From the NCBI GenBank assembly GCA_903845365.1, contig CAIMXI010000215.1, forward strand, positions 1-64,000: a stretch of DNA of 64,000 bases. The letters run 5' to 3'. Source of the stretch: an uncultured Geobacteraceae bacterium (GTDB taxonomy: Bacteria; Desulfobacterota; Desulfuromonadia; Geobacterales; Pseudopelobacteraceae). Under the pieces are notes generated by a model. The model was not told the DNA's origin. It searched no databases and saw nothing but the letters and a program-made list of their open reading frames with translations. Made by a program: the position numbers and the translations under genes. This document shows, in pieces, positions 1 through 64,000 of the stretch. The first letter of the stretch is position 1. Every line of letters starts with the position of its first letter.

Positions 1-1457
1 ACCACCTGATTGGCCAGAGTCGCATAGCCGTTCACTACGGTAAGAATGTTGTTCAGATCATGAGCCAGGCCTCCGGCCAGTTGACCGATCGATTCCAGTT
101 TTTGAGATTGGAGAAGCTGCTGCATGATGTTTTTCTTTTCCGTTATGTCTATCTTGTGCGCCAGATAGTGAGTGATAATCCCAAGATCATTTCGAATCGG
201 TGAAATTGTCGCATGTTCATAGAAAATGCAGCCATCTTTGCGCTTGTTTTCAAACTCTCCTTCCCAAGTTTTTCCCGTAGTGATCGTCTCCCATAATTGC
301 TGATATGTTTCCGGAGGGGTCAGACCTGATTTCAGCATGTTGGCCTTCTGGCCAATAGTCTCTTCGGCCGTAAATCCTGTAACAGCGGCATACCTGGGGT
401 TTACAAACTGAATAATACCGCTGGCATCGGTAATCATGATTGAAATGGGGCTTTGCCTGATGGCCCTTGCCAGATTGCGCATCTCGCTTTCGGCCTTTTT
501 GCGCTTGGTGATATCGGAGAAGGTAACAACTGTGCCGGTCTGCGTACCACTTAAGGGGACAGGATATGCCGAGAATTGTATCGGGAAAGAGGTCCCGTCA
601 CGTCGCCAGAACAGCTCATTATCTCCGCTGCTGTGGGTCGCGGCGGCGTTGGCACGGTACATTGGGCAATTTTCAATTGGATATGGAGTGCCGTCAATAT
701 GACTGTGATGAATTATACTGTGCGATTTCATGCCGACCAGCTCTTCGCTCCGGTAGCCGAACATCTCAAGGGCGGCCCGGTTAAGGAACGTAAAACGCCC
801 GGTCTCGTCAATGCCATAGATACCCTGATCGGTGTTCTGAAGCAAAAGCCGGTAATTTTCATTGCTCCTGCCCAACTCCTCTGCCGCCTGTAGTCGCTCG
901 GTCAAGTCATCGAATACCCAGATGTGAGCGGAGGAGGCACCGGCCTTGTCAACACTCCCCCCGGTGGCGCTGAGCGTGATATAAGAGCCATCTTTTCTGC
1001 GCAATGCAATCTCTGAACGGGTGATTTTGCCCTCGAACAGGAGCTGGTAAGCAGCAGAGCGGGCAAACTCGTCGTACTCCTCATCTGAAGGATAAAGGAT
1101 GCGTGTGTTTGCGCCGACAATCTCATCAGGAGAATATCCGGTCATTTCGCAAAATTTCCGGTTAGCCGAAAGCATCATGCGATTTGACACCTGAATAATG
1201 CCGACAGGCGCCGCATCAAAGACGGCAAGCTGCTGCAGCGCAAGCATTTCAGCACTTTCACGCAGAAGCTCGCTCTGACATCGCAGCTCTTCATTCTGCG
1301 TCTCAAGCTTTATCCTGCTTTCCCCCAGTTCCTGGAGGATTTTTTCAGTTTCCAGCGGTGTGCGAAGTTGCGATGGCGCTTTTGCGTCCATTTTGTAGTG
1401 CTCTTCATTTTTCTCGCGGGGCTTTTTAGCCCCCCTGGCTGTCTTTTTTTGCGTCAT
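1..1457 (-). CDS. PAS-domain sensor histidine kinase, 3' end beyond the window
   Basis: The reading frame is open from the window edge to an ATG at 1457, preceded by a good GGAGG seven bases upstream. An internal ATG at 1391 is in frame but lacks such a site. The translated part (485 residues) begins with a basic segment (MTQKKTARGAKK), then a coiled coil, three PAS domains (about residues 65-185, 195-320 and 325-445) and the start of a HisKA domain with the H-box GGLAHDLNN; the phospho-accepting histidine is about His466. The ATPase domain must lie beyond base 1. No transmembrane segment is seen, so it is probably cytoplasmic. It follows the receiver gene ending at 1484 by 26 bases and is likely cotranscribed with it. 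Signals and partner are not determinable. Confidence 0.88.
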   Translation of the reverse strand, partial: MTQKKTARGAKKPREKNEEHYKMDAKAPSQLRTPLETEKILQELGESRIKLETQNEELRCQSELLRESAEMLALQQLAVFDAAPVGIIQVSNRMMLSANRKFCEMTGYSPDEIVGANTRILYPSDEEYDEFARSAAYQLLFEGKITRSEIALRRKDGSYITLSATGGSVDKAGASSAHIWVFDDLTERLQAAEELGRSNENYRLLLQNTDQGIYGIDETGRFTFLNRAALEMFGYRSEELVGMKSHSIIHHSHIDGTPYPIENCPMYRANAAATHSSGDNELFWRRDGTSFPIQFSAYPVPLSGTQTGTVVTFSDITKRKKAESEMRNLARAIRQSPISIMITDASGIIQFVNPRYAAVTGFTAEETIGQKANMLKSGLTPPETYQQLWETITTGKTWEGEFENKRKDGCIFYEHATISPIRNDLGIITHYLAHKIDITEKKNIMQQLLQSQKLESIGQLAGGLAHDLNNILTVVNGYATLANQV

Positions 1458-1483
1458 TGTACCGCCTCCGGTAACTGTTTAGT

Positions 1484-2143
1484 TCATTTGGTGACAAGCA
1501 CTTTATCCCACTCTTTACTCTGAACTTCATAACATTCAGGACAGATTCCGTGACTGAACACCGCTTCGGAATGCTGACAGATGTACGTCTCAAGCCGCTG
1601 CCATACTTCATGGTCATCTCTGATTTTCTTGCAGTACGAGCAAATGGGGATGATTCCCTCCAAATGCTTTATCTGGGACAATACCTCTTCAAGCAGATCG
1701 CGCTGTTCCTTGATTTCCTGGTATGCAACCTCAAGTTGATCTTTCTGCTCTCTGACAAGATCGTTGTGTTGTTTTAATTTGATATGATTACGCACCCGAA
1801 GTCTAAGCATTTCAAAATTTACAGGTTTCGTGAGGAAATCGATGCCTCCAACATCTAGTCCTAATATTTCGGCCTCGGGGGCTTCCAGGGCGGTCAGGAA
1901 GAGGATCGGTATTTCGGCATACTTATCATCCTCCTTGATCATCCTGCATACCTCATAGCCGCTGATCTCCGGCATCATCACATCTAAAATGACAATATCG
2001 GGGAGAGTCTCCTTGAGCAGTTCCATGGCATCAAAACCATTGCCTGCTGAAAAAATCTCGTATTTTCCCTGCAGCGCTTTTTCAAGCAGCTTTAAATTAC
2101 TTGGCTCGTCATCGACGAGCAGTATCCGTGGAATCGTATTCAT
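1484..2143 (-). CDS. Response regulator: receiver + coiled coil + C-terminal four-cysteine module
   Basis: The 219-residue protein starts with a complete receiver domain (acidic Asp11/Asp12, phospho-acceptor Asp54, Thr84, Lys106). A charged coiled coil follows (about 120-162), then a compact C-terminal module with CxxC at Cys168/Cys171 and CPEC at Cys201/Cys204, a likely zinc site. There is no DNA-binding or enzymatic output domain, so output is probably by protein contact. The start overlaps the stop of the upstream hybrid kinase by four bases (ATGA), so translation is likely coupled and that kinase is the natural phosphodonor. The next kinase starts 26 bases downstream. Zinc binding is inferred from cysteine spacing only. 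Confidence 0.88.
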
Positions 2144-4929
2144 GCGTTGTTCTCCGATGTTAAAATATTAACTGCCCGTAATAGAATTACCCTCTTCATC
2201 TCCTCGACCAATTCCTTCTGTACAATCGGTTTTGTCAAATAGCCGTCAAATCCCTCATTTAAATAGCTTTCTTTTTCGCCTCGCAAGGCGTTGGCTGTGA
2301 CCGCTATAATCATCTGGTGTGATGATGTGCCAAGCTCTTTACTGCGGATCTCACGAATCGTATCCACCCCGTTCATTACAGGCATCTTAACGTCCATCAG
2401 CACAAGGTCGAAAGTATCTGTTTCAAGTGCGGCCAGACATTCCCTGCCATTTTCGGCGGTGGTAACTTCATGCCCCTGTTTGCCCAGCAAAATCCTGGCA
2501 AATTTCATATTGACAGGGTTATCCTCCACCAGAAGAATCCTCAAAGGAATCAAATCCCATGTTGTTGCTGTCTGCTCCTCGATTGCGGTTGCTCTTTCAG
2601 GCGGGATTACAAATGGCAGTTTCAGCTTGAAACTGCTCCCGACCCCTAATATGCTTTCTACGGAAAGTTCACCCCCCATAAGCTCAGCCAGCCGTCTGCT
2701 GATCGTCAGACCAAGGCCGGTGCCGCCAAAACGGCGCGTAATGGAAGCGTCTTCCTGCACAAAAGGTTTGAAGATGCTTTCAAGCGCCTCCGGAGCAATT
2801 CCTGTTCCTGTGTCTGTGACTGATATTTGAGCGACAATTTGATGATGATGTTTTTCAAGAATCTGAACAGCAATGGTGATACTTCCCTGCGAAGTGAATT
2901 TCACGGCGTTGCCGAGTAAATTGTGGATGATCTGCTTCATGCGCAGTTGATCCCCTACAACCGAATGAGGAAAATCTTCGGCAATGCTGATATTCAGTTT
3001 CAACCTTTTTTCAAAGACGACCGATTTCTGAATCAGGTAAATGTCATTAATGGCGCGCTGTAAATCAAACTCCACAGGGTCGATTGTTATCTTGCCCGCT
3101 TCAATCTTTGACAGATCAAGGATGTCATTAACCAGGGACAGTAAAAGGTTTCCGGATGCTTTGAGCGAATTAAAATAATCCCGCTGCTCTTCTGTCAGGC
3201 CGGTTGATTCAAGGAGTTGGGTCATTCCCAAAACACCATTCATCGGTGTGCGGATTTCGTGGCTCATGTTGGAAAGGAACTCGCTCTTGGCCTGGTTGGC
3301 TGAATCTGCTTCTGAACTCTTGATTTCCAGTTCAGCATTCGCGTCCTGCAGGAACTGTTCGCTCTCACGCAAGGCAATTTCAGCTTCTTTCAGTTCAGTA
3401 ATATCCTGTATTGTGCCGCTGATGATTAGGGGTTGGCCTTGCTTGTACCGTTCAACAGAGACAATTCTCCTGATCCAGAGAGTCTTGCCGTCCCTAATGA
3501 TCCGATGCTGAATATCATAGGTGGTGCCGGCAGTTATCACCTCTCTTGCTGCTGCCAATACCATCTCACTATCATCAGGGTGAATGAATCTGAACAAGGA
3601 TTCCCTGGAGATCCGATCTTCTGGTGAGGTGCCAAGCAAACGATGGCATTCTGCAGACATTTCCACGTCACCGGTTGATACGTTGGAAACCCAGTGACCA
3701 ATCTTGCCAAGCGCCTGGGCATGGTTCAGGTTCTCCTCGCTCTGGCGCAGCAGAAGTTCAGCCTGTTTCAGTTCGCTGATATTGAGATGAGAGATAACAA
3801 CAAATCGTTCCTCACCAATATCAAACGGATTAATCAAACAACTAAACCAGCGTTCAATGTCCGGACTATGACAAGGATATTCAAAACTGGACTCAGGAAG
3901 CGAACCATCAAGCACAGACAGGATGTTAAAGAGTATTTTTTCAGCATCTTCATTCGCACCTTTGACGTTTCGTAATACTTCAAAATAATTGGCGCCCACG
4001 TCGCATCTGGCTTCCACCCCGTCATTTTCCTGCATAAAAGTTTTCCAGGCGCGATTGGTGGTGATTATATCTCCGTTGGGATTAAGAACGCAGATATGCG
4101 AACTTAGTCCATTGAGCGTGGAATGGATAAAAAATTCCTGATTCCTGATTTTGATTTCCGCATTTTTCCGTTCGGTTATGTCATGTGCGACATGAATGGT
4201 TTCGATGTATTTGCCGTCTTCATCTTGTACCGGCGTAGTGGTCACCAGCAAGTGCCTCCCGGAATTGCCGAGCATGGTGTATGATTCGTGGCGGCCATGA
4301 TCATGCAGACCTCTGGTATGAGGGCAGTTTTCGGGCGGGCAGGAGGTTTTGTGCAGTAACGCAAAGCAAGGCAAGCCGGAAACCTCTTCTTCTGTAACGC
4401 CAAAAAAATCGAGCGCCGTCTTGTTCATTCGCTTTACCCTGTGATTGTCATCAATTATGAAAATCAGGTCGGGGATGGCATCAAAGGTACGTTTCCACAC
4501 CTCTCTGGATTTGCGTAACTCCGCTTCAATTTTGAGGTTTCTGGCGCAGGCAATTAACGCTTCCTGAAATTTCCGGCTGTCAACAGGCTTGGTGAGGTAC
4601 TTGTCAATGCCGATATTAATGGCATCAATCAGTAATGTACTTTGGTCATAAGCCGTCATTGCGATGATCTGAGTTTTTTTATCAGATTCGCGGATTTTAG
4701 CGGACATGGCCAGACCGTCCATTACCATCATTCTGATGTCGGTAAGAATGATATCCGGGTTGTCCCTGTGATAGCTTTCGATACCCTCCAGACCGTTGCC
4801 GGCAGTTATCAGCCTGCCGACAAAGCCTGACAGAAACGAGCTTAGCTGCTCGCGGGCATCCTCCTCATCCTCGACAATCAGCAGTGTAAGGCTTTTCAGG
4901 ATATTCAGATCCTGAAGATCGGTATTCAT
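2140..4929 (-). CDS. Hybrid histidine kinase REC-PAS-PAS-PAS-HisKA-HATPase-REC
   Basis: The protein has 929 residues. An N-terminal receiver (about 12-128; acceptor in ILTDIRMM) is followed by three PAS domains (about 143-255, 258-385, 395-515), a short coiled coil, a HisKA domain with H-box [10 protein letters not shown] (His557), a complete HATPase (N, G1, F and G2 boxes, e.g. [12 protein letters not shown]) and a C-terminal receiver (LVLMDVKMP). It has no membrane segment and is probably cytoplasmic. The layout implies an internal phosphorelay, with the N-terminal receiver adding an input from another kinase. GGAG seven bases before the ATG supports the start. The stop overlaps the start of the four-cysteine response regulator. 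Confidence 0.93.
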
Positions 4930-4949
4930 GGTGTTTCTCCGTAAACAAT

Positions 4950-6602
4950 CTAGGTTAATAATTCCCTCATATTTTTCAACAACTCAAACGGCATAATCGG
5001 TTTCAACATTATTAAGTCATCCGGATCGGGTAAATCCTCCTGCCTCAACTCATCACGATTATGGCCGCTGATGAATATGAACTTTGTCGTTTTTACCATC
5101 TCCCTTATTTCGGCGCAGGCGGCCTTGCCCCCTTTTCTCGGCATAATCACATCGGAAATCACCAGCTTGATTTCCTCTTTATGTGCGGCAAATTTGTCCA
5201 CGACATCCTGGCCGTCTGCTGCTGATACTACTTTGTAGCCGGCCTTTTTAAGAAATTCCGTCATCATGGTGCGGGTGGTGGCATCATCTTCCGCCAGAAG
5301 CACCGTTGCCCCTGAAACCGCTTCAAACGGCTCATCCGTTTCTTGAGACGCATCTGCAACAATCTCACCGGCAACCAGAGGCAGATAAATGCTGAAAACC
5401 GAGCCGTTGCCAGGTTCACTCCTGAGATTAATGAAACCGCCATGCTGCTTTACGATTCCATACACCATAGAGAGGCCAAGGCCGGTGCCTTTGCCGACCT
5501 CCTTGGTGGTAAAGAACGGGTCAAATGCTTTGCGCGCAGTCTCCGTATCCATGCCATGGCCGGTATCTGAAACCGTTATCACGGCATAGTCGCCAATCTC
5601 TCCAAAACCATGAGCGGTAATGTACTGCTCATCAATACTCCCCACAGACGTAGCGATGCTGAGAGTGCCGCCGCCAGACATTGCATCCCGTGCGTTAGTG
5701 GCAAGATTGAGCATTATCTGCTCAAACTGAACCTTGTCAGCAAATACGAAGAGAGGTTCAACGGCTAAAGAAACGGCAAATTCGATGTTTTCGGGGATTA
5801 CCCGCTGGATGAACGCGCCGACGTCCACGATCAACTGGTTAAGATTCTGGTTGGACTGCTGCATTTCCTGCTTGCGGCTGTAGGCCAGCAGAGAATGGGT
5901 GAGCGATGACGCCCGCGATGTTGCCGCCAAGATCTGATTCGGCTCTTCATGCTGTGGCAGAATAAATTTAAGCATTGTGGCGTAGCCATTTATTACAGTA
6001 AGTACATTGTTCAGGTCGTGTGCCAGCCCCCCTGCCAGTTTGCCTATTGACTCCATTTTCTGAAAATGGATCAACTGTTCGGTGAGCTGTTTCATCTCGG
6101 TGATGTCGGTAAGGATAGTTTGCCGCGAGATCGTACCGTCTGAATTCTGGATGGGCGAGTTGTGAGCCATTATCCACTTGCCATCCGCCTGATTCTTACG
6201 CTCCCAACTGACTGATTTACCTTCAAAAACCGGATCAGATTCGCACCATTCGCAGACATTATCCAGATCGTACAGCGCCTTGTAGCAATATTCTCCGATC
6301 GCATTCCGGCCGAGCTGGCGGATAAGCTTGTCGCTCAGGAACTCAAAACGGTAATCTTTTGAGCAGATGTAAACAGATCCCTCTATGCCATTGATCATCG
6401 CCCGATACTTTTCTTCGCTGTTACGCAGCTCCTCGGTTCGCTCATAAACCAGCAGCTCAAGCTTTTCGTTGTTGGTTCTAAGCAACTGCTCCAGCAGCTT
6501 ATTGGCTCGCTGGGCCTTGACAGCCAACATTGTAAAATATATCGTCAACAGCGTCAGGAAAGCGGCGGCCAACATAAGATGATCCGTATGCGTTAACGTC
6601 AT
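4950..6602 (-). CDS. Membrane hybrid histidine kinase TM-PAS-HisKA-HATPase-REC
   Basis: The protein has 550 residues. One N-terminal hydrophobic helix (about 8-28) is followed by a coiled coil, a PAS domain (about 60-170), a HisKA domain of the GGLAHDLNN type (His195), an HATPase with intact nucleotide motifs ([12 protein letters not shown]) and a C-terminal receiver (acceptor in LVISDVIMP). It should autophosphorylate and pass phosphate to its own receiver. Its start overlaps the stop of the single-domain receiver upstream by four bases, so the two are probably translated together. The large hybrid kinase lies upstream of no promoter here: the next gene ends the operon 20 bases further on. 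Confidence 0.92.
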
Positions 6603-6979
6603 GATTCCTCCATCTCCAGCACTTCCTTCACAGTTTCCAGCAGCTTTTCAAAATTAAACGGCTTTGCAAGCCCTCGCTCTGCTTTCATAAACCTGGTTAT
6701 TTTCAGAAGGTCGGAAAGGCTGAAATTGGCGCCGCCCCCTGTTGTAAGAATGATTCTGATATGAGGATGCAGCTCTTTAAGCTGCGCTAAGACGCCGATA
6801 CCTTCCTGCTCCGGCATTATCACATCGGTGATTACCAGATCATAACATTTGCGTCCGGCCAGCTTCAGAGCAGCAGCGCCGTTTTCAGCGGTATCCACCA
6901 TATGATCATTGAGTTCGAGCAATCTCTTTGCAATGGTGCCGATTGCAACATCGTCGTCAATCAGAAGAATGCGCGCCAT
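6599..6979 (-). CDS. Single-domain (CheY-like) response regulator
   Basis: The 126-residue protein is one receiver domain: LLIDDD at the N-terminus, acceptor Asp in LVITDVIMP, and a KP pair in LAKPFNF near the C-terminus. There is no output domain, so it probably shuttles phosphate or binds a partner. AAGGAG eight bases before the ATG fixes the start. It is translationally coupled (ATGA) to the membrane hybrid kinase downstream. It resembles the receivers ending at 7161 and 13272 but is more divergent from them than they are from each other. Confidence 0.9.
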   Translation of the reverse strand: MARILLIDDDVAIGTIAKRLLELNDHMVDTAENGAAALKLAGRKCYDLVITDVIMPEQEGIGVLAQLKELHPHIRIILTTGGGANFSLSDLLKITRFMKAERGLAKPFNFEKLLETVKEVLEMEES

Positions 6980-7032
6980 GAGGAGTCTCCTTTGTCTTAA
7001 GGCGAACGGCCAAAACAGAAAATCCCAAAACC

Positions 7033-7108
7033 AACCCCCCTCAGTCCCCCCTTATCAGGGGGGAAGCCTTGAAGTCTCCCCTGATAAGGGGAGATTTAGA
7101 GGGGTTAG
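7033..7108. repeat. GC-rich palindromic intergenic element
   Basis: Two hairpin cores, CCCCCCTTATCAGGGGGG and CTCCCCTGATAAGGGG, lie about 10 bases apart and are flanked by outer arms with AACCCCCCTC on the left and GAGGGGTT on the right, forming a cruciform-like unit. It lies between two receiver genes of the same strand. This is the style of REP/MITE-like elements common in desulfuromonad genomes. It could also act as an mRNA processing or stability signal. Confidence 0.7.
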
Positions 7109-7160
7109 GTTTGTGTTTGGAAACATTAAATTTTGTTTTACGCCTAAGGGTATTGACGGT

Positions 7161-7532
7161 TCATTTCTGCAGCAGATCATTCATAACTTCCTTCAGTTTC
7201 AGTAAATCAAGCGGCTTTGGCAACGCTCTGTCCGCGCCGAAAAGTTTACACGCGTCCATAAGTTCACCACTGCTGTGCAAGAGGCCCCCGCCGGTTATGG
7301 CAATAATCTTGACGGCGGGATACAGCCGTTTGAGTCCCCTAATGATGTCAAAAACGTCATAATCGGGCATGATGATATCGGTGATCACAAGATCGTAGGC
7401 ATTTTTTTCAGCCAGTTTCATGGCGGTCTTGCCATCCTCTGCCAGATCGACCTCATACCGCTCGATTTTGAGAAATTCATTAATGATGGTGCGGATATGA
7501 GCATGATCGTCAATTACCAGAATTTTAGCCAT
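7161..7532 (-). CDS. Single-domain (CheY-like) response regulator
   Basis: This 123-residue receiver begins MAKILVIDDHAHIRTI and has its acceptor Asp in LVITDIIMPDYD and a lysine in LPKPLDL. It is a clear paralogue of the receiver at 13272-13643: same length, same start, same IIAITGGG strand and the same C-terminal layout. GAGGG nine bases before the ATG marks the ribosome site. The other copy is followed by a PilZ gene, whereas here a PilZ remnant lies upstream (7567-7650), so the neighbourhood has been rearranged. Its phosphodonor is unknown. Confidence 0.9.
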   Translation of the reverse strand: MAKILVIDDHAHIRTIINEFLKIERYEVDLAEDGKTAMKLAEKNAYDLVITDIIMPDYDVFDIIRGLKRLYPAVKIIAITGGGLLHSSGELMDACKLFGADRALPKPLDLLKLKEVMNDLLQK

Positions 7533-7566
7533 TGTTTATCCCTCACTTTATGATTATTTGCCCTGC

Positions 7567-7650
7567 TTACATTTCACGGAATTTCCTTATAATATTCGCC
7601 TGTTGCTGGCTAAGGTAGCGATGCAGCAGATCATGATCTGATGGTGTACC
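7567..7650 (-). pseudogene. 3' fragment of a PilZ-domain gene
   Basis: Read on the minus strand, 27 codons plus TAA are preserved. They match the last 27 residues of the PilZ protein at 12586-13275 with only two differences (Ala to Pro and Gln to His in the GTASDQDLL segment). The stop codon and the bases around it also match. Upstream the match fades and an in-frame stop appears at about 7693-7695. This is the tail of a deleted PilZ paralogue left by duplication and loss. Confidence 0.85.
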
Positions 7651-8054
7651 TATAAACCTAACCCGGACGAGCCGGAACCAAATAAAACCTTAATTGCACA
7701 CGGAAAAAGCGGATGTAACGGACAAAAGCGGATCAGGCCAAATTCAAAAGCTTTCAAATCCGTCTTGATCCGTTCAATCAGATTTGATCCGTGTCCCATG
7801 ATTTAGATGTATTAACACCATTTAACTGTTCTGGAGGGGTACAACAAAAAGTTGAAATTATTTCAAAACAGCCTTCAAACCCTTTACTGATTAGCCTTTG
7901 CAGGGATGTGAAAAACTTTTTTCGTGCCATAAATACTTCAATTTCACCTGTTAGTTACTAAATGCGGCATTTGATCACGCGACGCCGCAACGAAAAACAA
8001 AGACTTATAACGAAATCTGATTCGTTCTAATTCGCCGCTTGGCGTCTAAAAAGT

Positions 8055-8090
8055 CCCCTCTCCATGAGGGAGAGGGCTAGGGTGAGGGGG
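8055..8090. repeat. GC-rich palindromic element (CCCTCTCC/GGAGAGGG type)
   Basis: CCCCTCTCCATGAGGGAGAG is followed by GGCTAGGGTGAGGGG, giving a short hairpin plus a second complementary purine arm. This composition is typical of REP-like palindromes scattered between bacterial genes. It lies in the long gap between two signalling operons. Confidence 0.65.
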
Positions 8091-8145
8091 AAATGCTTGA
8101 ATTCCCGGGCTACCATCAATCTGTCGCCATGCGACGTATCTTAAA

Positions 8146-8161
8146 TACAATTTGCATGCCA
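8146..8161 (-). promoter_or_regulatory. Sigma-54-like -24/-12 site (weak)
   Basis: On the minus strand the site reads TGGCAT-N5-TTGTA, close to the consensus TGGCAC-N5-TTGCA. It lies inside a block duplicated at 13693-13880, where the equivalent site has a perfect -24 element. The nearest downstream start on this strand is 7532, over 600 bases away and behind a palindromic repeat, so this copy may be vestigial. Confidence 0.35.
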
Positions 8162-8344
8162 ACGGCGATTACGTAAATTAGGCAATAATTACAGATTGTT
8201 ACACTTATTGAGCGGAAGAAGGATTAGCAGGATGTGAAGCGACGTTTATTGACAAAAAGCGGATGTTAGGAGATAATACCTTGGAATTGAAGGGTTGTTT
8301 GTTGTGCGACGCTTATTGCTGCTGCAACAATCGTCTATACCTGG
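8157..8344. repeat. Copy 1 of a ~190-bp duplicated intergenic block
   Basis: The block aligns base for base over most of its length with 13693-13880. Shared runs include CAATAATTACAGATTGTTA, AGGATGTGAAGCGAC and TGTGCGACGCTT. Its right end includes the last codons of the receiver gene ending at 8313 (RLLQQQ). It shows that a signalling unit was duplicated. Confidence 0.85.
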
Positions 8345-8822
8345 TTAGTAACAGTTTGTTCAACTGTTTCTGCTCCGCAACCATCTGAGCAAGTTCTTCC
8401 TTCTGGCGTGCCAACTGATCCATCTGTAATTTCATGAGATCATTCCTGGCTTTCAATACGACATGGTTGCGAATCCGCTGCCTGAGCAGATCGTAATTTA
8501 TCGGCTTGGTAAGATAATCAATTCCCCCAAGTACCAGTCCCCGCAGCTCTCCCTCATCGGTATCAAAGGCGGTCAGGAAGATAACCGGAATATCGATAAA
8601 CGCCTCATCTGATTTGATCATGGTGCAGACATCGAAGCCGCTTACCTCCGGCATCAAAACATCCAGAAGAATCAGGTCCACTGGATGCTCTCTCAGCAAA
8701 CTGATGGCATCGAAGCCGTTCAGCGCTGGAATAATGTCATATTCATCGCCGAGTGCAGACATTATAACCTTGATATTAATTGGTTCGTCATCCACAACGA
8801 GTATGCTAAAGCGCGTAGCCAT
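8313..8822 (-). CDS. Response regulator: receiver + C-terminal coiled coil
   Basis: Taking the ATG at 8822 (GGAG seven bases upstream), the protein has 169 residues; an ATG further upstream would overlap the preceding kinase. It has a complete receiver (Asp11/Asp12, acceptor Asp54, Lys in LTKPINY), then a Lys/Gln/Glu-rich coiled coil ending RLLQQQ. There is no effector domain. It lies four bases after the stop of the GAF hybrid kinase, its likely partner. A remnant of a second gene with the same 3' end is visible near 13855-13880. Confidence 0.9.
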   Translation of the reverse strand: MATRFSILVVDDEPINIKVIMSALGDEYDIIPALNGFDAISLLREHPVDLILLDVLMPEVSGFDVCTMIKSDEAFIDIPVIFLTAFDTDEGELRGLVLGGIDYLTKPINYDLLRQRIRNHVVLKARNDLMKLQMDQLARQKEELAQMVAEQKQLNKLLLTRYRRLLQQQ

Positions 8823-8826
8823 GTTG

Positions 8827-11103
8827 TTACTCCTTTGCCTCAAACACGTTGATAACCCGTTTCATCTCTCGCACAAGTTCTTTAATATCAACCGGTTTTG
8901 ACACATAGCCATCAAAACCTAAATCCAGAAAATGTTTTTGCTCACTTCGCTGAGAGTAGGCTGTCAGCGCAATTACCGGTTGGTGGAATGTCGCCCCCAG
9001 CTCTTTTCTGCGGATTTCGCAGAGTGCCTCTTCGCCGCTCATTTCCGGCATGTGAATATCCATCAACACCAGATCGAAGCTGCCATGCTCCAGAGCGGCG
9101 AGGCATTCCCTGCCATCCGTTGCCACAATGAAGTCGTGCCCCAACTTCTTGAGCAGTGCTGAACCGAAGATAATGTTGGCCTGGTTATCCTCGACCAGCA
9201 GAATATTCAGCGGCGGGCCATCCCAGCTTAAGGCCGCATTTTTTGGAACATCCTGGATGATGTCACTGCCTAAAACCCTGGAGAACGGCAAGACCACAGT
9301 GAAACAACTGCCGACTCCTGGTGTGCTTTCGACCGTAATAGTACCACCCAAAAGTTCTGCCAGACTACGGCTGATAGTCAGACCGAGGCCGGTCCCCCCG
9401 TATCTGCGGGTCATAGAGCCATCTTCCTGGACAAACGGTAAAAAGATCTCGTCAAGTGCCGCTGGAGAGATACCTATTCCGGTGTCTCGTACCGTTATCT
9501 GGACGAGCACCGTTTCATCGCCCTGTTGAAGGAGGTTTACCGCGATGGTGATGCTTCCATTTGCCGTGAATTTTACCGCGTTACCAATCAGGTTGAGGAG
9601 AATCTGTTTGACCCGCAACTGGTCACCTACCAGAACAGGGGGAACAGCTCCGGCAAAATCCACATTCAAAACAAGCTCTTTTTCATGTGCAGTAAATTTC
9701 ATGATCAAGAGAATATCTTCGATGCAGCGACGTAAACTGAATGGAGTCAATTCGATTTTGACCTTGCCTGCCTCGATCTTGGCAAGATCAAGAATATCGC
9801 TGATCAGCGAAAGCAGATTTTTGCCGGACTGCATAAGTCCATTTACATATTCCCGCTGCTCTTCTGTCAGATCGGTCATCTTCAGAAGCTGGGCCATGCC
9901 GAAAAGACCGTTCAGGGGGGTGCGGATTTCGTGACTCATGGTCTGCAGGAATTGAGTCTTGGCAATGTTTGCGGATTCGGCAGTTATTTTTGCCAGTTGT
10001 AATGCCTCTTTCACCTGTTTGCCCACGACAATATCCCACGCCAGATTTGCCAGTTTTGCAACCACATCAATATCCTGCTCTATATAATCGGTTGGCTTAT
10101 TGCCGAGACCTATGACAGCAACTATTAAATTGCTGCGTAAGATCGGCACCGAAATCTGACGAACCACTTCCGCATGCCCCTCCGGCAACCCCTTGCTATC
10201 CGGTAGTGCGGCATAGCAGTTATTGATTAGCGGCTTCCTGTTTCTTATGGCGTCTGCCCACACACCTCCCTTCTCGACAGAGCGATCCTTTGCTGGGCAT
10301 TTGACTGCACATTTGGTTGATAAAGTGTTTGAAGACCAGGCTTTCGGAATCAGTGTCTGCTGGCTCTCATCCAGAAAGTGGAAGAACCCTATTGAACTGC
10401 CGGTCAATGCCTCCGCCTCATCGAGGGTTTTAGTCAATAGTTCGTTCAGAGAATGGGTAAGCGCATATTCGCTCAGGCGGATACGGGCATTCAGAAGATC
10501 CTCTGCCATCCTCCGCTCGGTAATGTCCTCCATGGCCAGCAGAATAATGTGTGATCCGACATTTTTGCGGAAAATCTGCCGGGCGTTGAGAAGGAGGGTT
10601 TTGCGTCCGATATTTTGAAAAACATGATCGACTTCGTAATCATTAAAGAGCGAATTCTTGGGGATAATATCCTCAAGAAGCAGCCGCAGTTTGGGAATGT
10701 CCCATTGATGGTTGCCGAGATCATAGATGAAGCGCCCGATGGTTTCAGCAGGCTCTACCTTGAAGGTACTGTAGAAGCTGCTGTTGGCGGAGAGTACCTT
10801 CAGGTTGTTACAAAGCACAAGCAGTGGTTCGCGCACAGTTTCCACTATATTTTCGGAATATTCCAGGGCACTCTGGATTGCTATGGCATTGTCTCTTGCC
10901 CGTTCGGCATCAAGCTCAATCTGTGTGCGACGCAGTTCATCATTTTGCATCTCCAGCTCAATCTGATGCACCTGCAGTTCGTGGAGGAGTCGCTTTGTTT
11001 CTTCTGGCGTGATCAAATCCGGAGTTAAAACTTCGCGTGCCCGGAACAATTCTTCAGCTCGCCTGCGCAAATCCTGAGCTGATTCGTTTGGTGTGGTTGG
11101 CAT
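8827..11103 (-). CDS. Hybrid histidine kinase coiled coil-PAS-GAF-HisKA-HATPase-REC
   Basis: The start chosen is the ATG at 11103 with GGAG seven bases upstream, giving 758 residues. An N-terminal helical segment (ELQVHQIELEMQN) is followed by a PAS domain (about 85-200), a GAF domain (about 205-360), a HisKA domain with SHEIRTPLNG (His391), a complete HATPase ([12 protein letters not shown]) and a C-terminal receiver (LVLMDIHMP). It has no transmembrane segment and is probably a cytoplasmic sensor. The receiver/coiled-coil gene follows four bases downstream. A strong terminator-like hairpin ends just before its ribosome site, which suggests control by read-through. Confidence 0.92.
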   Translation of the reverse strand: MPTTPNESAQDLRRRAEELFRAREVLTPDLITPEETKRLLHELQVHQIELEMQNDELRRTQIELDAERARDNAIAIQSALEYSENIVETVREPLLVLCNNLKVLSANSSFYSTFKVEPAETIGRFIYDLGNHQWDIPKLRLLLEDIIPKNSLFNDYEVDHVFQNIGRKTLLLNARQIFRKNVGSHIILLAMEDITERRMAEDLLNARIRLSEYALTHSLNELLTKTLDEAEALTGSSIGFFHFLDESQQTLIPKAWSSNTLSTKCAVKCPAKDRSVEKGGVWADAIRNRKPLINNCYAALPDSKGLPEGHAEVVRQISVPILRSNLIVAVIGLGNKPTDYIEQDIDVVAKLANLAWDIVVGKQVKEALQLAKITAESANIAKTQFLQTMSHEIRTPLNGLFGMAQLLKMTDLTEEQREYVNGLMQSGKNLLSLISDILDLAKIEAGKVKIELTPFSLRRCIEDILLIMKFTAHEKELVLNVDFAGAVPPVLVGDQLRVKQILLNLIGNAVKFTANGSITIAVNLLQQGDETVLVQITVRDTGIGISPAALDEIFLPFVQEDGSMTRRYGGTGLGLTISRSLAELLGGTITVESTPGVGSCFTVVLPFSRVLGSDIIQDVPKNAALSWDGPPLNILLVEDNQANIIFGSALLKKLGHDFIVATDGRECLAALEHGSFDLVLMDIHMPEMSGEEALCEIRRKELGATFHQPVIALTAYSQRSEQKHFLDLGFDGYVSKPVDIKELVREMKRVINVFEAKE

Positions 11104-11112
11104 AGTGGGCTC

Positions 11113-11158
11113 CAAAAAAATAAAAAGCCGGTACACGAAAAAATCCGTATCACCGGCT
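11113..11158 (-). terminator. Intrinsic terminator-like hairpin abutting the next ribosome site
   Basis: On the minus strand, arms AGCCGGT (11152-11158) and ACCGGCT (11126-11132), with partial extension inward, are followed by TTTTATTTTTTT. The T-run is followed directly by GGAG and, seven bases later, the ATG at 11103. It can end transcripts from the genes upstream. It also lies in the leader of the hybrid kinase gene, so it could act as an attenuator. Confidence 0.75.
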
Positions 11159-11277
11159 GGTAGGTATCTGACTTAAAATTGTAGCAACAGGTGACCCTTT
11201 TGGGAAAAAAGATTGCTGATCATACTCTTATTAATCTGAATTGTGTAAAATAAACGCTGGCTAAACTGTTATTTTTT

Positions 11278-11306
11278 CTCGTTCCTACGCGCTGCGTGGG
11301 AACGAG
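11278..11306. repeat. 29-bp palindrome, CTCGTTCC...GGAACGAG family
   Basis: A near-perfect palindrome with arms CTCGTTCCTACGC and GCGTGGGAACGAG around a GCT loop. Copies occur at about 13894-13923 and 62499-62527. Here it lies just after the 3' end of the receiver-ATPase gene. It is a REP-like element rather than a terminator, since no T-run follows on either strand. Confidence 0.85.
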
Positions 11307-11341
11307 GTCAAATCACACCTGATGCGGGCGTTCGATGCCTG

Positions 11342-12562
11342 TCAATCGGCTGGCGGCAGCCTGATATGGGGTGTTGCACCGTGTCCGGTCTTGCCTTTAG
11401 TTGCTTCAAAATCGTACTGCATGGTCGGCAGCCAGATATGGAACAGGGTGCCTTTGCCGGGCGTCGATTCGGCGCTGATGAGACCACCCTGCCGCAAAAT
11501 GATGGTGTGGCAGAGCGCCAGACTTAACCCCACGCCATTTTGCCTGCCTCTCTGCTTGGTGCTGAAATAGGGGTCAAAGATATGCGGCAATGTTTCCGGA
11601 GCGATGCCGCTGCCGCTGTCGGCCAGCGAGATCTGCAGATAATCACCCGTTTCCAGCGGTAGTGCGTCTTCCTCGGTTATCGACACTTCCCGCGCCACCA
11701 GATGCAACGTTCCTCCGGTCGGCATCGCTTCCAGTGCATTGGTCGCCAGGTTGGAAAAAACAAGCTTCATCTGCTCTTCAACAAAGCTGACTTGAGGGGT
11801 GTTGCCGGGAGAGTCAACAGTTAAGACAACACCTGAGTTGAAGATGACATTCTTGATGGAAAGTTCGATAAGTGGCAGCAGTTGCGCGCGCTGCATGTTT
11901 TCGCTGTAATCTTCTCCAAGGAATTTTAGCATCTGATCAAGTTTTTTCGAATCTTTGGAGTACTTTTCGATCCTGTCGAGATGATGAACAACCTCTCTGT
12001 CAGGCTTGGATCTTTTGGCCTGAAAGACATGCTCGTTAATACTCTGCATCATGTTGTTATAGTCGCGGGCAATGCCGCCTGCCAGTTCGGCGACAATTTC
12101 GTGATGTTTGAGCCACACCTCCCCGATTTCGCGGCGATGCTGAAGTTTAAGCTGCTCTTCACCTCTTAAGCGATGGACGCACTCAATCAGGCACTCGAAC
12201 ATCAGAAAGCTGTTGACCGGCTTGGTGACGTATTTATCGATACCGATATTAACCGCCCGCATCAGATAGTCGGTCTGTTCAAAAGCTGTTATCACGATAA
12301 TCGGCACTGATGAATCAATACCGCGGATTTCGCTGGCCATGGTCAGGCCATCCATCTGCGGCATCAGAACATCGGTTACCACAATATCCGGGCGATGCTT
12401 TTTAAATGCCTCCAGCCCTTCCAAGCCATTGGCAGCGGATATAAGGGTGCCCACCGGACGACGCAGAAAGTCGCTGAACTGTTCTCTTGTGTCGAGATCA
12501 TCTTCAACATACAGAACGGTGAGAGTTTTAAGAAAATATTGATCCAGCTTGTTCAGTTTCAT
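11342..12562 (-). CDS. Receiver-HATPase hybrid lacking the phospho-accepting histidine (copy A)
   Basis: The 406-residue protein has an N-terminal receiver (acceptor Asp64 in VVTDVLMP, Lys114), a linker, a degenerate HisKA-like helix pair and a C-terminal HATPase. The helix that should carry the H-box reads GGIARDYNN, so Arg166 replaces the histidine. The ATPase motifs look intact (NALEAMP, DSGSGIAPE, NGVGLSLAL). Such a protein could bind ATP and receive phosphate on the receiver but should not autophosphorylate in the usual way. It is a paralogue of 13949-15166, with most residues identical. GGAG six bases before the ATG sets the start. It follows the PilZ gene by 23 bases. Confidence 0.9.
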   Translation of the reverse strand: MKLNKLDQYFLKTLTVLYVEDDLDTREQFSDFLRRPVGTLISAANGLEGLEAFKKHRPDIVVTDVLMPQMDGLTMASEIRGIDSSVPIIVITAFEQTDYLMRAVNIGIDKYVTKPVNSFLMFECLIECVHRLRGEEQLKLQHRREIGEVWLKHHEIVAELAGGIARDYNNMMQSINEHVFQAKRSKPDREVVHHLDRIEKYSKDSKKLDQMLKFLGEDYSENMQRAQLLPLIELSIKNVIFNSGVVLTVDSPGNTPQVSFVEEQMKLVFSNLATNALEAMPTGGTLHLVAREVSITEEDALPLETGDYLQISLADSGSGIAPETLPHIFDPYFSTKQRGRQNGVGLSLALCHTIILRQGGLISAESTPGKGTLFHIWLPTMQYDFEATKGKTGHGATPHIRLPPAD

Positions 12563-12585
12563 CGGTTACTCCTTTTTTGATTATT

Positions 12586-13275
12586 TTACATTTCACGGAA
12601 TTTTCTTATAATATTCGCCTGCTGCTGGCTAAGATAGCGATGCAGCAGATCCTGGTCTGATGCCGTACCCATAAATTCAAGGCAGCAGTAATTGAAGTTG
12701 TCGCTATGATAAGTTTTTACAACTTTTGCCGGAAGATTGCGGCGTACTTCCTTGCCCTGGATGGAGAAGTTGCTTTCCAGAACCGCAAACGTCCCGACCG
12801 GCACGTTCTCATGCTCAATGATTACCCGGCAGCCTGTCAGTGAGATGTCGACCATCCGGGCGGCAAGTTTGCCATGCTCATTTCTGAAATCAATAATCAG
12901 GGAGGCATTTACATTAAGCCGGAACGCTTCGCGGTTTGAAGCCTGCAGCTCGATGTAGCGAAAATTGGCAATAACGAGACGCTGCTTTTGGTAGTTGACA
13001 GAAGAGCAATCCGCCAGCGCGGTACACCCCTCCAACTGCACAATTGTCTGCATCTGCTCGAGGATAACCTGTGCATGCATCCCGGCGACCGTAATCTCAA
13101 ATTTACCTGAATCAAACCGGCTGAGCGTGGATTTGGTTGTTAGTGGTAATTCCAGATAATAGTTCATGGCAGTGATCGGCCTCTCCAACGCCTGATATTC
13201 ACTTAACAGGGATATGATTTCATCACTGTCCCGGCCGGGTTCTGCTTGGGGCTTAAAGTTATATTGATCTTTCAT
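12586..13275 (-). CDS. PilZ-domain c-di-GMP binding protein (YcgR-like layout)
   Basis: The 229-residue protein has an N-terminal flagellar-brake-like domain (about 35-108) and a C-terminal PilZ domain. The c-di-GMP motif is complete: RxxxR at Arg115-Arg119 and DxSxxG at Asp143-Gly148. It is expected to be a c-di-GMP effector acting on motility, pili or exopolysaccharide; the actual target is unknown. The start overlaps the stop of the receiver gene by four bases, linking a phospho-signal and c-di-GMP output in one operon. The 3' end of a lost paralogue is at 7567-7650. Confidence 0.9.
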   Translation of the reverse strand: MKDQYNFKPQAEPGRDSDEIISLLSEYQALERPITAMNYYLELPLTTKSTLSRFDSGKFEITVAGMHAQVILEQMQTIVQLEGCTALADCSSVNYQKQRLVIANFRYIELQASNREAFRLNVNASLIIDFRNEHGKLAARMVDISLTGCRVIIEHENVPVGTFAVLESNFSIQGKEVRRNLPAKVVKTYHSDNFNYCCLEFMGTASDQDLLHRYLSQQQANIIRKFREM

Positions 13276-13643
13276 TTATCCAGCACCTCCCTCACCACCA
13301 CCTGCAGTTTGTGAAAATCAAGCGGCTTTGGCAACGCTCGGTCCGCGCCCAGAAGTTTACACTCATCCAGAAGTTCGCCTATATCCAGCTTGCCGCCACC
13401 GCCGGTTATGGCAATAATTTTGACCTTGGGATAAAACCGTTTGAGCGACTTGATGACATCAAAACCGTCATAATCCGGCATTACGACATCGGTGATCACC
13501 AGATCGTAGCTATTGAGTTCTGTCAGTTTCATAGCTTGCTTGCCACTCTCGGACTGATCGACCTCATGCAGCTCGCTTTTAAGAAACAGAGTTAAAATAG
13601 TTCGGATGTGCGCCTGGTCATCGATTACCAGAATTTTAGCCAT
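13272..13643 (-). CDS. Single-domain (CheY-like) response regulator
   Basis: A 123-residue receiver (LVIDDQ start, acceptor Asp in LVITDVVMPDYDGFD, lysine in LPKPLDF). It is a close paralogue of the protein at 7161-7532. AGGAG six bases before the ATG gives the start. A sigma-54-like site lies about 40 bases upstream, so this may be the first gene of the receiver - PilZ - receiver-ATPase operon. The coupled PilZ gene suggests it modulates a c-di-GMP output. Confidence 0.9.
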   Translation of the reverse strand: MAKILVIDDQAHIRTILTLFLKSELHEVDQSESGKQAMKLTELNSYDLVITDVVMPDYDGFDVIKSLKRFYPKVKIIAITGGGGKLDIGELLDECKLLGADRALPKPLDFHKLQVVVREVLDK

Positions 13644-13681
13644 TGGTTGCTCCTGTTATTTATATTTTCTACTCATTTATT

Positions 13682-13697
13682 TACAATTTATGTGCCA
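13682..13697 (-). promoter_or_regulatory. Sigma-54-type promoter candidate
   Basis: The minus strand reads TGGCAC-N5-TTGTA against the consensus TGGCAC-N5-TTGCA: a perfect -24 box and one mismatch in the -12 box. Predicted initiation is about 27 bases before the ATG at 13643, leaving room for the AGGAG site. A sigma-54 activator gene lies in the same array at 16905-17942. The equivalent site in the duplicated block is at 8146-8161. Confidence 0.55.
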
Positions 13698-13880
13698 AAA
13701 ACAAATGCATAAATTAGTCAATAATTACAGATTGTTATACATCATGAGCAGAAAATAGATTTACAGGATGTGAAGCGACATTTGTTGACAAAAATGGAGG
13801 AGTAGTGGGTAATACACTGAAGTAGAAGGGTTATTTACTGTGCGACGCTTTTTGCTGCTGCAATAAAAGTCTACTTGGCG
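13693..13880. repeat. Copy 2 of a ~190-bp duplicated intergenic block
   Basis: It aligns with 8157-8344. The far end keeps a few codons (RLLLQQQ read on the minus strand) equivalent to the 3' end of the receiver/coiled-coil gene at 8313-8822, but the stop codon is lost and the rest of that gene is absent. With the flanking palindrome it fills the 305-bp gap between 13644 and 13948; no gene is seen there. Confidence 0.82.
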
Positions 13881-13893
13881 CAGCGCGCCCAAA

Positions 13894-13923
13894 CTGCGTT
13901 CCCACGCAGCGCGTGGGAACGAG
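13894..13923. repeat. Palindrome of the CTCGTTCC...GGAACGAG family, reverse orientation
   Basis: CGTTCCCACGC and GCGTGGGAACGAG flank an AGC loop, the reverse complement of the loop in the copies at 11278 and 62499. The left arm is slightly diverged. It lies just after the 3' end of the second receiver-ATPase gene, the same position as the copy at 11278, so the element was carried along in the duplication or targeted twice. Confidence 0.82.
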
Positions 13924-13948
13924 GGCAAATCAGGACGTTCGATGCCTG

Positions 13949-15166
13949 TTAATCAGTTGGCGGCATCCTGATGTGGAGTGTTGCGCTGTGTCCGGTCTTG
14001 CCTTTAGTTGCTTCATAATTGTACTGCACGGTCGGCAGCCAGATGTGGAACAGGGTGCCTTTGCCGGGCGTAGATTCAGCGCTGATTAGACCACCCTGCC
14101 GCAAAATGATGGTGTGGCAGAGTGCCAGACTCAACCCCACGCCACTTAGCCTGCCTCTCTGCTTGGTGCTGAAATAGGGATCAAATATATGGGGGAGTAC
14201 TTCCGGAGCAATGCCGCTGCCGCTGTCGGCCAGAGAGATCTGCAGATAATCACCAGTTTCCAGAGGTAGTGCGTCTTCCTCGGTTATTGACACTTCCCGC
14301 GCCTCCAGATGCAGCGTCCCCCCCGTCGGCATCGCTTCCAGCGAATTGGTCGCCAGGCTGGAATAAACAAGCTCCATCTGATGTTCAAAAAAACTGACGT
14401 CAGGGATGTTATCGGGACAGTCAACTGTGAGGACAATGTCTGAGTTGGAGACGATATTTCTGATGAAAAGCTCGATAAGTGGCAACAGTTGCCCACTCTG
14501 CATCTCTTCGCCGTAATCATCGCCAAGGATTTTTAACATCTGACCAAGCTTTTGCGAATCATCGGAGAATTTTTCAATTTTATCAAGGCATTGAACAGCT
14601 TCTTTCATCGGAGCATTTTTGGCCAGATGGACGTACCTTAGAATTCCCTGCATCATGTTGTTATAGTCGTTGGCAATGCCGCCTGCCAGTCCGGCGACAA
14701 TTTTGTGATGTTTCGACCACACCTCCCCGATTTCCCGGCGATGCTGAAGTTTAAGCTGCTCTTCGGCTCTTAAGCGATGGACGCACTCAATCAGGCACTC
14801 GAACATCAGAAAGCTGTTGACCGGTTTGGTGACATATTTATCGATACCGATATTAACCGCCCGCATCAGATAGTCGGTCTGTTCAAAAGCTGTTATCACG
14901 ATAATCGGCACTGATGGCTCAATGGCGCGGATTTCGCCGGCCATGGTCAGGCCATCCATCAGCGGCATGAGAACATCGGTTACCACAATATCCGGGCGAT
15001 GCTTTTGAAATGCCTCCAACCCTTCCACGCCATTAGTTGCGGTTATCAGAGTGCCCACTGGGCGACGCAGAAATTCGCTGAACTGTTCCCTGGTATCGAG
15101 ATCATCTTCGACATACAGAACGGTGAGGGTTTTCAGAAAATATTGATCCAGTTTGTTAATTTTCAC
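13949..15166 (-). CDS. Receiver-HATPase hybrid lacking the phospho-accepting histidine (copy B)
   Basis: The 405-residue protein is a close paralogue of the one at 11342-12562 with the same layout: receiver (Asp64, Lys114), degenerate dimerisation helices, HATPase. The H-box position reads GGIANDYNN, so Asn166 replaces the histidine; the sister copy has Arg. ATPase motifs are kept (DSGSGIAPE, SGVGLSLAL). The start is GTG at 15166 with GGAG six bases upstream. It follows the Cache kinase gene by 18 bases and may belong to the sigma-54 activator/kinase operon. Confidence 0.9.
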   Translation of the reverse strand: MKINKLDQYFLKTLTVLYVEDDLDTREQFSEFLRRPVGTLITATNGVEGLEAFQKHRPDIVVTDVLMPLMDGLTMAGEIRAIEPSVPIIVITAFEQTDYLMRAVNIGIDKYVTKPVNSFLMFECLIECVHRLRAEEQLKLQHRREIGEVWSKHHKIVAGLAGGIANDYNNMMQGILRYVHLAKNAPMKEAVQCLDKIEKFSDDSQKLGQMLKILGDDYGEEMQSGQLLPLIELFIRNIVSNSDIVLTVDCPDNIPDVSFFEHQMELVYSSLATNSLEAMPTGGTLHLEAREVSITEEDALPLETGDYLQISLADSGSGIAPEVLPHIFDPYFSTKQRGRLSGVGLSLALCHTIILRQGGLISAESTPGKGTLFHIWLPTVQYNYEATKGKTGHSATLHIRMPPTD

Positions 15167-15184
15167 GGCTTTCTCCTTTTTAGT

Positions 15185-16912
15185 TTAGCTCGCATCGGAA
15201 CAGGGTTCCGCCACTGGCATCGTGATAACAAACCTGGCGCCCCCTTCGATGTTATGTGCTTCAATGCGCCCGCTCATGCTCCGCTCGATGATCATTTTGG
15301 ACATATACAGGCCGATGCCGGTGCCCATATCCTTTGTGGAGAAATATGGCTCAAAGATTTTGTCAATTACTGCGCTATCTATGCCGCCGCCATTATCACT
15401 GACGGAAACAGTGCCCTTGCCATCCTGTTGATAAAGGCGGATGTCAATTCTGCCTTCCGGAAATCCGGATCCCTTGATGGCATCCCTGGCGTTAGCAAAC
15501 AGATTGAGAAGTACTTGCGAATATTCATTGGGGAACCCGGTCAGCAGCAGATCCTGCGGAGCGTCAAAATGGACGGAAATATTCTGGCTTATAAGGCCGG
15601 ACTCCACCAGAGCAACGGCGTGATTGATCTGCTCGCGCGCTGAAAAGGAGGTGACTTCTTTATCTGGCCGGAAAAAATTACTGAAATCAGTGATGGTGGT
15701 TGACATCTTCTGGAGCAGACGATTACCGTTTTCTACCGTTTTGTCAAGATATTCGCCGGTAAGCTCATTATACTGGTGCGCCGATTTAATATTGCCGAGT
15801 ACCATGGCCAGCGCGTTGAGCGGTTGCCGCCACTGGTGGGCGATGTTGCCGATCATCTCCCCCATGGCGGCCTGTCTGCTCTGGCTTATCATGACCTGAT
15901 CCTTCTGGCGGATTTCGGCAATAGCCGTGTCGATCCGCTCCTGCAGCGAACTGTTGATGCTCTCCAGCTCCCTTGCATAGAGTTGCTGGCGGTTGTTGAG
16001 GCGATGTGCCAGCCAGAAGATCAGCAGAATCGCCCCGGTAGCGACTATACCTTGCAGGATGATATTGCTACGATGCCAGTAATGGGCGCTTAGCGCCTCC
16101 TCTTTGGCAAAGGCGACCCGCACAACAAGTGGATAGCTTTTCAGGCGGCGGTAGGAGGCGATCTGTTGAACACCGTCAACTGCACTTTTTGTATGATAAA
16201 TCCCAGACGTTGGCTTGGCAGGATCCATCATAATATTGTTGAGTGGAACCGACATTCCGATGGCGCTTGCTCCACCTGTAGCGAGTGCTGAACGCGCCCT
16301 TATTACCCCATCCATACCGAGCAGGGTGATGGATCCCCTGCTGCCGACATCAAGGCTACGATAGAAGCCGGTGAAATAGTCGGGATCTACGGAAAGGACT
16401 GCAACGCCAATGAACGTACCATCTCTGTTCAATACTTTCCTGGTGAACTGAATACTCCACTGTTTTGACACCCTCCCCATGACCGGTTTGCTAATGAACA
16501 GGGTGTCTTCGCTGCTGTTCAAATGCACGCGGATATGCTCACGGTCACTCAGATCGAGCGGCTTTGCGGGCATTCCCTTGGTGTTGAACACCATGATTCC
16601 CCTGGCATCGGTGATGCTTAACTGGATGATTAGTTCCCTGTCAGAATGACTGTTATAGGAGGCGATAAGCGAGGGAATCTGTTCCTCTCGCTCCGGGTAG
16701 TCCTGGCGGAGCGTGATGAGAAAGTTATCGAGATGACGAATGGTTCCCAGGATGTTTTCTTCAAAGGCTTTTGACAGGTTTGAAACGGTGGTTGCCACGG
16801 AGGAATTTGCCTGATCGCTGTCATAACGATACTGAAACCAGAGAAAACCCCACAGCAATAAGATGCTGATGCTGCAGGCGTAGATAAAGAGTTTTTGCTT
16901 CTTGCTATTCAT
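15185..16912 (-). CDS. Membrane sensor histidine kinase with periplasmic Cache domain
   Basis: With the ATG at 16912 (GGAG eight bases upstream) the protein has 575 residues. A first membrane helix (about 6-25), a periplasmic double-Cache sensor (about 30-280), a second helix (about 285-305), a coiled coil, a HisKA domain of the GNIAHQWRQPLNAL type (His359) and an HATPase (GTGIGLYMSKMIIE) can be read. It has no attached receiver. The gene overlaps the 3' end of the sigma-54 activator by eight bases. Since that activator lacks a receiver, direct phosphotransfer between the two is unlikely; the neighbouring stand-alone receivers are possible targets. Confidence 0.92.
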   Translation of the reverse strand: MNSKKQKLFIYACSISILLLWGFLWFQYRYDSDQANSSVATTVSNLSKAFEENILGTIRHLDNFLITLRQDYPEREEQIPSLIASYNSHSDRELIIQLSITDARGIMVFNTKGMPAKPLDLSDREHIRVHLNSSEDTLFISKPVMGRVSKQWSIQFTRKVLNRDGTFIGVAVLSVDPDYFTGFYRSLDVGSRGSITLLGMDGVIRARSALATGGASAIGMSVPLNNIMMDPAKPTSGIYHTKSAVDGVQQIASYRRLKSYPLVVRVAFAKEEALSAHYWHRSNIILQGIVATGAILLIFWLAHRLNNRQQLYARELESINSSLQERIDTAIAEIRQKDQVMISQSRQAAMGEMIGNIAHQWRQPLNALAMVLGNIKSAHQYNELTGEYLDKTVENGNRLLQKMSTTITDFSNFFRPDKEVTSFSAREQINHAVALVESGLISQNISVHFDAPQDLLLTGFPNEYSQVLLNLFANARDAIKGSGFPEGRIDIRLYQQDGKGTVSVSDNGGGIDSAVIDKIFEPYFSTKDMGTGIGLYMSKMIIERSMSGRIEAHNIEGGARFVITMPVAEPCSDAS

Positions 16913-17942
16913 CGTTAAGCTCCTCTGCACCAGGAATCACTGCGAAAAGTTCAGTGCCACCTTTGATGCCACGCTGTAAGCGTTTATTGAGAGCCTGACG
17001 CGAGATACCAAGCCTGAGTGCCGCAACACGTTGATTACCTGCGGATACTTTGAGCGCATCTTTGATCAGAAACTCCTCGGCCTCATTCAGAGTCGGCATC
17101 CGGCCAGATGGCAACGCCAGCGATCTGAAGTTAATATCGGATGGTACGACAGGAGATATGAGGCTGGCTGGTTTCAGTTTTGGTATAAAAAGTGTTCCGG
17201 GTGGTGATGTTGCCACGGCTTGGCTGATCAACCCCTTCAGCTCACGAATATTGCCGGGGAATCCGTATTTAAGAAGCTCTTCAATGGTGTCGGTAGACGG
17301 CAGCGGAAGAGGGCGACGCATCTCTTCTGCCGCTTCTTGTGCAAAAAAATCAACCAGAAGCGGAATATCGTATTTACGCTCCCTGAGAGCGGGGAGATGA
17401 ATATGATGAGAACAGAGCCGATAGTAGAGGTCACTACGGAATGTGCCATTTTCTAATGATTTTTCAAGGTTGCAGTTGGTAGCGACAACATATCGTGCTG
17501 TAGAGGTTTTCAAACGATCCGACCCCAGTTGGTAATATTCGCTCTCCTGCATCAGGCGCAGTAGTTTTACCTGCGAAGCGGAGCTTAAATCGCCTATTTC
17601 ATCAAGAAACAGTGTTCCCATGGCAGCTGTTTCGATCAGTCCTTTCCTCACGCGGTCGGCGCCGGTAAAAGATCCGCGATCATGTCCGAACAGAGTATCC
17701 GAGAACATAATATCGTCAAGTCCGGCAACGTTCACAGACACGAAGCCACCGCTGCGCCCGCTGGCATTATGAAGCGCCCGGGCGATCAGCTCCTTCCCGG
17801 TTCCGGTTTCGCCGGTGATCAAAACCGGTTGTGTTGTCGGTGCAATTACTTCCATGTATCTGAATATAGATTGCATTTTTCTGTCACTTGTTACTATCGG
17901 AGCAAAAGCTGCTGTAGTATCGACCGGTTTTATAGCGGACAT
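16905..17942 (-). CDS. Sigma-54-dependent transcriptional activator without a receiver domain
   Basis: The 345-residue protein begins almost directly with the AAA+ domain: Walker A GETGTGKE (44-51), GSFTGA loop (90-95, the usual Ala replaced by Ser), Walker B LFLDEIGDL and an arginine-finger region. It ends in a Fis-type helix-turn-helix (NQRVAALRLGISRQALNKRL). There is no N-terminal regulatory domain, so activity is probably constitutive or controlled by a partner protein. GGAGAAG before the ATG sets the start. It is first in an operon with the Cache kinase. Likely targets are sigma-54 promoters such as the one at 13682-13697, but that is inference. Confidence 0.9.
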   Translation of the reverse strand: MSAIKPVDTTAAFAPIVTSDRKMQSIFRYMEVIAPTTQPVLITGETGTGKELIARALHNASGRSGGFVSVNVAGLDDIMFSDTLFGHDRGSFTGADRVRKGLIETAAMGTLFLDEIGDLSSASQVKLLRLMQESEYYQLGSDRLKTSTARYVVATNCNLEKSLENGTFRSDLYYRLCSHHIHLPALRERKYDIPLLVDFFAQEAAEEMRRPLPLPSTDTIEELLKYGFPGNIRELKGLISQAVATSPPGTLFIPKLKPASLISPVVPSDINFRSLALPSGRMPTLNEAEEFLIKDALKVSAGNQRVAALRLGISRQALNKRLQRGIKGGTELFAVIPGAEELNDE

Positions 17943-17970
17943 ATCTTCTCCATCATTTGTTTTGATACAA

Positions 17971-18000
17971 TAAAAAAAGAGGGCGAGTACTGCACCGCCC
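17971..18000 (-). terminator. Intrinsic terminator after the ArsR-type gene
   Basis: On the minus strand GGGCG and CGCCC (17981-18000) form a stem with a ten-base loop, followed by TCTTTTTTTATT. It lies 35 bases after the ArsR-family stop and about 30 bases before the start of the sigma-54 activator. Confidence 0.7.
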
Positions 18001-18034
18001 CCCTGATCCCTGATTACGACAGCAGGCTGTGTCT

Positions 18035-18307
18035 TTAGAGCGTCTGGATGATTCTTTTGGCAAATTCATTGATTACGCTGTAGTGCACTTCAACCCCGTC
18101 GCGTTTTCCTTCGATAATACCTTTGTTCTTAAGTAGTGCAAGATGTTGTGAAACAGTCGCCTGCGGCAGTCCGAGGCACTCCCAGATATGCTTCACATTG
18201 CACTCCTGAGTACATAGCCCGGCAACGATCTTCAGACGGATCGGGTGACCAAGTACCTTCAAAACATCAGCTTCCACCGCAAACTTCTTATCCTTGTCAA
18301 AGACCAT
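18035..18307 (-). CDS. ArsR-family winged-helix transcriptional regulator
   Basis: The 90-residue protein has the ArsR fold: an N-terminal helix, LGHPIRLKIVAGL, recognition helix around PQATVSQHLALLKNKG and a beta-wing (GVEVHYSV). Cysteines occur near residues 32, 36 and 44 (LCTQECNV...WECLG), a possible metal- or thiol-sensing set but not the classic CVC motif. AGGAG before the ATG supports the start. It is monocistronic, bounded by a terminator, and has no transporter or redox gene next to it, so the ligand cannot be guessed. Confidence 0.9.
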   Translation of the reverse strand: MVFDKDKKFAVEADVLKVLGHPIRLKIVAGLCTQECNVKHIWECLGLPQATVSQHLALLKNKGIIEGKRDGVEVHYSVINEFAKRIIQTL

Positions 18308-18392
18308 AGATAATCTCCTGTTAAATTTTGAAATATCATATATATGGATTTACAGCCAGTCAATCAAAATATCAGAGCGGGGCACTAAGTTT

Positions 18393-19487
18393 TTAAACAT
18401 TAAACCGGAAGTGCATGACGTCGCCATCTTTAACGACATACTCTTTTCCTTCCAGGCGCATCAACCCTTTTTCTTTCGATCCCGCTTCGCCGTTGCATGA
18501 AACATAATCATTAAAGCCGATCACTTCAGCACGAATAAACCCCTTTTCAAAGTCGGTGTGGATCACGCCGGCCGCTTGCGGAGCCTTGGTTCCGTTTACG
18601 ATGGTCCAGGCACGAACTTCTTTGACGCCTGCAGTAAAATAGGTGATAAGACCCAATAGCGCATAGCCGCTCCTGATAAGGCGATCAAGGCCGGCCTCGG
18701 CAAGTCCCATGTCATCAAGAAAGCCCTTCTTTTCAGTAGTTTCCAGTTCAGCTATCTCTGCTTCAAGTTTGCCACAAATGACTACTACCCCGGCTCCTTC
18801 AGAGGCGGCTATTGCGTTGACCGTGGCAACATTCGGGTGTTTCCCCTCCAGGTCGTCTTCCGATACGTTTGCGACATACAGCACCGGTTTGTCGGTGAGG
18901 AGGTGCAGGTCACGCATCCAGATTTTTTCATCATCACTTATGGCAACCCCTTGAAGCTTTTTGACCTGTTCGAGCAGGGCACGAACGCGAAGATAAAAAA
19001 CAACTTCATCTTTTGATTTCTGGTCACCGCTACGAGCCATCTTTTCAGCCCGCTGCAGTTTTTTCTCGATGGTGTCAAGGTCAGCCAGGGCAAGCTCCGT
19101 ATTGATGATTTCAATATCGTCGGCAGGAGAAACATGGCCACTGACATGGAGGATGTTATCATCATCAAAACAGCGGACAACGTGCACGATGGCATCTACA
19201 CTCCGGATGTGTCCCAGAAACTGGTTTCCGAGCCCTTCGCCCTGGCTGGCACCTTTGACAAGACCGGCAATATCGACAAATTCGATGGTTGTCGGCTGAA
19301 TTTTTTGCGGTTTGACGATCATTGCCAACTGTTCCATACGGGGATCCGGCACCTGGACGATGCCGACGTTCGGCTCAATCGTGCAAAACGGATAATTTGC
19401 CGACTCGGCACCGGCAGAGGTGAGAGCATTAAATATGGTAGACTTTCCTACATTCGGTAATCCGACAATTCCGCAGTTGAAACCCAT
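18393..19487 (-). CDS. ychF: YchF/Obg-type ribosome-associated ATPase
   Basis: The 364-residue protein has the usual length and order of YchF: P-loop GLPNVGKST (about 8-16), switch region with [12 protein letters not shown], a coiled-coil insertion (about 130-200) and a C-terminal TGS domain (ending HFRFNV). YchF binds the ribosome and prefers ATP because its G4 motif is altered, as seen here (NVSEDD instead of NKxD). It is four bases after pth, an arrangement conserved in many bacteria. Identification is firm. Confidence 0.97.
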
Positions 19488-19491
19488 AGTT

Positions 19492-20073
19492 CTAACCTTC
19501 CAGAAAAATTTTATTATGGTAGAGACTCATTGACTTGGGGAGTCCTTCTGTAAGCATCACTTTGAACATATCTATGGCGCCATCAAGAACGCGGGGGAGA
19601 GACTCCAACTGATCGGGAGGTATTTTACCGAGAACATGGCTGGTTGTATCTCCGTGCAATGATTTGCCGATTCCTATACGAAGCCTGATGAAATCGCCTT
19701 TGCCGAGATTCTCGAATATTGAGCGTAAACCGTTGTGCCCGCCATGCCCGCCACCATTTTTGAAACGGACAGCGCCAAACGGCAGATCAAGCTCATCATG
19801 AATGACTATCAAATTTTCAATCGGGAGCTTATGGAACTGAAGCGCCTGCATGACGGAGAGTCCGGAGAGATTCATGAATGTCTGCGGTTTGAGAAGTACC
19901 AGGCGATGCCCGGAAAAACTCATCTCTCCACAAAAACCTGAGAAAGTTTTTTTGGTAATTGAAATGTTTTCCTGATCAGCAAGACGATCCAAAAACAGAA
20001 AACCCGCGTTATGGCGGGTCCATTGATAGGTGGAGCCGGGATTTCCCAGCCCCGTGACTATATACGTACTCAT
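19492..20073 (-). CDS. pth: Peptidyl-tRNA hydrolase
   Basis: The 193-residue protein has the Pth signature: GLGNPG (8-13), catalytic histidine in TRHNAGF (about His21), MNLSG and the HDELDLPFG segment with its aspartate, then GGHNGLRS. It frees tRNA from drop-off peptidyl-tRNA in the cytoplasm. It lies between rplY and ychF in the order rplY-pth-ychF, with 18 and 4 bases of spacing, and is probably one transcript from prs. Confidence 0.97.
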
Positions 20074-20091
20074 TTGAAAACCGGATAAATG

Positions 20092-20676
20092 TTATGCGGC
20101 AGCAGGTACATCTTCCTTGGCTCTGCCAAGAACGCTGACGACCGGGATCTTTGGCTGGTCAAGGAGAGTGATGCCATCCGGGAGTATGATTTCGCTGACA
20201 TGAATTGAATGTGCGATTTTAAGATTTGAAACATCGATGGTTATGCAGTCAGGAATATTCCCTGGCAGACATTCAATGCGCAATTCATGGTGAGCCAGAT
20301 CAAGAAGGCCCCCTTCTTTCACACCGATTGCGGTGCCTGTAAGAGCGACAGGAACAGTGATCCGAATTTTCTCGTTCGGGTTGATGCGATGGAGATCAAC
20401 GTGTTTGGGGGTGCGCCTGATCGGATCCCGCTGAATGTCTGCGACTATTGCAATATTCTGATCCAGAGTTCCGCCACCGATCAGGGTGATCAGATTGTTC
20501 TGCCCCCCCGCGCCGGAAATAGCGTCTTGCAGATCACGGATTTTGATACTTACTGTGATTGGATCAACTCCCTTGCCATACACAACACCAGGGATCATAT
20601 CAGCAGTGCGAAGTCTACGGCTTGCGCCGGTACCGGTTTTGGTGCGCAGTTCAATATTCATCTGTTTCTGTTGCAT
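20092..20676 (-). CDS. rplY: 50S ribosomal protein L25, long Ctc form
   Basis: With the ATG at 20676 (GGAGG seven bases upstream) the protein has 194 residues. The N-terminal L25 5S-rRNA-binding domain ([21 protein letters not shown]) is followed by the C-terminal beta domain of the Ctc/TL5 form ([16 protein letters not shown]). It binds 5S rRNA in the large subunit. It sits between prs and pth, the common order in Gram-negative genomes. Confidence 0.96.
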
Positions 20677-20736
20677 ATATTCCTCCACGTGTAGTGACGG
20701 GTGAATCCCGCCCTATGCTGAATAAATTATTAAAAA

Positions 20737-21681
20737 CTAGTCAAAGAGCGAGCTTACCGATTCATCTTCATGAATTCTTCTTATCGCCTCGGCTAACAGC
20801 TCTGCTACCGACAATATGATGATTTTAGAAGTTGCAGCGTCTCCGCTGTATCCAGGTATTGTATCAGTCAAAACAATTTCTTCAATATCGGAGGCATTGA
20901 TTCGTTCAACTGCCGGACCAGACAGCACGCCATGCGTCGCACAGGCGAAAACAGCTTTTGCACCGTTTGCTTTGAGAGCCTTCGCCGCTTGGGTCAATGT
21001 CCCGGCAGTGTCAACCATATCATCAAGGATAATGGCGATTTTATCCCGGACATCACCGATCAGGTGCATTATTTCAGCGACATTTGGCCCGGTACGGCGC
21101 TTGTCGATGACTGCAAGAGTGCATTCAAGGCGTTTGGCAAATGCGCGGGCTCTCTCGGTACCGCCGGCATCCGGAGAGACCATAACCACTTGCTCGGTGT
21201 TGAAACGCTCTTTCAGATAATTGAGAATAACCGGGGCTGCGTACAGATTGTCAACCGGAATATTGAAAAAGCCCTGAATCTGACCGGCATGAAGATCAAT
21301 GGTAACAACTCTGTTGACACCGGCAGTAGTTATAAGATCGGCTACCAGCTTGGCGGTTATCGGAGTGCGCGGTGCTGCTTTACGATCCTGGCGGGCGTAG
21401 CCGTAATAGGGAATTACCGCAGTAATGGTTGCAGCCGACGCCCTTTTCAAGGCGTCAGTTATTATCAGCAACTCCATCAGGTTGTCATTTGTCGGAGCGC
21501 AGGTTGATTGGACAACATACACATCGCGGCCGCGAACATTCTCGTTTATCTCGACCATGATTTCGCCGTCGGAAAAGCGACGGACACGGGCAGTACCGAG
21601 CGGGACGCCAAGACACGTGCATATTTTAAGAGCGAGATCCGGATTTGAGTTGCCAGAAAAAATTTTTATTTTATCATGCAT
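20737..21681 (-). CDS. prs: Ribose-phosphate pyrophosphokinase
   Basis: The protein makes PRPP from ribose 5-phosphate and ATP. From the ATG at 21681 it has 314 residues, the family length; a longer in-frame start at 21795 would add 38 atypical residues and run into the upstream gene, so it is rejected. Typical segments are KIFSGNSNP at the N-terminus, [11 protein letters not shown], the PRPP signature [12 protein letters not shown] and LTDTIPG. It is first in the prs-rplY-pth-ychF group. PRPP could also feed the UbiA-type enzyme at 24774 if that is a phosphoribosyltransferase. Confidence 0.96.
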
Positions 21682-21754
21682 AATGAAGTGACACCCTTCA
21701 AATCGCGGCTGGATAATAAACTCGAAAAAAGAAATGAAAGCTATACTAAAATAT

Positions 21755-23620
21755 TCAGTGAATTGCAACCTCTTTTGAAAATTCGCAGCACTCAATTATT
21801 CCTTCCTGAACGGCAAAGTGAAGAAATGTATTGATCTCTTCATTGCTGAGCCCAGTTTGTGAGTGGTAGTCATGGTTTATATTTTCATGGATCTGTTCCA
21901 GCAAACGGATGTACGGTAATGCCAGTGATTCGGTGCATACCGAGGCGCCATTCTGATATATTACCGCCTGGGAGCCCGACTGCACGAGATGCTCATACAT
22001 CCTGAGAATCTGCGGTTCGCCGCAGTCAAGAAGCTCATCTATATCGTAGCAGAAATGGGCTATGCGTGTTGCCGGATAAAGCATGAAGCTGGCGGAGCGG
22101 ATATCGACCGGCAGGTGATCAACAATGTTAAGTTTGCATGGAGCGAGCAGTGTTGCGGCATACAGATGATGATACTGTGCCAGATCAAGTACCAGCGGCA
22201 GATAGCGCTTGTACTTTTTGCCGTTAAAAATTTCTTTCAGGAAATGGCGCTGCAGATCCCAGATACCTTCATCGGTAAAGTCAGACTCTGTTGCCGCGTT
22301 ACCTTTCTTCGTAGCCAGCCAATCGGCAAATTTTCGCAAAAAGGACGCCGGCTTCAGGTTGAGAACCCTCAATATTGCATTAAACCATGCTACCGCCTTG
22401 CCACGGGTATAAAAAATATCAGAGGCGTTAGCAAGTTCCGCAGCAGATAACATATCTGTTTTACTAAAATTTCCTGTTTCCTGAACAATATATGGAGGGT
22501 GTAAGTCCCACTGAATATCGAGGGATTTTCCGCGAGACGCCAGTTTTGTTCCTGGCAAAACAGCCAGTGGGAATATATCAAGATGGTTCGGATAGAGTGA
22601 CAAAGCATAGTCAATGCTATGGCAAAAACCGGAGAGAGTATCACCCGGCAGACCATAGATAAGGTCAAAACCAAAAACAGCCCCGCATTCATTTAACAGA
22701 CCAACTTTTGTACTGAAGTCTGCTTTGTCGAAAGTTCGCCCAACCAGTTTGAGAACTTCCCTGTCGGAACTCTGAAGTCCGATCTGCAGTGAACAGGTGA
22801 TCTCTGAAAAGAGAACAGCCATTTCACGATCAATAAATTCATTGCGAACCTCAAAATGAAAATGAATGTCAGGCGCAATCTGTTTAATCATCCGCAGGAT
22901 TTGCTTGGCGCGCTTCTGATTGAGGTTGAACGTTGAATCAAGAACAAATATTTGTGAAACGGCGTTGGCAGCAAAATACTGTAATTCAGACCTCAGCCGT
23001 TCAAGAGAAAAATAGCGTACGCCATGAACCCCGCGTGAATCAAAGCAAAAGTCGCAGGTGAAGCTGCAGCCGCGCGACAACTGCCAGAGAATGCCCGGAT
23101 TGGCATGGGTGTCGATGATGTTTACAAGATACGGAGATGGAATGGAATCCAGATCTCGTAATGGTGAGGGTGGTTGCAGACCAACCGAGCCGGCATGCAC
23201 AATCCCTGGTATTTCTGAGTAGTTTTCTTCTGAGGCGAGCGCCTGGCAATACGATAAAAATGGTACTTCTCCTTCGCCGACAATAACGAAGTCAAAGATT
23301 CCAGTATCTATGACGGAGAGGGGGGCAGCGGTGACTTCCGGGCCGCCGCAAAAAAGTTTGATAGACGGATGGCAGCGCCGAAGCTCGGCAGCAATCAGGC
23401 TGATAAAGTTGCGATTCCAGACATACATGGAAAAACCGACCGAATCCGGGAAAGGTTCTGCTAGTTTTTCAGCACACGCGACCGCTTCCTGACCGATGAA
23501 AAAATCCGCCAGGGTGATAGTGGCACCGCTATTTAGCGCGTAGGCTTTTAGAAAAGCGGTCGCAAGAGGAATTGATTGGGGGGAAGGGGAGGGGTGGACA
23601 GAAACCAGATTGATTAACAC
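21755..23620 (-). CDS. B12-binding-domain radical SAM protein
   Basis: The 621-residue protein has an N-terminal cobalamin-binding-like Rossmann domain (about 1-140; [19 protein letters not shown]), a radical SAM domain with the cluster motif CSFTCDFC near residue 195, and a long helical C-terminal domain (about 420-621) of the kind found in proteins annotated DUF4080. The B12-binding part has no obvious DxHxxG, so cobalamin may be bound base-off without a His ligand or not at all. The substrate is unknown. It lies 73 bases upstream of prs on the same strand and has a divergent ABC ATPase gene on its other side. Confidence 0.85.
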
Positions 23621-23818
23621 GCGTCAACTCCCCGCCGAACGACAAATTTGATACCGATTTTTACTTCAAGCCTACATTGAATCTATCAGGATAAAGGTGA
23701 GGTTTGCAAGCATGTTTGAGTAGTTCACGCTTGCGTTTGTATGAATATAGCAGTAACTTTGGCTTGGATGTCTGATGTACCTTCATCACATAATGATATA
23801 AGTCTGGAGTTGTGATCG

Positions 23819-24739
23819 ATGAACGCCATTGAGATAACAGGATTGTGCAAGCAGTTTTCCGGTAAGCGGATGACAAAGGTCGATGCTCTTAAAGGGCTTG
23901 ATCTCACCATTACTGCCGGTGAAGTCTTCGGTTTTCTGGGGCCTAACGGCGCTGGAAAGAGTACCACTATCAAACTGGTGATGGGTCTATTACGACCGAC
24001 CTCCGGCAGAGCGGTGATTATGGGATTAGACGCCTCTCAGGCGGAATCGCGCCGTAATGTCGGATATCTGCCAGAAAATCCAGCTTTCTACGATTACTTG
24101 AGTGCCGAGGAGTATATCTCATTTGTCGGCTCACAATTCAAGATGGAGAAGAGTCTGCTTGCCCAGCGTTCGGAGGAGGTGTTGAAACGGCTTGATCTAT
24201 GGGAGGCCCGCAAACGACCAATGCGTGGCTATAGCAAAGGGATGGTGCAACGGATCGGATTGGCGCAGACGCTGGTGCATGATCCGGATGTTTATATTCT
24301 TGATGAACCGATGAGCGGCCTGGATCCGATTGGCCGGGCACTGGTCAAGGATATTATTCTTGACCTGAAGAGGCGTGGCAAGTGTGTCTTCTTCAGCACC
24401 CATATCACCGATGATGTAGAAAAGGTCTGCGATCGGGTAGGGGTGATAGTCAAAGGGAGCCTGGTGGCACTCGACCGGGTTGAAAATATTATGCGGAGTG
24501 GCGTGGAAGGATACCTTGTTCATCTGCAACTTCCCGAGGCCGATTCAAAAACGTTTGCCGGCATTACTGCCGTTCGGCGCAGCGGCTCTGTCTCCGAGTT
24601 TTATCTGCCGTGCGGCGCTTTCAACGCTTTTATGGGTGAAGTGAATTTGTCTGGAGTGGAAGTGGCACTGGTGGAAACAAAACGCAGAGATTTAGAGGAT
24701 TTCTTTCTTTCTCTGGTTAAGAATGATTTGTCCGGTTGA
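23819..24739 (+). CDS. ABC transporter ATP-binding protein without an adjacent permease
   Basis: The 306-residue ATPase has Walker A GPNGAGKST (about 42-50), the signature YSKGMVQRIGLAQ, Walker B VYILDEPMSGLDP and the H-loop STHITDD, followed by about 90 residues typical of drug- and exosortase-associated ABC-2 ATPases. No ABC-2 permease follows: the next gene is a UbiA-type prenyltransferase. It opens the plus-strand glycan locus, with a 198-bp divergent gap to the radical SAM gene. It may work with a permease encoded elsewhere. Confidence 0.88.
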   Translation: MNAIEITGLCKQFSGKRMTKVDALKGLDLTITAGEVFGFLGPNGAGKSTTIKLVMGLLRPTSGRAVIMGLDASQAESRRNVGYLPENPAFYDYLSAEEYISFVGSQFKMEKSLLAQRSEEVLKRLDLWEARKRPMRGYSKGMVQRIGLAQTLVHDPDVYILDEPMSGLDPIGRALVKDIILDLKRRGKCVFFSTHITDDVEKVCDRVGVIVKGSLVALDRVENIMRSGVEGYLVHLQLPEADSKTFAGITAVRRSGSVSEFYLPCGAFNAFMGEVNLSGVEVALVETKRRDLEDFFLSLVKNDLSG

Positions 24740-24773
24740 CTCAAATGAAACCTCAACGGCAGGATCATTACCA

Positions 24774-25625
24774 ATGATAAGGACTATTTTGCAACTCTGC
24801 AGAGTCCGCCAGTGGCTGAAAAACATGATGCTGCTCTTTCCGCCATTTTTGGGCGGCACACTGATTTTACATGGTAATGTCCTTCAGATGCTGAACCCTT
24901 TTAGTGCTTTCTGCCTTGCCTCAAGTTCCACATACATTCTTAATGACGTTTTTGACAGGGAACGGGACCGGCATCATCCGGATAAGAGTACCAGACCGAT
25001 AGCCTCAGGAAAAATATCCGTCGCCTCGGCACTGTTATTTGCAACATTTCTTCTAAGCTGCGCTCTTATCCTTGCCTGGAATATATCCCTCACCTTTTTT
25101 GTGCTGATAGTGGCGTATTTCTTTGTATCACTAGCTTACAGCGCGAAGCTGAAGGATCTTGTGCTGATTGATATCTTCTGCATATCGGCAGGGTTTCTGC
25201 TGCGTCTGCAGGCAGGGGGGGCGGCTTTTAACGTGGCAATCCCGGAATGGTTGTTTCTGAGTGTATTCCTCCTCTCTATCTTCCTGAGCGCCGGTAAAAG
25301 ACTTGCTGAAAAGCAGTATCTGGGTGATGTGGCACGCCACCATCGGAAGTCGCTGGTGGCATATCCGCAAGGGTTTCTCGAAGGAACCATGTACATGGCC
25401 GGTGCTTCGGTACTGATAACCTACACCATGTACGTAATCTCGCGGCATTCATCAATTCTGTTCTATTCGGTGCCGATCTGCTGCTTTGGCCTGCTGCGTT
25501 ACATACTCCGGGTGCAATCCGGGAAGGGGGGGGATCCGACTGAATCGCTAGTCAAGGATCTCCCGCTGCTGATTGTCGGGGTTGTCTGGGTGAGTATGGT
25601 GGGGTGGGGGATTTATGGGAGATAG
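24774..25625 (+). CDS. UbiA-family prenyltransferase, decaprenyl-phosphate phosphoribosyltransferase-like
   Basis: The 283-residue protein is an integral membrane protein with about eight to nine helices and the UbiA first motif NDVFDRERDRHHPDKSTRPIASG-like (residues about 57-79: N-D-x-x-D-x-x-x-D-x-x-H-P). The RPIASGK ending and overall length fit the DPPR synthase subgroup that transfers phosphoribose from PRPP to a polyprenyl phosphate, as used for arabinan precursors. The second Asp motif is less typical. The ATG at 24774 is chosen; an in-frame start at 24723 would lie inside the ABC gene. Position at the head of a glycan locus supports a lipid-linked sugar role. Confidence 0.8.
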   Translation: MIRTILQLCRVRQWLKNMMLLFPPFLGGTLILHGNVLQMLNPFSAFCLASSSTYILNDVFDRERDRHHPDKSTRPIASGKISVASALLFATFLLSCALILAWNISLTFFVLIVAYFFVSLAYSAKLKDLVLIDIFCISAGFLLRLQAGGAAFNVAIPEWLFLSVFLLSIFLSAGKRLAEKQYLGDVARHHRKSLVAYPQGFLEGTMYMAGASVLITYTMYVISRHSSILFYSVPICCFGLLRYILRVQSGKGGDPTESLVKDLPLLIVGVVWVSMVGWGIYGR

Positions 25626-26250
25626 AATATTGGGTATGCACGTTCAGCCTGAACTGATCATAAAGCCCGGCATGGGGGCACTCAATTACTGGAAGGATAT
25701 CTGGCGCTACCGCGAGCTGTTTTTCTTTCTGGCCTGGCGCGATATTCTGGTGCGTTACAAACAGACGGCAACACGCCTCATTGTGCCTGCCGGCTCTGTT
25801 ATTGTCGGCCTCGTTGATTTTTTCATCTCGCTGGTGATCCTGTTCGGGATCATGGCCTGGTATCGTTTTGTGCCTGATGTCAGAATGTTGCTGCTCCCAT
25901 TATTTCTCGCGCTGGCATTTTTGGCTTCATTTGGGGCAGGTCTGTGGCTTTCAGCTCTTAATGTGAAATATCGCGATTTTCGTTACGTCGTACCGTTTCT
26001 GGTGCAGTTCGGGCTCTACATCTCTCCGGTTGGTTTTTCAAGTAGCATCGTCCCGGAAAAATGGCGTATGCTCTATTTCTTCAATCCGATGGTCGGTGTC
26101 ATTGATGGTTTTCGCTGGGCCATTCTGGGAGACGCGTTTCCGGTCTATTGGCCGGGATTAGCTCTCTCGACTTTATTGACCCTGTTGATATTTATTGGTG
26201 GTCTGTTCTATTTCAGAAATATGGAACGCAGCTTTGCTGATGTGATATGA
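25615..26250 (+). CDS. Wzm-type polysaccharide ABC permease with internal deletion
   Basis: The 211-residue protein resembles ABC-2 exporters of O-antigen (Wzm). The N-terminus (DIWRYRELFFFLAWRDILVR) and the C-terminal two thirds (LIVPAG..., SPVGFSSSIVPEKW, YFFNPMVGVIDGFRW) are well kept. Between YKQTA and TRLIVPAG about 60-70 residues are missing compared with the usual 260-280-residue family; these normally form the first two membrane helices and the loop between them. The frame is preserved. It overlaps the UbiA gene by 11 bases. The matching ATPase gene (27034) is also damaged, so the exporter is most likely dead. Confidence 0.8.
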   Translation: MGDRILGMHVQPELIIKPGMGALNYWKDIWRYRELFFFLAWRDILVRYKQTATRLIVPAGSVIVGLVDFFISLVILFGIMAWYRFVPDVRMLLLPLFLALAFLASFGAGLWLSALNVKYRDFRYVVPFLVQFGLYISPVGFSSSIVPEKWRMLYFFNPMVGVIDGFRWAILGDAFPVYWPGLALSTLLTLLIFIGGLFYFRNMERSFADVI

Positions 26251-26304
26251 TTTCGTAACTTTATGAGTTCACGCGGTTACTTTTACATGAATTAGGAGAT
26301 GATC

Positions 26305-26619
26305 ATGCGTCTTACTGCAAAAAAACAAAAAGAAATTGTGACTAGGCTTCAACAGGCAGAACCTCATAAAATTTATCTTTTCGGAAGTTATGCATCAGGA
26401 ACAGCAAATAAAGAAAGTGACATTGACCTGCTGCTGCTTAAAGAATCAATTTCATCTCGATCAAAAGAAATGGTTGCAGCTCGTAAATTATTGGGTGGAT
26501 TGAATCAAGCTTTTGATGTGTTGGTGGCAACACCTGAAGAGTTTGAATTTTATCGCCATGAAGCCGGGTCGGTATATAGGGAGATAAGTGAGAGAGGCAC
26601 ACTTATATATGCCAAATAA
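26305..26619 (+). CDS. MNT-type minimal nucleotidyltransferase (antitoxin of a HEPN/MNT pair)
   Basis: The 104-residue protein has the minimal nucleotidyltransferase motif GSYASGTANKESDID, i.e. GS-x10-DxD at Gly27-Ser28 and Asp39/Asp41. In HEPN/MNT modules (type VII toxin-antitoxin) this protein adds AMP to the HEPN toxin. The ATG at 26305 is preferred over the ATG at 26299 because the AGGAG site is six bases away from it. The gene overlaps the HEPN gene by 11 bases. Both are visibly AT-rich compared with the flanking glycan genes, which suggests acquisition. Confidence 0.88.
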   Translation: MRLTAKKQKEIVTRLQQAEPHKIYLFGSYASGTANKESDIDLLLLKESISSRSKEMVAARKLLGGLNQAFDVLVATPEEFEFYRHEAGSVYREISERGTLIYAK

Positions 26620-27031
26620 ATTTCTACATCAATATGAAATCTATCATAAGAAAGCAACTGCAGATCTTGTGCTTGTTCAACAAGTTTTTGCGCTAAACAA
26701 TTCTCTGATCGATAAAAGTATTATACTGTTTCATCTCCAACAGGCAGCAGAAAAATATCTCAAATCATTATTATCGTTCAATAAAATACATTTTGGCAAG
26801 TTGCATGACATAAAAAAGATATTGGACTTATATATGGAATCTGGTTTAGAAACTCCACCGAATGCCGAAGCTTTTATTGAATTAACCCCATATGCAGTTG
26901 AAGGAAGGTATGATTTTATAGTCAATGATGATGTTGACATTCATCGATTCCTAACGCTCCTCGAACAACTGAAAATATTTATAGAAAGCTTGATATTCTC
27001 TACTGATACCGCTGATACCGACAGCAATTAG
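26609..27031 (+). CDS. HEPN-domain protein (partner of the MNT protein)
   Basis: The protein of about 140 residues has the HEPN four-helix pattern: [15 protein letters not shown] around residues 40-55, then [10 protein letters not shown] and [11 protein letters not shown]. In this subgroup the usual RX4-6H ribonuclease motif is not found, so toxicity by RNA cleavage is unproven. ATG at 26609 overlaps the MNT stop. It ends two bases before the truncated ABC ATPase gene, so the module sits exactly between wzm and wzt, which normally adjoin. Confidence 0.85.
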
Positions 27032-27033
27032 CT

Positions 27034-27501
27034 ATGTCTACAGTCATTACCGTAGAAAACCTGGGCAAGAGATACACCCTGCATCACCAGCAGCGTGAGC
27101 AATATACCGCTTTGCGGGATGTTATCACCAACGGTGTAAGGAACCTTTCAATAAAAATATTTTCACCATTCACCATTCACCATTCACGATCTTCACTTCA
27201 CCCTTCACCCGCATCTGAGGATTTCTGGACCCTCAAAGATGTTTCCTTTGAAGTAAAGCAGGGTGACCGCATCGGTATCATTGGTCGCAACGGCGCCGGT
27301 AAATCCACACTCCTTAAAATCCTCAGTCGCATTACCGAACCAACTACCGGCAGTGTCAGGATCAAGGGGAGGGTGGCTGGTCTTTTGGAGGTTGGTACCG
27401 GTTTTCATCCTGAATTGACCGGGCGGGTAAGGTTGGCCTTTGCCGTTGGGGTATGCCGTAAGTTTTGGTTTTTGATATCTAATGATGGTATATTCGTTTG
27501 A
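27034..27501 (+). CDS. Wzt-type ABC ATPase, truncated after the Walker A half
   Basis: The 155-residue product has the start of a Wzt polysaccharide-export ATPase ([14 protein letters not shown]), Walker [10 protein letters not shown] and continues to [11 protein letters not shown]. It then leaves the family and ends after about 20 unrelated residues at the wecB start. Signature motif, Walker B, H-loop and the glycan-binding C-terminal domain are all absent (full Wzt is about 400 residues), so it cannot hydrolyse ATP. A heptanucleotide repeat (27162-27210) lies inside the frame. It is a gene remnant. Confidence 0.82.
27162..27210. repeat. Seven-unit imperfect heptanucleotide repeat TTCACCA
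   Basis: Three exact TTCACCA units are followed by TTCACGA, TCTTCAC and two TTCACCC units. The array is inside the wzt remnant, in the segment joining the N-terminal strand to the ATPase core. A seven-base unit shifts the frame on every gain or loss. Confidence 0.85.
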
Positions 27502-28634
27502 TTAACGTACTTTCCATATTTGGAACACGTCCGGAAGCTATTAAGATGGCACCGGTGATCCTTGAGATGGCCAAGCACCCTGACATCTTTAGGAGTCGGG
27601 TTTGTGTGACGGCTCAACATCGAAAGATGTTAGATCAGGTTTTAAATCTTTTCGAAATTTATCCGGATAACGACCTTGATCTTATGACCGCTGAACAGGA
27701 TTTATTCAGCATCACTAGCGGAGTCATGAATGCCTTGCGGCGTGTCTTGCAAGATGAGCAACCGGATATCGTGCTGGTACATGGTGATACGACAACTGCA
27801 ATGACAGCTGCGTTGTCTTCCTATTATTGCAAAATCCGGGTAGGGCATGTTGAGGCTGGACTGCGCTCAGGTGACAGATCTGCACCTTTCCCGGAAGAGA
27901 TAAACCGCAGGATGACTGGGGTGCTGGCCGATATTCATTTTGCCCCCACTCTCCGGGCGCAAAATAATCTTCTTGCCGAAGGCGTCAATTATCAGGCGAT
28001 ACACGTTACCGGAAACACGGTGATTGATGCTCTTCTGCTGGTCATTAAGCGGATTGCACATAATAAAATTCTTCGAGATTCACTTGAGGCATGTTTTGAT
28101 TTTATCGACCGGTCAAAGCGCCTTATTCTCGTAACAGGGCACAGAAGAGAGAATTTTGGCCCCGGCTTCGAGAATATCTGTTTGGCACTACGGGATATTG
28201 CGTTAGCCTGTCCGGATATTGAGATCGTCTATCCCGTACATCTTAATCCAAATGTTCAGGAGCCTGTCAACCGCGTTCTCGGAGCTGTGACTTGCCCAAA
28301 CCTGCATCTTATTGCCCCGGTTGATTATTTGTCGTTCGTTTATCTTCTGGACAGGTCTTTCATGGTGATTACTGACTCGGGTGGGATTCAGGAAGAAGCC
28401 CCTTCTCTCGGGAAACCGGTGCTGGTTATGAGAGAAACAACAGAGCGGCCGGAAGCAATTGAGATTGGCACTGCCCTGCTGGTAGGGGCACAGAGAGAGG
28501 CTATAGTCACGGCTACCTTTCGCCTGCTGAACGACGAAAACGTGTATCGGGCTATGAGCAAAGCACATAATCCTTATGGTGATGGAATGGCGGCTCAAAG
28601 GATTATTGAAATTATACGGAAAAGCGGAATATGA
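27498..28634 (+). CDS. wecB: UDP-N-acetylglucosamine 2-epimerase (non-hydrolysing)
   Basis: The 378-residue cytoplasmic enzyme interconverts UDP-GlcNAc and UDP-ManNAc. Family marks are [12 protein letters not shown] near the start, [32 protein letters not shown] and [19 protein letters not shown]. The start is TTG at 27498, overlapping the stop of the wzt remnant; no better start precedes FGTRPEA. It is followed by wecC with a four-base overlap; together they make UDP-ManNAcA. Confidence 0.95.
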
Positions 28635-29875
28635 AATTCATGCACAATAGATTTCAGAAAATAGTAGTCATGGGATTGGGGTATATCGGGCTGCCGACCG
28701 CTTCCATGCTGGCTACCAAGGGACACCACGTTGTTGGTGTTGATGTCTCGCGTGACATAGTTGATACTATCAACTCAGGTAACATCCATATTGTTGAACC
28801 GGATCTTGATATTCTGGTCAAATCCGCGGTTAACAGCGGTAATATGCAGGCGATGATGTCACCAGTTGAGGCGGATACCTTTATTATTGCGGTTCCAACG
28901 CCTTTCAAAGTAACCGTTGGGAATCCGAAGGCTCCTGATGTTTCTTATGTAGAGGCTGCTGCAAAGGCTGTCGCTTCGGTACTCAGGCCAGGAAATCTTG
29001 TTATTCTTGAATCGACTTCTCCTGTTGGAACGACCGAAAGAATTTATGAAATTATTGTTGAACAACGGCCAGAACTGCAAGGTCTGGTTTATGTAGCACA
29101 CTGTCCTGAAAGAGTACTTCCAGGGCATATCATCAGAGAGCTGGTTGATAATGATAGAATTATCGGAGGTATTGACCGCTCTTCCGCTGAGAAGGCCAGA
29201 GAGTTGTACAGTACCTTTTGTAACGGCTCCATTTACCTGTCCGACAGCAGAACTGCTGAATTAGCCAAGCTGGTGGAAAACTCCTACCGGGATGTCAATA
29301 TTGCCTTTGCCAATGAACTTTCAATGATCTGCGATGAGCAGAGTATTGATGTGTGGGAATTGATACGTCTTGTCAACAAACATCCACGGGTAAATGTCCT
29401 GAGGCCCGGTCCCGGGGTTGGAGGACATTGTATTGCTGTTGATCCCTGGTTTATTGTCAATGCATTTCCTGAAAAAGCACAACTTATCCGTACCGCCCGT
29501 GAGGTTAATGATGCTAAACCCCACTGGGTAGTAGACAAGGTACTAAAGGCTGCTTTTGATATGGTCAATCCAGTGATTACCTGCCTGGGTCTTTCTTACA
29601 AGTCTGACGTAGATGACCTGCGTGAGAGTCCGGCCCTTGAAATTGTTACCGAATTAGCTGAAAAGTCATCAGCAACTGTATGTGTTGTTGAGCCGCATAT
29701 CAGTTGCCTTCCTGATAGTCTGGCAGCAGGCGGAGTTAGGCTTGTTTCAATTGATGAAGCGCTTGCAGAGTCAGATATAATGGTTGTGCTGGTTGATCAT
29801 CGCGATTTCAGGACTGTTGATCCTGAAGGTCTGAAAAGAATGGTTGTTATTGATACGAGAGGGATTTGGAAATAA
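28631..29875 (+). CDS. wecC: UDP-N-acetyl-D-mannosamine dehydrogenase
   Basis: The 414-residue protein oxidises UDP-ManNAc to UDP-ManNAcA with two NAD. It has an N-terminal Rossmann motif (VMGLGYIGLPTA), the catalytic-cysteine segment GPGVGGHCIAVDPW and the C-terminal UDP-binding domain (LGLSYKSDVDDLRESPA). Length and layout are normal. ATGA overlap with wecB implies coupled translation. The product would be a glycan building block for glycosyltransferases in the locus. Confidence 0.95.
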   Translation: MKFMHNRFQKIVVMGLGYIGLPTASMLATKGHHVVGVDVSRDIVDTINSGNIHIVEPDLDILVKSAVNSGNMQAMMSPVEADTFIIAVPTPFKVTVGNPKAPDVSYVEAAAKAVASVLRPGNLVILESTSPVGTTERIYEIIVEQRPELQGLVYVAHCPERVLPGHIIRELVDNDRIIGGIDRSSAEKARELYSTFCNGSIYLSDSRTAELAKLVENSYRDVNIAFANELSMICDEQSIDVWELIRLVNKHPRVNVLRPGPGVGGHCIAVDPWFIVNAFPEKAQLIRTAREVNDAKPHWVVDKVLKAAFDMVNPVITCLGLSYKSDVDDLRESPALEIVTELAEKSSATVCVVEPHISCLPDSLAAGGVRLVSIDEALAESDIMVVLVDHRDFRTVDPEGLKRMVVIDTRGIWK

Positions 29876-30885
29876 TGAACCTTCATGGAAAGCGAATCCT
29901 CGTAACCGGAGCAGATGGGTTTATTGGTTCCCATCTTATTGAAGAACTGGTGCGACGCGACCATGATGTCCGTGCCTTTGTCTGCTATAATTCCTTCAAC
30001 TCCTGGGGCTGGCTCGACCAGTCCTCCGATCTGATCAAGAAAAATCTGGATGTTTTTGCCGGAGATATTCGCGATCCTCACGGTGTGAGAACAGCCATGC
30101 AAGGGTGCGATGTTGTTATCCACTTGGCGGCTCTGATCGCAATACCTTATTCCTACCACTCACCCGATACCTATATTGATACCAACGTCAAGGGAACCCT
30201 CAATATTGTACAGGCTGCCCGTGACTTGGGCGTTTTAAAGGTGGTTCACACCTCCACCAGCGAAGTCTACGGAACCGCCCGCTTTGTTCCGATCACTGAA
30301 GAACACCCCTTGCAGGGTCAGTCACCCTATTCGGCCTCAAAAATAGGCGCCGACCAGATTGCCATGTCCTTTTATGCTTCCTTCGGGACACCTGTCGCCA
30401 TCATTCGCCCTTTTAATACCTATGGTCCCCGGCAGTCTGCGCGTGCAGTTATCCCGACGATCATCACGCAGATAGCAAGTGGAAACCTGAAGATAAAACT
30501 TGGATCTGTGCACCCCACCAGAGATTTCAGCTATGTAGCTGATACGGTTGCCGGCTTCATTGCCGTTGCAGAATCTGATCTTGTTCTGGGAGAGGTTATC
30601 AATCTCGGCAGTAATTTTGAAATATCCATTGGAGAAACCGTTACACTGATTGCAGAAATCATGGGGTCTGACATAGAGATCGAGACCGACGACATACGTC
30701 TGCGCCCTGTCAGGAGCGAGGTTGAACGGCTCTGGTCTGACAATCGGAAGGCACGTGATCTTGCAGGTTGGCAACCGGTATATGCCGGCAAAGATGGCCT
30801 GCGCCAGGGGCTGATCGAAACCGTCACATGGTTTGCAGACCCGGTGAATCTGGCCTGCTACAAGACGGACCGTTACAATATATGA
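29875..30885 (+). CDS. legB: LegB-type nucleotide-sugar 4,6-dehydratase
   Basis: The 336-residue short-chain dehydrogenase/reductase has VTGADGFIGSH (NAD binding), TSTSEVYGTA and the catalytic YSASKIGAD (Tyr-x3-Lys). This form matches LegB, which converts GDP-GlcNAc to the 6-deoxy-4-keto sugar, the first committed step to legionaminic acid. A TTG at 29866 is in frame but the ATG at 29875, overlapping the wecC stop by one base, is preferred. The six neighbouring genes supply the rest of the pathway, which is the main support for the specific call. Confidence 0.88.
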   Translation: MNLHGKRILVTGADGFIGSHLIEELVRRDHDVRAFVCYNSFNSWGWLDQSSDLIKKNLDVFAGDIRDPHGVRTAMQGCDVVIHLAALIAIPYSYHSPDTYIDTNVKGTLNIVQAARDLGVLKVVHTSTSEVYGTARFVPITEEHPLQGQSPYSASKIGADQIAMSFYASFGTPVAIIRPFNTYGPRQSARAVIPTIITQIASGNLKIKLGSVHPTRDFSYVADTVAGFIAVAESDLVLGEVINLGSNFEISIGETVTLIAEIMGSDIEIETDDIRLRPVRSEVERLWSDNRKARDLAGWQPVYAGKDGLRQGLIETVTWFADPVNLACYKTDRYNI

Positions 30886-32072
30886 TCACTGGATTCAATA
30901 GAGAGGCTGTGCTTGATGTCATACAGTCGGTACTTTCCAGGGAACATGGGGCTGTATCGCTCCATGAGCCGAGTTTTAATGGCAATGAATGGGCATATAT
31001 CAAGGAGTGTCTCGATACTGGCTGGGTGTCATCTGTCGGTGGATTTGTGGATCGGTTTGAAACAGATTTGGCTGCATATACCGGTGTCAAGCGGGCTGTT
31101 GCTGTTGTCAATGGTACAGCTGCTCTGCATATCTGCCTATTGCTGGCCGGAATACAAGCCGATGATGAGGTGCTCATACCTGCATTGACTTTTATTGCAA
31201 CGGCCAACGCGGTTTCTTATTGTGGTGCGATCCCGCACTTTATTGACTGCGAAGAACGCACTCTGGGAGTTGATCCCCATAAGCTCGCCATGTACTTGGA
31301 AAAAATTACTGTCCAACAGGCTGACGGTTGCCATAATCGTAGAACTGGCCGCAGGATCAAAGCTGTGGTGCCGATGCATACCTTTGGACATCCGGTTGAC
31401 CTTGATCCCTTGCTTGAAGTCTGTCGGCACTTCTGCATTGAATTAATTGAAGATGCCGCTGAGTCATTGGGATCTTTTTACAAGGGGCGTCACACAGGTA
31501 ACTGGGGCCGTCTCTCGGCCTTGAGCTTTAACGGTAACAAGATAATCACTACCGGCGGCGGAGGTGCGGTCCTGACCAACGATGAAGAACTGGCGGAGCG
31601 AGCCAAACACCTGACTACAACCGCCAAGGTTCCTCATCGCTGGGAGTTCAAACATGACATGGTTGCATTCAATTATCGCCTCCCCAACATCAATGCTGCC
31701 CTTGGCTGCGCCCAAATGGAGCAAATGCCGGGATTTCTGGCAAGTAAACGTCGCCTGTCCGAACTGTATTTGGCTGCGTTCAAAGGTGTTGCAGGCATCA
31801 GTTTTGTCACGGAACCAGCAGGTGCGAGCAGCAATTACTGGCTCAATGCCCTGCTGATTGATGAGGAATTTGTCACGGAGCGTGATAACCTGCTGGCGCT
31901 TACAAACAACATGGGGATTATGACTCGTCCAGCCTGGACGCTCATGCACCGACTGCCGATGTTTGTTGAGTCCCCTTGTATGGATCTGAGTGTTGCGGAA
32001 TCGCTGGAAAGGCGTTTGATCAATATTCCAAGCAGCGCATTTCTGGGAAGGGATACATATGCCACTTCGTAA
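30882..32072 (+). CDS. legC: LegC-type PLP aminotransferase (DegT family)
   Basis: The 396-residue DegT/DnrJ/EryC1/StrS aminotransferase has VVNGTAALH, the EDAAESLGS segment and the PLP lysine in SFNGNKIITTGGGG (Lys220). It should aminate the 4-keto sugar from LegB. The ATG at 30882 overlaps the LegB stop (ATGA); upstream extension would run inside legB. It overlaps legG by 14 bases. Confidence 0.9.
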   Translation: MITGFNREAVLDVIQSVLSREHGAVSLHEPSFNGNEWAYIKECLDTGWVSSVGGFVDRFETDLAAYTGVKRAVAVVNGTAALHICLLLAGIQADDEVLIPALTFIATANAVSYCGAIPHFIDCEERTLGVDPHKLAMYLEKITVQQADGCHNRRTGRRIKAVVPMHTFGHPVDLDPLLEVCRHFCIELIEDAAESLGSFYKGRHTGNWGRLSALSFNGNKIITTGGGGAVLTNDEELAERAKHLTTTAKVPHRWEFKHDMVAFNYRLPNINAALGCAQMEQMPGFLASKRRLSELYLAAFKGVAGISFVTEPAGASSNYWLNALLIDEEFVTERDNLLALTNNMGIMTRPAWTLMHRLPMFVESPCMDLSVAESLERRLINIPSSAFLGRDTYATS

Positions 32073-33213
32073 GATCTGCGTCGTCACCGGCAGCAGGGCT
32101 GAATATGGACTCCTCTACTGGTTGCTGAAGGAAATTCAAGCCGACTCTGATCTGCAGCTCCAGATAATTGCCACGGGAATGCATCTTTCAACGGAGTTCG
32201 GGCTCACCTACAGAACAATCCTGGAAGATAATTTCAATATCGATGCCAGGGTTGAGATGTTGCTGTCAAGTGACACCCCGGTGGGGATTACCAAGTCAAT
32301 TGGTCTTGGGGTAATTGGATTTGCTGAGGCACTGGAACGTTTGAAACCGGATACGATGGTTGTGCTGGGAGACCGCTATGAGATCCTGGCAGCAGTCCAG
32401 GCTGCACTGGTGGCCAGGATTCCTGTGGCCCATATCCACGGCGGAGAGACGACTGAAGGTGCCATTGATGAAAGCATCCGCCATGCCGTTACCAAAATGT
32501 CACACCTGCATTTTGTGGCTGCCGAACCATATCGTACCCGCGTCATTCAGCTGGGTGAACACCCTGATACGGTGTATAATGTCGGAGCACTCGGAATTGA
32601 AAATATCAGGCGCCTGCAGCTGTTGGATAAAGCCCAGCTGGAACAGAGCATGAACTTTGAATTAGGTAGTATGTGCTTTCTGGTCACCTATCATCCTGCT
32701 ACCCTCGGTACAGCATCATCTCACGCTGTCATGCAGGCCCTCCTTGATGCGCTGGACCTGTTTCCGGATGCAAGGATCGTTTTTACCAAGCCTAACTCTG
32801 ACACGGATGGTAGAATTCTGGGGCAGATGATTGATGAATACGCACGGCACAATACCGGACGTGCTGCTGTGTTTACCACACTGGGTCAGGTGCGCTATTT
32901 GAGCGCGCTGCGGTTGGTGGCTGCTGTTATCGGTAACTCTTCAAGCGGAATTATAGAGGCGCCTGCATTTGCTACACCAACCGTCAACATCGGAAACCGT
33001 CAGAGCGGGAGGCTTAAGGCCGGCTCAATCATTGACTGTACGGAAACAACTGAATCCATTGCGACAGCAATCAAAAAAGCCCTTTCAGACCCATTCCGGG
33101 ATGCAATCAAGCAGGGGGATTTACCCTACGGCAGTGGAGAGTCAGCTGCATTCATCAAGGAGCGTCTGAAGCAAGCCGGCCTTGGCTGTACAAAGCGTTT
33201 TTACGATCTTTAA
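32059..33213 (+). CDS. legG: LegG/NeuC-type hydrolysing nucleotide-sugar 2-epimerase
   Basis: The 384-residue protein belongs to the hydrolysing epimerases: VVTGSRAEYGLLYWLL at the N-terminus, LGDRYEILAA, HIHGGETTEGAIDESIRHA, and GNSSSGIIEAP near the C-terminus. In this pathway it releases GDP to give 2,4-diacetamido-2,4,6-trideoxymannose. NeuC would do the same for UDP-GlcNAc; LegG is favoured by the neighbouring LegB/LegC genes. GGGAAGGGA precedes the ATG. Confidence 0.9.
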   Translation: MPLRKICVVTGSRAEYGLLYWLLKEIQADSDLQLQIIATGMHLSTEFGLTYRTILEDNFNIDARVEMLLSSDTPVGITKSIGLGVIGFAEALERLKPDTMVVLGDRYEILAAVQAALVARIPVAHIHGGETTEGAIDESIRHAVTKMSHLHFVAAEPYRTRVIQLGEHPDTVYNVGALGIENIRRLQLLDKAQLEQSMNFELGSMCFLVTYHPATLGTASSHAVMQALLDALDLFPDARIVFTKPNSDTDGRILGQMIDEYARHNTGRAAVFTTLGQVRYLSALRLVAAVIGNSSSGIIEAPAFATPTVNIGNRQSGRLKAGSIIDCTETTESIATAIKKALSDPFRDAIKQGDLPYGSGESAAFIKERLKQAGLGCTKRFYDL

Positions 33214-33221
33214 GGGATACG

Positions 33222-34301
33222 ATGGAAGCTCGCCGCACTTACATAATTGCCGAGGCTGGGGTAAATCACAACGGCTCGCTGAAAATGGCCAGGAAGCTGG
33301 TGGAGGCAGCCGCCGCTGCCGGTGCAGACGCCGTCAAATTCCAGACATTTACGGCGGACAGGTTGTTGAGTCGCCTGGCCCCCAAGGCAGATTATCAGAT
33401 CAGGACAACTGCTGCCGGCGAGTCCCAGCACGACATGCTCCGCAAGCTGGAACTGGACGAACATGCTCATGAAGTCCTGATTGCACAGTGTAAAATCTGC
33501 CGCATAGCATTTCTTTCAACACCCTTTGATCTTGAGAGTGTGGATCTTTTGGCTGGCCGATTCGATCTGAGCTGTATCAAGATCCCCTCCGGTGATATTA
33601 CCAATGCCCCTTTACTGCTCAAAATTGCCCGAACCGGAAAACCGGCTATTCTTTCAACCGGCATGAGCACCCTCGGTGAGGTTGAAGAGGCACTTGGTGT
33701 TCTTGCCTTTGGGTATCTGGGCAGCAGCGAGCCTTCAATTGCTGGTTTTCGTACTGCGTACAGTTCTGCCCGGGGTCAGGCCATTCTGAAGGATCGGGTG
33801 ACACTTCTGCACTGCACCAGTGAATATCCGGCCCCGCCAGAGGATGTGAACCTTACGGCAATGGATACATTGCAGAATGCCTTCGGACTGCCGGTGGGAT
33901 ATTCGGATCACACGCAAGGGATCATTGTCCCGATTGCCGCTGTTGCCCGCGGGGCCGTGGTTATCGAAAAACATTTCACACTCGATCGGACACTCCGCGG
34001 TCCGGATCACAAGGCGTCGCTTGAACCGGATGATCTGGTGCAGCTGGTGGCGGCAATTCGTGTCGTTGAGCAGGCACTTGGCTCTGGTAGAAAGCATCCT
34101 GCTCCCAGTGAGCTGAAGAATATGCGTGTCGCCAGAAAAAGCCTGATGGCGGCCTGTGAAATTGCCTCCGGTGAGCTGTTTACTTCAGAGAATATTTCAG
34201 TCAAGCGTCCCGGTACCGGCCTGTCGCCGATGCAGTATTGGGATCTGCTCACCAAGAAGTCAAGTCGCCTCTATTCCGCTGACGAGTTGATACGTTCATG
34301 A
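33222..34301 (+). CDS. legI: LegI/NeuB-type N,N'-diacetyllegionaminate synthase
   Basis: The 359-residue enzyme condenses the diacetamido-trideoxymannose with phosphoenolpyruvate. The NeuB barrel shows EAGVNHNGSL, AVKFQTF, STPFDLESVD, IKIPSGDITN, LSTGMST, LHCTSEYPAPPEDVNL and GYSDHTQGI. A C-terminal antifreeze-like SAF domain follows (about 290-350). It directly follows legG and overlaps the acetyltransferase gene by four bases. Confidence 0.92.
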   Translation: MEARRTYIIAEAGVNHNGSLKMARKLVEAAAAAGADAVKFQTFTADRLLSRLAPKADYQIRTTAAGESQHDMLRKLELDEHAHEVLIAQCKICRIAFLSTPFDLESVDLLAGRFDLSCIKIPSGDITNAPLLLKIARTGKPAILSTGMSTLGEVEEALGVLAFGYLGSSEPSIAGFRTAYSSARGQAILKDRVTLLHCTSEYPAPPEDVNLTAMDTLQNAFGLPVGYSDHTQGIIVPIAAVARGAVVIEKHFTLDRTLRGPDHKASLEPDDLVQLVAAIRVVEQALGSGRKHPAPSELKNMRVARKSLMAACEIASGELFTSENISVKRPGTGLSPMQYWDLLTKKSSRLYSADELIRS

Positions 34302-34936
34302 GTCTGCCTGTTATCATCCTCGGTGCAGGCGGACATGCAAAGGTGTTGATTGATACGCTCCTGACATCTTCAGCGGTTATTGCCGGAATTGTTGATCCTA
34401 TCCCCGCGCTGACCGGATCCAAGGTTCTGGGGGTGCCGGTACTCGGAGCAGATGACATCGTCACCGAATTCCCGCCTGCGGAGGTTTTGCTTGTAAATGG
34501 CCTCGGTTCGGCAGGACTTCCGCTCAGACGTCAACAGATATTCGAAAGATTCAAGGGGATGGGATACCATTTTGCCACCGTCATTCATCCCTCGGCGGTC
34601 GTTGCCCCGGATGTGGAACTGGGGGAGGGCGTGCAGATCATGGCATGTTCTGTTATCCAGCCGGGTAGTTGCATTGGCTGCAATACAATTATTAATACTA
34701 GGGCTTCAGTCGATCATGATTGCGAAATCGGCGATCATGTTCATATTGCTCCCGGTGTCACTGTTTCCGGGGGGGTGAAGGTCGGGGATGGGACCCATAT
34801 AGGAGTCGGAGCCACTATACTACAGGGGATGGAGATAGCTGGCCACTGTCTGGTTGCAGCCGGGGCTGTGGTAGTTACAAATGTGACGGAAGGGACTACT
34901 GTTAAAGGGATCCCGGCACGGGTGTCGGCACGATAA
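34298..34936 (+). CDS. NeuD/PglD-type sugar O/N-acyltransferase (LegH role)
   Basis: The 212-residue protein has an N-terminal Rossmann-like domain (ILGAGGHAKVLIDTL) and a C-terminal left-handed beta-helix of hexapeptide repeats (about 95-205: GVQIMACSVIQPG, HVHIAPGVTVSGG, with the catalytic His in VDHDCE). In legionaminic acid loci this protein is LegH, N-acetylating the 4-amino group; in sialic acid loci it is the O-acetylase NeuD. The pathway needs an N-acetylase and no other candidate is present, so the LegH role is inferred. Confidence 0.85.
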   Translation: MSLPVIILGAGGHAKVLIDTLLTSSAVIAGIVDPIPALTGSKVLGVPVLGADDIVTEFPPAEVLLVNGLGSAGLPLRRQQIFERFKGMGYHFATVIHPSAVVAPDVELGEGVQIMACSVIQPGSCIGCNTIINTRASVDHDCEIGDHVHIAPGVTVSGGVKVGDGTHIGVGATILQGMEIAGHCLVAAGAVVVTNVTEGTTVKGIPARVSAR

Positions 34937-35001
34937 ACAGCTGTAAGGGGATGGTTTTCGGGCCTTTGCGGATTATTCGGAAATTCAATGGAGTCAGCAT
35001 C

Positions 35002-36066
35002 ATGACACACAGCGAAATCAGCAGGTTTCTTATAGCGTTTGATGTTTCAGTTGTTGCTGCAATGCGGCAACTGGAAGAGACGGCGGAAAAAATACTTTTT
35101 GTTGTGGATCAGGAAAACAGCCTGCTTGGTACCTTGACAGACGGTGATATCAGACGTTGGATACTCGCTGGTGGAGGATTGGATGGCAGCATAGGTAATG
35201 TCTGTAACAGAGAGCCTGTTTCGGTCAGTCCCGGTTTTGAAGTGGATCGGGTGCGGGACCTGATGTCGAAAAAACGACTCAACTGTATTCCGGTTGTTTC
35301 CCAGGAAAAGGTTGTCCTGAACTTGTTGTTCTGGGGCAACTTTTTTAGTGATGAGCCGCGCAAGCCCGTTTCCACCCTCTCGCTCCCCGTCGTCATCATG
35401 GCAGGGGGAAAGGGCACCAGGCTTGATCCATTTACACGCATACTGCCAAAGCCACTCATCCCCATAGGTGATAAAGCTGTAATTGAAATTATTATCGATC
35501 GTTTCAGGCAGTATGGATTATCCAGGTTCATCATCTCGGTAAACCATAAGGCCAGAATCATAAAGTCGTTTTTTGAAGAGTTGTCTCCGGAGTACCAGGT
35601 TGAGTTTATTGATGAAGATTTTCCGCTGGGGACGGCCGGCAGTCTCGCCAAACTGGCCGGAACCTTCGAAGGACCATTACTGGTAACGAACTGCGATATT
35701 ATCATGGAGTGCGACTATGGTGAGTTATTGGAGTTTCACCGATCATCTTCAAATGATATCAGTATGGTTGCTTCCGCTAAAAATTATGTAATCCCCTATG
35801 GGGTCTGCAGAATGGAGAACGGAAACTTGAAGGGTATCGACGAAAAACCGCAGTACAATCTGCTTGTCAATACGGGGCTCTACGTTCTTGATCAATCGGT
35901 ACTTGCCCTTATACCTCGTGATACCTTGTTTCACATGACGCATCTCATCGAAAAAGCCATGGAATATGGCAAAAAAGTTGGAGTCTTCCCGGTTGGAGAG
36001 CGTTCGTGGGTTGATACGGGGGAATGGGCCGAGTACCGTAAGGCTGTTGAGATGATCGCATTGTAG
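35002..36066 (+). CDS. PtmE-type CBS-domain nucleotidyltransferase (glucosamine-1-phosphate guanylyltransferase)
   Basis: From the ATG at 35002 (GGAG upstream) the protein has 354 residues. Two CBS domains (about 1-112) precede a sugar-1-phosphate nucleotidyltransferase domain starting VIMAGGKGTRLDPFTRILPKP (signature about 131-151). In Campylobacter the protein with this layout, PtmE, makes GDP-glucosamine to start the GDP branch of legionaminic acid synthesis. The position between the NeuD-like and cytidylyltransferase genes fits. CBS domains may give allosteric control by nucleotides. An ATG at 34951 is possible but less well placed. Confidence 0.83.
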   Translation: MTHSEISRFLIAFDVSVVAAMRQLEETAEKILFVVDQENSLLGTLTDGDIRRWILAGGGLDGSIGNVCNREPVSVSPGFEVDRVRDLMSKKRLNCIPVVSQEKVVLNLLFWGNFFSDEPRKPVSTLSLPVVIMAGGKGTRLDPFTRILPKPLIPIGDKAVIEIIIDRFRQYGLSRFIISVNHKARIIKSFFEELSPEYQVEFIDEDFPLGTAGSLAKLAGTFEGPLLVTNCDIIMECDYGELLEFHRSSSNDISMVASAKNYVIPYGVCRMENGNLKGIDEKPQYNLLVNTGLYVLDQSVLALIPRDTLFHMTHLIEKAMEYGKKVGVFPVGERSWVDTGEWAEYRKAVEMIAL

Positions 36067-36109
36067 TCTTCATTGCAGAAGTATAAACGCCAAAGGCCGG
36101 GGTGGCATA

Positions 36110-36847
36110 GTGTACAACAATACTCGGATAATATGTATTATTCCGGCAAGAGGTGGTTCCCTGGGGCTGCCGGGAAAAAATAGTATGACTATTGCCGGTA
36201 AGCCGATGATAGTGCATTCAATTGAAAAAGCACTGGCGAACCGGATGATTGACAGAGTCGTCATCTCCACTGATGATGAAGGTATCGCCCTGGTCGCACG
36301 GGAAGCGGGCGGCGATGTCCCCTTTCTGCGTACACCTGCTCTGGCCCTGAGTACCACCCCGATGGTGCCGGTTGTGATTGACACACTGCAACGGCTTGCC
36401 GCCGCTGGTGATAGCTATGACGTTGCAGTCATGCTACAGGCGAATTCTCCGCTTCTTGCTCCGGAAGACATAGACCGTGTACTGCTTGAATTGATTGATA
36501 AAGATCTGGATGTGGTTTTTACGGTCACCGAGGCAAGCCATCCTCCACAGTGGTCAATCAGCATCGGCTGCCAGGGGCCGGTCTTTGCTTTTATGCCGGA
36601 TGACTATGCTGCCGGTGAACGTCGTCAGGACCTGGAGACGTTCTATAGAAGTACTGGCGCTGTCTATGCTGTGCGGATACCGTATCTGCTCTCTTGCCCC
36701 GACACGGCACGGCTGTGTCTCCCGTCACCCCAGCAGCGCTCCGGTGCCGTTATTACAGATCCGCTTACAGCGGTCGACATCGATACTGAATTGGATTTTA
36801 TCGTAGCCGAAGCTATCTTTTCCAGGATCGAACGGGGAATACAATGA
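36110..36847 (+). CDS. legF: CMP-legionaminate cytidylyltransferase
   Basis: The 245-residue protein is of the CMP-NeuAc synthetase family: IIPARGGSLGLPGKN (CTP-binding loop), DRVVISTDDEGI, LQANSPLL and the metal-binding Asp near TAVDIDTELDF. It activates the nine-carbon acid with CTP, giving the donor for a legionaminyltransferase. The start is GTG at 36110. ATGA overlap with the radical SAM gene suggests that gene belongs to the same pathway or glycan. Confidence 0.9.
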   Translation: MYNNTRIICIIPARGGSLGLPGKNSMTIAGKPMIVHSIEKALANRMIDRVVISTDDEGIALVAREAGGDVPFLRTPALALSTTPMVPVVIDTLQRLAAAGDSYDVAVMLQANSPLLAPEDIDRVLLELIDKDLDVVFTVTEASHPPQWSISIGCQGPVFAFMPDDYAAGERRQDLETFYRSTGAVYAVRIPYLLSCPDTARLCLPSPQQRSGAVITDPLTAVDIDTELDFIVAEAIFSRIERGIQ

Positions 36848-38175
36848 GTAAAAAAACTTCCATTGTCCTGGTGCACCCACCCGTCTCATTTGAAGAGCGC
36901 TATGGCGATTCCAAATGTTTTACCGGTCACATTCATCCACCTCAGGGACTGTGCCATTTGGCAGCCGTGTTTCCCCAGGAACGGTATCAGGTTTCCATAG
37001 TCGATGCACAGGCGCTTTTCATGGGTGTAGAGGATACAGTCCGGGAAATTATCCGAAAAGATCCTGACTACGTGGGAATCATGACGTTTACCATTTCAAT
37101 GAGCACGGTTGCCCGACTGCATGATATGCTGCTGACCGCCCTGCCGGGAGTGACAATTATCCTCGGTGGTCCCCACATCAATGCCTGCCCGGAAGAGACC
37201 TTCGCAAGATACCCGCAGTTTAAAATCGCTGTCATGAATGAAGGTGAGGAGACCTTTCCTGAGCTGATCTCGGTATTGGAACATGGTGGTGACATATCTG
37301 TCGTGAAGGGTATTATCATGTCTGATGGAGACGGGGCCGCAGTACGGACGGATGCGCGACCCCTGATCCGTGATCTTGATGTTCTTCCCCGTCCGCGATG
37401 GGATCTGCTGCCATTTCTGCCGGATCATTACCGTCCTTCAACGATGACGTACAGGAAGTTGCCCGCTGTGGCTGTGGTAACCTCTCGCGGCTGTCCACAC
37501 GGCTGTGTCTTCTGCGACCGGTCTGTTTTTGGAAGGAAATGGCGGGCACATGGCTCCGGTACCGTACTGCAATGGATTGAATATCTTACGAAATCATTCG
37601 GAATCAGGGATATCAACTTTCAGGATGACCACTTTATGGTTGATAAAGTGCGCTTATCAGAAATTTGTGAGGGGATTTGCCGCAACCACCCTGAATTAAT
37701 CTGGAGCACCATCGGGCGGGCCGACGCTGTTGACCAGAAATCGGCTCGTCTGATGAAGAAAGCAGGGTGTTGGCAAATTGCTTTCGGAATTGAAAGCGGT
37801 TCACAACGAATATTGGATGTGCTCAAAAAGGATGAAACAATAGAGCAGGTTGAAAGTGCCGTACAAATTATCAAGGAAAACGGCATGACGGTCAAAGGGC
37901 TTTTCATGGCCGGATGTCCTACAGAAACCATTGAAACACTGCAGGAAACTGAACTATTTATCAAAAAACTCAAGCTTGATTATGTCTCAATGTCAGCCTT
38001 CACCCCGACACCAAATACGGAAATCTTTACTCACTGGAAAGAGTACGGTGATTGGGATGGTGCAACCCCGGACGATTGGAATAAATTAAATCTTTGGGAG
38101 CCCGTATTTATTCCGCATGGTCTCAGCAAGGAATATCTTAAGCAATTTATTAAACGGGCGCCTGTAACCAAATGA
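36844..38175 (+). CDS. B12-binding-domain radical SAM protein
   Basis: The 443-residue protein has an N-terminal B12-binding-like domain (about 1-140; VHPPVSFEERYGD, LGGPHINACPEE), a radical SAM core with CPHGCVFCDR near residue 216, GIESGSQRILDVLKK and a C-terminal extension. Relatives include C-methyltransferases and cyclases. It is translationally coupled to legF before it and to the deacetylase-like gene after it, so modification of a sugar or lipid-linked intermediate is plausible. The substrate cannot be told from the sequence. Confidence 0.88.
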   Translation: MSKKTSIVLVHPPVSFEERYGDSKCFTGHIHPPQGLCHLAAVFPQERYQVSIVDAQALFMGVEDTVREIIRKDPDYVGIMTFTISMSTVARLHDMLLTALPGVTIILGGPHINACPEETFARYPQFKIAVMNEGEETFPELISVLEHGGDISVVKGIIMSDGDGAAVRTDARPLIRDLDVLPRPRWDLLPFLPDHYRPSTMTYRKLPAVAVVTSRGCPHGCVFCDRSVFGRKWRAHGSGTVLQWIEYLTKSFGIRDINFQDDHFMVDKVRLSEICEGICRNHPELIWSTIGRADAVDQKSARLMKKAGCWQIAFGIESGSQRILDVLKKDETIEQVESAVQIIKENGMTVKGLFMAGCPTETIETLQETELFIKKLKLDYVSMSAFTPTPNTEIFTHWKEYGDWDGATPDDWNKLNLWEPVFIPHGLSKEYLKQFIKRAPVTK

Positions 38176-39536
38176 ATAACCGTAACGTCGTATATATAGT
38201 TCATTGTGTGGATACAGAAGGGCCGTTACGTGAACCGATTGAGGAGACCTTCGTCAGGATCAACCAGATCTTTGGACTGAACATCGAGCCATCTATTGAA
38301 AACTTGAAAAAAATTCAACAGGGCGCAATAGATTTCGGAAATGCAACAGCGGCTCTGACAAAACTCGTAGATCCCAAACTGATCTCTTTTAACGAGTCGT
38401 GGGATGACATCGGCAGAATGCTCAAAACTATCTGCAGCTTACGTTTTCGCAGGGAGCATGGCGACTCATCCGGTTCTGGCTGGCTCTACAACTGGTTTTG
38501 TCTTGACCATGTCGGCTATGACTACAACCCCCGAGGCCGCTGCCTGGGTCATCATAAGGTATACGACTATTACCTGATGAATTGCTCCGGCCAGTCTAAT
38601 GTGCGTGACCGGGTCTATTTCCATTATCATCCGCTGCCGTATAACAGGATGGCACATTCCTGTGCGACCAATTACCTGAACGACAACCACCTGTTCGAAA
38701 TCTTGGCAAGAAAGGTCATTGACAGGCAGTGGTTTCCAGCCGTTTTCCGGCCCGGTTTCCATACGATACGACCGGACAGCCACTGGTTCCTTGAACAGTG
38801 GATACCGTTTGATTACAGCAATCAGGCAACCGAGGCAGAAACAGACCAGCCTGACCTCGGCGATGGACGTTTCGGTGATTGGAGACAGGCACCCAGACGC
38901 TGGGGAGGATATCATCCGAGCCATGATGATTATCAAGCAGAGGGTGATTGCAGAAGATTGATCTTCAGATGTCTGAACATGCGCGCCCGTTTAAGGGAGT
39001 TATCCCAGAGTGATGTGGATGATGCGTTTCAGCAGGCATCTCTATCCGGGAAGGCGGTGCTGGCATTTACAAACCATGATTTCAGAGACATGGCCTCGGA
39101 AATCAGTTCCGTATATCAGAAAATTAAAAAATCTGCGCTGCGTTGGCCTGATGTTGAATTCAGACACTGCAACGCACTTGAGGCCGCGAGATGTTACCTG
39201 GATGGCGGTTCGCCTGAGCCGCTCGGATTGGAGCTCGTCATCAGGGAGAAATCCGCAGGTGATGCTGAACTTAATGTAACAACCCAATCGAGACTTTTCG
39301 GGCCTCAACCATTTCTTGCCATAAAAACAGTTGAAGGATCGTATTATTACGACAATTTTGATTTAGGTAGCCAGCCGAATTCCTGGAAATATACCTTTGA
39401 CTGGCAGACCTTTACGTTGAAGAGATTGGAGAAGGTTGGTGTCGCTGCCACCGGAAGGCAGGGACAGATGGAAATCGCTGTATGGGATCGTGCCTCGAAT
39501 ACGGTAGACATAAAGAAGATACAGTACAACAGCTGA
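38172..39536 (+). CDS. Polysaccharide-deacetylase-like protein (WbmS-like, tentative)
   Basis: The 454-residue protein is not firmly recognised. The N-terminus HCVDTEGP, a central RPGFHTIRPDSHWFLEQW and the length recall NodB-fold polysaccharide deacetylases and the WbmS group found in O-antigen loci. The first motif would supply the metal/catalytic aspartate; the usual HxxxH metal motif may be the HYHPLPYN segment, but this is uncertain. The last 90 residues look like a beta domain. It overlaps the radical SAM gene by four bases. No signal peptide is seen, so it would act in the cytoplasm. Confidence 0.55.
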   Translation: MNNRNVVYIVHCVDTEGPLREPIEETFVRINQIFGLNIEPSIENLKKIQQGAIDFGNATAALTKLVDPKLISFNESWDDIGRMLKTICSLRFRREHGDSSGSGWLYNWFCLDHVGYDYNPRGRCLGHHKVYDYYLMNCSGQSNVRDRVYFHYHPLPYNRMAHSCATNYLNDNHLFEILARKVIDRQWFPAVFRPGFHTIRPDSHWFLEQWIPFDYSNQATEAETDQPDLGDGRFGDWRQAPRRWGGYHPSHDDYQAEGDCRRLIFRCLNMRARLRELSQSDVDDAFQQASLSGKAVLAFTNHDFRDMASEISSVYQKIKKSALRWPDVEFRHCNALEAARCYLDGGSPEPLGLELVIREKSAGDAELNVTTQSRLFGPQPFLAIKTVEGSYYYDNFDLGSQPNSWKYTFDWQTFTLKRLEKVGVAATGRQGQMEIAVWDRASNTVDIKKIQYNS

Positions 39537-39554
39537 GTCCGGGAGTGGGTGTAC

Positions 39555-40355
39555 ATGCCTGACAGACATTTTAACGGCAATTATGTTTCATACTGGAAGG
39601 AGAGGGTCGATAAACCGATGGATGGCTCCAGGGTTGCGGATGAACGAATCCTTGATTTCTATATCCGACAGCTGGGAATAGTTGAAAAAGACAAAGTTCT
39701 CGATTTAGGGTGCGGGTATGGCCGACTGTATCCGCTACTCAGCAGATATTCGCAGAGGATAGTGGGGGCTGACATATCATATGACATGCTTGCAGCGGCA
39801 GCGGAGTTCTCATATGACTGCCTTTTTGAGGCCAGTGCCGAAAACACGCGTGCCGCAGACGGTTTCTTCAATCATATCGTAGTATGGGGAGTGTATGACG
39901 TTGTAGACCAGGAGAAAAGCCTCGTCGAATTTAACAGAATTCTTAATAAAGGGGGGCGGTTGCTGATTACGGGAAAAAACTATTCCTATGATCCCATGGA
40001 TGAACCGGCCTTTATTGCTGAAAGAAATGCAAAGTTGAAGAACTTCCCGAACCATTTTACCGATACAGCTGCATTTAAACGCATGATTAAATGGTTTGGA
40101 TTCAAGATTCATAAGGCATTCGCATTCCAGAATCGTGGCGATCTCGGTGAAAACCGCTATGTTGATATATCTGACAACCATTTGGATTTATTCTATGAGT
40201 TTGTAATTATTCTTGAAAAGAGCCATCAACCGTTACCGGATCCGCCGCAGTTTTCCCATGAGTTCAGCAACGTGGCAAAACTACGTTCCATGGCGGCCGG
40301 TTATGAAAATATAGTCGACTTTTTTTCCTGGCACCAGGCGACGGCAGTATCGTAA
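39555..40355 (+). CDS. Class I SAM-dependent methyltransferase
   Basis: The 266-residue protein has motif I VLDLGCGYGRLYPLL, an acidic motif II (IVGADIS), and NKGGRLLITGKN as motif III. The ATG at 39555 has GGGAG nine bases upstream and is preferred to the GTG at 39549. The acceptor is unknown; from position it is likely a sugar. It follows the deacetylase-like gene by 18 bases. Confidence 0.85.
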   Translation: MPDRHFNGNYVSYWKERVDKPMDGSRVADERILDFYIRQLGIVEKDKVLDLGCGYGRLYPLLSRYSQRIVGADISYDMLAAAAEFSYDCLFEASAENTRAADGFFNHIVVWGVYDVVDQEKSLVEFNRILNKGGRLLITGKNYSYDPMDEPAFIAERNAKLKNFPNHFTDTAAFKRMIKWFGFKIHKAFAFQNRGDLGENRYVDISDNHLDLFYEFVIILEKSHQPLPDPPQFSHEFSNVAKLRSMAAGYENIVDFFSWHQATAVS

Positions 40356-40365
40356 GGTAGATGCG

Positions 40366-41655
40366 ATGAAGATCCTGCTGGTCTTGAATAAACCGATTCG
40401 TGAGATTCCCATTATGGAATCGATACGACGGGAAATAGTAGCATTGGAACCGGACTCACATGTCGAAATACGGGAGATGTGCGCGCCCGGTTTTGTCAGG
40501 TTCGTAATGACGTTCAGACCGGACGTTATCTTGACGTTCCCCTTTACCTGCATCGGTTTTTCTCAAATGTATTACCTTTTTAAAATGCTTTATGCGACGA
40601 AGATCGTCTGCTTCAGGGCGGAAGGTGTTATCGGCCTAAATTCGGAATATGATGTCAGGTGGGCTACCGGATTTGATGCCTATGGAGAGTCACTGGTTGA
40701 CTATGAGGTTTTCTGGGGAAGCAGTATGGCGCAGGCTGTCGGCAGCAGTCTCCTAGCCCAGCACAAGCTCTCCGGAAGGGAACGGATCAGATCTATCGGT
40801 TATCCAAGGCTGGAGGCATATTTTGCCGATGCGGAGCAAGCCCCGTTGAATGTTCCAACAAGAATAATCAACAGGATCGCTGCGTACAACAGGCAGGACA
40901 TCCTGTTATGTATCACCGGCTTTCATCTTGCAAACTACACCAGGCAGAATCTGTTTGATGCCAAGGATCTGGATGCCGAGAATAATGTGGATAACTTGTT
41001 GGAAGGTGTGGAAATATCCAAACAGTTTAGAGCGAAATTGATTGAGACCATAATCAGCACCGCAGATCAGCATCATAAGCAGCTGTTTATTGTCAAGAAG
41101 CATCCTATTGAACGTACAGAGGACTATGCGGTGTTGGAAACGATTCCGAATATTCTTTATGTGCATGAAGACATCGAGTTGCAGAACCTTATACCATACG
41201 TCGGTTTGTTCCTGCATTACGGTTCGACAGCTCTGGTGGATTCGTACCTGTCCGGGGTTCCCTCGGTGTATATCTACTCGACCACTAATAAACAATGGTA
41301 CTCGGATCTTGGCTGGCCTTCATCGGTTAGAGCTGAAGTGGCTGAAATTCCCACGGTTATACAGGATTATTTGAACGGTAAGGTTAATTTTCGGATGACT
41401 GCCGGTATAAAACAGATCATGAAGGATATCTTCAACATCGAAGAGGGTAAACCATACCGCCCTTCACGGGAAATAGCGCAACTGCTGCTTGCCGCCGATA
41501 AGGCGCAGCGGGTTCCCTTGAGCGATCACTATCTCTGGAAGGCCGTCATTGCCGTACTCCTTGACTCAGGGCTTATTGTCGTGTCGCGGATAATAAAATG
41601 GATATTTCGTATTCCGCCAGAAGTGTCGCTGCTCCGAAAGCTGAAATTGACATGA
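40366..41655 (+). CDS. Surface-carbohydrate GT-B-like protein (CDP-glycerophosphotransferase/capsule family-like)
   Basis: The 429-residue protein resembles surface carbohydrate synthesis proteins with a GT-B fold. The second half holds VKKHPIERTEDY, NILYVHEDIE and FLHYGSTALVDSYLSGVPSVY, a donor-site pattern shared with capsule (KpsS-like) and TagB/TagF-type transferases. A hydrophobic helix near the C-terminus (about 390-415) suggests membrane association. Donor and acceptor are unknown; legionaminic acid transfer is possible only by position. Confidence 0.65.
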   Translation: MKILLVLNKPIREIPIMESIRREIVALEPDSHVEIREMCAPGFVRFVMTFRPDVILTFPFTCIGFSQMYYLFKMLYATKIVCFRAEGVIGLNSEYDVRWATGFDAYGESLVDYEVFWGSSMAQAVGSSLLAQHKLSGRERIRSIGYPRLEAYFADAEQAPLNVPTRIINRIAAYNRQDILLCITGFHLANYTRQNLFDAKDLDAENNVDNLLEGVEISKQFRAKLIETIISTADQHHKQLFIVKKHPIERTEDYAVLETIPNILYVHEDIELQNLIPYVGLFLHYGSTALVDSYLSGVPSVYIYSTTNKQWYSDLGWPSSVRAEVAEIPTVIQDYLNGKVNFRMTAGIKQIMKDIFNIEEGKPYRPSREIAQLLLAADKAQRVPLSDHYLWKAVIAVLLDSGLIVVSRIIKWIFRIPPEVSLLRKLKLT

Positions 41656-41710
41656 GGAAGCTGTCGTTATGTATTCCTGCCAGTAACTCTGCCTTGCATC
41701 AAAGGGTTGT

Positions 41711-43507
41711 ATGAGATTCCTTTTCAGATTCTGCGGTAAAAAAAATCTCTGCATACTTTTTGCAACTTCCATGGCTACGCTCCTTTTGGACTTGGTGAGC
41801 ATTGCCCTGATATTTCCATTTCTTAAGATATTTATTGATCCAAGCATCATTAGCTCTCACGACACCATCCGTGCGGTGTACGATTTTTTTGGCTTCAGTG
41901 GCCGTGAGGATTTTATCCTCGTGCTTGGGGCGGTACTGGCCGCTGCATATCTACTTAAATTCATTTTCAAAACTGCTGTGAACTGGTTAAAAGTCTCTAC
42001 GACCAACCAGATTAACTTCCGTCTTTCGAGCGAGCTCTTCAGAGGGCTTCTCGATGCCCGTTATGCCCTCTTCACCGAAGAGAGCGCGTCCGAGATGATC
42101 AACATAGTGAATGCTCAAACGGTCCACAGTGTCATCTGCCTCGAATCTGTCATCAGAGTTCTGAATGAGCTCTGTTTTATCGTCGCAGCTATTCTTATTT
42201 TCCTCTACCTGAATGCGGGTGTGACCATGCTGTGTATGAGCGCATTTGCGCTGATCGGCCTGGTGCTTTATATTTGTCTGGTTAAGAGAATATCTCATTA
42301 TGGGACCGTTCATACAAAGCTTAACCAGCTTGTGTACAAGTACGGTTTTGCCATGGCAAACAGTATCAAAGACATCAAAATCATGGGGCTGGAAATTAAT
42401 TATGTGAAGAAGTTTACCCTGATTTGGGATGAGTACAGCAGAAACGACAGCAAAGCAAAGACGGCAAAGGGTATTCCGATTGATCTGTCTGAAACCTTTA
42501 TCTTCTGCGGGATAATCTTTGTCTGCCTCTATCTGCTTGTGACGAAACAGAGTTTGGTCGATAAAATCCCGATGCTGGGTGTCATTGCGGTGAGTGCAAT
42601 GCGCCTGCTGCCCTCGTTCAATCGAATTATCTGGAGTTATAACGAATACAAGTATTATCGGCCATCACTTCTTCTGGTCAGTGATTTGTACACCAAGACT
42701 CAGGATAACAGGCAGGTAATACGTCATGAGGAACTCTCATTTTCAAGATCTCTTGAGGTGTCAGCTCTTGCCTTCAGCTTCGGCGACAGACAGGTGTTGG
42801 ATAACATCTCTCTTGAAATCAGAAAAGGGTCATCCATTGCCTTTGTGGGAGCATCCGGAGCAGGAAAAAGCACGCTTCTTGATGTTCTGGTCGGACTTCG
42901 TGAACCATCGGGGGGGGAGTTTTATCTTGACGGCTTTGCCTTCGACCCGTTCGGGTCAGACGCGTTGCGGCGACTGATCGGCTATGTCCCACAGAGCGTG
43001 AACCTGGTTGACGAGTCGCTGGCTTTTAATATTTCGTTTGACCAGCACTATGATCTTGAGAAAATGATGTGGGTGCTGGAGGTTTCCCGGTTGAGTGCAT
43101 TTGTATCCGAGCTGAAGGACGGCCTGGACACACTCCTTGGTGAAAACGGCCTGCGGGTTTCAGGGGGGCAGAAACAGCGCATTGGTATTGCCCGTGCACT
43201 CTATCGTCACCCCGAGATACTTATATTTGATGAGGCTACCAGTGCCCTGGACAATCTGACGGAGATGGAGCTGATGCAGGAGATACAGGGTCTGGCCGGC
43301 AGTAAAACCCTGATCATTGTCGCCCACCGTTTATCCACAGTCGAGAATTGTGATGTCATCCATCTGCTGGAGAGCGGGCGTCTGGTCGCTTCCGGCAGTC
43401 ATCAGCAACTGCTGGAAACCTGCGTCCCGTACAGGGAACTGTACACAATGCAGAGGGAAAGCGCTCCAAACCGTCAAGCCGTTAATAATACAGGAGAAGT
43501 TGTATGA
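41711..43507 (+). CDS. ABC flippase, fused membrane and ATPase domains (PglK/MsbA type)
   Basis: The 598-residue protein has an N-terminal six-helix exporter domain (about 10-310) and a C-terminal ATPase: Walker A GASGAGKST (about 379-387), Q-loop VPQSVN, signature VSGGQKQRIG, Walker B LIFDEATSALD and the switch histidine in VAHRLST. PglK of this type flips lipid-linked oligosaccharides. It is the only intact exporter candidate in the locus, because Wzm and Wzt are damaged. The stop overlaps the next methyltransferase start. Confidence 0.9.
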   Translation: MRFLFRFCGKKNLCILFATSMATLLLDLVSIALIFPFLKIFIDPSIISSHDTIRAVYDFFGFSGREDFILVLGAVLAAAYLLKFIFKTAVNWLKVSTTNQINFRLSSELFRGLLDARYALFTEESASEMINIVNAQTVHSVICLESVIRVLNELCFIVAAILIFLYLNAGVTMLCMSAFALIGLVLYICLVKRISHYGTVHTKLNQLVYKYGFAMANSIKDIKIMGLEINYVKKFTLIWDEYSRNDSKAKTAKGIPIDLSETFIFCGIIFVCLYLLVTKQSLVDKIPMLGVIAVSAMRLLPSFNRIIWSYNEYKYYRPSLLLVSDLYTKTQDNRQVIRHEELSFSRSLEVSALAFSFGDRQVLDNISLEIRKGSSIAFVGASGAGKSTLLDVLVGLREPSGGEFYLDGFAFDPFGSDALRRLIGYVPQSVNLVDESLAFNISFDQHYDLEKMMWVLEVSRLSAFVSELKDGLDTLLGENGLRVSGGQKQRIGIARALYRHPEILIFDEATSALDNLTEMELMQEIQGLAGSKTLIIVAHRLSTVENCDVIHLLESGRLVASGSHQQLLETCVPYRELYTMQRESAPNRQAVNNTGEVV

Positions 43508-44169
43508 CGTGCGAACGTGTCGCACTGGTGTTGTGTAAGATGCTGAGGCCGGTCTTCACAGCCTGGTACGCTACCAGACGGTTTTTTCTGATGAAGCGGT
43601 TGGTCATCAAGGGGATTCATCGTATGAATCTCGGGTGCGGTACCCAGCGGATTCCCGGATATTGCGGCATTGATGCGGACAGTTCCGCGGAGCTCCCTCT
43701 CGATCTGTCATATTGCAATCTCCCCTTCGGCTCGGAGTCACAGGATGCAGTCATTTGTGTCTCGGCCATAAATTATTTCACTCGTCAACGGTCGGCAGAA
43801 CTGGTCCAGGAAGCATATCGAGTGCTTAAGATTGGGGGGGTGGCGAGGTTTTCGGTTCAGGACATGGAGGCTCTTGCAAGAAGGTATGTTGAAAAAGACC
43901 GCGAGTTTTTTTTCCAGAAACTGCCTGATGGCAGGGAACGTCTGGAAGGACCAACAATGGGTGATAAGTATGCAGCCTGGTTTTACGGGTATATGACAGC
44001 AGGCGGGAGGTGCAGATATTTTTACGACTATGATTCACTGGCGTATCTCTTCAAACAGGCCGGGTTTCGTGTGGTTGAGCGTAAGGAGTATCTCGATAGC
44101 AGGCTCGAACATATTGAGCTGATAGATAATAGGCCTGACCAGATGTTTTTTCTTGAGGCGCTCAAGTAG
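43504..44169 (+). CDS. SAM-dependent methyltransferase-like protein
   Basis: The 221-residue protein has motif I as MNLGCGTQRIPGYCGIDAD, then DLPFG-type spacing (NLPFGSESQDAVICV) and EAYRVLKIGGVARFSV, as in glycan-cluster methyltransferases with a predicted-SAM fold. Residues 1-38 form a basic helix before the domain. ATGA overlap with the ABC gene. Acceptor unknown. Confidence 0.78.
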   Translation: MTCERVALVLCKMLRPVFTAWYATRRFFLMKRLVIKGIHRMNLGCGTQRIPGYCGIDADSSAELPLDLSYCNLPFGSESQDAVICVSAINYFTRQRSAELVQEAYRVLKIGGVARFSVQDMEALARRYVEKDREFFFQKLPDGRERLEGPTMGDKYAAWFYGYMTAGGRCRYFYDYDSLAYLFKQAGFRVVERKEYLDSRLEHIELIDNRPDQMFFLEALK

Positions 44170-44219
44170 GGGCTATGGCCGTTATCTGAGAACTGTGTGA
44201 CCTCGCGGAGTGTTATTCG

Positions 44220-44780
44220 ATGAAAATTGTCAACGACCGTCATGATGCCCAGTGGCAAAAAACGTTTTCCGATCCTGAGAGAATGGCGGTTGCACAATCC
44301 TGGCTGAAGGATGACAATCTCGGTTTTCTGTACAATGACCTGATCAGGAATGGGGTTGAGGCCCATGCTCCGATATGTATCCGTTGCTGCTGGGAAAGGG
44401 TTCCGAACTGGGTTTCATAGGAGAGTATTCCGCCCAGAATGCAGAATCCCTCTCCTTTGCTTCAAACTCGTTTGACTATGTTTTTTGCAAGGATGCCATG
44501 CATCACTGTCCACGCCCCGTTATCGCCCTGTATGAAATGCTGCGAGTAGCCAGGGGGGGGTGCTTCTGGAACCGCTTGATGAACCGTTGAAGATTGTACA
44601 GCGGATCATCCGCTGTGTGCTGCGCTGCGCAACTTCCTGGACGATACAGGACTGTTCACGGATAGCATGCTGTGCAGCCTGATTTTCAAGTCAGAGGCAT
44701 TGGATGTCTCTCCCCTGCTTGCCGCGGCAGGGTTCAAGGTGCTAAGAGTGCCAAAAACCCGTATGCCGGCCGGTAACTAG
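44220..44780 (+). pseudogene. Methyltransferase gene broken by at least three frameshifts
   Basis: Frame 1 from the ATG at 44220 encodes MKIVNDRHDAQWQKTF... to about 44370. The protein then continues in another frame through GKGSELGFIGEYSAQN and FDYVFCKDAMHHCPRP...LRVARGG. At a run of eight G (44553-44560) the sense moves again to VLLEPLDEPLKIVQ, and after about 44625 to RNFLDDTGLF...TRMPAGN and a stop at 44778-44780. Joined up, this is a typical class I methyltransferase of about 185 residues. Each frame alone is disrupted, so no full product is made. Confidence 0.82.
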
Positions 44781-44790
44781 TGTCAACCGG

Positions 44791-46026
44791 ATGTTGTTGG
44801 AAGCCGGTTGCAGGAACCGTATGATAGATCTTGGTAATAAACTCAAAACGATGCTCTGTATCATCTGTCGGGATGCGCTGAAACCCGGCGGAGCAGCTTT
44901 CCTCTGCTCTCAGATGCGGTCAACACCGTACGATACGTTTGAAGACGATATCCACTTGCGAGCGGTAATTGACTGGCTCTGCCGGGCTCAGGATGTCTGC
45001 GGCGGCAGGGGCGTATCAGTGTCCTATCATCTCCGGCGCGGGTGGGATGTGGCCTATCCGGAGACGAGCGGCTACATCATTGCCACGTTTCTGGCCTACG
45101 AAGAAGCTACCGGCATCCCGGAGTTCCTTCGGCGGGCCCGTGAACTAGGTGATTGGGAGATAGAGATTCAGGCGGGAAATGGCGGGGTGCTTTCAAATCC
45201 TCTACAATCAGACACTAGGGTCTTCAATACCGGACAGGTGCTGCTCGGCTGGTGCACACTTTTTGAGCGCAGTGGTGACGAGCGTTATCTCGAGGCGGCA
45301 TGCCGGGCCGGAGATTACCTGCGTTCGTTGCAGGAACCGGACGGGTCATGGCAGCGTGACACCTACTGCGGAGCACGAACCTACCATGCCCGGGTTGACT
45401 GGTCGCTGATCCGCCTGGCTCGGATTTCAGGCAATTACTCCTATTTAGACGCTGCTGTCAGAAATCTGTCCTGGGTTGTGCAACGTCAGAATGATAACGG
45501 CTGGTTCAGGGAGTGCGGATTCAACGGCAGTGATCCGACTACCCATGTAATTGTCTATACCCTGAGAGGGCTGCTTGAGTCGCATCTTCATGGAGGGACG
45601 GACCTGCCGGACATGGGGTTGTTGTCCATGGTACAGCGTGCGGTGGATGCTATCTGCGGTGTCATCGGCAGCTTCCCGTATCGGGGTCTGGAATGGCTGC
45701 TGCCGGCCTCTTTTGATGCCAATTGGAAAAGCCGTGACAGATGGTCATGTCTGACCGGGAACGCTCAGTTTGCCTGTCTGCTCTTTCGTCTGGCCGGCGT
45801 GACGGGTGAACAGAAATACCGTGGTATCGGCGAGCGGATTGTCGAGGCGATGAAGAGTACCCAGAATACCGCTACGAGGCTACAGAACGTCAGAGGGGGT
45901 ATCGGGGGGGCCTGGCCACTGCATGCCCCTTACTGCAGCAATGCCTTTCCGAACTGGGCGGCAAAGTTTTTTGCTGATGCGCTGTTGATGCGCATGAACC
46001 CCTCTAGGGGACCGGTTAAGGCCTGA
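44791..46026 (+). CDS. Alpha/alpha-toroid protein of a glycan locus, function unknown
   Basis: The 411-residue protein shows repeated helical hairpins with motifs such as AGDYLRSLQEPDGSW and LSWVVQRQNDNGWF, the pattern of (alpha/alpha)6 toroid enzymes (glycoside hydrolases, epimerases, lyases, terpene cyclases). No catalytic signature is clear enough to choose. No signal peptide is seen. The ATG at 44821 is preceded by CAGGAA and could be the true start, which would give 401 residues. It follows the broken methyltransferase by 10 bases. Confidence 0.7.
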   Translation: MLLEAGCRNRMIDLGNKLKTMLCIICRDALKPGGAAFLCSQMRSTPYDTFEDDIHLRAVIDWLCRAQDVCGGRGVSVSYHLRRGWDVAYPETSGYIIATFLAYEEATGIPEFLRRARELGDWEIEIQAGNGGVLSNPLQSDTRVFNTGQVLLGWCTLFERSGDERYLEAACRAGDYLRSLQEPDGSWQRDTYCGARTYHARVDWSLIRLARISGNYSYLDAAVRNLSWVVQRQNDNGWFRECGFNGSDPTTHVIVYTLRGLLESHLHGGTDLPDMGLLSMVQRAVDAICGVIGSFPYRGLEWLLPASFDANWKSRDRWSCLTGNAQFACLLFRLAGVTGEQKYRGIGERIVEAMKSTQNTATRLQNVRGGIGGAWPLHAPYCSNAFPNWAAKFFADALLMRMNPSRGPVKA

Positions 46027-46071
46027 ATTTTCTGAATTTCGATTGTCCGTCACAAGGAATGGAAGCAGCCC

Positions 46072-46827
46072 ATGATGCTTTACATAAAGGTACGCCAATT
46101 CATGAACGCCATCGGACTGGCCTATGCCCGCCTTGTCTGCTGGCGCGAATTTGTAACCAGCCGTTTTAGCGGGATTAACGAAAGAGCGGTGGAGTATGCC
46201 TTTGTGTTCAGGCAGCTTGCCCAGCTCTGTCCGTTCACCGTTCTTGACGTCGGCAGCGGTCAGTCCGCCCTGCCGCACCTGATGCGCACCTGCGGATACA
46301 TGGTAACCGCAACCGACAACATCGGCGCATACTGGCGGTTTGGTATGGTCAACCGTCATTTTCATGTTATCAACGATGATATTACCGCAACACACCTTAC
46401 AGGAGAGTTCGATGTTATCACCTGCATCAGCGTGCTCGAACATATTCAGGAGCATGACCAGGCAGTGCAATCTATGTTTTCCCTCCTTAAGCCGGGCGGT
46501 CACCTGATTCTGACCTTCCCCTACAACGATCGTGGTTATCACGGCAACGTCTACGACTATTCCGGATCTCAGGTCAGCGAGAAGCCGCATTTTATCACTC
46601 AGGCCTTCTCACGTAGCGAGCTGGAGGGGTGGCTCGCGGCCAACCGGGGAACCGTTGTGGAACAGGAGTTCTGGCGTTTCTATACCGGCGATTACTGGAC
46701 CTGCGGTGAGCGGGTTCAACCCCCGGAACAGGTTTCACGGGAGATGCCCCACCAGGTAACATGCCTGCTGCTCCGCAAGGGGCAGGGGGCAGAAACCGCA
46801 GTGACTCCCCGGCAGGCCGACCCATGA
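46072..46827 (+). CDS. Class I SAM-dependent methyltransferase
   Basis: The 251-residue protein has FTVLDVGSGQSALPHLM (motif I), VTATDNI (II), DVITCISVLEHI and LLKPGGHLILTFPY (post-motifs), a Methyltransf_11-like set. ATGA overlap with the following glycosyltransferase gene suggests the two act on the same glycan. Acceptor unknown. Confidence 0.85.
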   Translation: MMLYIKVRQFMNAIGLAYARLVCWREFVTSRFSGINERAVEYAFVFRQLAQLCPFTVLDVGSGQSALPHLMRTCGYMVTATDNIGAYWRFGMVNRHFHVINDDITATHLTGEFDVITCISVLEHIQEHDQAVQSMFSLLKPGGHLILTFPYNDRGYHGNVYDYSGSQVSEKPHFITQAFSRSELEGWLAANRGTVVEQEFWRFYTGDYWTCGERVQPPEQVSREMPHQVTCLLLRKGQGAETAVTPRQADP

Positions 46828-48056
46828 AAGTTCTGTTCATAAATAACGGTCTGACCCATTACTACAATATGGTTCTTAATCGCATGACCCGGGAGCCGGA
46901 TGTGGATCTAACGCTGCTGGTTCCGGTAGAGGTCAGTCGCAGTGTCGGCGAGGGGGTTCATCTTTCACGGGAGGGGATCTGTTTTCGGGTTCTGGAGCGT
47001 GAGGAGACGCATTGTTTCGTTGTGTATCACTCGTTTCGGGGGCTATTCTCTCTGCTGCTCAAAGAGCGCCCCGAGATCATCATCTTCAATGACTACTATC
47101 TGTACGGGTTTCTCCTGAATCTGCCTCTCGCCTTGCTGCTGCGCCTGCTTGGCATCAAGCTGGTGATGAAGTCAATTCCGTTCAGGATTCCCGTGTATGA
47201 TCAGGCAAAAGCCCGCTCCTTTACGGCACCCCTGATGGTCGAGGAAGCCTCGACTCTTGTAAGGTATGTCGGCAGCATGCCCAAACTGCTGGGAATGCTG
47301 CGCCGCTGCGAACTGCTTGTCAGAAGGGTTGCCTATCAACTGTCTGACGCCCATGTCAATTACGTTGACGAGGCCTATGCTGTCTATGGCAGCTATGGTG
47401 TGGCCCAAAACCGCATCTTTGTAACGCGGAACTCACCCGATACGGATGCACTCTTTTCTGCCAGGGAAGCGGCCAGCCGGCTAGAACCGGTTTTACCGCC
47501 GTCAGATTTCCGGTTGATTCATGTCGGACGGCTGGTGGCCTGGAAAAGGGTTGATCTGCTGTTGCGTGCGTTTGCATGTCTGCGAGCCCGCTACCCGCAA
47601 TCAGAACTAATCATCATCGGCAACGGACCGGAGGCGCCCGTCTTGAAGCGCTTGGCGGAAGATCTTGGGGTCGCTTCCTGCACGCGATTTCTGGGAGGGA
47701 TTTACGACCCCGTTGAACTGGGGCGCTATTTCATCTCTTCCACGGTGTATGTGCTGGCCGGCTTGGGGGGATTGTCAATCAACGAGGCCATGTGTTTTGG
47801 TCTGCCGGTTGTCTGTTCTGTGTGTGATGGGACGGAGAAAGTTCTTGTGCGTGAAGGAGTAAACGGCTGCTATTTCAGAGATGGTGATGAGAACGACCTG
47901 GTCAGGGCGATTTCTTACCTCTTTGACCGTCCTGACTACCGCCGGGAGATGGGACAAAACTCCTTGGCTATTATTCGGGACGAGGTGAATATTTCGACGG
48001 TGATTTCAAAATACATGCAGGCACTCCGTTATGTCATTGGAAAGGAACAGGAATGA
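46824..48056 (+). CDS. Glycosyltransferase, GT4 family
   Basis: The 410-residue protein starts MKVLFINNGLTHYYN and has the GT-B donor domain: LIHVGRLVAWKRVDLLLRAF, LIIIGNGPEAPVLKRLAE and, in the E-x7-E region, LAGLGGLSINEAMCFGLPVV. The second glutamate is in SINEAM. It is cytoplasmic or membrane-peripheral. The ATG at 46824 overlaps the methyltransferase stop. Sugar specificity cannot be predicted. Confidence 0.9.
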   Translation: MKVLFINNGLTHYYNMVLNRMTREPDVDLTLLVPVEVSRSVGEGVHLSREGICFRVLEREETHCFVVYHSFRGLFSLLLKERPEIIIFNDYYLYGFLLNLPLALLLRLLGIKLVMKSIPFRIPVYDQAKARSFTAPLMVEEASTLVRYVGSMPKLLGMLRRCELLVRRVAYQLSDAHVNYVDEAYAVYGSYGVAQNRIFVTRNSPDTDALFSAREAASRLEPVLPPSDFRLIHVGRLVAWKRVDLLLRAFACLRARYPQSELIIIGNGPEAPVLKRLAEDLGVASCTRFLGGIYDPVELGRYFISSTVYVLAGLGGLSINEAMCFGLPVVCSVCDGTEKVLVREGVNGCYFRDGDENDLVRAISYLFDRPDYRREMGQNSLAIIRDEVNISTVISKYMQALRYVIGKEQE

Positions 48057-48898
48057 GAGGGGCCGGATTGCTTAAACCGCTTATGTACGAACCGATCAGG
48101 CATCTGATCCGTCTGGCCGGTGATCGATCCTACCGCAGGTTTTGTTGGTATAATTCCCGCTATGGCTGGACCCCGCGCTATAGTGCCAGAATCATTAACC
48201 TTCATGGCAATGAGTTTATTGCTCCGGATATGGCCTCATTCATCTCCTCCTACCAGAGTATTTTCGTGGAAGAGATCTATGCCTTCCGCTGCGGGACGCC
48301 TGCCCCTCTTATCCTGGACTGCGGCGCGAACATCGGCCTTAGTTGCATCTATTTCAAACAGTTGTTTCCGGACTGCCGGATTATCGCCTATGAGGCCGAT
48401 TCGCTTATCTTTGATCTGCTCAGGCAGAATATGGCAAATTTCGATATGGAAGGTGTTGATTTGCTGAACCGTGCGATAACCGGTCACTCCGGTACGGTCT
48501 CATTCCGAAGCGATGGTGCCGATGGCGGTTGTGTCGCGCCCGGCGATCTGGGTGCCGGCCTACAGCAGATTCCGTCGGTATCCCTGAAAGAAATCCTGGC
48601 AGAGCGCTGCTTTGATTTTGTAAAGCTCGACATAGAGGGGGCTGAAGCCGAAGCACTGGTCGACTGTACGGGGCTGTTCAACTCTGCCGTCGGGGTCTTC
48701 GTCGAGTTCCACTCTTTTGCCGAACGGCCCCAGGCTCTCGGTCTGTTACTTGATATGTTCGAGAGGAATGGCTTCCGGATTCACGCCCATCCGGAATATA
48801 CGGTAAAAAGCCCATTTCTCGGTATTGCCCCAGACGGTGGTATGGACATGCGCCTGAACCTGTTTTTCTACCGCTCGGCAGGAGGAACAGGGTGGTAA
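48053..48898 (+). CDS. FkbM-family methyltransferase
   Basis: The 281-residue protein has the FkbM pattern: LDCGANIGLSCIYF (motif I), IIAYEAD (II), and VKLDIEGAEAEAL. FkbM proteins O-methylate sugars and polyketides. ATGA overlap with the GT4 gene before it. O-methylation of the surface glycan is the likely role. Confidence 0.9.
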   Translation: MRGAGLLKPLMYEPIRHLIRLAGDRSYRRFCWYNSRYGWTPRYSARIINLHGNEFIAPDMASFISSYQSIFVEEIYAFRCGTPAPLILDCGANIGLSCIYFKQLFPDCRIIAYEADSLIFDLLRQNMANFDMEGVDLLNRAITGHSGTVSFRSDGADGGCVAPGDLGAGLQQIPSVSLKEILAERCFDFVKLDIEGAEAEALVDCTGLFNSAVGVFVEFHSFAERPQALGLLLDMFERNGFRIHAHPEYTVKSPFLGIAPDGGMDMRLNLFFYRSAGGTGW

Positions 48899-48902
48899 CG
48901 GT

Positions 48903-50177
48903 ATGAAACCGCTGCTGGTCTCCACATACGATACGTTCGGCGGGGCGGCGCGTGCCGCCGGCCGGCTTCACGATGGGCTGAGGCGAAGCGGAGTCAACTC
49001 GCAGATGCTGGTTCAGAAGAAGCTCTCTGCCGATCCTGACGTACTCACCTGCACGCCGGAATGCATCAGCAGCGCTTATCACTTTGCCCGGCGGGTAATC
49101 GATTTCGCGCCGCTGCTGCCGTACCGTTCCGTGATCCGCGGCATTTGGAGCAGCGGATGGTTTCCCGACCTGACGGTTTCCCGGATCAACGCGCTGCGGC
49201 CTGACGTCGTCAACCTGCACTGGGTCGGTTTCGGTTACATATCGCTTGCTGCCATCTGCAACATCCGATCTCCGCTCGTCTGGACGCTCCATGACATGTG
49301 GCCGTTTACCGGTGGCTGCCATTATCCGGACCTCTCCTGCAGACGCTATGAGCAGAGCTGCGGCGCTTGTCCGCTACTCTCCAGCAGGGATGTGCATGAC
49401 GTCTCCTCCAGACTCTGGCAGCAACGTAGGGAAACACTTCAGGGGACAAACCTGACGATTGTCTCCCCCAGTCGATGGCTGGCAGACTGTGCCGGACAGA
49501 GCAGCCTGCTGGGGGGCAAGAGGATCGAGGTTATCCCCAACGGTATCGATACCGATCTGTTCCAGCCGATGGAGAAGGGTGCGGCGCGTCGGCTTCTGGG
49601 GCTGCCGCAGGACAGGAAGGTGATCCTGTTTGGAGCGGTGGAGGCGGCCCGTGATCCGCGCAAGGGGTTCCCGGCCCTGGTCCGAGCCCTTGAAACGCTG
49701 CACTCCTCCTTTGCAGCAGACGAGGTTGTCGCGGTGCTGTTTGGTTCATCACATATACCGGAAGGGATGGGTGGTCGCCTGCCGATCCGCTGCATGGGGA
49801 TAATTGGGGATGACCGGCGGCTGAGCGCGCTGTATGCCGCCGCAGATCTGTTTCTGGCCCCATCGCTGCAGGACAATCTTCCCAATACAATCATGGAGGC
49901 CATGGCCTGCGGCACCCCCTGCGTAGCCTTTGCTTCGGGGGGGATTCCCGATCTGGTGCAACACGGCCGCACCGGTGCTCTCTGTCCGGTCGATGATCCG
50001 GAGGCCTTTGCCGTAGAGGTTGCCCGTCTGCTCAAGGATCCCGATCTGCTCGCGACAATGGGAGCGGAGTCCCGCAAAAAGGCGCTCGTCGAATACCGCC
50101 TTGAAACTGTTGCGCGAAGATATTTGAATCTGTATGAAGATATTAGTGCTAAGCAAAGGCGCCTTCATCAACAGTAA
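48903..50177 (+). CDS. Glycosyltransferase, GT4 family
   Basis: The 424-residue protein has the N-terminal GT-B domain with FGGAARAAGRLHDGL and VVNLHWVGFGYISL, and the donor domain with IPNGIDTDLFQP, VILFGAVEAARDPRKGF, and PSLQDNLPNTIMEAMACGTPCVAF (E-x7-E type). It may transfer the first or a later hexose. It is the last GC-rich gene before an AT-richer stretch starting at about 50.18 kb. Confidence 0.92.
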   Translation: MKPLLVSTYDTFGGAARAAGRLHDGLRRSGVNSQMLVQKKLSADPDVLTCTPECISSAYHFARRVIDFAPLLPYRSVIRGIWSSGWFPDLTVSRINALRPDVVNLHWVGFGYISLAAICNIRSPLVWTLHDMWPFTGGCHYPDLSCRRYEQSCGACPLLSSRDVHDVSSRLWQQRRETLQGTNLTIVSPSRWLADCAGQSSLLGGKRIEVIPNGIDTDLFQPMEKGAARRLLGLPQDRKVILFGAVEAARDPRKGFPALVRALETLHSSFAADEVVAVLFGSSHIPEGMGGRLPIRCMGIIGDDRRLSALYAAADLFLAPSLQDNLPNTIMEAMACGTPCVAFASGGIPDLVQHGRTGALCPVDDPEAFAVEVARLLKDPDLLATMGAESRKKALVEYRLETVARRYLNLYEDISAKQRRLHQQ

Positions 50178-50225
50178 AAAAACTGATCAGAGTAAATTTC
50201 GCTATTTCATTTGAAAGCAAATTTT

Positions 50226-50984
50226 ATGTTTACGATTATCACAATCTGTAAAAATTGCGCTTCAACAATTAGTAATACTATTGAAAATGTTCTTTCTCAG
50301 AATTGTATGTCTGAAGTTGAATATATAGTTGTGGATGGTGGTTCAACCGATGAGACTATGAAAATTGTTTATTCTTATGGAGATAAAATCAGTAAAATTA
50401 TTAGCGAACCAGACAAGGGTATTTCTGATGCTTTTAATAAAGGGATAAAGTCAGCAAAAGGAGAGATCATCGGTATGATCAATTCCGATGATAGTTATCT
50501 ACCGGGTGTTCTGAAGAAGGTAGAAGAATATTTAGCAGAGTATCCTGAGGTCGAGGTCATTCATGCCGATTTGCTGCTATTAGACGGAGAGCGACTGCTT
50601 AAGTTGCTGAAGCCGCCGCGCTACTGGTGGATTCCATGGCGGATGATCCTGTTCAATCACCCAACGACATTTGTCCGTCGCCATGTCTATGACATTTGTG
50701 GCCTTTATGATTCGAGTTACCGTTACTCTATGGATTTTGAACTGTTTCTGCGTTGGATAAAAGCAGGTATGACTATTCGCTATCTTCCTGAAGTTTTTGT
50801 TAAAATGCAGGTTGGTGGGGCAAGTGGACGAAATATCTATCAGGGGTTCAAGGAAAATCTGCGGGCTCAAAAAAGACATGATTTTAATATGCCATTGGCA
50901 TATTTTCAATTTTTGTTGAAACATATTGTGCAGTGTATACTGGATTGCAAGGTACTTTTATTGCGAGGTGTTCGTTATAAATGA
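50226..50984 (+). CDS. Glycosyltransferase, GT2 family (WcaA-like)
   Basis: The 252-residue protein has the GT-A start FTIITICKN, VDGGSTDETM, SEPDKGISDAFNKGI and INSDD (DxD-like metal site). A TTG at 50211 would add five residues; ATG at 50226 is chosen because the beta strand of the fold begins there. Codons are visibly more AT-rich than in the GT4 gene before it. ATGA overlap with the flavoprotein gene. Confidence 0.9.
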   Translation: MFTIITICKNCASTISNTIENVLSQNCMSEVEYIVVDGGSTDETMKIVYSYGDKISKIISEPDKGISDAFNKGIKSAKGEIIGMINSDDSYLPGVLKKVEEYLAEYPEVEVIHADLLLLDGERLLKLLKPPRYWWIPWRMILFNHPTTFVRRHVYDICGLYDSSYRYSMDFELFLRWIKAGMTIRYLPEVFVKMQVGGASGRNIYQGFKENLRAQKRHDFNMPLAYFQFLLKHIVQCILDCKVLLLRGVRYK

Positions 50985-52339
50985 GCATCACTAAAATCCT
51001 CATCCTCGGCGCCGGTCCCTGCGGTCTGGGTGCTGCTTATCGTCTCCAGAAACTCGGCCATACGAACTGGCAGATTTTTGAACGAGAAGCCCATGTCGGT
51101 GGCCTGTCAGCCTCATTTCGTGACGATAACGGCTTTACCTGGGATGTGGGTGGTCATGTCCTTTTTTCCCATTATGACTACTTTGACAAGGCTGTAACTG
51201 GGGCACTTGGTAATGAGTATTACGAACATCAGCGTGAAAGCTGGGTTCGTATTCTGCAGCGCTGGGTGCCGTATCCGTTCCAGAACAATGTCAGATATCT
51301 TCCAGATGATGCGCTCAGTGAATGCGTCTTCGGTCTGCGTCAATTATCAGGCGCACCTGAAAACACGTCCAATTTCCGGGAATGGATGGATACAGTTTTT
51401 GGCGCCGGCATAGTGAAATATTTTATGGAGCCTTATAACTCCAAGGTGTGGGGTGTTCAGCTGAACACCTTGAGCAAGGATTGGATCGCCGAGCGGGTGA
51501 GCGTTGTTGATCTTGCAAGAATAGAAAAAAACATCGCAGAGCAGTGTGATGACCTGAGCTGGGGCGCTAACAACACCTTCAGGTTTCCGAAAAGGGGGGG
51601 AACTGGAGCGATTTATGAAGGTATTGCAAGCCGCTTCAGGAACCGGATTTATCTCAATCAGGAGATGCTGTCTGTTGATCCGAAAACAAAACATGTCAGG
51701 TTTGCCAACGGTAAAGTGGAATCATACGATTTATTGATAAACACCACCCCGATTGACAATTTCGTAAGATCGTTTGTCTCCTCTCCTGATGCTATCGTGT
51801 CTGCCGCCGATAGCTTAATCCACAACAGTGGGCTGATTGTCGGCGTGGGGATTGAAGAAACTTTTAACGATTCAAAATGCTGGATGTACTTTCCGGAAGA
51901 CAACTGCCCGTTCTACCGCGTGACAAATTTCCATAACTATTCCCCATTCAATGTACCGGAGGGGAACATCAGGCGTTATTCTTCCCTGATGTGCGAGACC
52001 ACCTATTCCACTCATAAACCTGAAATAAAGGCGACAATTATTGATAAAACAATCCAGGGTTTGGTCAACAGCGGCATGCTTGCTGAATCACAAATCGAGC
52101 ATATCGTCAGCCGATATCTGATTGATATCCCTTACTCTTATCCTGTGCCTACATTGGGGCGTGATGGTGCTCTATCTCTGATCCAAACCTATCTTGAATC
52201 AAAGGATATCTATTCCCGTGGCCGCTTCGGCGCCTGGAAATACGAAGTTGGCAATATGGACCACTCTTTTATGCAGGGTGTGGAGGTTGTTGAACGGCTG
52301 CTGAACGGAACAGAGGAAAAAGTTTACAACAGTCGCTGA
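50981..52339 (+). CDS. FAD-dependent oxidoreductase, UDP-galactopyranose mutase/protoporphyrinogen oxidase-like
   Basis: The 452-residue protein has the dinucleotide-binding motif LILGAGPCGLGAAYRL, FEREAHVGGLSASF and a C-terminal FAD-binding end (GRFGAWKYEVGNMDHS). In glycan loci such proteins are related to UDP-Galp mutase, but the Glf substrate motifs are not clear, so mutase activity is only a possibility. It is coupled to the GT2 gene before it and followed 15 bases later by another GT2 gene. Confidence 0.8.
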   Translation: MSITKILILGAGPCGLGAAYRLQKLGHTNWQIFEREAHVGGLSASFRDDNGFTWDVGGHVLFSHYDYFDKAVTGALGNEYYEHQRESWVRILQRWVPYPFQNNVRYLPDDALSECVFGLRQLSGAPENTSNFREWMDTVFGAGIVKYFMEPYNSKVWGVQLNTLSKDWIAERVSVVDLARIEKNIAEQCDDLSWGANNTFRFPKRGGTGAIYEGIASRFRNRIYLNQEMLSVDPKTKHVRFANGKVESYDLLINTTPIDNFVRSFVSSPDAIVSAADSLIHNSGLIVGVGIEETFNDSKCWMYFPEDNCPFYRVTNFHNYSPFNVPEGNIRRYSSLMCETTYSTHKPEIKATIIDKTIQGLVNSGMLAESQIEHIVSRYLIDIPYSYPVPTLGRDGALSLIQTYLESKDIYSRGRFGAWKYEVGNMDHSFMQGVEVVERLLNGTEEKVYNSR

Positions 52340-52354
52340 AGATGGAGTCAGAGG

Positions 52355-53278
52355 ATGCTCGAGAATCTAAAACACGAGGTGTTGAGAACGGCTTACAAGC
52401 TGTTTCCTTTTGATTTAGAAGGTGATGTTTTTTTTGCGGTTGATGCTCAAAAAAATCTGAAAATAAGTTGTGTAATTAATTTTTACGGCCGTCTGGATCT
52501 GCTTGGCGGCATTTTGCATTCACTTTCAGATCAGGATTATCCCCGTGATCGTTTTGAAGTGATACTGGTTGAAGATCGTAACGGTACGCAGGCTGGCAAA
52601 GATTTTTGCTGTTCTTTTAGCGACCGTTTGAATCTGATTTATCTGCCACTGGATAAAAATTTCGGTCAGATGGGTTATTCACGCAATTTTGGTTTGGCCA
52701 GAACCGCTGGAGATTATGTACTGTTTCTGGATGATGACACAGTGTTGTTGCAGAATGATTTTTTGACCAAACTTGAACATACTTTTGAAAATCATCCTGA
52801 AGCAGATGCTCTGATGCCGTTAGGCCTGGCCGCTTACTGTGAATGGCCTGGGGGGTACTGTTTTCATGATCCGTATTTTCCCACAAGTCGCTGCACAGCA
52901 TATCGTCGTCAGGTGCTGACTGAACTTAAGGGGTTCATGGATTTTTTTATCGGTCAGGAAGATGTCGAATTTGTGATACGTTTTACACTGTTGGGGAAGA
53001 TGGCTCTGCCGGTTCCGCAATTAAGTTACTTTCACCCCCCGCTGCTAGTTCCAAACATAAAAAAACCGCAGGCAGTTGGAGTTTCTTTTGCCAGGTTAAG
53101 AGGGCGCTATTCAAGCTTAATGTTATGGCTTGTAGCCTTGAATTGCTCTCGACATGCTCCTTTAATCATATCGTGGAAGCGCCATCATCGCGAGATGGGG
53201 CGCTTTGGGGCTGGATTTCTTATAGGATTCATAAAAGCCTGGCTGAAACCTCAAACTGAAGCTCGATATAGCGTGTAG
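52355..53278 (+). CDS. Glycosyltransferase, GT2 family
   Basis: The 307-residue protein has a GT-A core: SCVINFYGRLDLL, LVEDRNG, MGYSRNFGLARTAGDYVLFLDDDTVLL (metal-binding DDD) and an acceptor region with DFFIGQEDVEF (ED pair). GGAG precedes the ATG. It is the last gene of the plus-strand glycan block; no terminator is visible after it. Confidence 0.9.
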   Translation: MLENLKHEVLRTAYKLFPFDLEGDVFFAVDAQKNLKISCVINFYGRLDLLGGILHSLSDQDYPRDRFEVILVEDRNGTQAGKDFCCSFSDRLNLIYLPLDKNFGQMGYSRNFGLARTAGDYVLFLDDDTVLLQNDFLTKLEHTFENHPEADALMPLGLAAYCEWPGGYCFHDPYFPTSRCTAYRRQVLTELKGFMDFFIGQEDVEFVIRFTLLGKMALPVPQLSYFHPPLLVPNIKKPQAVGVSFARLRGRYSSLMLWLVALNCSRHAPLIISWKRHHREMGRFGAGFLIGFIKAWLKPQTEARYSV

Positions 53279-53411
53279 AGAGCATGCATATTGAAATGCC
53301 TAGAAAAGCAGCTATGAAGTAGATTCCTCTGTTAATCACGAAAAACACCCGCACCAAAGTCAAAGGCGTTGATTACCCCACATTTAAACTTCGAGTATCT
53401 TTGAATATTCC

Positions 53412-53440
53412 TTGACTCACCGATATGACGGTTGTATTGT
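53412..53440 (+). promoter_or_regulatory. Sigma-70-type promoter of the ATPase operon
   Basis: TTGACT, 17 bases, TATTGT: a good -35/-10 pair. Initiation would be near 53447, about 27 bases before the ATG at 53474. One arm of an inverted repeat fills the start of the spacer. Confidence 0.65.
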
Positions 53441-53466
53441 TATTTAAAATACTGATCATATCGGTG
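53418..53466. promoter_or_regulatory. Operator-like 11-bp inverted repeat
   Basis: CACCGATATGA (53418-53428) and TCATATCGGTG (53456-53466) are perfect inverted copies separated by 27 bases. They bracket the -10 box; the right arm overlaps the ribosome site eight bases before the ATG. The left arm is upstream of the predicted transcript start, so a DNA-bound repressor is more likely than an RNA hairpin. Confidence 0.6.
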
Positions 53467-53473
53467 GTACATC

Positions 53474-54811
53474 ATGCAGACGATCAAGCTCTACGAAATC
53501 CTCTCCTCTTACAATCGCTATTGGACTACTGGCGACATTGATGCCGGTATTAAGAGAGATATTCTCTCTAGCTGTCTCGGACAGCTTAACTCCAAGGAGG
53601 TTGTTGTCCTCAAAGGGGTTCGCCGATGTGGCAAATCAACTCTTATGGCTCAGGTGATTAGGGAGCTACTTGCCCGCAATGTGCAACCAACCTCGATCCT
53701 GCGGGTCAACCTGGAAGAGCCGCTGTTCTCTTCGGAGTACTCGGTAGAACTGCTGGAGCAGATCTATCGAACCTACCGTGAACGGGTGCAGCCAGAAGGG
53801 AAATGCTGGCTCTTCATGGATGAAGTGCAAAATGTACCTGGCTGGGAGAGCTGGGTAAGAGGTCGCAGTGAAACCGAGGATATTAAGTTTTTTGTTACCG
53901 GCTCATCATCACAAATGCTCTCTCGCGAGATCGGTACCAAACTGACCGGCAGGCATATGTCGTTTGAGGTCTTCCCGCTCTCGTTTCGTGAATTTATGCG
54001 GTTCGGGAATCTTGAAGTCAAGACCGAGCTTGATTATACGACCCGCAAAGCAGTCGTCAGAAAGTTGTTCACTGATTACCTGAAGTACGGCGGATTCCCG
54101 GAAGTGGTGCTGAGAGCATCAACTGATGATAAAGAGTTATTGCTCAAGAATTATTTCGAGGATATTCTCTACAGGGATATTGTCACACGCTACGAGATCA
54201 GAGATGTCTCCAATCTGCGTAATCTGGCGGTGTACTTGCTAACCAACGTTGCCAAACTAACCAGTATCACCAAGCTGAAGAAGAACTTCACAATCTCTCA
54301 GGACAAGACCGAAAATTATGTGTCAGCCATTATGGAAAGCTATCTGCTGTTTCAACTACAGATGTTCTCCTATTCGCTCAAGAGTACCATGCGGGCTGGG
54401 TTCAAGCCATATACCATCGATACAGGATTGCGCAACCGAATCGCCTTCGCATTTTCCGAAGATTTGGGCTGGCTGGTGGAAAACGTGGTATTCTGTCACC
54501 TGAAGCGGCAGCATGAGGAAATCTACTATCATACTAACGATGGCGATACTGACTTTGTGGTCAAGGAGGGGATGAAGATTACAAAGCGGATTCAAGTCTG
54601 GTATGACGATGTATCCGTAACCAGCGTACCGGATAGGGAGCTGGTCTGTTTTAATAAACCGTTGAAAGGGCATGAATCGGCAGAATCGATACTGGTGACC
54701 AACGACTATGAAGATATAATCGACACCGCTTGCGGTAGGGTTCAGTGCATTCCTGTGGTAAAATATTTAATGGGATTTGGCTTCAAGATTCCTGGCAGGT
54801 ATGTAATATGA
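53474..54811 (+). CDS. AAA ATPase with DUF4143-type C-terminal domain
   Basis: The 445-residue protein has an N-terminal AAA ATPase (Walker A GVRRCGKST, about 47-55; Walker B CWLFMDEVQNV) and a C-terminal DUF4143-like domain (about 215-400: YGGFPEVVLR, TVDTGLRN-like segment, nuclease-like DTDFVVKEG). The family is widespread and its role is poorly known. Here it heads a three-gene operon with an AbiEii-like gene. Promoter and inverted repeat lie just upstream. The next start overlaps its stop (ATGA). Confidence 0.88.
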   Translation: MQTIKLYEILSSYNRYWTTGDIDAGIKRDILSSCLGQLNSKEVVVLKGVRRCGKSTLMAQVIRELLARNVQPTSILRVNLEEPLFSSEYSVELLEQIYRTYRERVQPEGKCWLFMDEVQNVPGWESWVRGRSETEDIKFFVTGSSSQMLSREIGTKLTGRHMSFEVFPLSFREFMRFGNLEVKTELDYTTRKAVVRKLFTDYLKYGGFPEVVLRASTDDKELLLKNYFEDILYRDIVTRYEIRDVSNLRNLAVYLLTNVAKLTSITKLKKNFTISQDKTENYVSAIMESYLLFQLQMFSYSLKSTMRAGFKPYTIDTGLRNRIAFAFSEDLGWLVENVVFCHLKRQHEEIYYHTNDGDTDFVVKEGMKITKRIQVWYDDVSVTSVPDRELVCFNKPLKGHESAESILVTNDYEDIIDTACGRVQCIPVVKYLMGFGFKIPGRYVI

Positions 54812-55104
54812 CGGAAAATGAAAAAACTCTTTTTAAATCTCTCGCCGCAAAATATCTCTGGTGGGTGACGCCGGATGAAGCCATCAAACGCCCTGAACGT
54901 ATTGTCATTCAAGTTATGAATATTGGGGATTTTGCTGATGTGGTTGATGTTCTCGATGCCGTTGGTGAAGAGCAGGCAAGAGAGCTTCTCATACATGGAG
55001 AACCGGGGCAGTTTTCTCCCCGTTCGTGGCACTACTGGCATTATCGTCTGGGTCTTGCCGAGCCGGGATCTGTTCCACCAATGCCGATACGGAGGGTACG
55101 CTGA
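54808..55104 (+). CDS. Small protein of AbiEii-type pairs (DUF6922-like, antitoxin-like)
   Basis: The 98-residue protein (KYLWWVTPDEAIKRPERIV, MNIGDFADVVDVLD) resembles small proteins that precede AbiEii-like nucleotidyltransferases. They are presumed partner or antitoxin. No DNA-binding motif is plain. The ATG at 54808 overlaps the ATPase stop and its own stop overlaps the next start (TGATG), so the three genes are tightly coupled. Confidence 0.75.
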   Translation: MTENEKTLFKSLAAKYLWWVTPDEAIKRPERIVIQVMNIGDFADVVDVLDAVGEEQARELLIHGEPGQFSPRSWHYWHYRLGLAEPGSVPPMPIRRVR

Positions 55105-55805
55105 TGAATAAGTTTGAGCTGCATACGGAGATTCTTCCTCCCTCGCAAAAATGGGTGTGGCCTCAGTTGGAGCCTGTTCGGAAAAGGGGCTTTGTACTCT
55201 ATGGCGGGACAGCGGTTGCCCTGCGCCTCGGCCACCGCCAATCTGTTGATTTTGATTTCTTCTCAGATCAGCCGCTTGATAAATCAGGCTTTTTCAAAAT
55301 TCTACCGATGCTTGCCACAGCAACCGTTATTCAGGATGCGCCTGATTCGTTGGGCGTTCTTGTTCCGGTTAATATTGCGGGTGCCCCGGAATATGTCAAA
55401 CTCTCATTTTTTGGAAATATCGATAATGGTCGTGTAGGTGAACCCGAGGTGACGCCTGACGGGGTTATGGTTGTTGCGTCGCTTGCAGATATGATGGCGC
55501 ACAAACTGAAAGTCATTTTGCAATGTATTGAGGCGAAAGATTATCGCGACATTGCCGCCATGCTAAAAAATGGCATGGCGCTCGACGAAGGCCTCGCTGG
55601 TTCTCGTGCCCTTTTTGGCAAGGCATTTCAGCCGAGCGAGAGTCTAAAAGCATTGGTTTACTTTGAAGGTGGGGATCTTGATTCATTGTCTGCTGTCGAC
55701 CGGGCCGTTCTTGTATCCGCAGTAAAAACAGTCAAAAAAACTCCTCATTGTTCAATTCGCTCTAAGCGGCTGGTTGATGAATATTCTGCTGATGGGGCTG
55801 CTTGA
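55104..55805 (+). CDS. AbiEii/AbiGii-type nucleotidyltransferase (toxin-like)
   Basis: The 233-residue protein has the AbiEii-type core: LYGGTAVALRLGHRQSVDFDFF (GG...D-x-D-x-x-F, about 32-53) and MAHKLKVILQCIEAKDYRDIAAM (Lys and Asp of the helical part). AbiEii-like proteins are nucleotidyltransferases acting as toxins. The start at 55104 overlaps the upstream stop. It converges with the Ehr-like cluster, 90 bases away, with no terminator visible between. Confidence 0.88.
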   Translation: MNKFELHTEILPPSQKWVWPQLEPVRKRGFVLYGGTAVALRLGHRQSVDFDFFSDQPLDKSGFFKILPMLATATVIQDAPDSLGVLVPVNIAGAPEYVKLSFFGNIDNGRVGEPEVTPDGVMVVASLADMMAHKLKVILQCIEAKDYRDIAAMLKNGMALDEGLAGSRALFGKAFQPSESLKALVYFEGGDLDSLSAVDRAVLVSAVKTVKKTPHCSIRSKRLVDEYSADGAA

Positions 55806-55895
55806 AGTCGTAATTTAGTCAGACAAGTGGCGCATCACTTTCATAAAATTGAATGTACATCGTGCAGAAGTTATACTCTGGCACCCTCAATGTTT

Positions 55896-57416
55896 CTACA
55901 AATCAAAACCGCAGTACGACAGGTTGAAGCTTTTGTTGCAGAGTGGGAAGTCGGAAATCTGTTGATTGCGCAAGGCAAGACCCAAGCCGTTCCAGTTATG
56001 AAATGATGGATCAACTATCTTGTAACGTTCAAAACAGCCCCTGTCATCGGTCAAGGCTACATGACATATTTCACCGCGCCACCCTTCGGTAAGTGCAACC
56101 GCACAACGACCGGAAGCAATTCCCTTCGCTTGGTTCAGGTAACTGCCGCGCGGCAGATGGCGCACCTGTTCTTCGATAAAATCCAACGAGCGCTCAGCCT
56201 CCAGCCAGCGGAGCCGTGTGCGGGCGGCAACATCACAGGTGGTTGCAGTAACCACCGGTATCTGACTCATCCGGAAAATTCCGAACGGATGATCACGCCG
56301 TACATCGCGGTTCAGTCCGCACGCCCGGGCGGCAGGCCCAACAAGACCGATCTCTCGGGCGTCCTTCTCGGTGACAATGCCGACATCTTCGAGTCTTGCC
56401 ATGACCGATGGTGTATCCCAGAGTAAATTGACCGCTCCGGTCAGGTCTTCCCGCGCAGATTGCAGCCGATTGTGCAGTTCATCTGCAATTGAAGCGTCAC
56501 AATCGTAACCGATCCCACCCGGCCTGAGTAGGCCACGGCTAAAGCGACTGCCGCATAAGAGTGCGGTCATATTGAGAAAATCACCACGTATCCGGCCGCA
56601 GAACGATGCAGTCGGCAGGTAGCCGACATCGCCTGCAATTGCACCAAGATCCCCCGTATGATTGGCCAGTCGCTCAAGTTCCAGAGCGATGCCGCGAACC
56701 GTCTCGGCTCGTGGTGAAGCAAAAAAACCTCCCAGTGACTCCATATTCATGCAGTAGGCTTGAGCGTGACCGACCGTAGTGTCACCGGCGATCGTCTCAA
56801 TCTGGTGCATGGTTCGAGGGGTCGGAGCCCCTGTAAGTGCCCGTTCTATGCCGCGATGCTGAAAGCCAAGCGATATTTCCAGATGAAACACCTCTTCACC
56901 ATGACACTGAAAGCGAAAGTGTCCAGGCTCAATGACCCCCGCATGTACGGGACCTACCGCTACCTCATGAACTTCGTCACCTTCAACGTGGTAGAAATCC
57001 ATCACTGCCGGCAGTAAACCGCCGCCATCAGTGGTACTCCAGAAACTTTCTCCTACGCAGAGAGGCTTTTGAAAACGAACCGGCTTGAACCAGGGGTGCC
57101 CCTCCGGGCGAGTCAGGCACTGCTCAGCAATTTCCCGTTCAAAGAGATGCAGTTGTGGGCAGGCTGCAGCAAGCGAGGGGAATGATCGCCCGACAGTAGT
57201 GGCAATAATCCCGAGAGCACCGCTTCCTGCGCGGGCAGACATGATGCAGAACAGTGTCGCTCCGCCCGCATTCGGAACACCGAAATAGGAACAGACCCGC
57301 CATCCGGCTGAAACCGCATCCAGAACAGACTGAAAGAACATATCGTTATCCGGCATCGGTATCTCGCAACGCTGAAATGAAGTGCCGTTATAAAAATTTT
57401 TCATACCAAAACTCAT
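55896..57416 (-). CDS. NuoCD-like large subunit of a complex I/Ehr-type membrane complex
   Basis: The 506-residue protein fuses a NuoC-like N-terminal part (about 20-150; VEGDEVHEVAVGPVHAG) and a NuoD/HyfG-like part. It lacks the Ni-binding cysteine pairs of [NiFe] hydrogenases: where CGIC is expected it has IAGDTTVGHAQAYC (about 207-220), and the C-terminus is DFPLCNKSFNLSYCGFDL instead of DPCxxC. This fits Ehr complexes described in Geobacter and not a true hydrogenase. Its start overlaps the stop of the upstream NuoM-like gene by one base. No small subunit gene follows. Confidence 0.88.
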   Translation of the reverse strand: MSFGMKNFYNGTSFQRCEIPMPDNDMFFQSVLDAVSAGWRVCSYFGVPNAGGATLFCIMSARAGSGALGIIATTVGRSFPSLAAACPQLHLFEREIAEQCLTRPEGHPWFKPVRFQKPLCVGESFWSTTDGGGLLPAVMDFYHVEGDEVHEVAVGPVHAGVIEPGHFRFQCHGEEVFHLEISLGFQHRGIERALTGAPTPRTMHQIETIAGDTTVGHAQAYCMNMESLGGFFASPRAETVRGIALELERLANHTGDLGAIAGDVGYLPTASFCGRIRGDFLNMTALLCGSRFSRGLLRPGGIGYDCDASIADELHNRLQSAREDLTGAVNLLWDTPSVMARLEDVGIVTEKDAREIGLVGPAARACGLNRDVRRDHPFGIFRMSQIPVVTATTCDVAARTRLRWLEAERSLDFIEEQVRHLPRGSYLNQAKGIASGRCAVALTEGWRGEICHVALTDDRGCFERYKIVDPSFHNWNGLGLALRNQQISDFPLCNKSFNLSYCGFDL

Positions 57417-58846
57417 TAACGTTCCTCCAGAAGTGCGGATGCATCTCGCAGCAACGTCATAAGCGGCTCCGGTATCCAGATGCCAAGCAGAAATATCAGC
57501 AGCAGTAGAAACAGTGGTGGTCCGACTGTCCAGATCGAGTCGCGATAATCGGTTTTCTCGCTCTCTGCCGGAGCTTCACCCATTACCATCGGAAGAACGG
57601 TCAGCGCCATGCCGATAAAAATAACCGTCAGAGAAATCAGAAAAATCGCGCCTACCAGCATCCGTCCCTGAATGAAGGCGCTGCTGACAATGGTAAATTC
57701 GCTGATAAACGGGGCAAACGGGGGTGACCCGCTGATGGCGATGAACCCCGCCAAAAAAAGTCCTCCCGACCAGGGGAGGCGTCTCAGAGCGCCCCGCACA
57801 TGATCGGTACTTTTGCTGTTGTAGGAGCGGTGGATGTTTCCGGAAGAGAGAAATAACACCCCCTTGGTCAGACTGTTGGCAAGAGCGTGGAACAGTACGC
57901 CAAAAATTGCCCTGCCACCAAGCCCGAGCGCTACCGCCATTATGCCGACATGCTCAACGCTTGAGTACGCGAGCATCCTCTTGAAATCAGGCTGTCTGGC
58001 CATAAATATCGCTGCGACAATCATTGAAAACAGCCCCATGACAATCAGGGCATTTTGAAAAAAATCTATCTCTTTGGTTGCCAGACAGAGTTGATAAACA
58101 CGAACGAGTGCCAGAAAGGCCAGATTGACCAGGCCGCCTGACAGCAGAGCCCCGACCAGACCTGGAGCCTCGCCGTAAGCGTCCGGTTTCCATGTATGGA
58201 GCGGTGCCAACCCCATCTTTGTACCAAAACCGACCAGCAGAAAAACAAATGCGGCATGAACCCATCCGGACGATAGCTTTCCGGCATCCCGAATCAGATC
58301 ATCAAGCAGCAGAGACGGTTCCACCCGGGCAACTATCGTAGAGTAAGCCAGGAAATAAAGACCGATTAGCGCCAAAGCGACACCGACAGAGCAGATCAGC
58401 AGATATTTCCAGGTAGCCTCAATCGAGTGGGCGTTGCGGTTAAAATAGATCAGTGGAGCCATGGATATGGTTGTGGTTTCGAGTGCCACCCACATTAGTC
58501 CAAGATGGTGGGTGATCGTAACCAGTGAGGCCGCCGAAAGGCAGACGAGAATTCCTACGCAGAGCACACGGTTGGAGCGTTCGAGACGATAATAAAGGTA
58601 GCCGATAGAGTAGAGTGCACAGGTAAAAAAAAGGATGCTGGTACTCAAAAGCACGATTTTTCCAAGTGGATCCAGGTTAAACCAGCCATCGGGTGATTCG
58701 GGCGGGGTGAACGACAGGAGCTGAATGGTGAGAGCCAGATGTGCAAAAGCAAAGAGCGCCAGTATCTTTGGGCGCAGACGATCATTTGGGATCAGCCAGT
58801 TTACAGCAGCTCCGACCAGCGGGAGGATTATCAGGGCAGCAAACAT
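57416..58846 (-). CDS. NuoM/HyfF-like proton-translocating membrane subunit
   Basis: The 476-residue protein has about 14 membrane helices and the antiporter-like core (GLAPLHTWKPDAYGEAPG, MLAYSSVEHVGIMAVALG, GSPPFAPFISEF). Length fits HyfF. GAGGAG eight bases before the ATG, overlapping the previous stop. It would move protons or sodium ions. Third-last in the five-gene operon. Confidence 0.9.
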   Translation of the reverse strand: MFAALIILPLVGAAVNWLIPNDRLRPKILALFAFAHLALTIQLLSFTPPESPDGWFNLDPLGKIVLLSTSILFFTCALYSIGYLYYRLERSNRVLCVGILVCLSAASLVTITHHLGLMWVALETTTISMAPLIYFNRNAHSIEATWKYLLICSVGVALALIGLYFLAYSTIVARVEPSLLLDDLIRDAGKLSSGWVHAAFVFLLVGFGTKMGLAPLHTWKPDAYGEAPGLVGALLSGGLVNLAFLALVRVYQLCLATKEIDFFQNALIVMGLFSMIVAAIFMARQPDFKRMLAYSSVEHVGIMAVALGLGGRAIFGVLFHALANSLTKGVLFLSSGNIHRSYNSKSTDHVRGALRRLPWSGGLFLAGFIAISGSPPFAPFISEFTIVSSAFIQGRMLVGAIFLISLTVIFIGMALTVLPMVMGEAPAESEKTDYRDSIWTVGPPLFLLLLIFLLGIWIPEPLMTLLRDASALLEER

Positions 58847-58850
58847 TAAA

Positions 58851-59492
58851 CTACTCCTCTTTCAGAGAGGTCAGAAGCGAGGTATCGAGCGAAGAGAATT
58901 CACGGCTGATCTGGTTCATAACAATCCCCATGACGAAGGTGCCGACCAGCAGGTCGAGCAGCGCCCCCGCTTCAACCATGATCGGCATCGCATCCGCCAG
59001 CAGCAGGCCGAAGATGAATATGCCATTCTCCATGACAAGATAGCCGATCACCTGCGAAATCGCTTTGCGGCGCGTTGTTAGCACCAGAAACCCGGTCATC
59101 AGTGTGGCGATTGATGCCGGGACAAACATGTAATACTGATGTTCGGGGAGCATCGGCAGCTTGCCGGCAAAACCAAACGAGAGAGCCGCAAAGATTGCAC
59201 CAAGCAGCAACGTCGGGACATACCCGAGAAACGGTTCAAACTCGCGTTTGATCTCAGCAGAACGGACGGCGCGGCTGAGCAGCATCGGAATCACAAACCC
59301 TTTAACAGCAATTATGACAATTGTAATTCCGACCAGATGCCAGGAAAAGGGATGCATCAGGCCGGGCAGAATCCCGAGGATGACCCCTTGAACCGCCACC
59401 GCACGGATAGAAAAAATCAGACGACTGGTGCCGAGCGAGATAAAGTTTATCAGCAGTACCAGAACGAGAAGTTGATCGGCCAAAGAAAACAT
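58851..59492 (-). CDS. HyfE-like membrane subunit
   Basis: With the ATG at 59492 (AGGTGA upstream, overlapping the NuoH-like stop) the protein has 213 residues and about six to seven helices, similar to HyfE, which carries a NuoK-like part (MENGIFIFGLLLADA). An in-frame start 54 bases upstream would lie within the NuoH-like gene and is rejected. Confidence 0.87.
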   Translation of the reverse strand: MFSLADQLLVLVLLINFISLGTSRLIFSIRAVAVQGVILGILPGLMHPFSWHLVGITIVIIAVKGFVIPMLLSRAVRSAEIKREFEPFLGYVPTLLLGAIFAALSFGFAGKLPMLPEHQYYMFVPASIATLMTGFLVLTTRRKAISQVIGYLVMENGIFIFGLLLADAMPIMVEAGALLDLLVGTFVMGIVMNQISREFSSLDTSLLTSLKEE

Positions 59493-59496
59493 TGCA

Positions 59497-60405
59497 TCAC
59501 CTGATGACGAGTAGAGTGGAAAATGCTGCGAGAATAGAGGCTGCAACCAGCAGTTGTGGAATACGAATCAGGCGCAGACGTGCCATAACTGATTCTACAA
59601 TCCCGATGACAACGGCCAGCTCCAGCATGGAAATAATGAAAAGTCCCCAGTCTAGCAGCGGATTACCGGTCGCATACGGTAGAGCCAGATGGATAAAAAA
59701 AGCTCCAAGCACAAACAGCTTGAGCGCTGCGGCATACTGAATGAGGCCAAAAGCGGGACCACTGTGATCAAGCACCATAACTTCGTGGATCATGGTCAGT
59801 TCCAGATGCGTGTTCGGATCATCGAACGGAATACGGCAGTTTTCTACCAGCAGGACGATAAACATCCCACCTATCAGGAGCAGTAGCGCAGCGCCGGTAT
59901 CCAGCCAGACACCCAAGCTGATGTTTATAAGCATCGGGGATAGGGAAAATTTACCGGAGAGACGCGACAGGGTGATCAGCGCAAAAAAGAGGGTTGGCTC
60001 GGCAAGGCAGGAGTAGGTAGCCTCACGGGCAGAGCCCATCCCTTCAAAACTTGAACCGGTGTCCAGAGCCGCCGACATTGTAAAAAAACGCCCCAGTGCG
60101 AACAGATAGGCGTAGAGAATCATGTCGCCATCAAAAGAGACCGGAGCCGGATGTGCGCCAAACGGAACAAGCAGTGCTGCAACCGCAGTAGTTGCGAGCG
60201 CGACAATCGGACCGGCACGAAACAGCCAGGTGGTAGTAGTACTGAAGACCGTACCTTTCTGCAGAAGGCGGATAATATCGTAATACGGCTGCAAAAACGG
60301 CGCGCCAACCCTGCCGGCAAAAGCGGCTTTCGTTTTGCCGATCACTCCTAACAGCAGCGGCGGCATGGTGAGTGCCAGAAATATGTGGATGATGCTGTTT
60401 GTCAT
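59497..60405 (-). CDS. NuoH/HyfC-like membrane subunit
   Basis: The 302-residue protein has eight helices and the NuoH signature PYYDIIRLLQKG at residues about 41-52 and FDDPNTHLELTMIHEVMVLD. NuoH anchors the soluble arm. The start at 60405 has GGGAG upstream. It lies 19 bases after the NuoL-like gene. Confidence 0.9.
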   Translation of the reverse strand: MTNSIIHIFLALTMPPLLLGVIGKTKAAFAGRVGAPFLQPYYDIIRLLQKGTVFSTTTTWLFRAGPIVALATTAVAALLVPFGAHPAPVSFDGDMILYAYLFALGRFFTMSAALDTGSSFEGMGSAREATYSCLAEPTLFFALITLSRLSGKFSLSPMLINISLGVWLDTGAALLLLIGGMFIVLLVENCRIPFDDPNTHLELTMIHEVMVLDHSGPAFGLIQYAAALKLFVLGAFFIHLALPYATGNPLLDWGLFIISMLELAVVIGIVESVMARLRLIRIPQLLVAASILAAFSTLLVIR

Positions 60406-60424
60406 GGTCGCTCCCAGGAAAACA

Positions 60425-62422
60425 TCAGTTTGCCCAAAGCATCAGAATAAAAAGCGTGGCAAATATATAGAGCATATAAACCTGCATCAAACCATGCTGC
60501 AGGCGATGCAGAAAAACGAAGAGAATTCCGGCTCCGTTAAAAAGCGGAGCAATCAGCCGCTCCAGTAAGGTTTCTGTCGGCGCATCTATACAGCGTGACC
60601 GGACGGGGAAAAGGCCATCCAAATCCGGGCGTTCGACCCGTTGGCGCATAATACCATTGAATACAGAAACAGCAAGCTCGGAAAATGATGAACCGTTGTA
60701 CTGCATGCGCGATGTTCTCCGCTGATAGCCGCATCCCCAGGTTGAAGTGATTGAGACCAGATTCTTCCCCATTCGCCATTTCCAGAGCAGCGCAGCGACC
60801 ACGACAGCCGACAACAGGAGCAGCGAAGCCTGAGAGAGTCGCCACAGAATGGCACCAAACTCTGCGGAAACATCAGTTGAAATCATCTCCGGATAAATCG
60901 CCTCAATTGCCGGGGAAACAAGACGGAGAGCCTGTTGGGGGACAACTCCGATCAGCAGGCAGAGCATAGCAAAAACCGCCATCGGCACCAGCATTGTCAT
61001 CCCGGCTTCGTGAGGATGAGCCGTTGAGGGAATTCTGGGAGTACCGAGAAACACCGAACTATAAAGCTTGGTAAAGGCCACGACGGCCAGGCCGCCAACC
61101 AGCGCCAGCAGTGGTGCAAGGAGCACCAGGGAGACCAGGCTCACTTCTTTTATCTGTCTGAAAAAGCCAAGATAGAGCAGAAATTCGCTGACGAAACCGT
61201 TCAGTGGTGGAATCCCGCAGATAGCGACCGTTCCGATAAAAAAAAACGCTGCAACCCTTGGCATCCCTTTGCCAAGTCCGCCCATCAGATTCATCTCACG
61301 CGTTCCAGTGGCGTGAATAATGACTCCGGAGCCGAGAAACAGTAACGGTTTGAATAAGCTGTGATTGAGAATGTGGAGCAGTGCGCCTGTCATTCCAAGA
61401 TACATCAGTGTGGTATTGTGACTGGAGAGTCCCAGCATGGAAACACCGAGGCCGGTAGTTATAATGCCAATGTTCTCAATACTGCTACAGGCCAGCAGAC
61501 GTTTCATATCCCGCTGTGCAACAGCAAATGTAATCCCCAGCAGCGCCGAAGTGATGCCGCAGACAGTCAGAATGGCCCCCCAGAGCAGTGGTGGATCGTG
61601 AAAAAAAGTCAGTGTACGGAAGATCCCGTACAGTCCCATTTTCAACATGACACCTGACATCACCGCCGACACGTGACTTGGAGCGTTGGCATGAGCCGAG
61701 GGGAGCCAGACGTGAAACGGCATAATCCCGGCTTTTGCGCCAAAACCGATAAAAGCGGCAAGTGCCATAATTGCGGCAGAAGGAGATAGAGCCGAGAGGG
61801 AGCCGGCCGCCGGAAGTGTAAATGAGCCGGTCTCGGCAGCCAGCAGCGAAAAAAAGACAAACAGCGCCGCTGTACCGATGTGAGTTGCAATGAGATAAAC
61901 GATTCCGGCGCGCCTGACCTCCTCCCGTTCATGCTCCGTAACCAGCAGGAAATAAGCGGATAGCGCCATAACTTCCCACACCATGATAAAAAAGACTCCG
62001 TTACGAGCGGTGAGAAGAATAGCCATGGACGAGGCCAGCAGACCAGAGAAAAAGGTAAGGCCGCGTTCGGTGGTGCGATGTTCGGCAGCGGGCCAATAGC
62101 CAACCGCAAAGAGAGAGGCGGCAGCGGACACAAGAAAAACAGGAAGGAGGAAAAAGGCAGAAAACGGGTCAATAACAAGTTCGCAAGAGCCGAACGGAAG
62201 GTTCCACTGGAGCTGATAGGTTGTTGTCGTATTACTGAAGAGCATCTGCAGAGCGGCCGTAACACCGGCCAATCCCGCAAGGATGGATGTAACTGCAGCA
62301 ATAATCTGCCCAATCCCCGTTTTTTGCAGGATCAGGCCGGGAATTCCGGAACAGCCGAGTGCAACTGCAGCAATCAGCGCCACGAGTGCAGGGTCATATA
62401 TGCCCTGCAGTGACAAATTCAT
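60425..62422 (-). CDS. NuoL/HyfB-like proton-translocating membrane subunit
   Basis: The 665-residue protein has about 16 membrane helices. The antiporter core is clear: GIMPFHVWLPSAHANAPSHVSA, LACSSIENIGIITTGLGVSM, HSLFKPLLFLGSG. The last 130 residues match HyfB-type C-termini. AAGGAG eight bases before the ATG. First gene of the operon; no promoter is obvious in the 150-bp gap upstream, which holds a palindromic repeat. Confidence 0.9.
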   Translation of the reverse strand: MNLSLQGIYDPALVALIAAVALGCSGIPGLILQKTGIGQIIAAVTSILAGLAGVTAALQMLFSNTTTTYQLQWNLPFGSCELVIDPFSAFFLLPVFLVSAAASLFAVGYWPAAEHRTTERGLTFFSGLLASSMAILLTARNGVFFIMVWEVMALSAYFLLVTEHEREEVRRAGIVYLIATHIGTAALFVFFSLLAAETGSFTLPAAGSLSALSPSAAIMALAAFIGFGAKAGIMPFHVWLPSAHANAPSHVSAVMSGVMLKMGLYGIFRTLTFFHDPPLLWGAILTVCGITSALLGITFAVAQRDMKRLLACSSIENIGIITTGLGVSMLGLSSHNTTLMYLGMTGALLHILNHSLFKPLLFLGSGVIIHATGTREMNLMGGLGKGMPRVAAFFFIGTVAICGIPPLNGFVSEFLLYLGFFRQIKEVSLVSLVLLAPLLALVGGLAVVAFTKLYSSVFLGTPRIPSTAHPHEAGMTMLVPMAVFAMLCLLIGVVPQQALRLVSPAIEAIYPEMISTDVSAEFGAILWRLSQASLLLLSAVVVAALLWKWRMGKNLVSITSTWGCGYQRRTSRMQYNGSSFSELAVSVFNGIMRQRVERPDLDGLFPVRSRCIDAPTETLLERLIAPLFNGAGILFVFLHRLQHGLMQVYMLYIFATLFILMLWAN

Positions 62423-62498
62423 GCGAAAGGCTCCTTGAAACTTTCAGTACGAGCCAGGTAGAGAGCCGGTTGTTAAAAAATCATCGTACTTCTGATTT

Positions 62499-62527
62499 CT
62501 CGTTCCCACGCGCTGCGTGGGAACGAG
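62499..62527. repeat. 29-bp perfect palindrome, CTCGTTCC...GGAACGAG family
   Basis: Perfect arms CTCGTTCCCACGC and GCGTGGGAACGAG around a GCT loop, in the gap between the Skp-like gene and the NuoL-like gene. It is the cleanest of three copies (others at 11278 and 13894), 49 kb from them. Confidence 0.88.
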
Positions 62528-62573
62528 GGCGGACGTTAATAATAATTATATTGCATGGATCACACATGGGACG

Positions 62574-63119
62574 TTACTTCTTGTACGCATTGTTGAACGT
62601 TTTGACCAGTTCATCGGTCACATCGCGTTTTTCTCCGGCAAAAGCCAGTGATTCGTTCACTCTGAACAGATAGTCATACTTATTTTTTACAGCAAAATCG
62701 CCGAGCACCGGCGCAAATCCCTCCAATACTTTTCGTGTCAGTTCAGCGTCATACACCTTCAGTTCATCCTGATAACCACCGGATAAACGTTGAAATTCGC
62801 GGAACTGGGCTGCGTACTCCTTATCCTTTTCAACAAGCTTTGCCGAAGGCTTCTCATTTTCCTTAAGTTTTTTGGCTTCACTCTCGACATCTTCCTTCAT
62901 CTTCTTCAGCTTCTCCGTGCGGCTGTTAATCTCGTCCTGATAGCTTTTGGCACGGGATAGATATTTTTCCCGCGCATCCTTGCCGGCATCGGACTGGGCG
63001 ATCAGGCGCTGCAGGTCGAAATGTCCGACATTTAACTCCGCAGCAAACGGGCTGCCGGTCTGCATCAGCACGAATGCCAAGGCGATAAGGATAAGATGTT
63101 TGATGTTCATTCTTTTCAT
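62574..63119 (-). CDS. Skp/OmpH-like periplasmic chaperone
   Basis: The protein has 181 residues from the ATG at 63119 (GGAG eight bases upstream); an in-frame upstream start lacks such a site. It has a signal peptide (basic MKRMNIKH, hydrophobic core, cleavage after SPFAA) and a long coiled coil (about 50-130), then a short beta-like end. Skp-type proteins escort outer-membrane proteins. It follows the MglA gene by 40 bases. Confidence 0.88.
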   Translation of the reverse strand: MKRMNIKHLILIALAFVLMQTGSPFAAELNVGHFDLQRLIAQSDAGKDAREKYLSRAKSYQDEINSRTEKLKKMKEDVESEAKKLKENEKPSAKLVEKDKEYAAQFREFQRLSGGYQDELKVYDAELTRKVLEGFAPVLGDFAVKNKYDYLFRVNESLAFAGEKRDVTDELVKTFNNAYKK

Positions 63120-63159
63120 TAGGCAATCTCCTTCAATCAGTTTTCGTTGTGTCAAATTC

Positions 63160-63747
63160 TTATTTTCCTTTTTTTAGATCTACCAGAATCAGTTTAGCCA
63201 CCGCCTTGAGCGTTTCAAATACGCCCACACCCGTTGCAGCACAGGCCTCAAATTCCGGGGCTTCTGTAATATTCAGTTCGCGGCGCAGCTCCTCAACAGA
63301 CATGACTCCCGGCAAATCCCGCTTGTTGTACTGGATTATGTATGGCAACTTGTCAAGATCGTATCCTTGCTCCTTGAGATTTATCCTCAAATTTTCAAGC
63401 GACTCTATATTTGCGTCAATTCGTTCTTCCTGTGAATCTGCGACAAAGACAACGCCATCGACACCTTTCAAGATGAGCTTTCTGGATGCATCGTAAAAAA
63501 CCTGTCCCGGCACAGTATAGAGATGAAAACGGGTTTTGAAACCACGAATTTCACCTAACGAAAGCGGAAGAAAATCAAAGAACAGCGTTCTTTCGGTCTC
63601 TGTTGCAAGGCTTATCATCTTGCCCCTGGCATCCGGTGCGGTATTTTGGTGAATAAATTGAAGGTTCGTCGTTTTTCCGCACAGCCCGGGACCGTAGTAG
63701 ACTATTTTACAATTTATCTCGCGAGAAGCATAGTTGATGAAGGACAT
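63160..63747 (-). CDS. mglA: MglA-type small Ras-like GTPase
   Basis: The 195-residue protein has P-loop GPGLCGKTT (about 19-27), TVPGQVFY (switch II with Gln instead of the usual catalytic form), and NKRD for guanine. MglA sets cell polarity for motility in Myxococcus and has homologues in desulfuromonads with pili. The upstream roadblock-domain gene encodes an MglB-like partner. Confidence 0.95.
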
Positions 63748-63781
63748 CTTTGGCTTTCCCCGTTACTATATGGCATTTGAA

Positions 63782-64000
63782 TTATCTGAAAAGATTATCG
63801 ATATCTTCATCGGTGATTTCTGCAAATGGAAAATTTGAAGAGCCGCATTTTTCACGCTCCGCAGACTTTCTCATCAGTTTTTCAAAAATGTAAGACAACT
63901 CTTCCGATGCTTTTTTGACTCGAAGGCGTACAAGGCCAAGAGACGAGCCGGCATCAAACAGCACAACCAGAATGACTCTGCCACCAACAATAGAAATATG
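63782..64000 (-). CDS. Roadblock/LC7-domain protein, partial (MglB-like)
   Basis: The frame is open to the window edge (C-terminal 72 residues seen). Strand and helix pattern (HISIVGGRVILVVLFDAGSS, LGLVRLRVKKASEELSYIFEKL) matches the C-terminal part of roadblock proteins, followed by an acidic tail (EITDEDIDNLFR). Its place 34 bases before mglA fits MglB, the GTPase-activating partner. Confidence 0.82.
   Translation of the reverse strand, partial: HISIVGGRVILVVLFDAGSSLGLVRLRVKKASEELSYIFEKLMRKSAEREKCGSSNFPFAEITDEDIDNLFR

What the first reader, a model, noticed from the sequence alone, without database searches (positions are those of the whole stretch)
55896..62422. Ehr-like complex with no Ni ligands and no NuoB-like small subunit in the cluster
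Seen: five genes (NuoL, NuoH, HyfE, NuoM and NuoCD types). The large subunit lacks both CxxC pairs. The gene after it is on the opposite strand and belongs to a toxin-like operon, so the Fe-S small subunit expected near the large subunit is absent. Either the small subunit is elsewhere, or it was lost when the toxin-like operon arrived, or the complex works without it.
Basis: partly seen in the sequence, partly recalled or inferred. Interest (0 to 1): 0.6.

Follow-up and report, generated by a model that had tools for sequence, protein, structure and literature searches.

The report
Split Ehr operon; small subunit elsewhere
A known kind of hydrogenase-like membrane complex seems to lack its iron-sulphur small subunit, but the gene is intact on another contig of the same genome, because the operon was broken exactly between the large- and small-subunit genes; the complex itself is ordinary.

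Summary
Window 55896-62422(-) is a five-gene Ehr operon (HyfB-, HyfC/NuoH-, HyfE- and HyfF-like genes, then ehrL). EhrL has no CxxC, and no NuoB-like gene follows it. The genome's only ehrS (260 aa, 2x[4Fe-4S] + NuoB domain, all 12 cysteines) is on contig C43:45383-46165(-). In most same-genus relatives ehrS starts 11-19 nt after the ehrL stop. Here homology on the ehrL side ends 2 nt after its stop, and on the ehrS side begins 9 nt before its ATG. ehrS now sits 31 nt behind a radical-SAM gene. On its other side a 1.48-kb deletion removed a GAPDH-like gene, leaving ehrS beside its ancestral cupin neighbour. EhrS is under purifying selection, and ehrL and ehrS come and go together across 58 genomes. 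The complex is most likely a normal Ehr assembled in trans. Side finding: the ehrL|ehrS junction is interrupted by 0.76 kb or more in 5 of 34 genomes of the genus, four with toxin-type genes beside ehrL; in two, the last ~77 nt of ehrL are duplicated beyond inserted DNA.

The parts
55896..57416 (-). ehrL, HycE/NuoCD-type large subunit, 506 aa, no Ni-binding CxxC
   Evidence: PF00346 E 1.9e-37; best PDB match HycE 7z0s_E; ligand positions A210, T213, S500, G503
57416..58846 (-). HyfF/NuoM-type antiporter-like membrane subunit, 476 aa
   Evidence: PF00361; NCBIfam hydrogenase 4 subunit F, below that model's cut-off
58851..59492 (-). HyfE-type membrane subunit, 213 aa from the start shared with homologues
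   Evidence: PF00420 weak (below cut-off); NCBIfam hydrogenase 4 membrane subunit E 8.4e-20; start from homologues
59497..60405 (-). HyfC/NuoH-type membrane subunit, 302 aa
   Evidence: PF00146 E 2.4e-32
60425..62422 (-). HyfB/NuoL-type antiporter-like membrane subunit, 665 aa
   Evidence: PF00361; NCBIfam hydrogenase 4 subunit B E 1.3e-163, below that model's cut-off
55894..55895 (.). break point: homology to relatives ends 2 nt after the ehrL stop codon; in relatives ehrS follows here, in this genome ehrS is on C43:45383-46165(-), outside the window
55026..55805 (+). AbiEii-type nucleotidyltransferase at the break, convergent with ehrL (ORF from its first start codon; the true start is probably downstream)
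   Evidence: PF08843 E 8.3e-13; PADLOC AbiEii E 3.8e-5
54745..55104 (+). 119-aa ORF, probable small partner of the AbiEii-type gene
   Evidence: overlaps the AbiEii ORF; no Pfam or PADLOC match
53474..54811 (+). AAA_14/DUF4143 ATPase next to the toxin-like pair
   Evidence: PF13173, PF13635; PADLOC candidate PDC-S01

Best explanation
This is an ordinary Ehr (Ech-hydrogenase-related) complex whose operon was cut by a genome rearrangement exactly between ehrL and ehrS. The five-gene part stayed together in the window. ehrS stayed with its ancestral downstream neighbour on what is now contig C43, kept its own ribosome-binding site, and came to lie 31 nt behind a radical-SAM gene. Shown: an intact, single, selected ehrS in trans, and ehrL-ehrS adjacency in most relatives. 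Inferred: EhrS is made (from its own or the radical-SAM promoter), assembles with EhrL and the membrane subunits, and passes electrons through its two ferredoxin-type clusters and the NuoB-type cluster to the modified, Ni-free EhrL site, driving ion pumping by the antiporter-like subunits. The substrate at the EhrL site is unknown for Ehr complexes in general.
For: Only one ehrS-type protein in the genome, 260 aa, with all 8 ferredoxin-type and 4 NuoB-type cysteines. Best relatives of it (80-91% identity in the genus) mostly lie 11-19 nt after ehrL. Break within the short spacer, both genes whole, inherited GGAGCCTGT ribosome-binding site kept. ehrS still beside the ancestral cupin gene after a 1.48-kb deletion of the GAPDH-like gene. 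dN/dS of EhrS 0.060 and 0.100 against the two nearest relatives, EhrL 0.059 and 0.071. ehrL and ehrS both present in 52 and both absent in 4 of 58 genomes; the 2 exceptions have the ehrL contig ending first.
Against: No expression, protein or assembly data. The genome is a 511-contig draft, so the physical distance between the halves is unknown. Selection was measured over the whole divergence from G030/G031, most of which may predate the split.
Confidence: 0.88

Rival explanations
1. Assembly artefact: ehrL and ehrS are adjacent in the real genome and the draft contigs are mis-joined.
For: Draft of 511 contigs with 3.1% contamination; no canonical GAPDH found in it either, so parts are missing.
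Against: No repeat lies at either junction. The breaks fall between whole genes, in a 12-nt spacer and a 31-nt spacer. Both contigs diverge by similar amounts from G030 and G031. A separate deletion scar lies beside ehrS. Relatives G016, G006, G017 and G028 are interrupted at the same junction.
Confidence: 0.08
2. The toxin-like module (AbiEii-type gene, 119-aa ORF, DUF4143 ATPase) inserted at the ehrL-ehrS junction and so caused the split, followed by further rearrangement. This is a claim about cause and is compatible with the best explanation.
For: The module lies at the break. Four of five interrupted junctions in the genus have a toxin-type gene beside ehrL: AbiEii here, PIN/Phd in G016, ParE with a Phd-type antitoxin in G028 (plus PIN/Phd before ehrS), Fic in G017. 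Two carry a copy of the last ~77 nt of ehrL beyond inserted DNA.
Against: No second copy of the ehrL 3' end in this genome, and ehrS is not on the far side of the module within the 55 kb held. No recombinase was found beside the modules inspected. The frequency of toxin modules at other intergenic sites was not measured.
Confidence: 0.4
3. The complex works without a small subunit, or EhrS has been lost and replaced by another NuoB-type protein.
For: No small-subunit gene in the cluster.
Against: Intact, selected ehrS in the genome; co-occurrence of ehrL and ehrS.
Confidence: 0.03

Closest known systems
Ehr (Ech-hydrogenase-related) complex of Geobacter sulfurreducens, GSU0739-45, with EhrA-1, EhrC, EhrL and EhrS named (PMC7894505)
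   Same: Same kinds of subunit: NuoL-like, HyfE-like, large and small subunits; membrane complex related to Ech hydrogenases; large subunit without Ni ligands (CxxC loss stated for Ehr in PMC10284858).
   Different: Here ehrS is not in the cluster but on another contig. Direct sequence comparison with GSU0739-45 was not possible because that record was not held.
Formate hydrogenlyase / hydrogenase-4 (HycE, HycG; PDB 7z0s)
   Same: Best solved relatives of both EhrL (E 2.7e-42) and EhrS (E 2.9e-30); membrane subunits match hydrogenase-4 models.
   Different: Both Ni-binding CxxC pairs are replaced; scores fall below the curated hydrogenase-4 cut-offs.
Respiratory complex I (NuoD/NuoB)
   Same: Homologous core subunits.
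   Different: No NADH module in the cluster; the NuoD quinone-site His (THG) and Tyr (DRLDYL) are Ile and Gly in all 81 Ehr large subunits. The genome has a separate NuoB/C/D locus.

Membership tests
Ehr complex | Group-4-hydrogenase-like large subunit lacking the CxxC motifs of the [NiFe] site | tested here: met
   No CxxC; A210/T213 and S500/G503 at the ligand positions
Ehr complex | NuoB/HycG-type Fe-S small subunit (EhrS) | tested here: met
   Present and intact in the genome, but in trans
Ehr complex | Antiporter-like and NuoH-like membrane subunits | tested here: met
   HyfB-, HyfF-, HyfE- and NuoH/HyfC-type genes in one operon
Ehr complex | ehrS directly after ehrL (usual in the genus, not treated as defining) | tested here: not met
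   ehrS on C43; adjacent in 25 of 34 same-genus genomes
Ehr complex | Redox-driven ion pumping without H2 activity | not testable with these tools
   Function of Ehr complexes is unknown (PMC10284858)
Group 4 [NiFe] hydrogenase | Two CxxC pairs binding Ni-Fe | tested here: not met
Respiratory complex I | Quinone-site His and Tyr of NuoD | tested here: not met
   Ile and Gly instead; separate NuoB/C/D locus in the genome

The most novel reading that the evidence does not exclude
The 3' end of ehrL is a recurrent integration site for small toxin-type modules in this genus. Elements insert within a few nt after the ehrL stop, sometimes bringing their own copy of the last ~77 nt of ehrL (G017, G028), and repeatedly separate the small subunit from its operon, leaving the complex to assemble in trans.
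Probability: 0.25. Interest if true: 0.45.

Novelty: new member of a known kind. Interest (0 to 1): 0.25.

Why it matters
It shows that a subunit gene missing from a cluster need not mean a reduced complex. It gives a natural split-operon case in which the large and small subunits of an Ehr complex are encoded apart, useful for asking how their dosage is balanced. It also points to the ehrL-ehrS junction as a place where such operons are repeatedly interrupted.

Tried and rejected
A second hydrogenase-type complex as the source of a borrowed small subunit was rejected: apart from EhrL, the only related large subunit found in this genome is NuoD. The 36%-identical complex near ehr in G031 was meant as a [NiFe] control but also lacks the CxxC pairs. 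Integron attC identity of a ~70-bp palindromic repeat near the duplicated ehrL ends was tested: copies are dispersed, intI loci gave only weak partial matches, and the single-strand folds are not better than shuffled sequence, so it is left as an unexplained dispersed repeat. The G. sulfurreducens record was not held. Structure prediction was not run because single-chain models could not test L-S association.

Full report
Observation. The five genes at 55896-62422(-) are as described: HyfB/NuoL-, NuoH/HyfC-, HyfE- and HyfF/NuoM-type membrane subunits followed by a HycE/NuoCD-type large subunit. The best solved relative of the large subunit is HycE of formate hydrogenlyase (7z0s_E, E 2.7e-42), then Mbh and complex I subunit 4. 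No CxxC occurs in it. At the HycE ligand positions it has A210, T213, S500 and G503, inside motifs (E-T-x-A-G-D-T-T and D-F-P-L-C-N-K-S-F-N-L-S-Y-C-G) that are nearly invariant in 81 Ehr large subunits. The complex I quinone-site His and Tyr are Ile and Gly in all 81. The next gene is an AbiEii-type nucleotidyltransferase on the other strand, with a 119-aa ORF and a DUF4143 ATPase.

The small subunit exists. PF01058 finds four proteins in the genome: complex I NuoB, two NiFe-hydrogenase small subunits, and a 260-aa protein with two ferredoxin-type 4Fe-4S motifs and a NuoB domain on contig C43:45383-46165(-). That last protein is ehrS: its relatives in the same genus (76-91% identical) mostly start 11-19 nt after the ehrL stop. 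All eight ferredoxin-type and four NuoB-type cysteines are present.

The break. Relatives such as G030 and G031 carry ehrL, ehrS, a GAPDH-like gene and, on the other strand, a cupin gene (families). In this genome homology on the ehrL side stops 2 nt after its stop codon, and on the ehrS side it resumes 9 nt before its ATG, so the cut lies within the short spacer and both genes are whole. ehrS still lies beside the ancestral cupin gene. The GAPDH-like gene between them is gone by a clean 1.48-kb deletion, and the last nine residues of this EhrS (GSADPARPK) are read from the out-of-frame remnant of that gene's 3' end. Upstream, ehrS now follows a radical-SAM gene by 31 nt and keeps the inherited GGAGCCTGT ribosome-binding site. 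The radical-SAM gene lies at an unrelated place in G031 and G030. The other side of the ehr operon is also rearranged relative to G031. No repeat lies at either junction, and both contigs diverge by similar amounts from G030 and G031, so a mis-join or a contaminant contig is unlikely, though not excluded.

Function in trans. dN/dS of EhrS against the two nearest relatives is 0.060 and 0.100, of EhrL 0.059 and 0.071; relative-rate counts give no significant acceleration of EhrS here (11 vs 4 and 10 vs 8). Across 58 genomes ehrL and ehrS are both present in 52 and both absent in 4; in the two exceptions, G017 and G056, the ehrL contig ends before ehrS would be reached (P = 3.5e-5, not corrected for shared ancestry). 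Co-occurrence and selection argue that EhrS is still a required partner. The electron path (ferredoxin-type clusters to NuoB-type cluster to the Ni-free EhrL site, coupled to the antiporter-like subunits) is inferred from homology; the reaction of Ehr complexes is unknown (PMC10284858). In G. sulfurreducens, Ehr subunits are abundant on formate, and a link to formate dehydrogenase has been proposed (PMC7894505; for other lineages PMC6349859).

The junction in relatives. Of 34 same-genus genomes with ehrL, 25 have ehrS within 30 nt, four have 62-119 nt, and five are interrupted by 0.76 kb or more: G016 (PIN/Phd), G006 (DUF1275), G017 (Fic and more), G028 (ParE with a Phd-type antitoxin next to ehrL; PIN/Phd before ehrS) and this genome (AbiEii). 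The foreign DNA begins within a few nt of the ehrL stop. Elsewhere in the order ehrS is also separated (Geobacter sp. AOG1 3.6 kb, Geomobilimonas luticola 2.8 kb; the family f2 genomes have it on another contig, in G037 beside mobA and mobB). By contrast only one of 80 loci shows an insert over 1 kb at another detected ehr junction. In G017 and G028 the last ~77 nt of ehrL recur beyond inserted DNA, starting at about the same base; the copies are not identical to the resident ehrL end. Such a copy is what site-specific integration at a gene's 3' end would leave, but no recombinase was found next to it and this genome has no second copy. An alternative is that the last complex gene of the operon is simply the one that can be separated at least cost.

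Verdict. The remaining interest lies in the recurrent interruption of the ehrL-ehrS junction.

Noticed in passing
L070:4512-4590 (G017); L066:940-1019 (G028): Copies of the last ~77 nt of ehrL, in the same direction as ehrL, lie beyond inserted DNA at the ehrL-ehrS junction and start at about the same base in both genomes.
   Followed up: partly
L181-L199 (G028, G017, G016, G031, G014, G006) and G000:C396:8970-9021: A dispersed ~70-bp palindromic repeat (consensus about GATCACCGGTTCACGCGCGCGCGTGAACCGGTCAACAACGAGTT) with partly complementary variable ends, attC-like in outline but not clustered at integron integrases; its nature is unexplained.
   Followed up: partly
G000, whole genome: No GAPDH C-terminal domain (PF02800) match anywhere in this draft, although all five tested relatives and all 14 control genomes have one; probably an assembly gap.
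   Followed up: no
L166:13461-15330 (G031:C26:268460-270291): A second Ehr-like large and small subunit pair, also without CxxC, about 10 kb from ehr in G031 and present in several relatives, but not found in the window's genome.
   Followed up: partly
L082 (G037:C89): In a family f2 genome the detached ehrS lies next to mobA and mobB, a different neighbourhood from the one in the window's genome, so separation of ehrS has probably happened more than once.
   Followed up: partly
window 62482-62529: A short REP-like palindrome upstream of the ehr operon (CGTTCCCACGCAGCGCGTGGGAACG), repeated across the genome, close to the right-hand synteny break.
   Followed up: no
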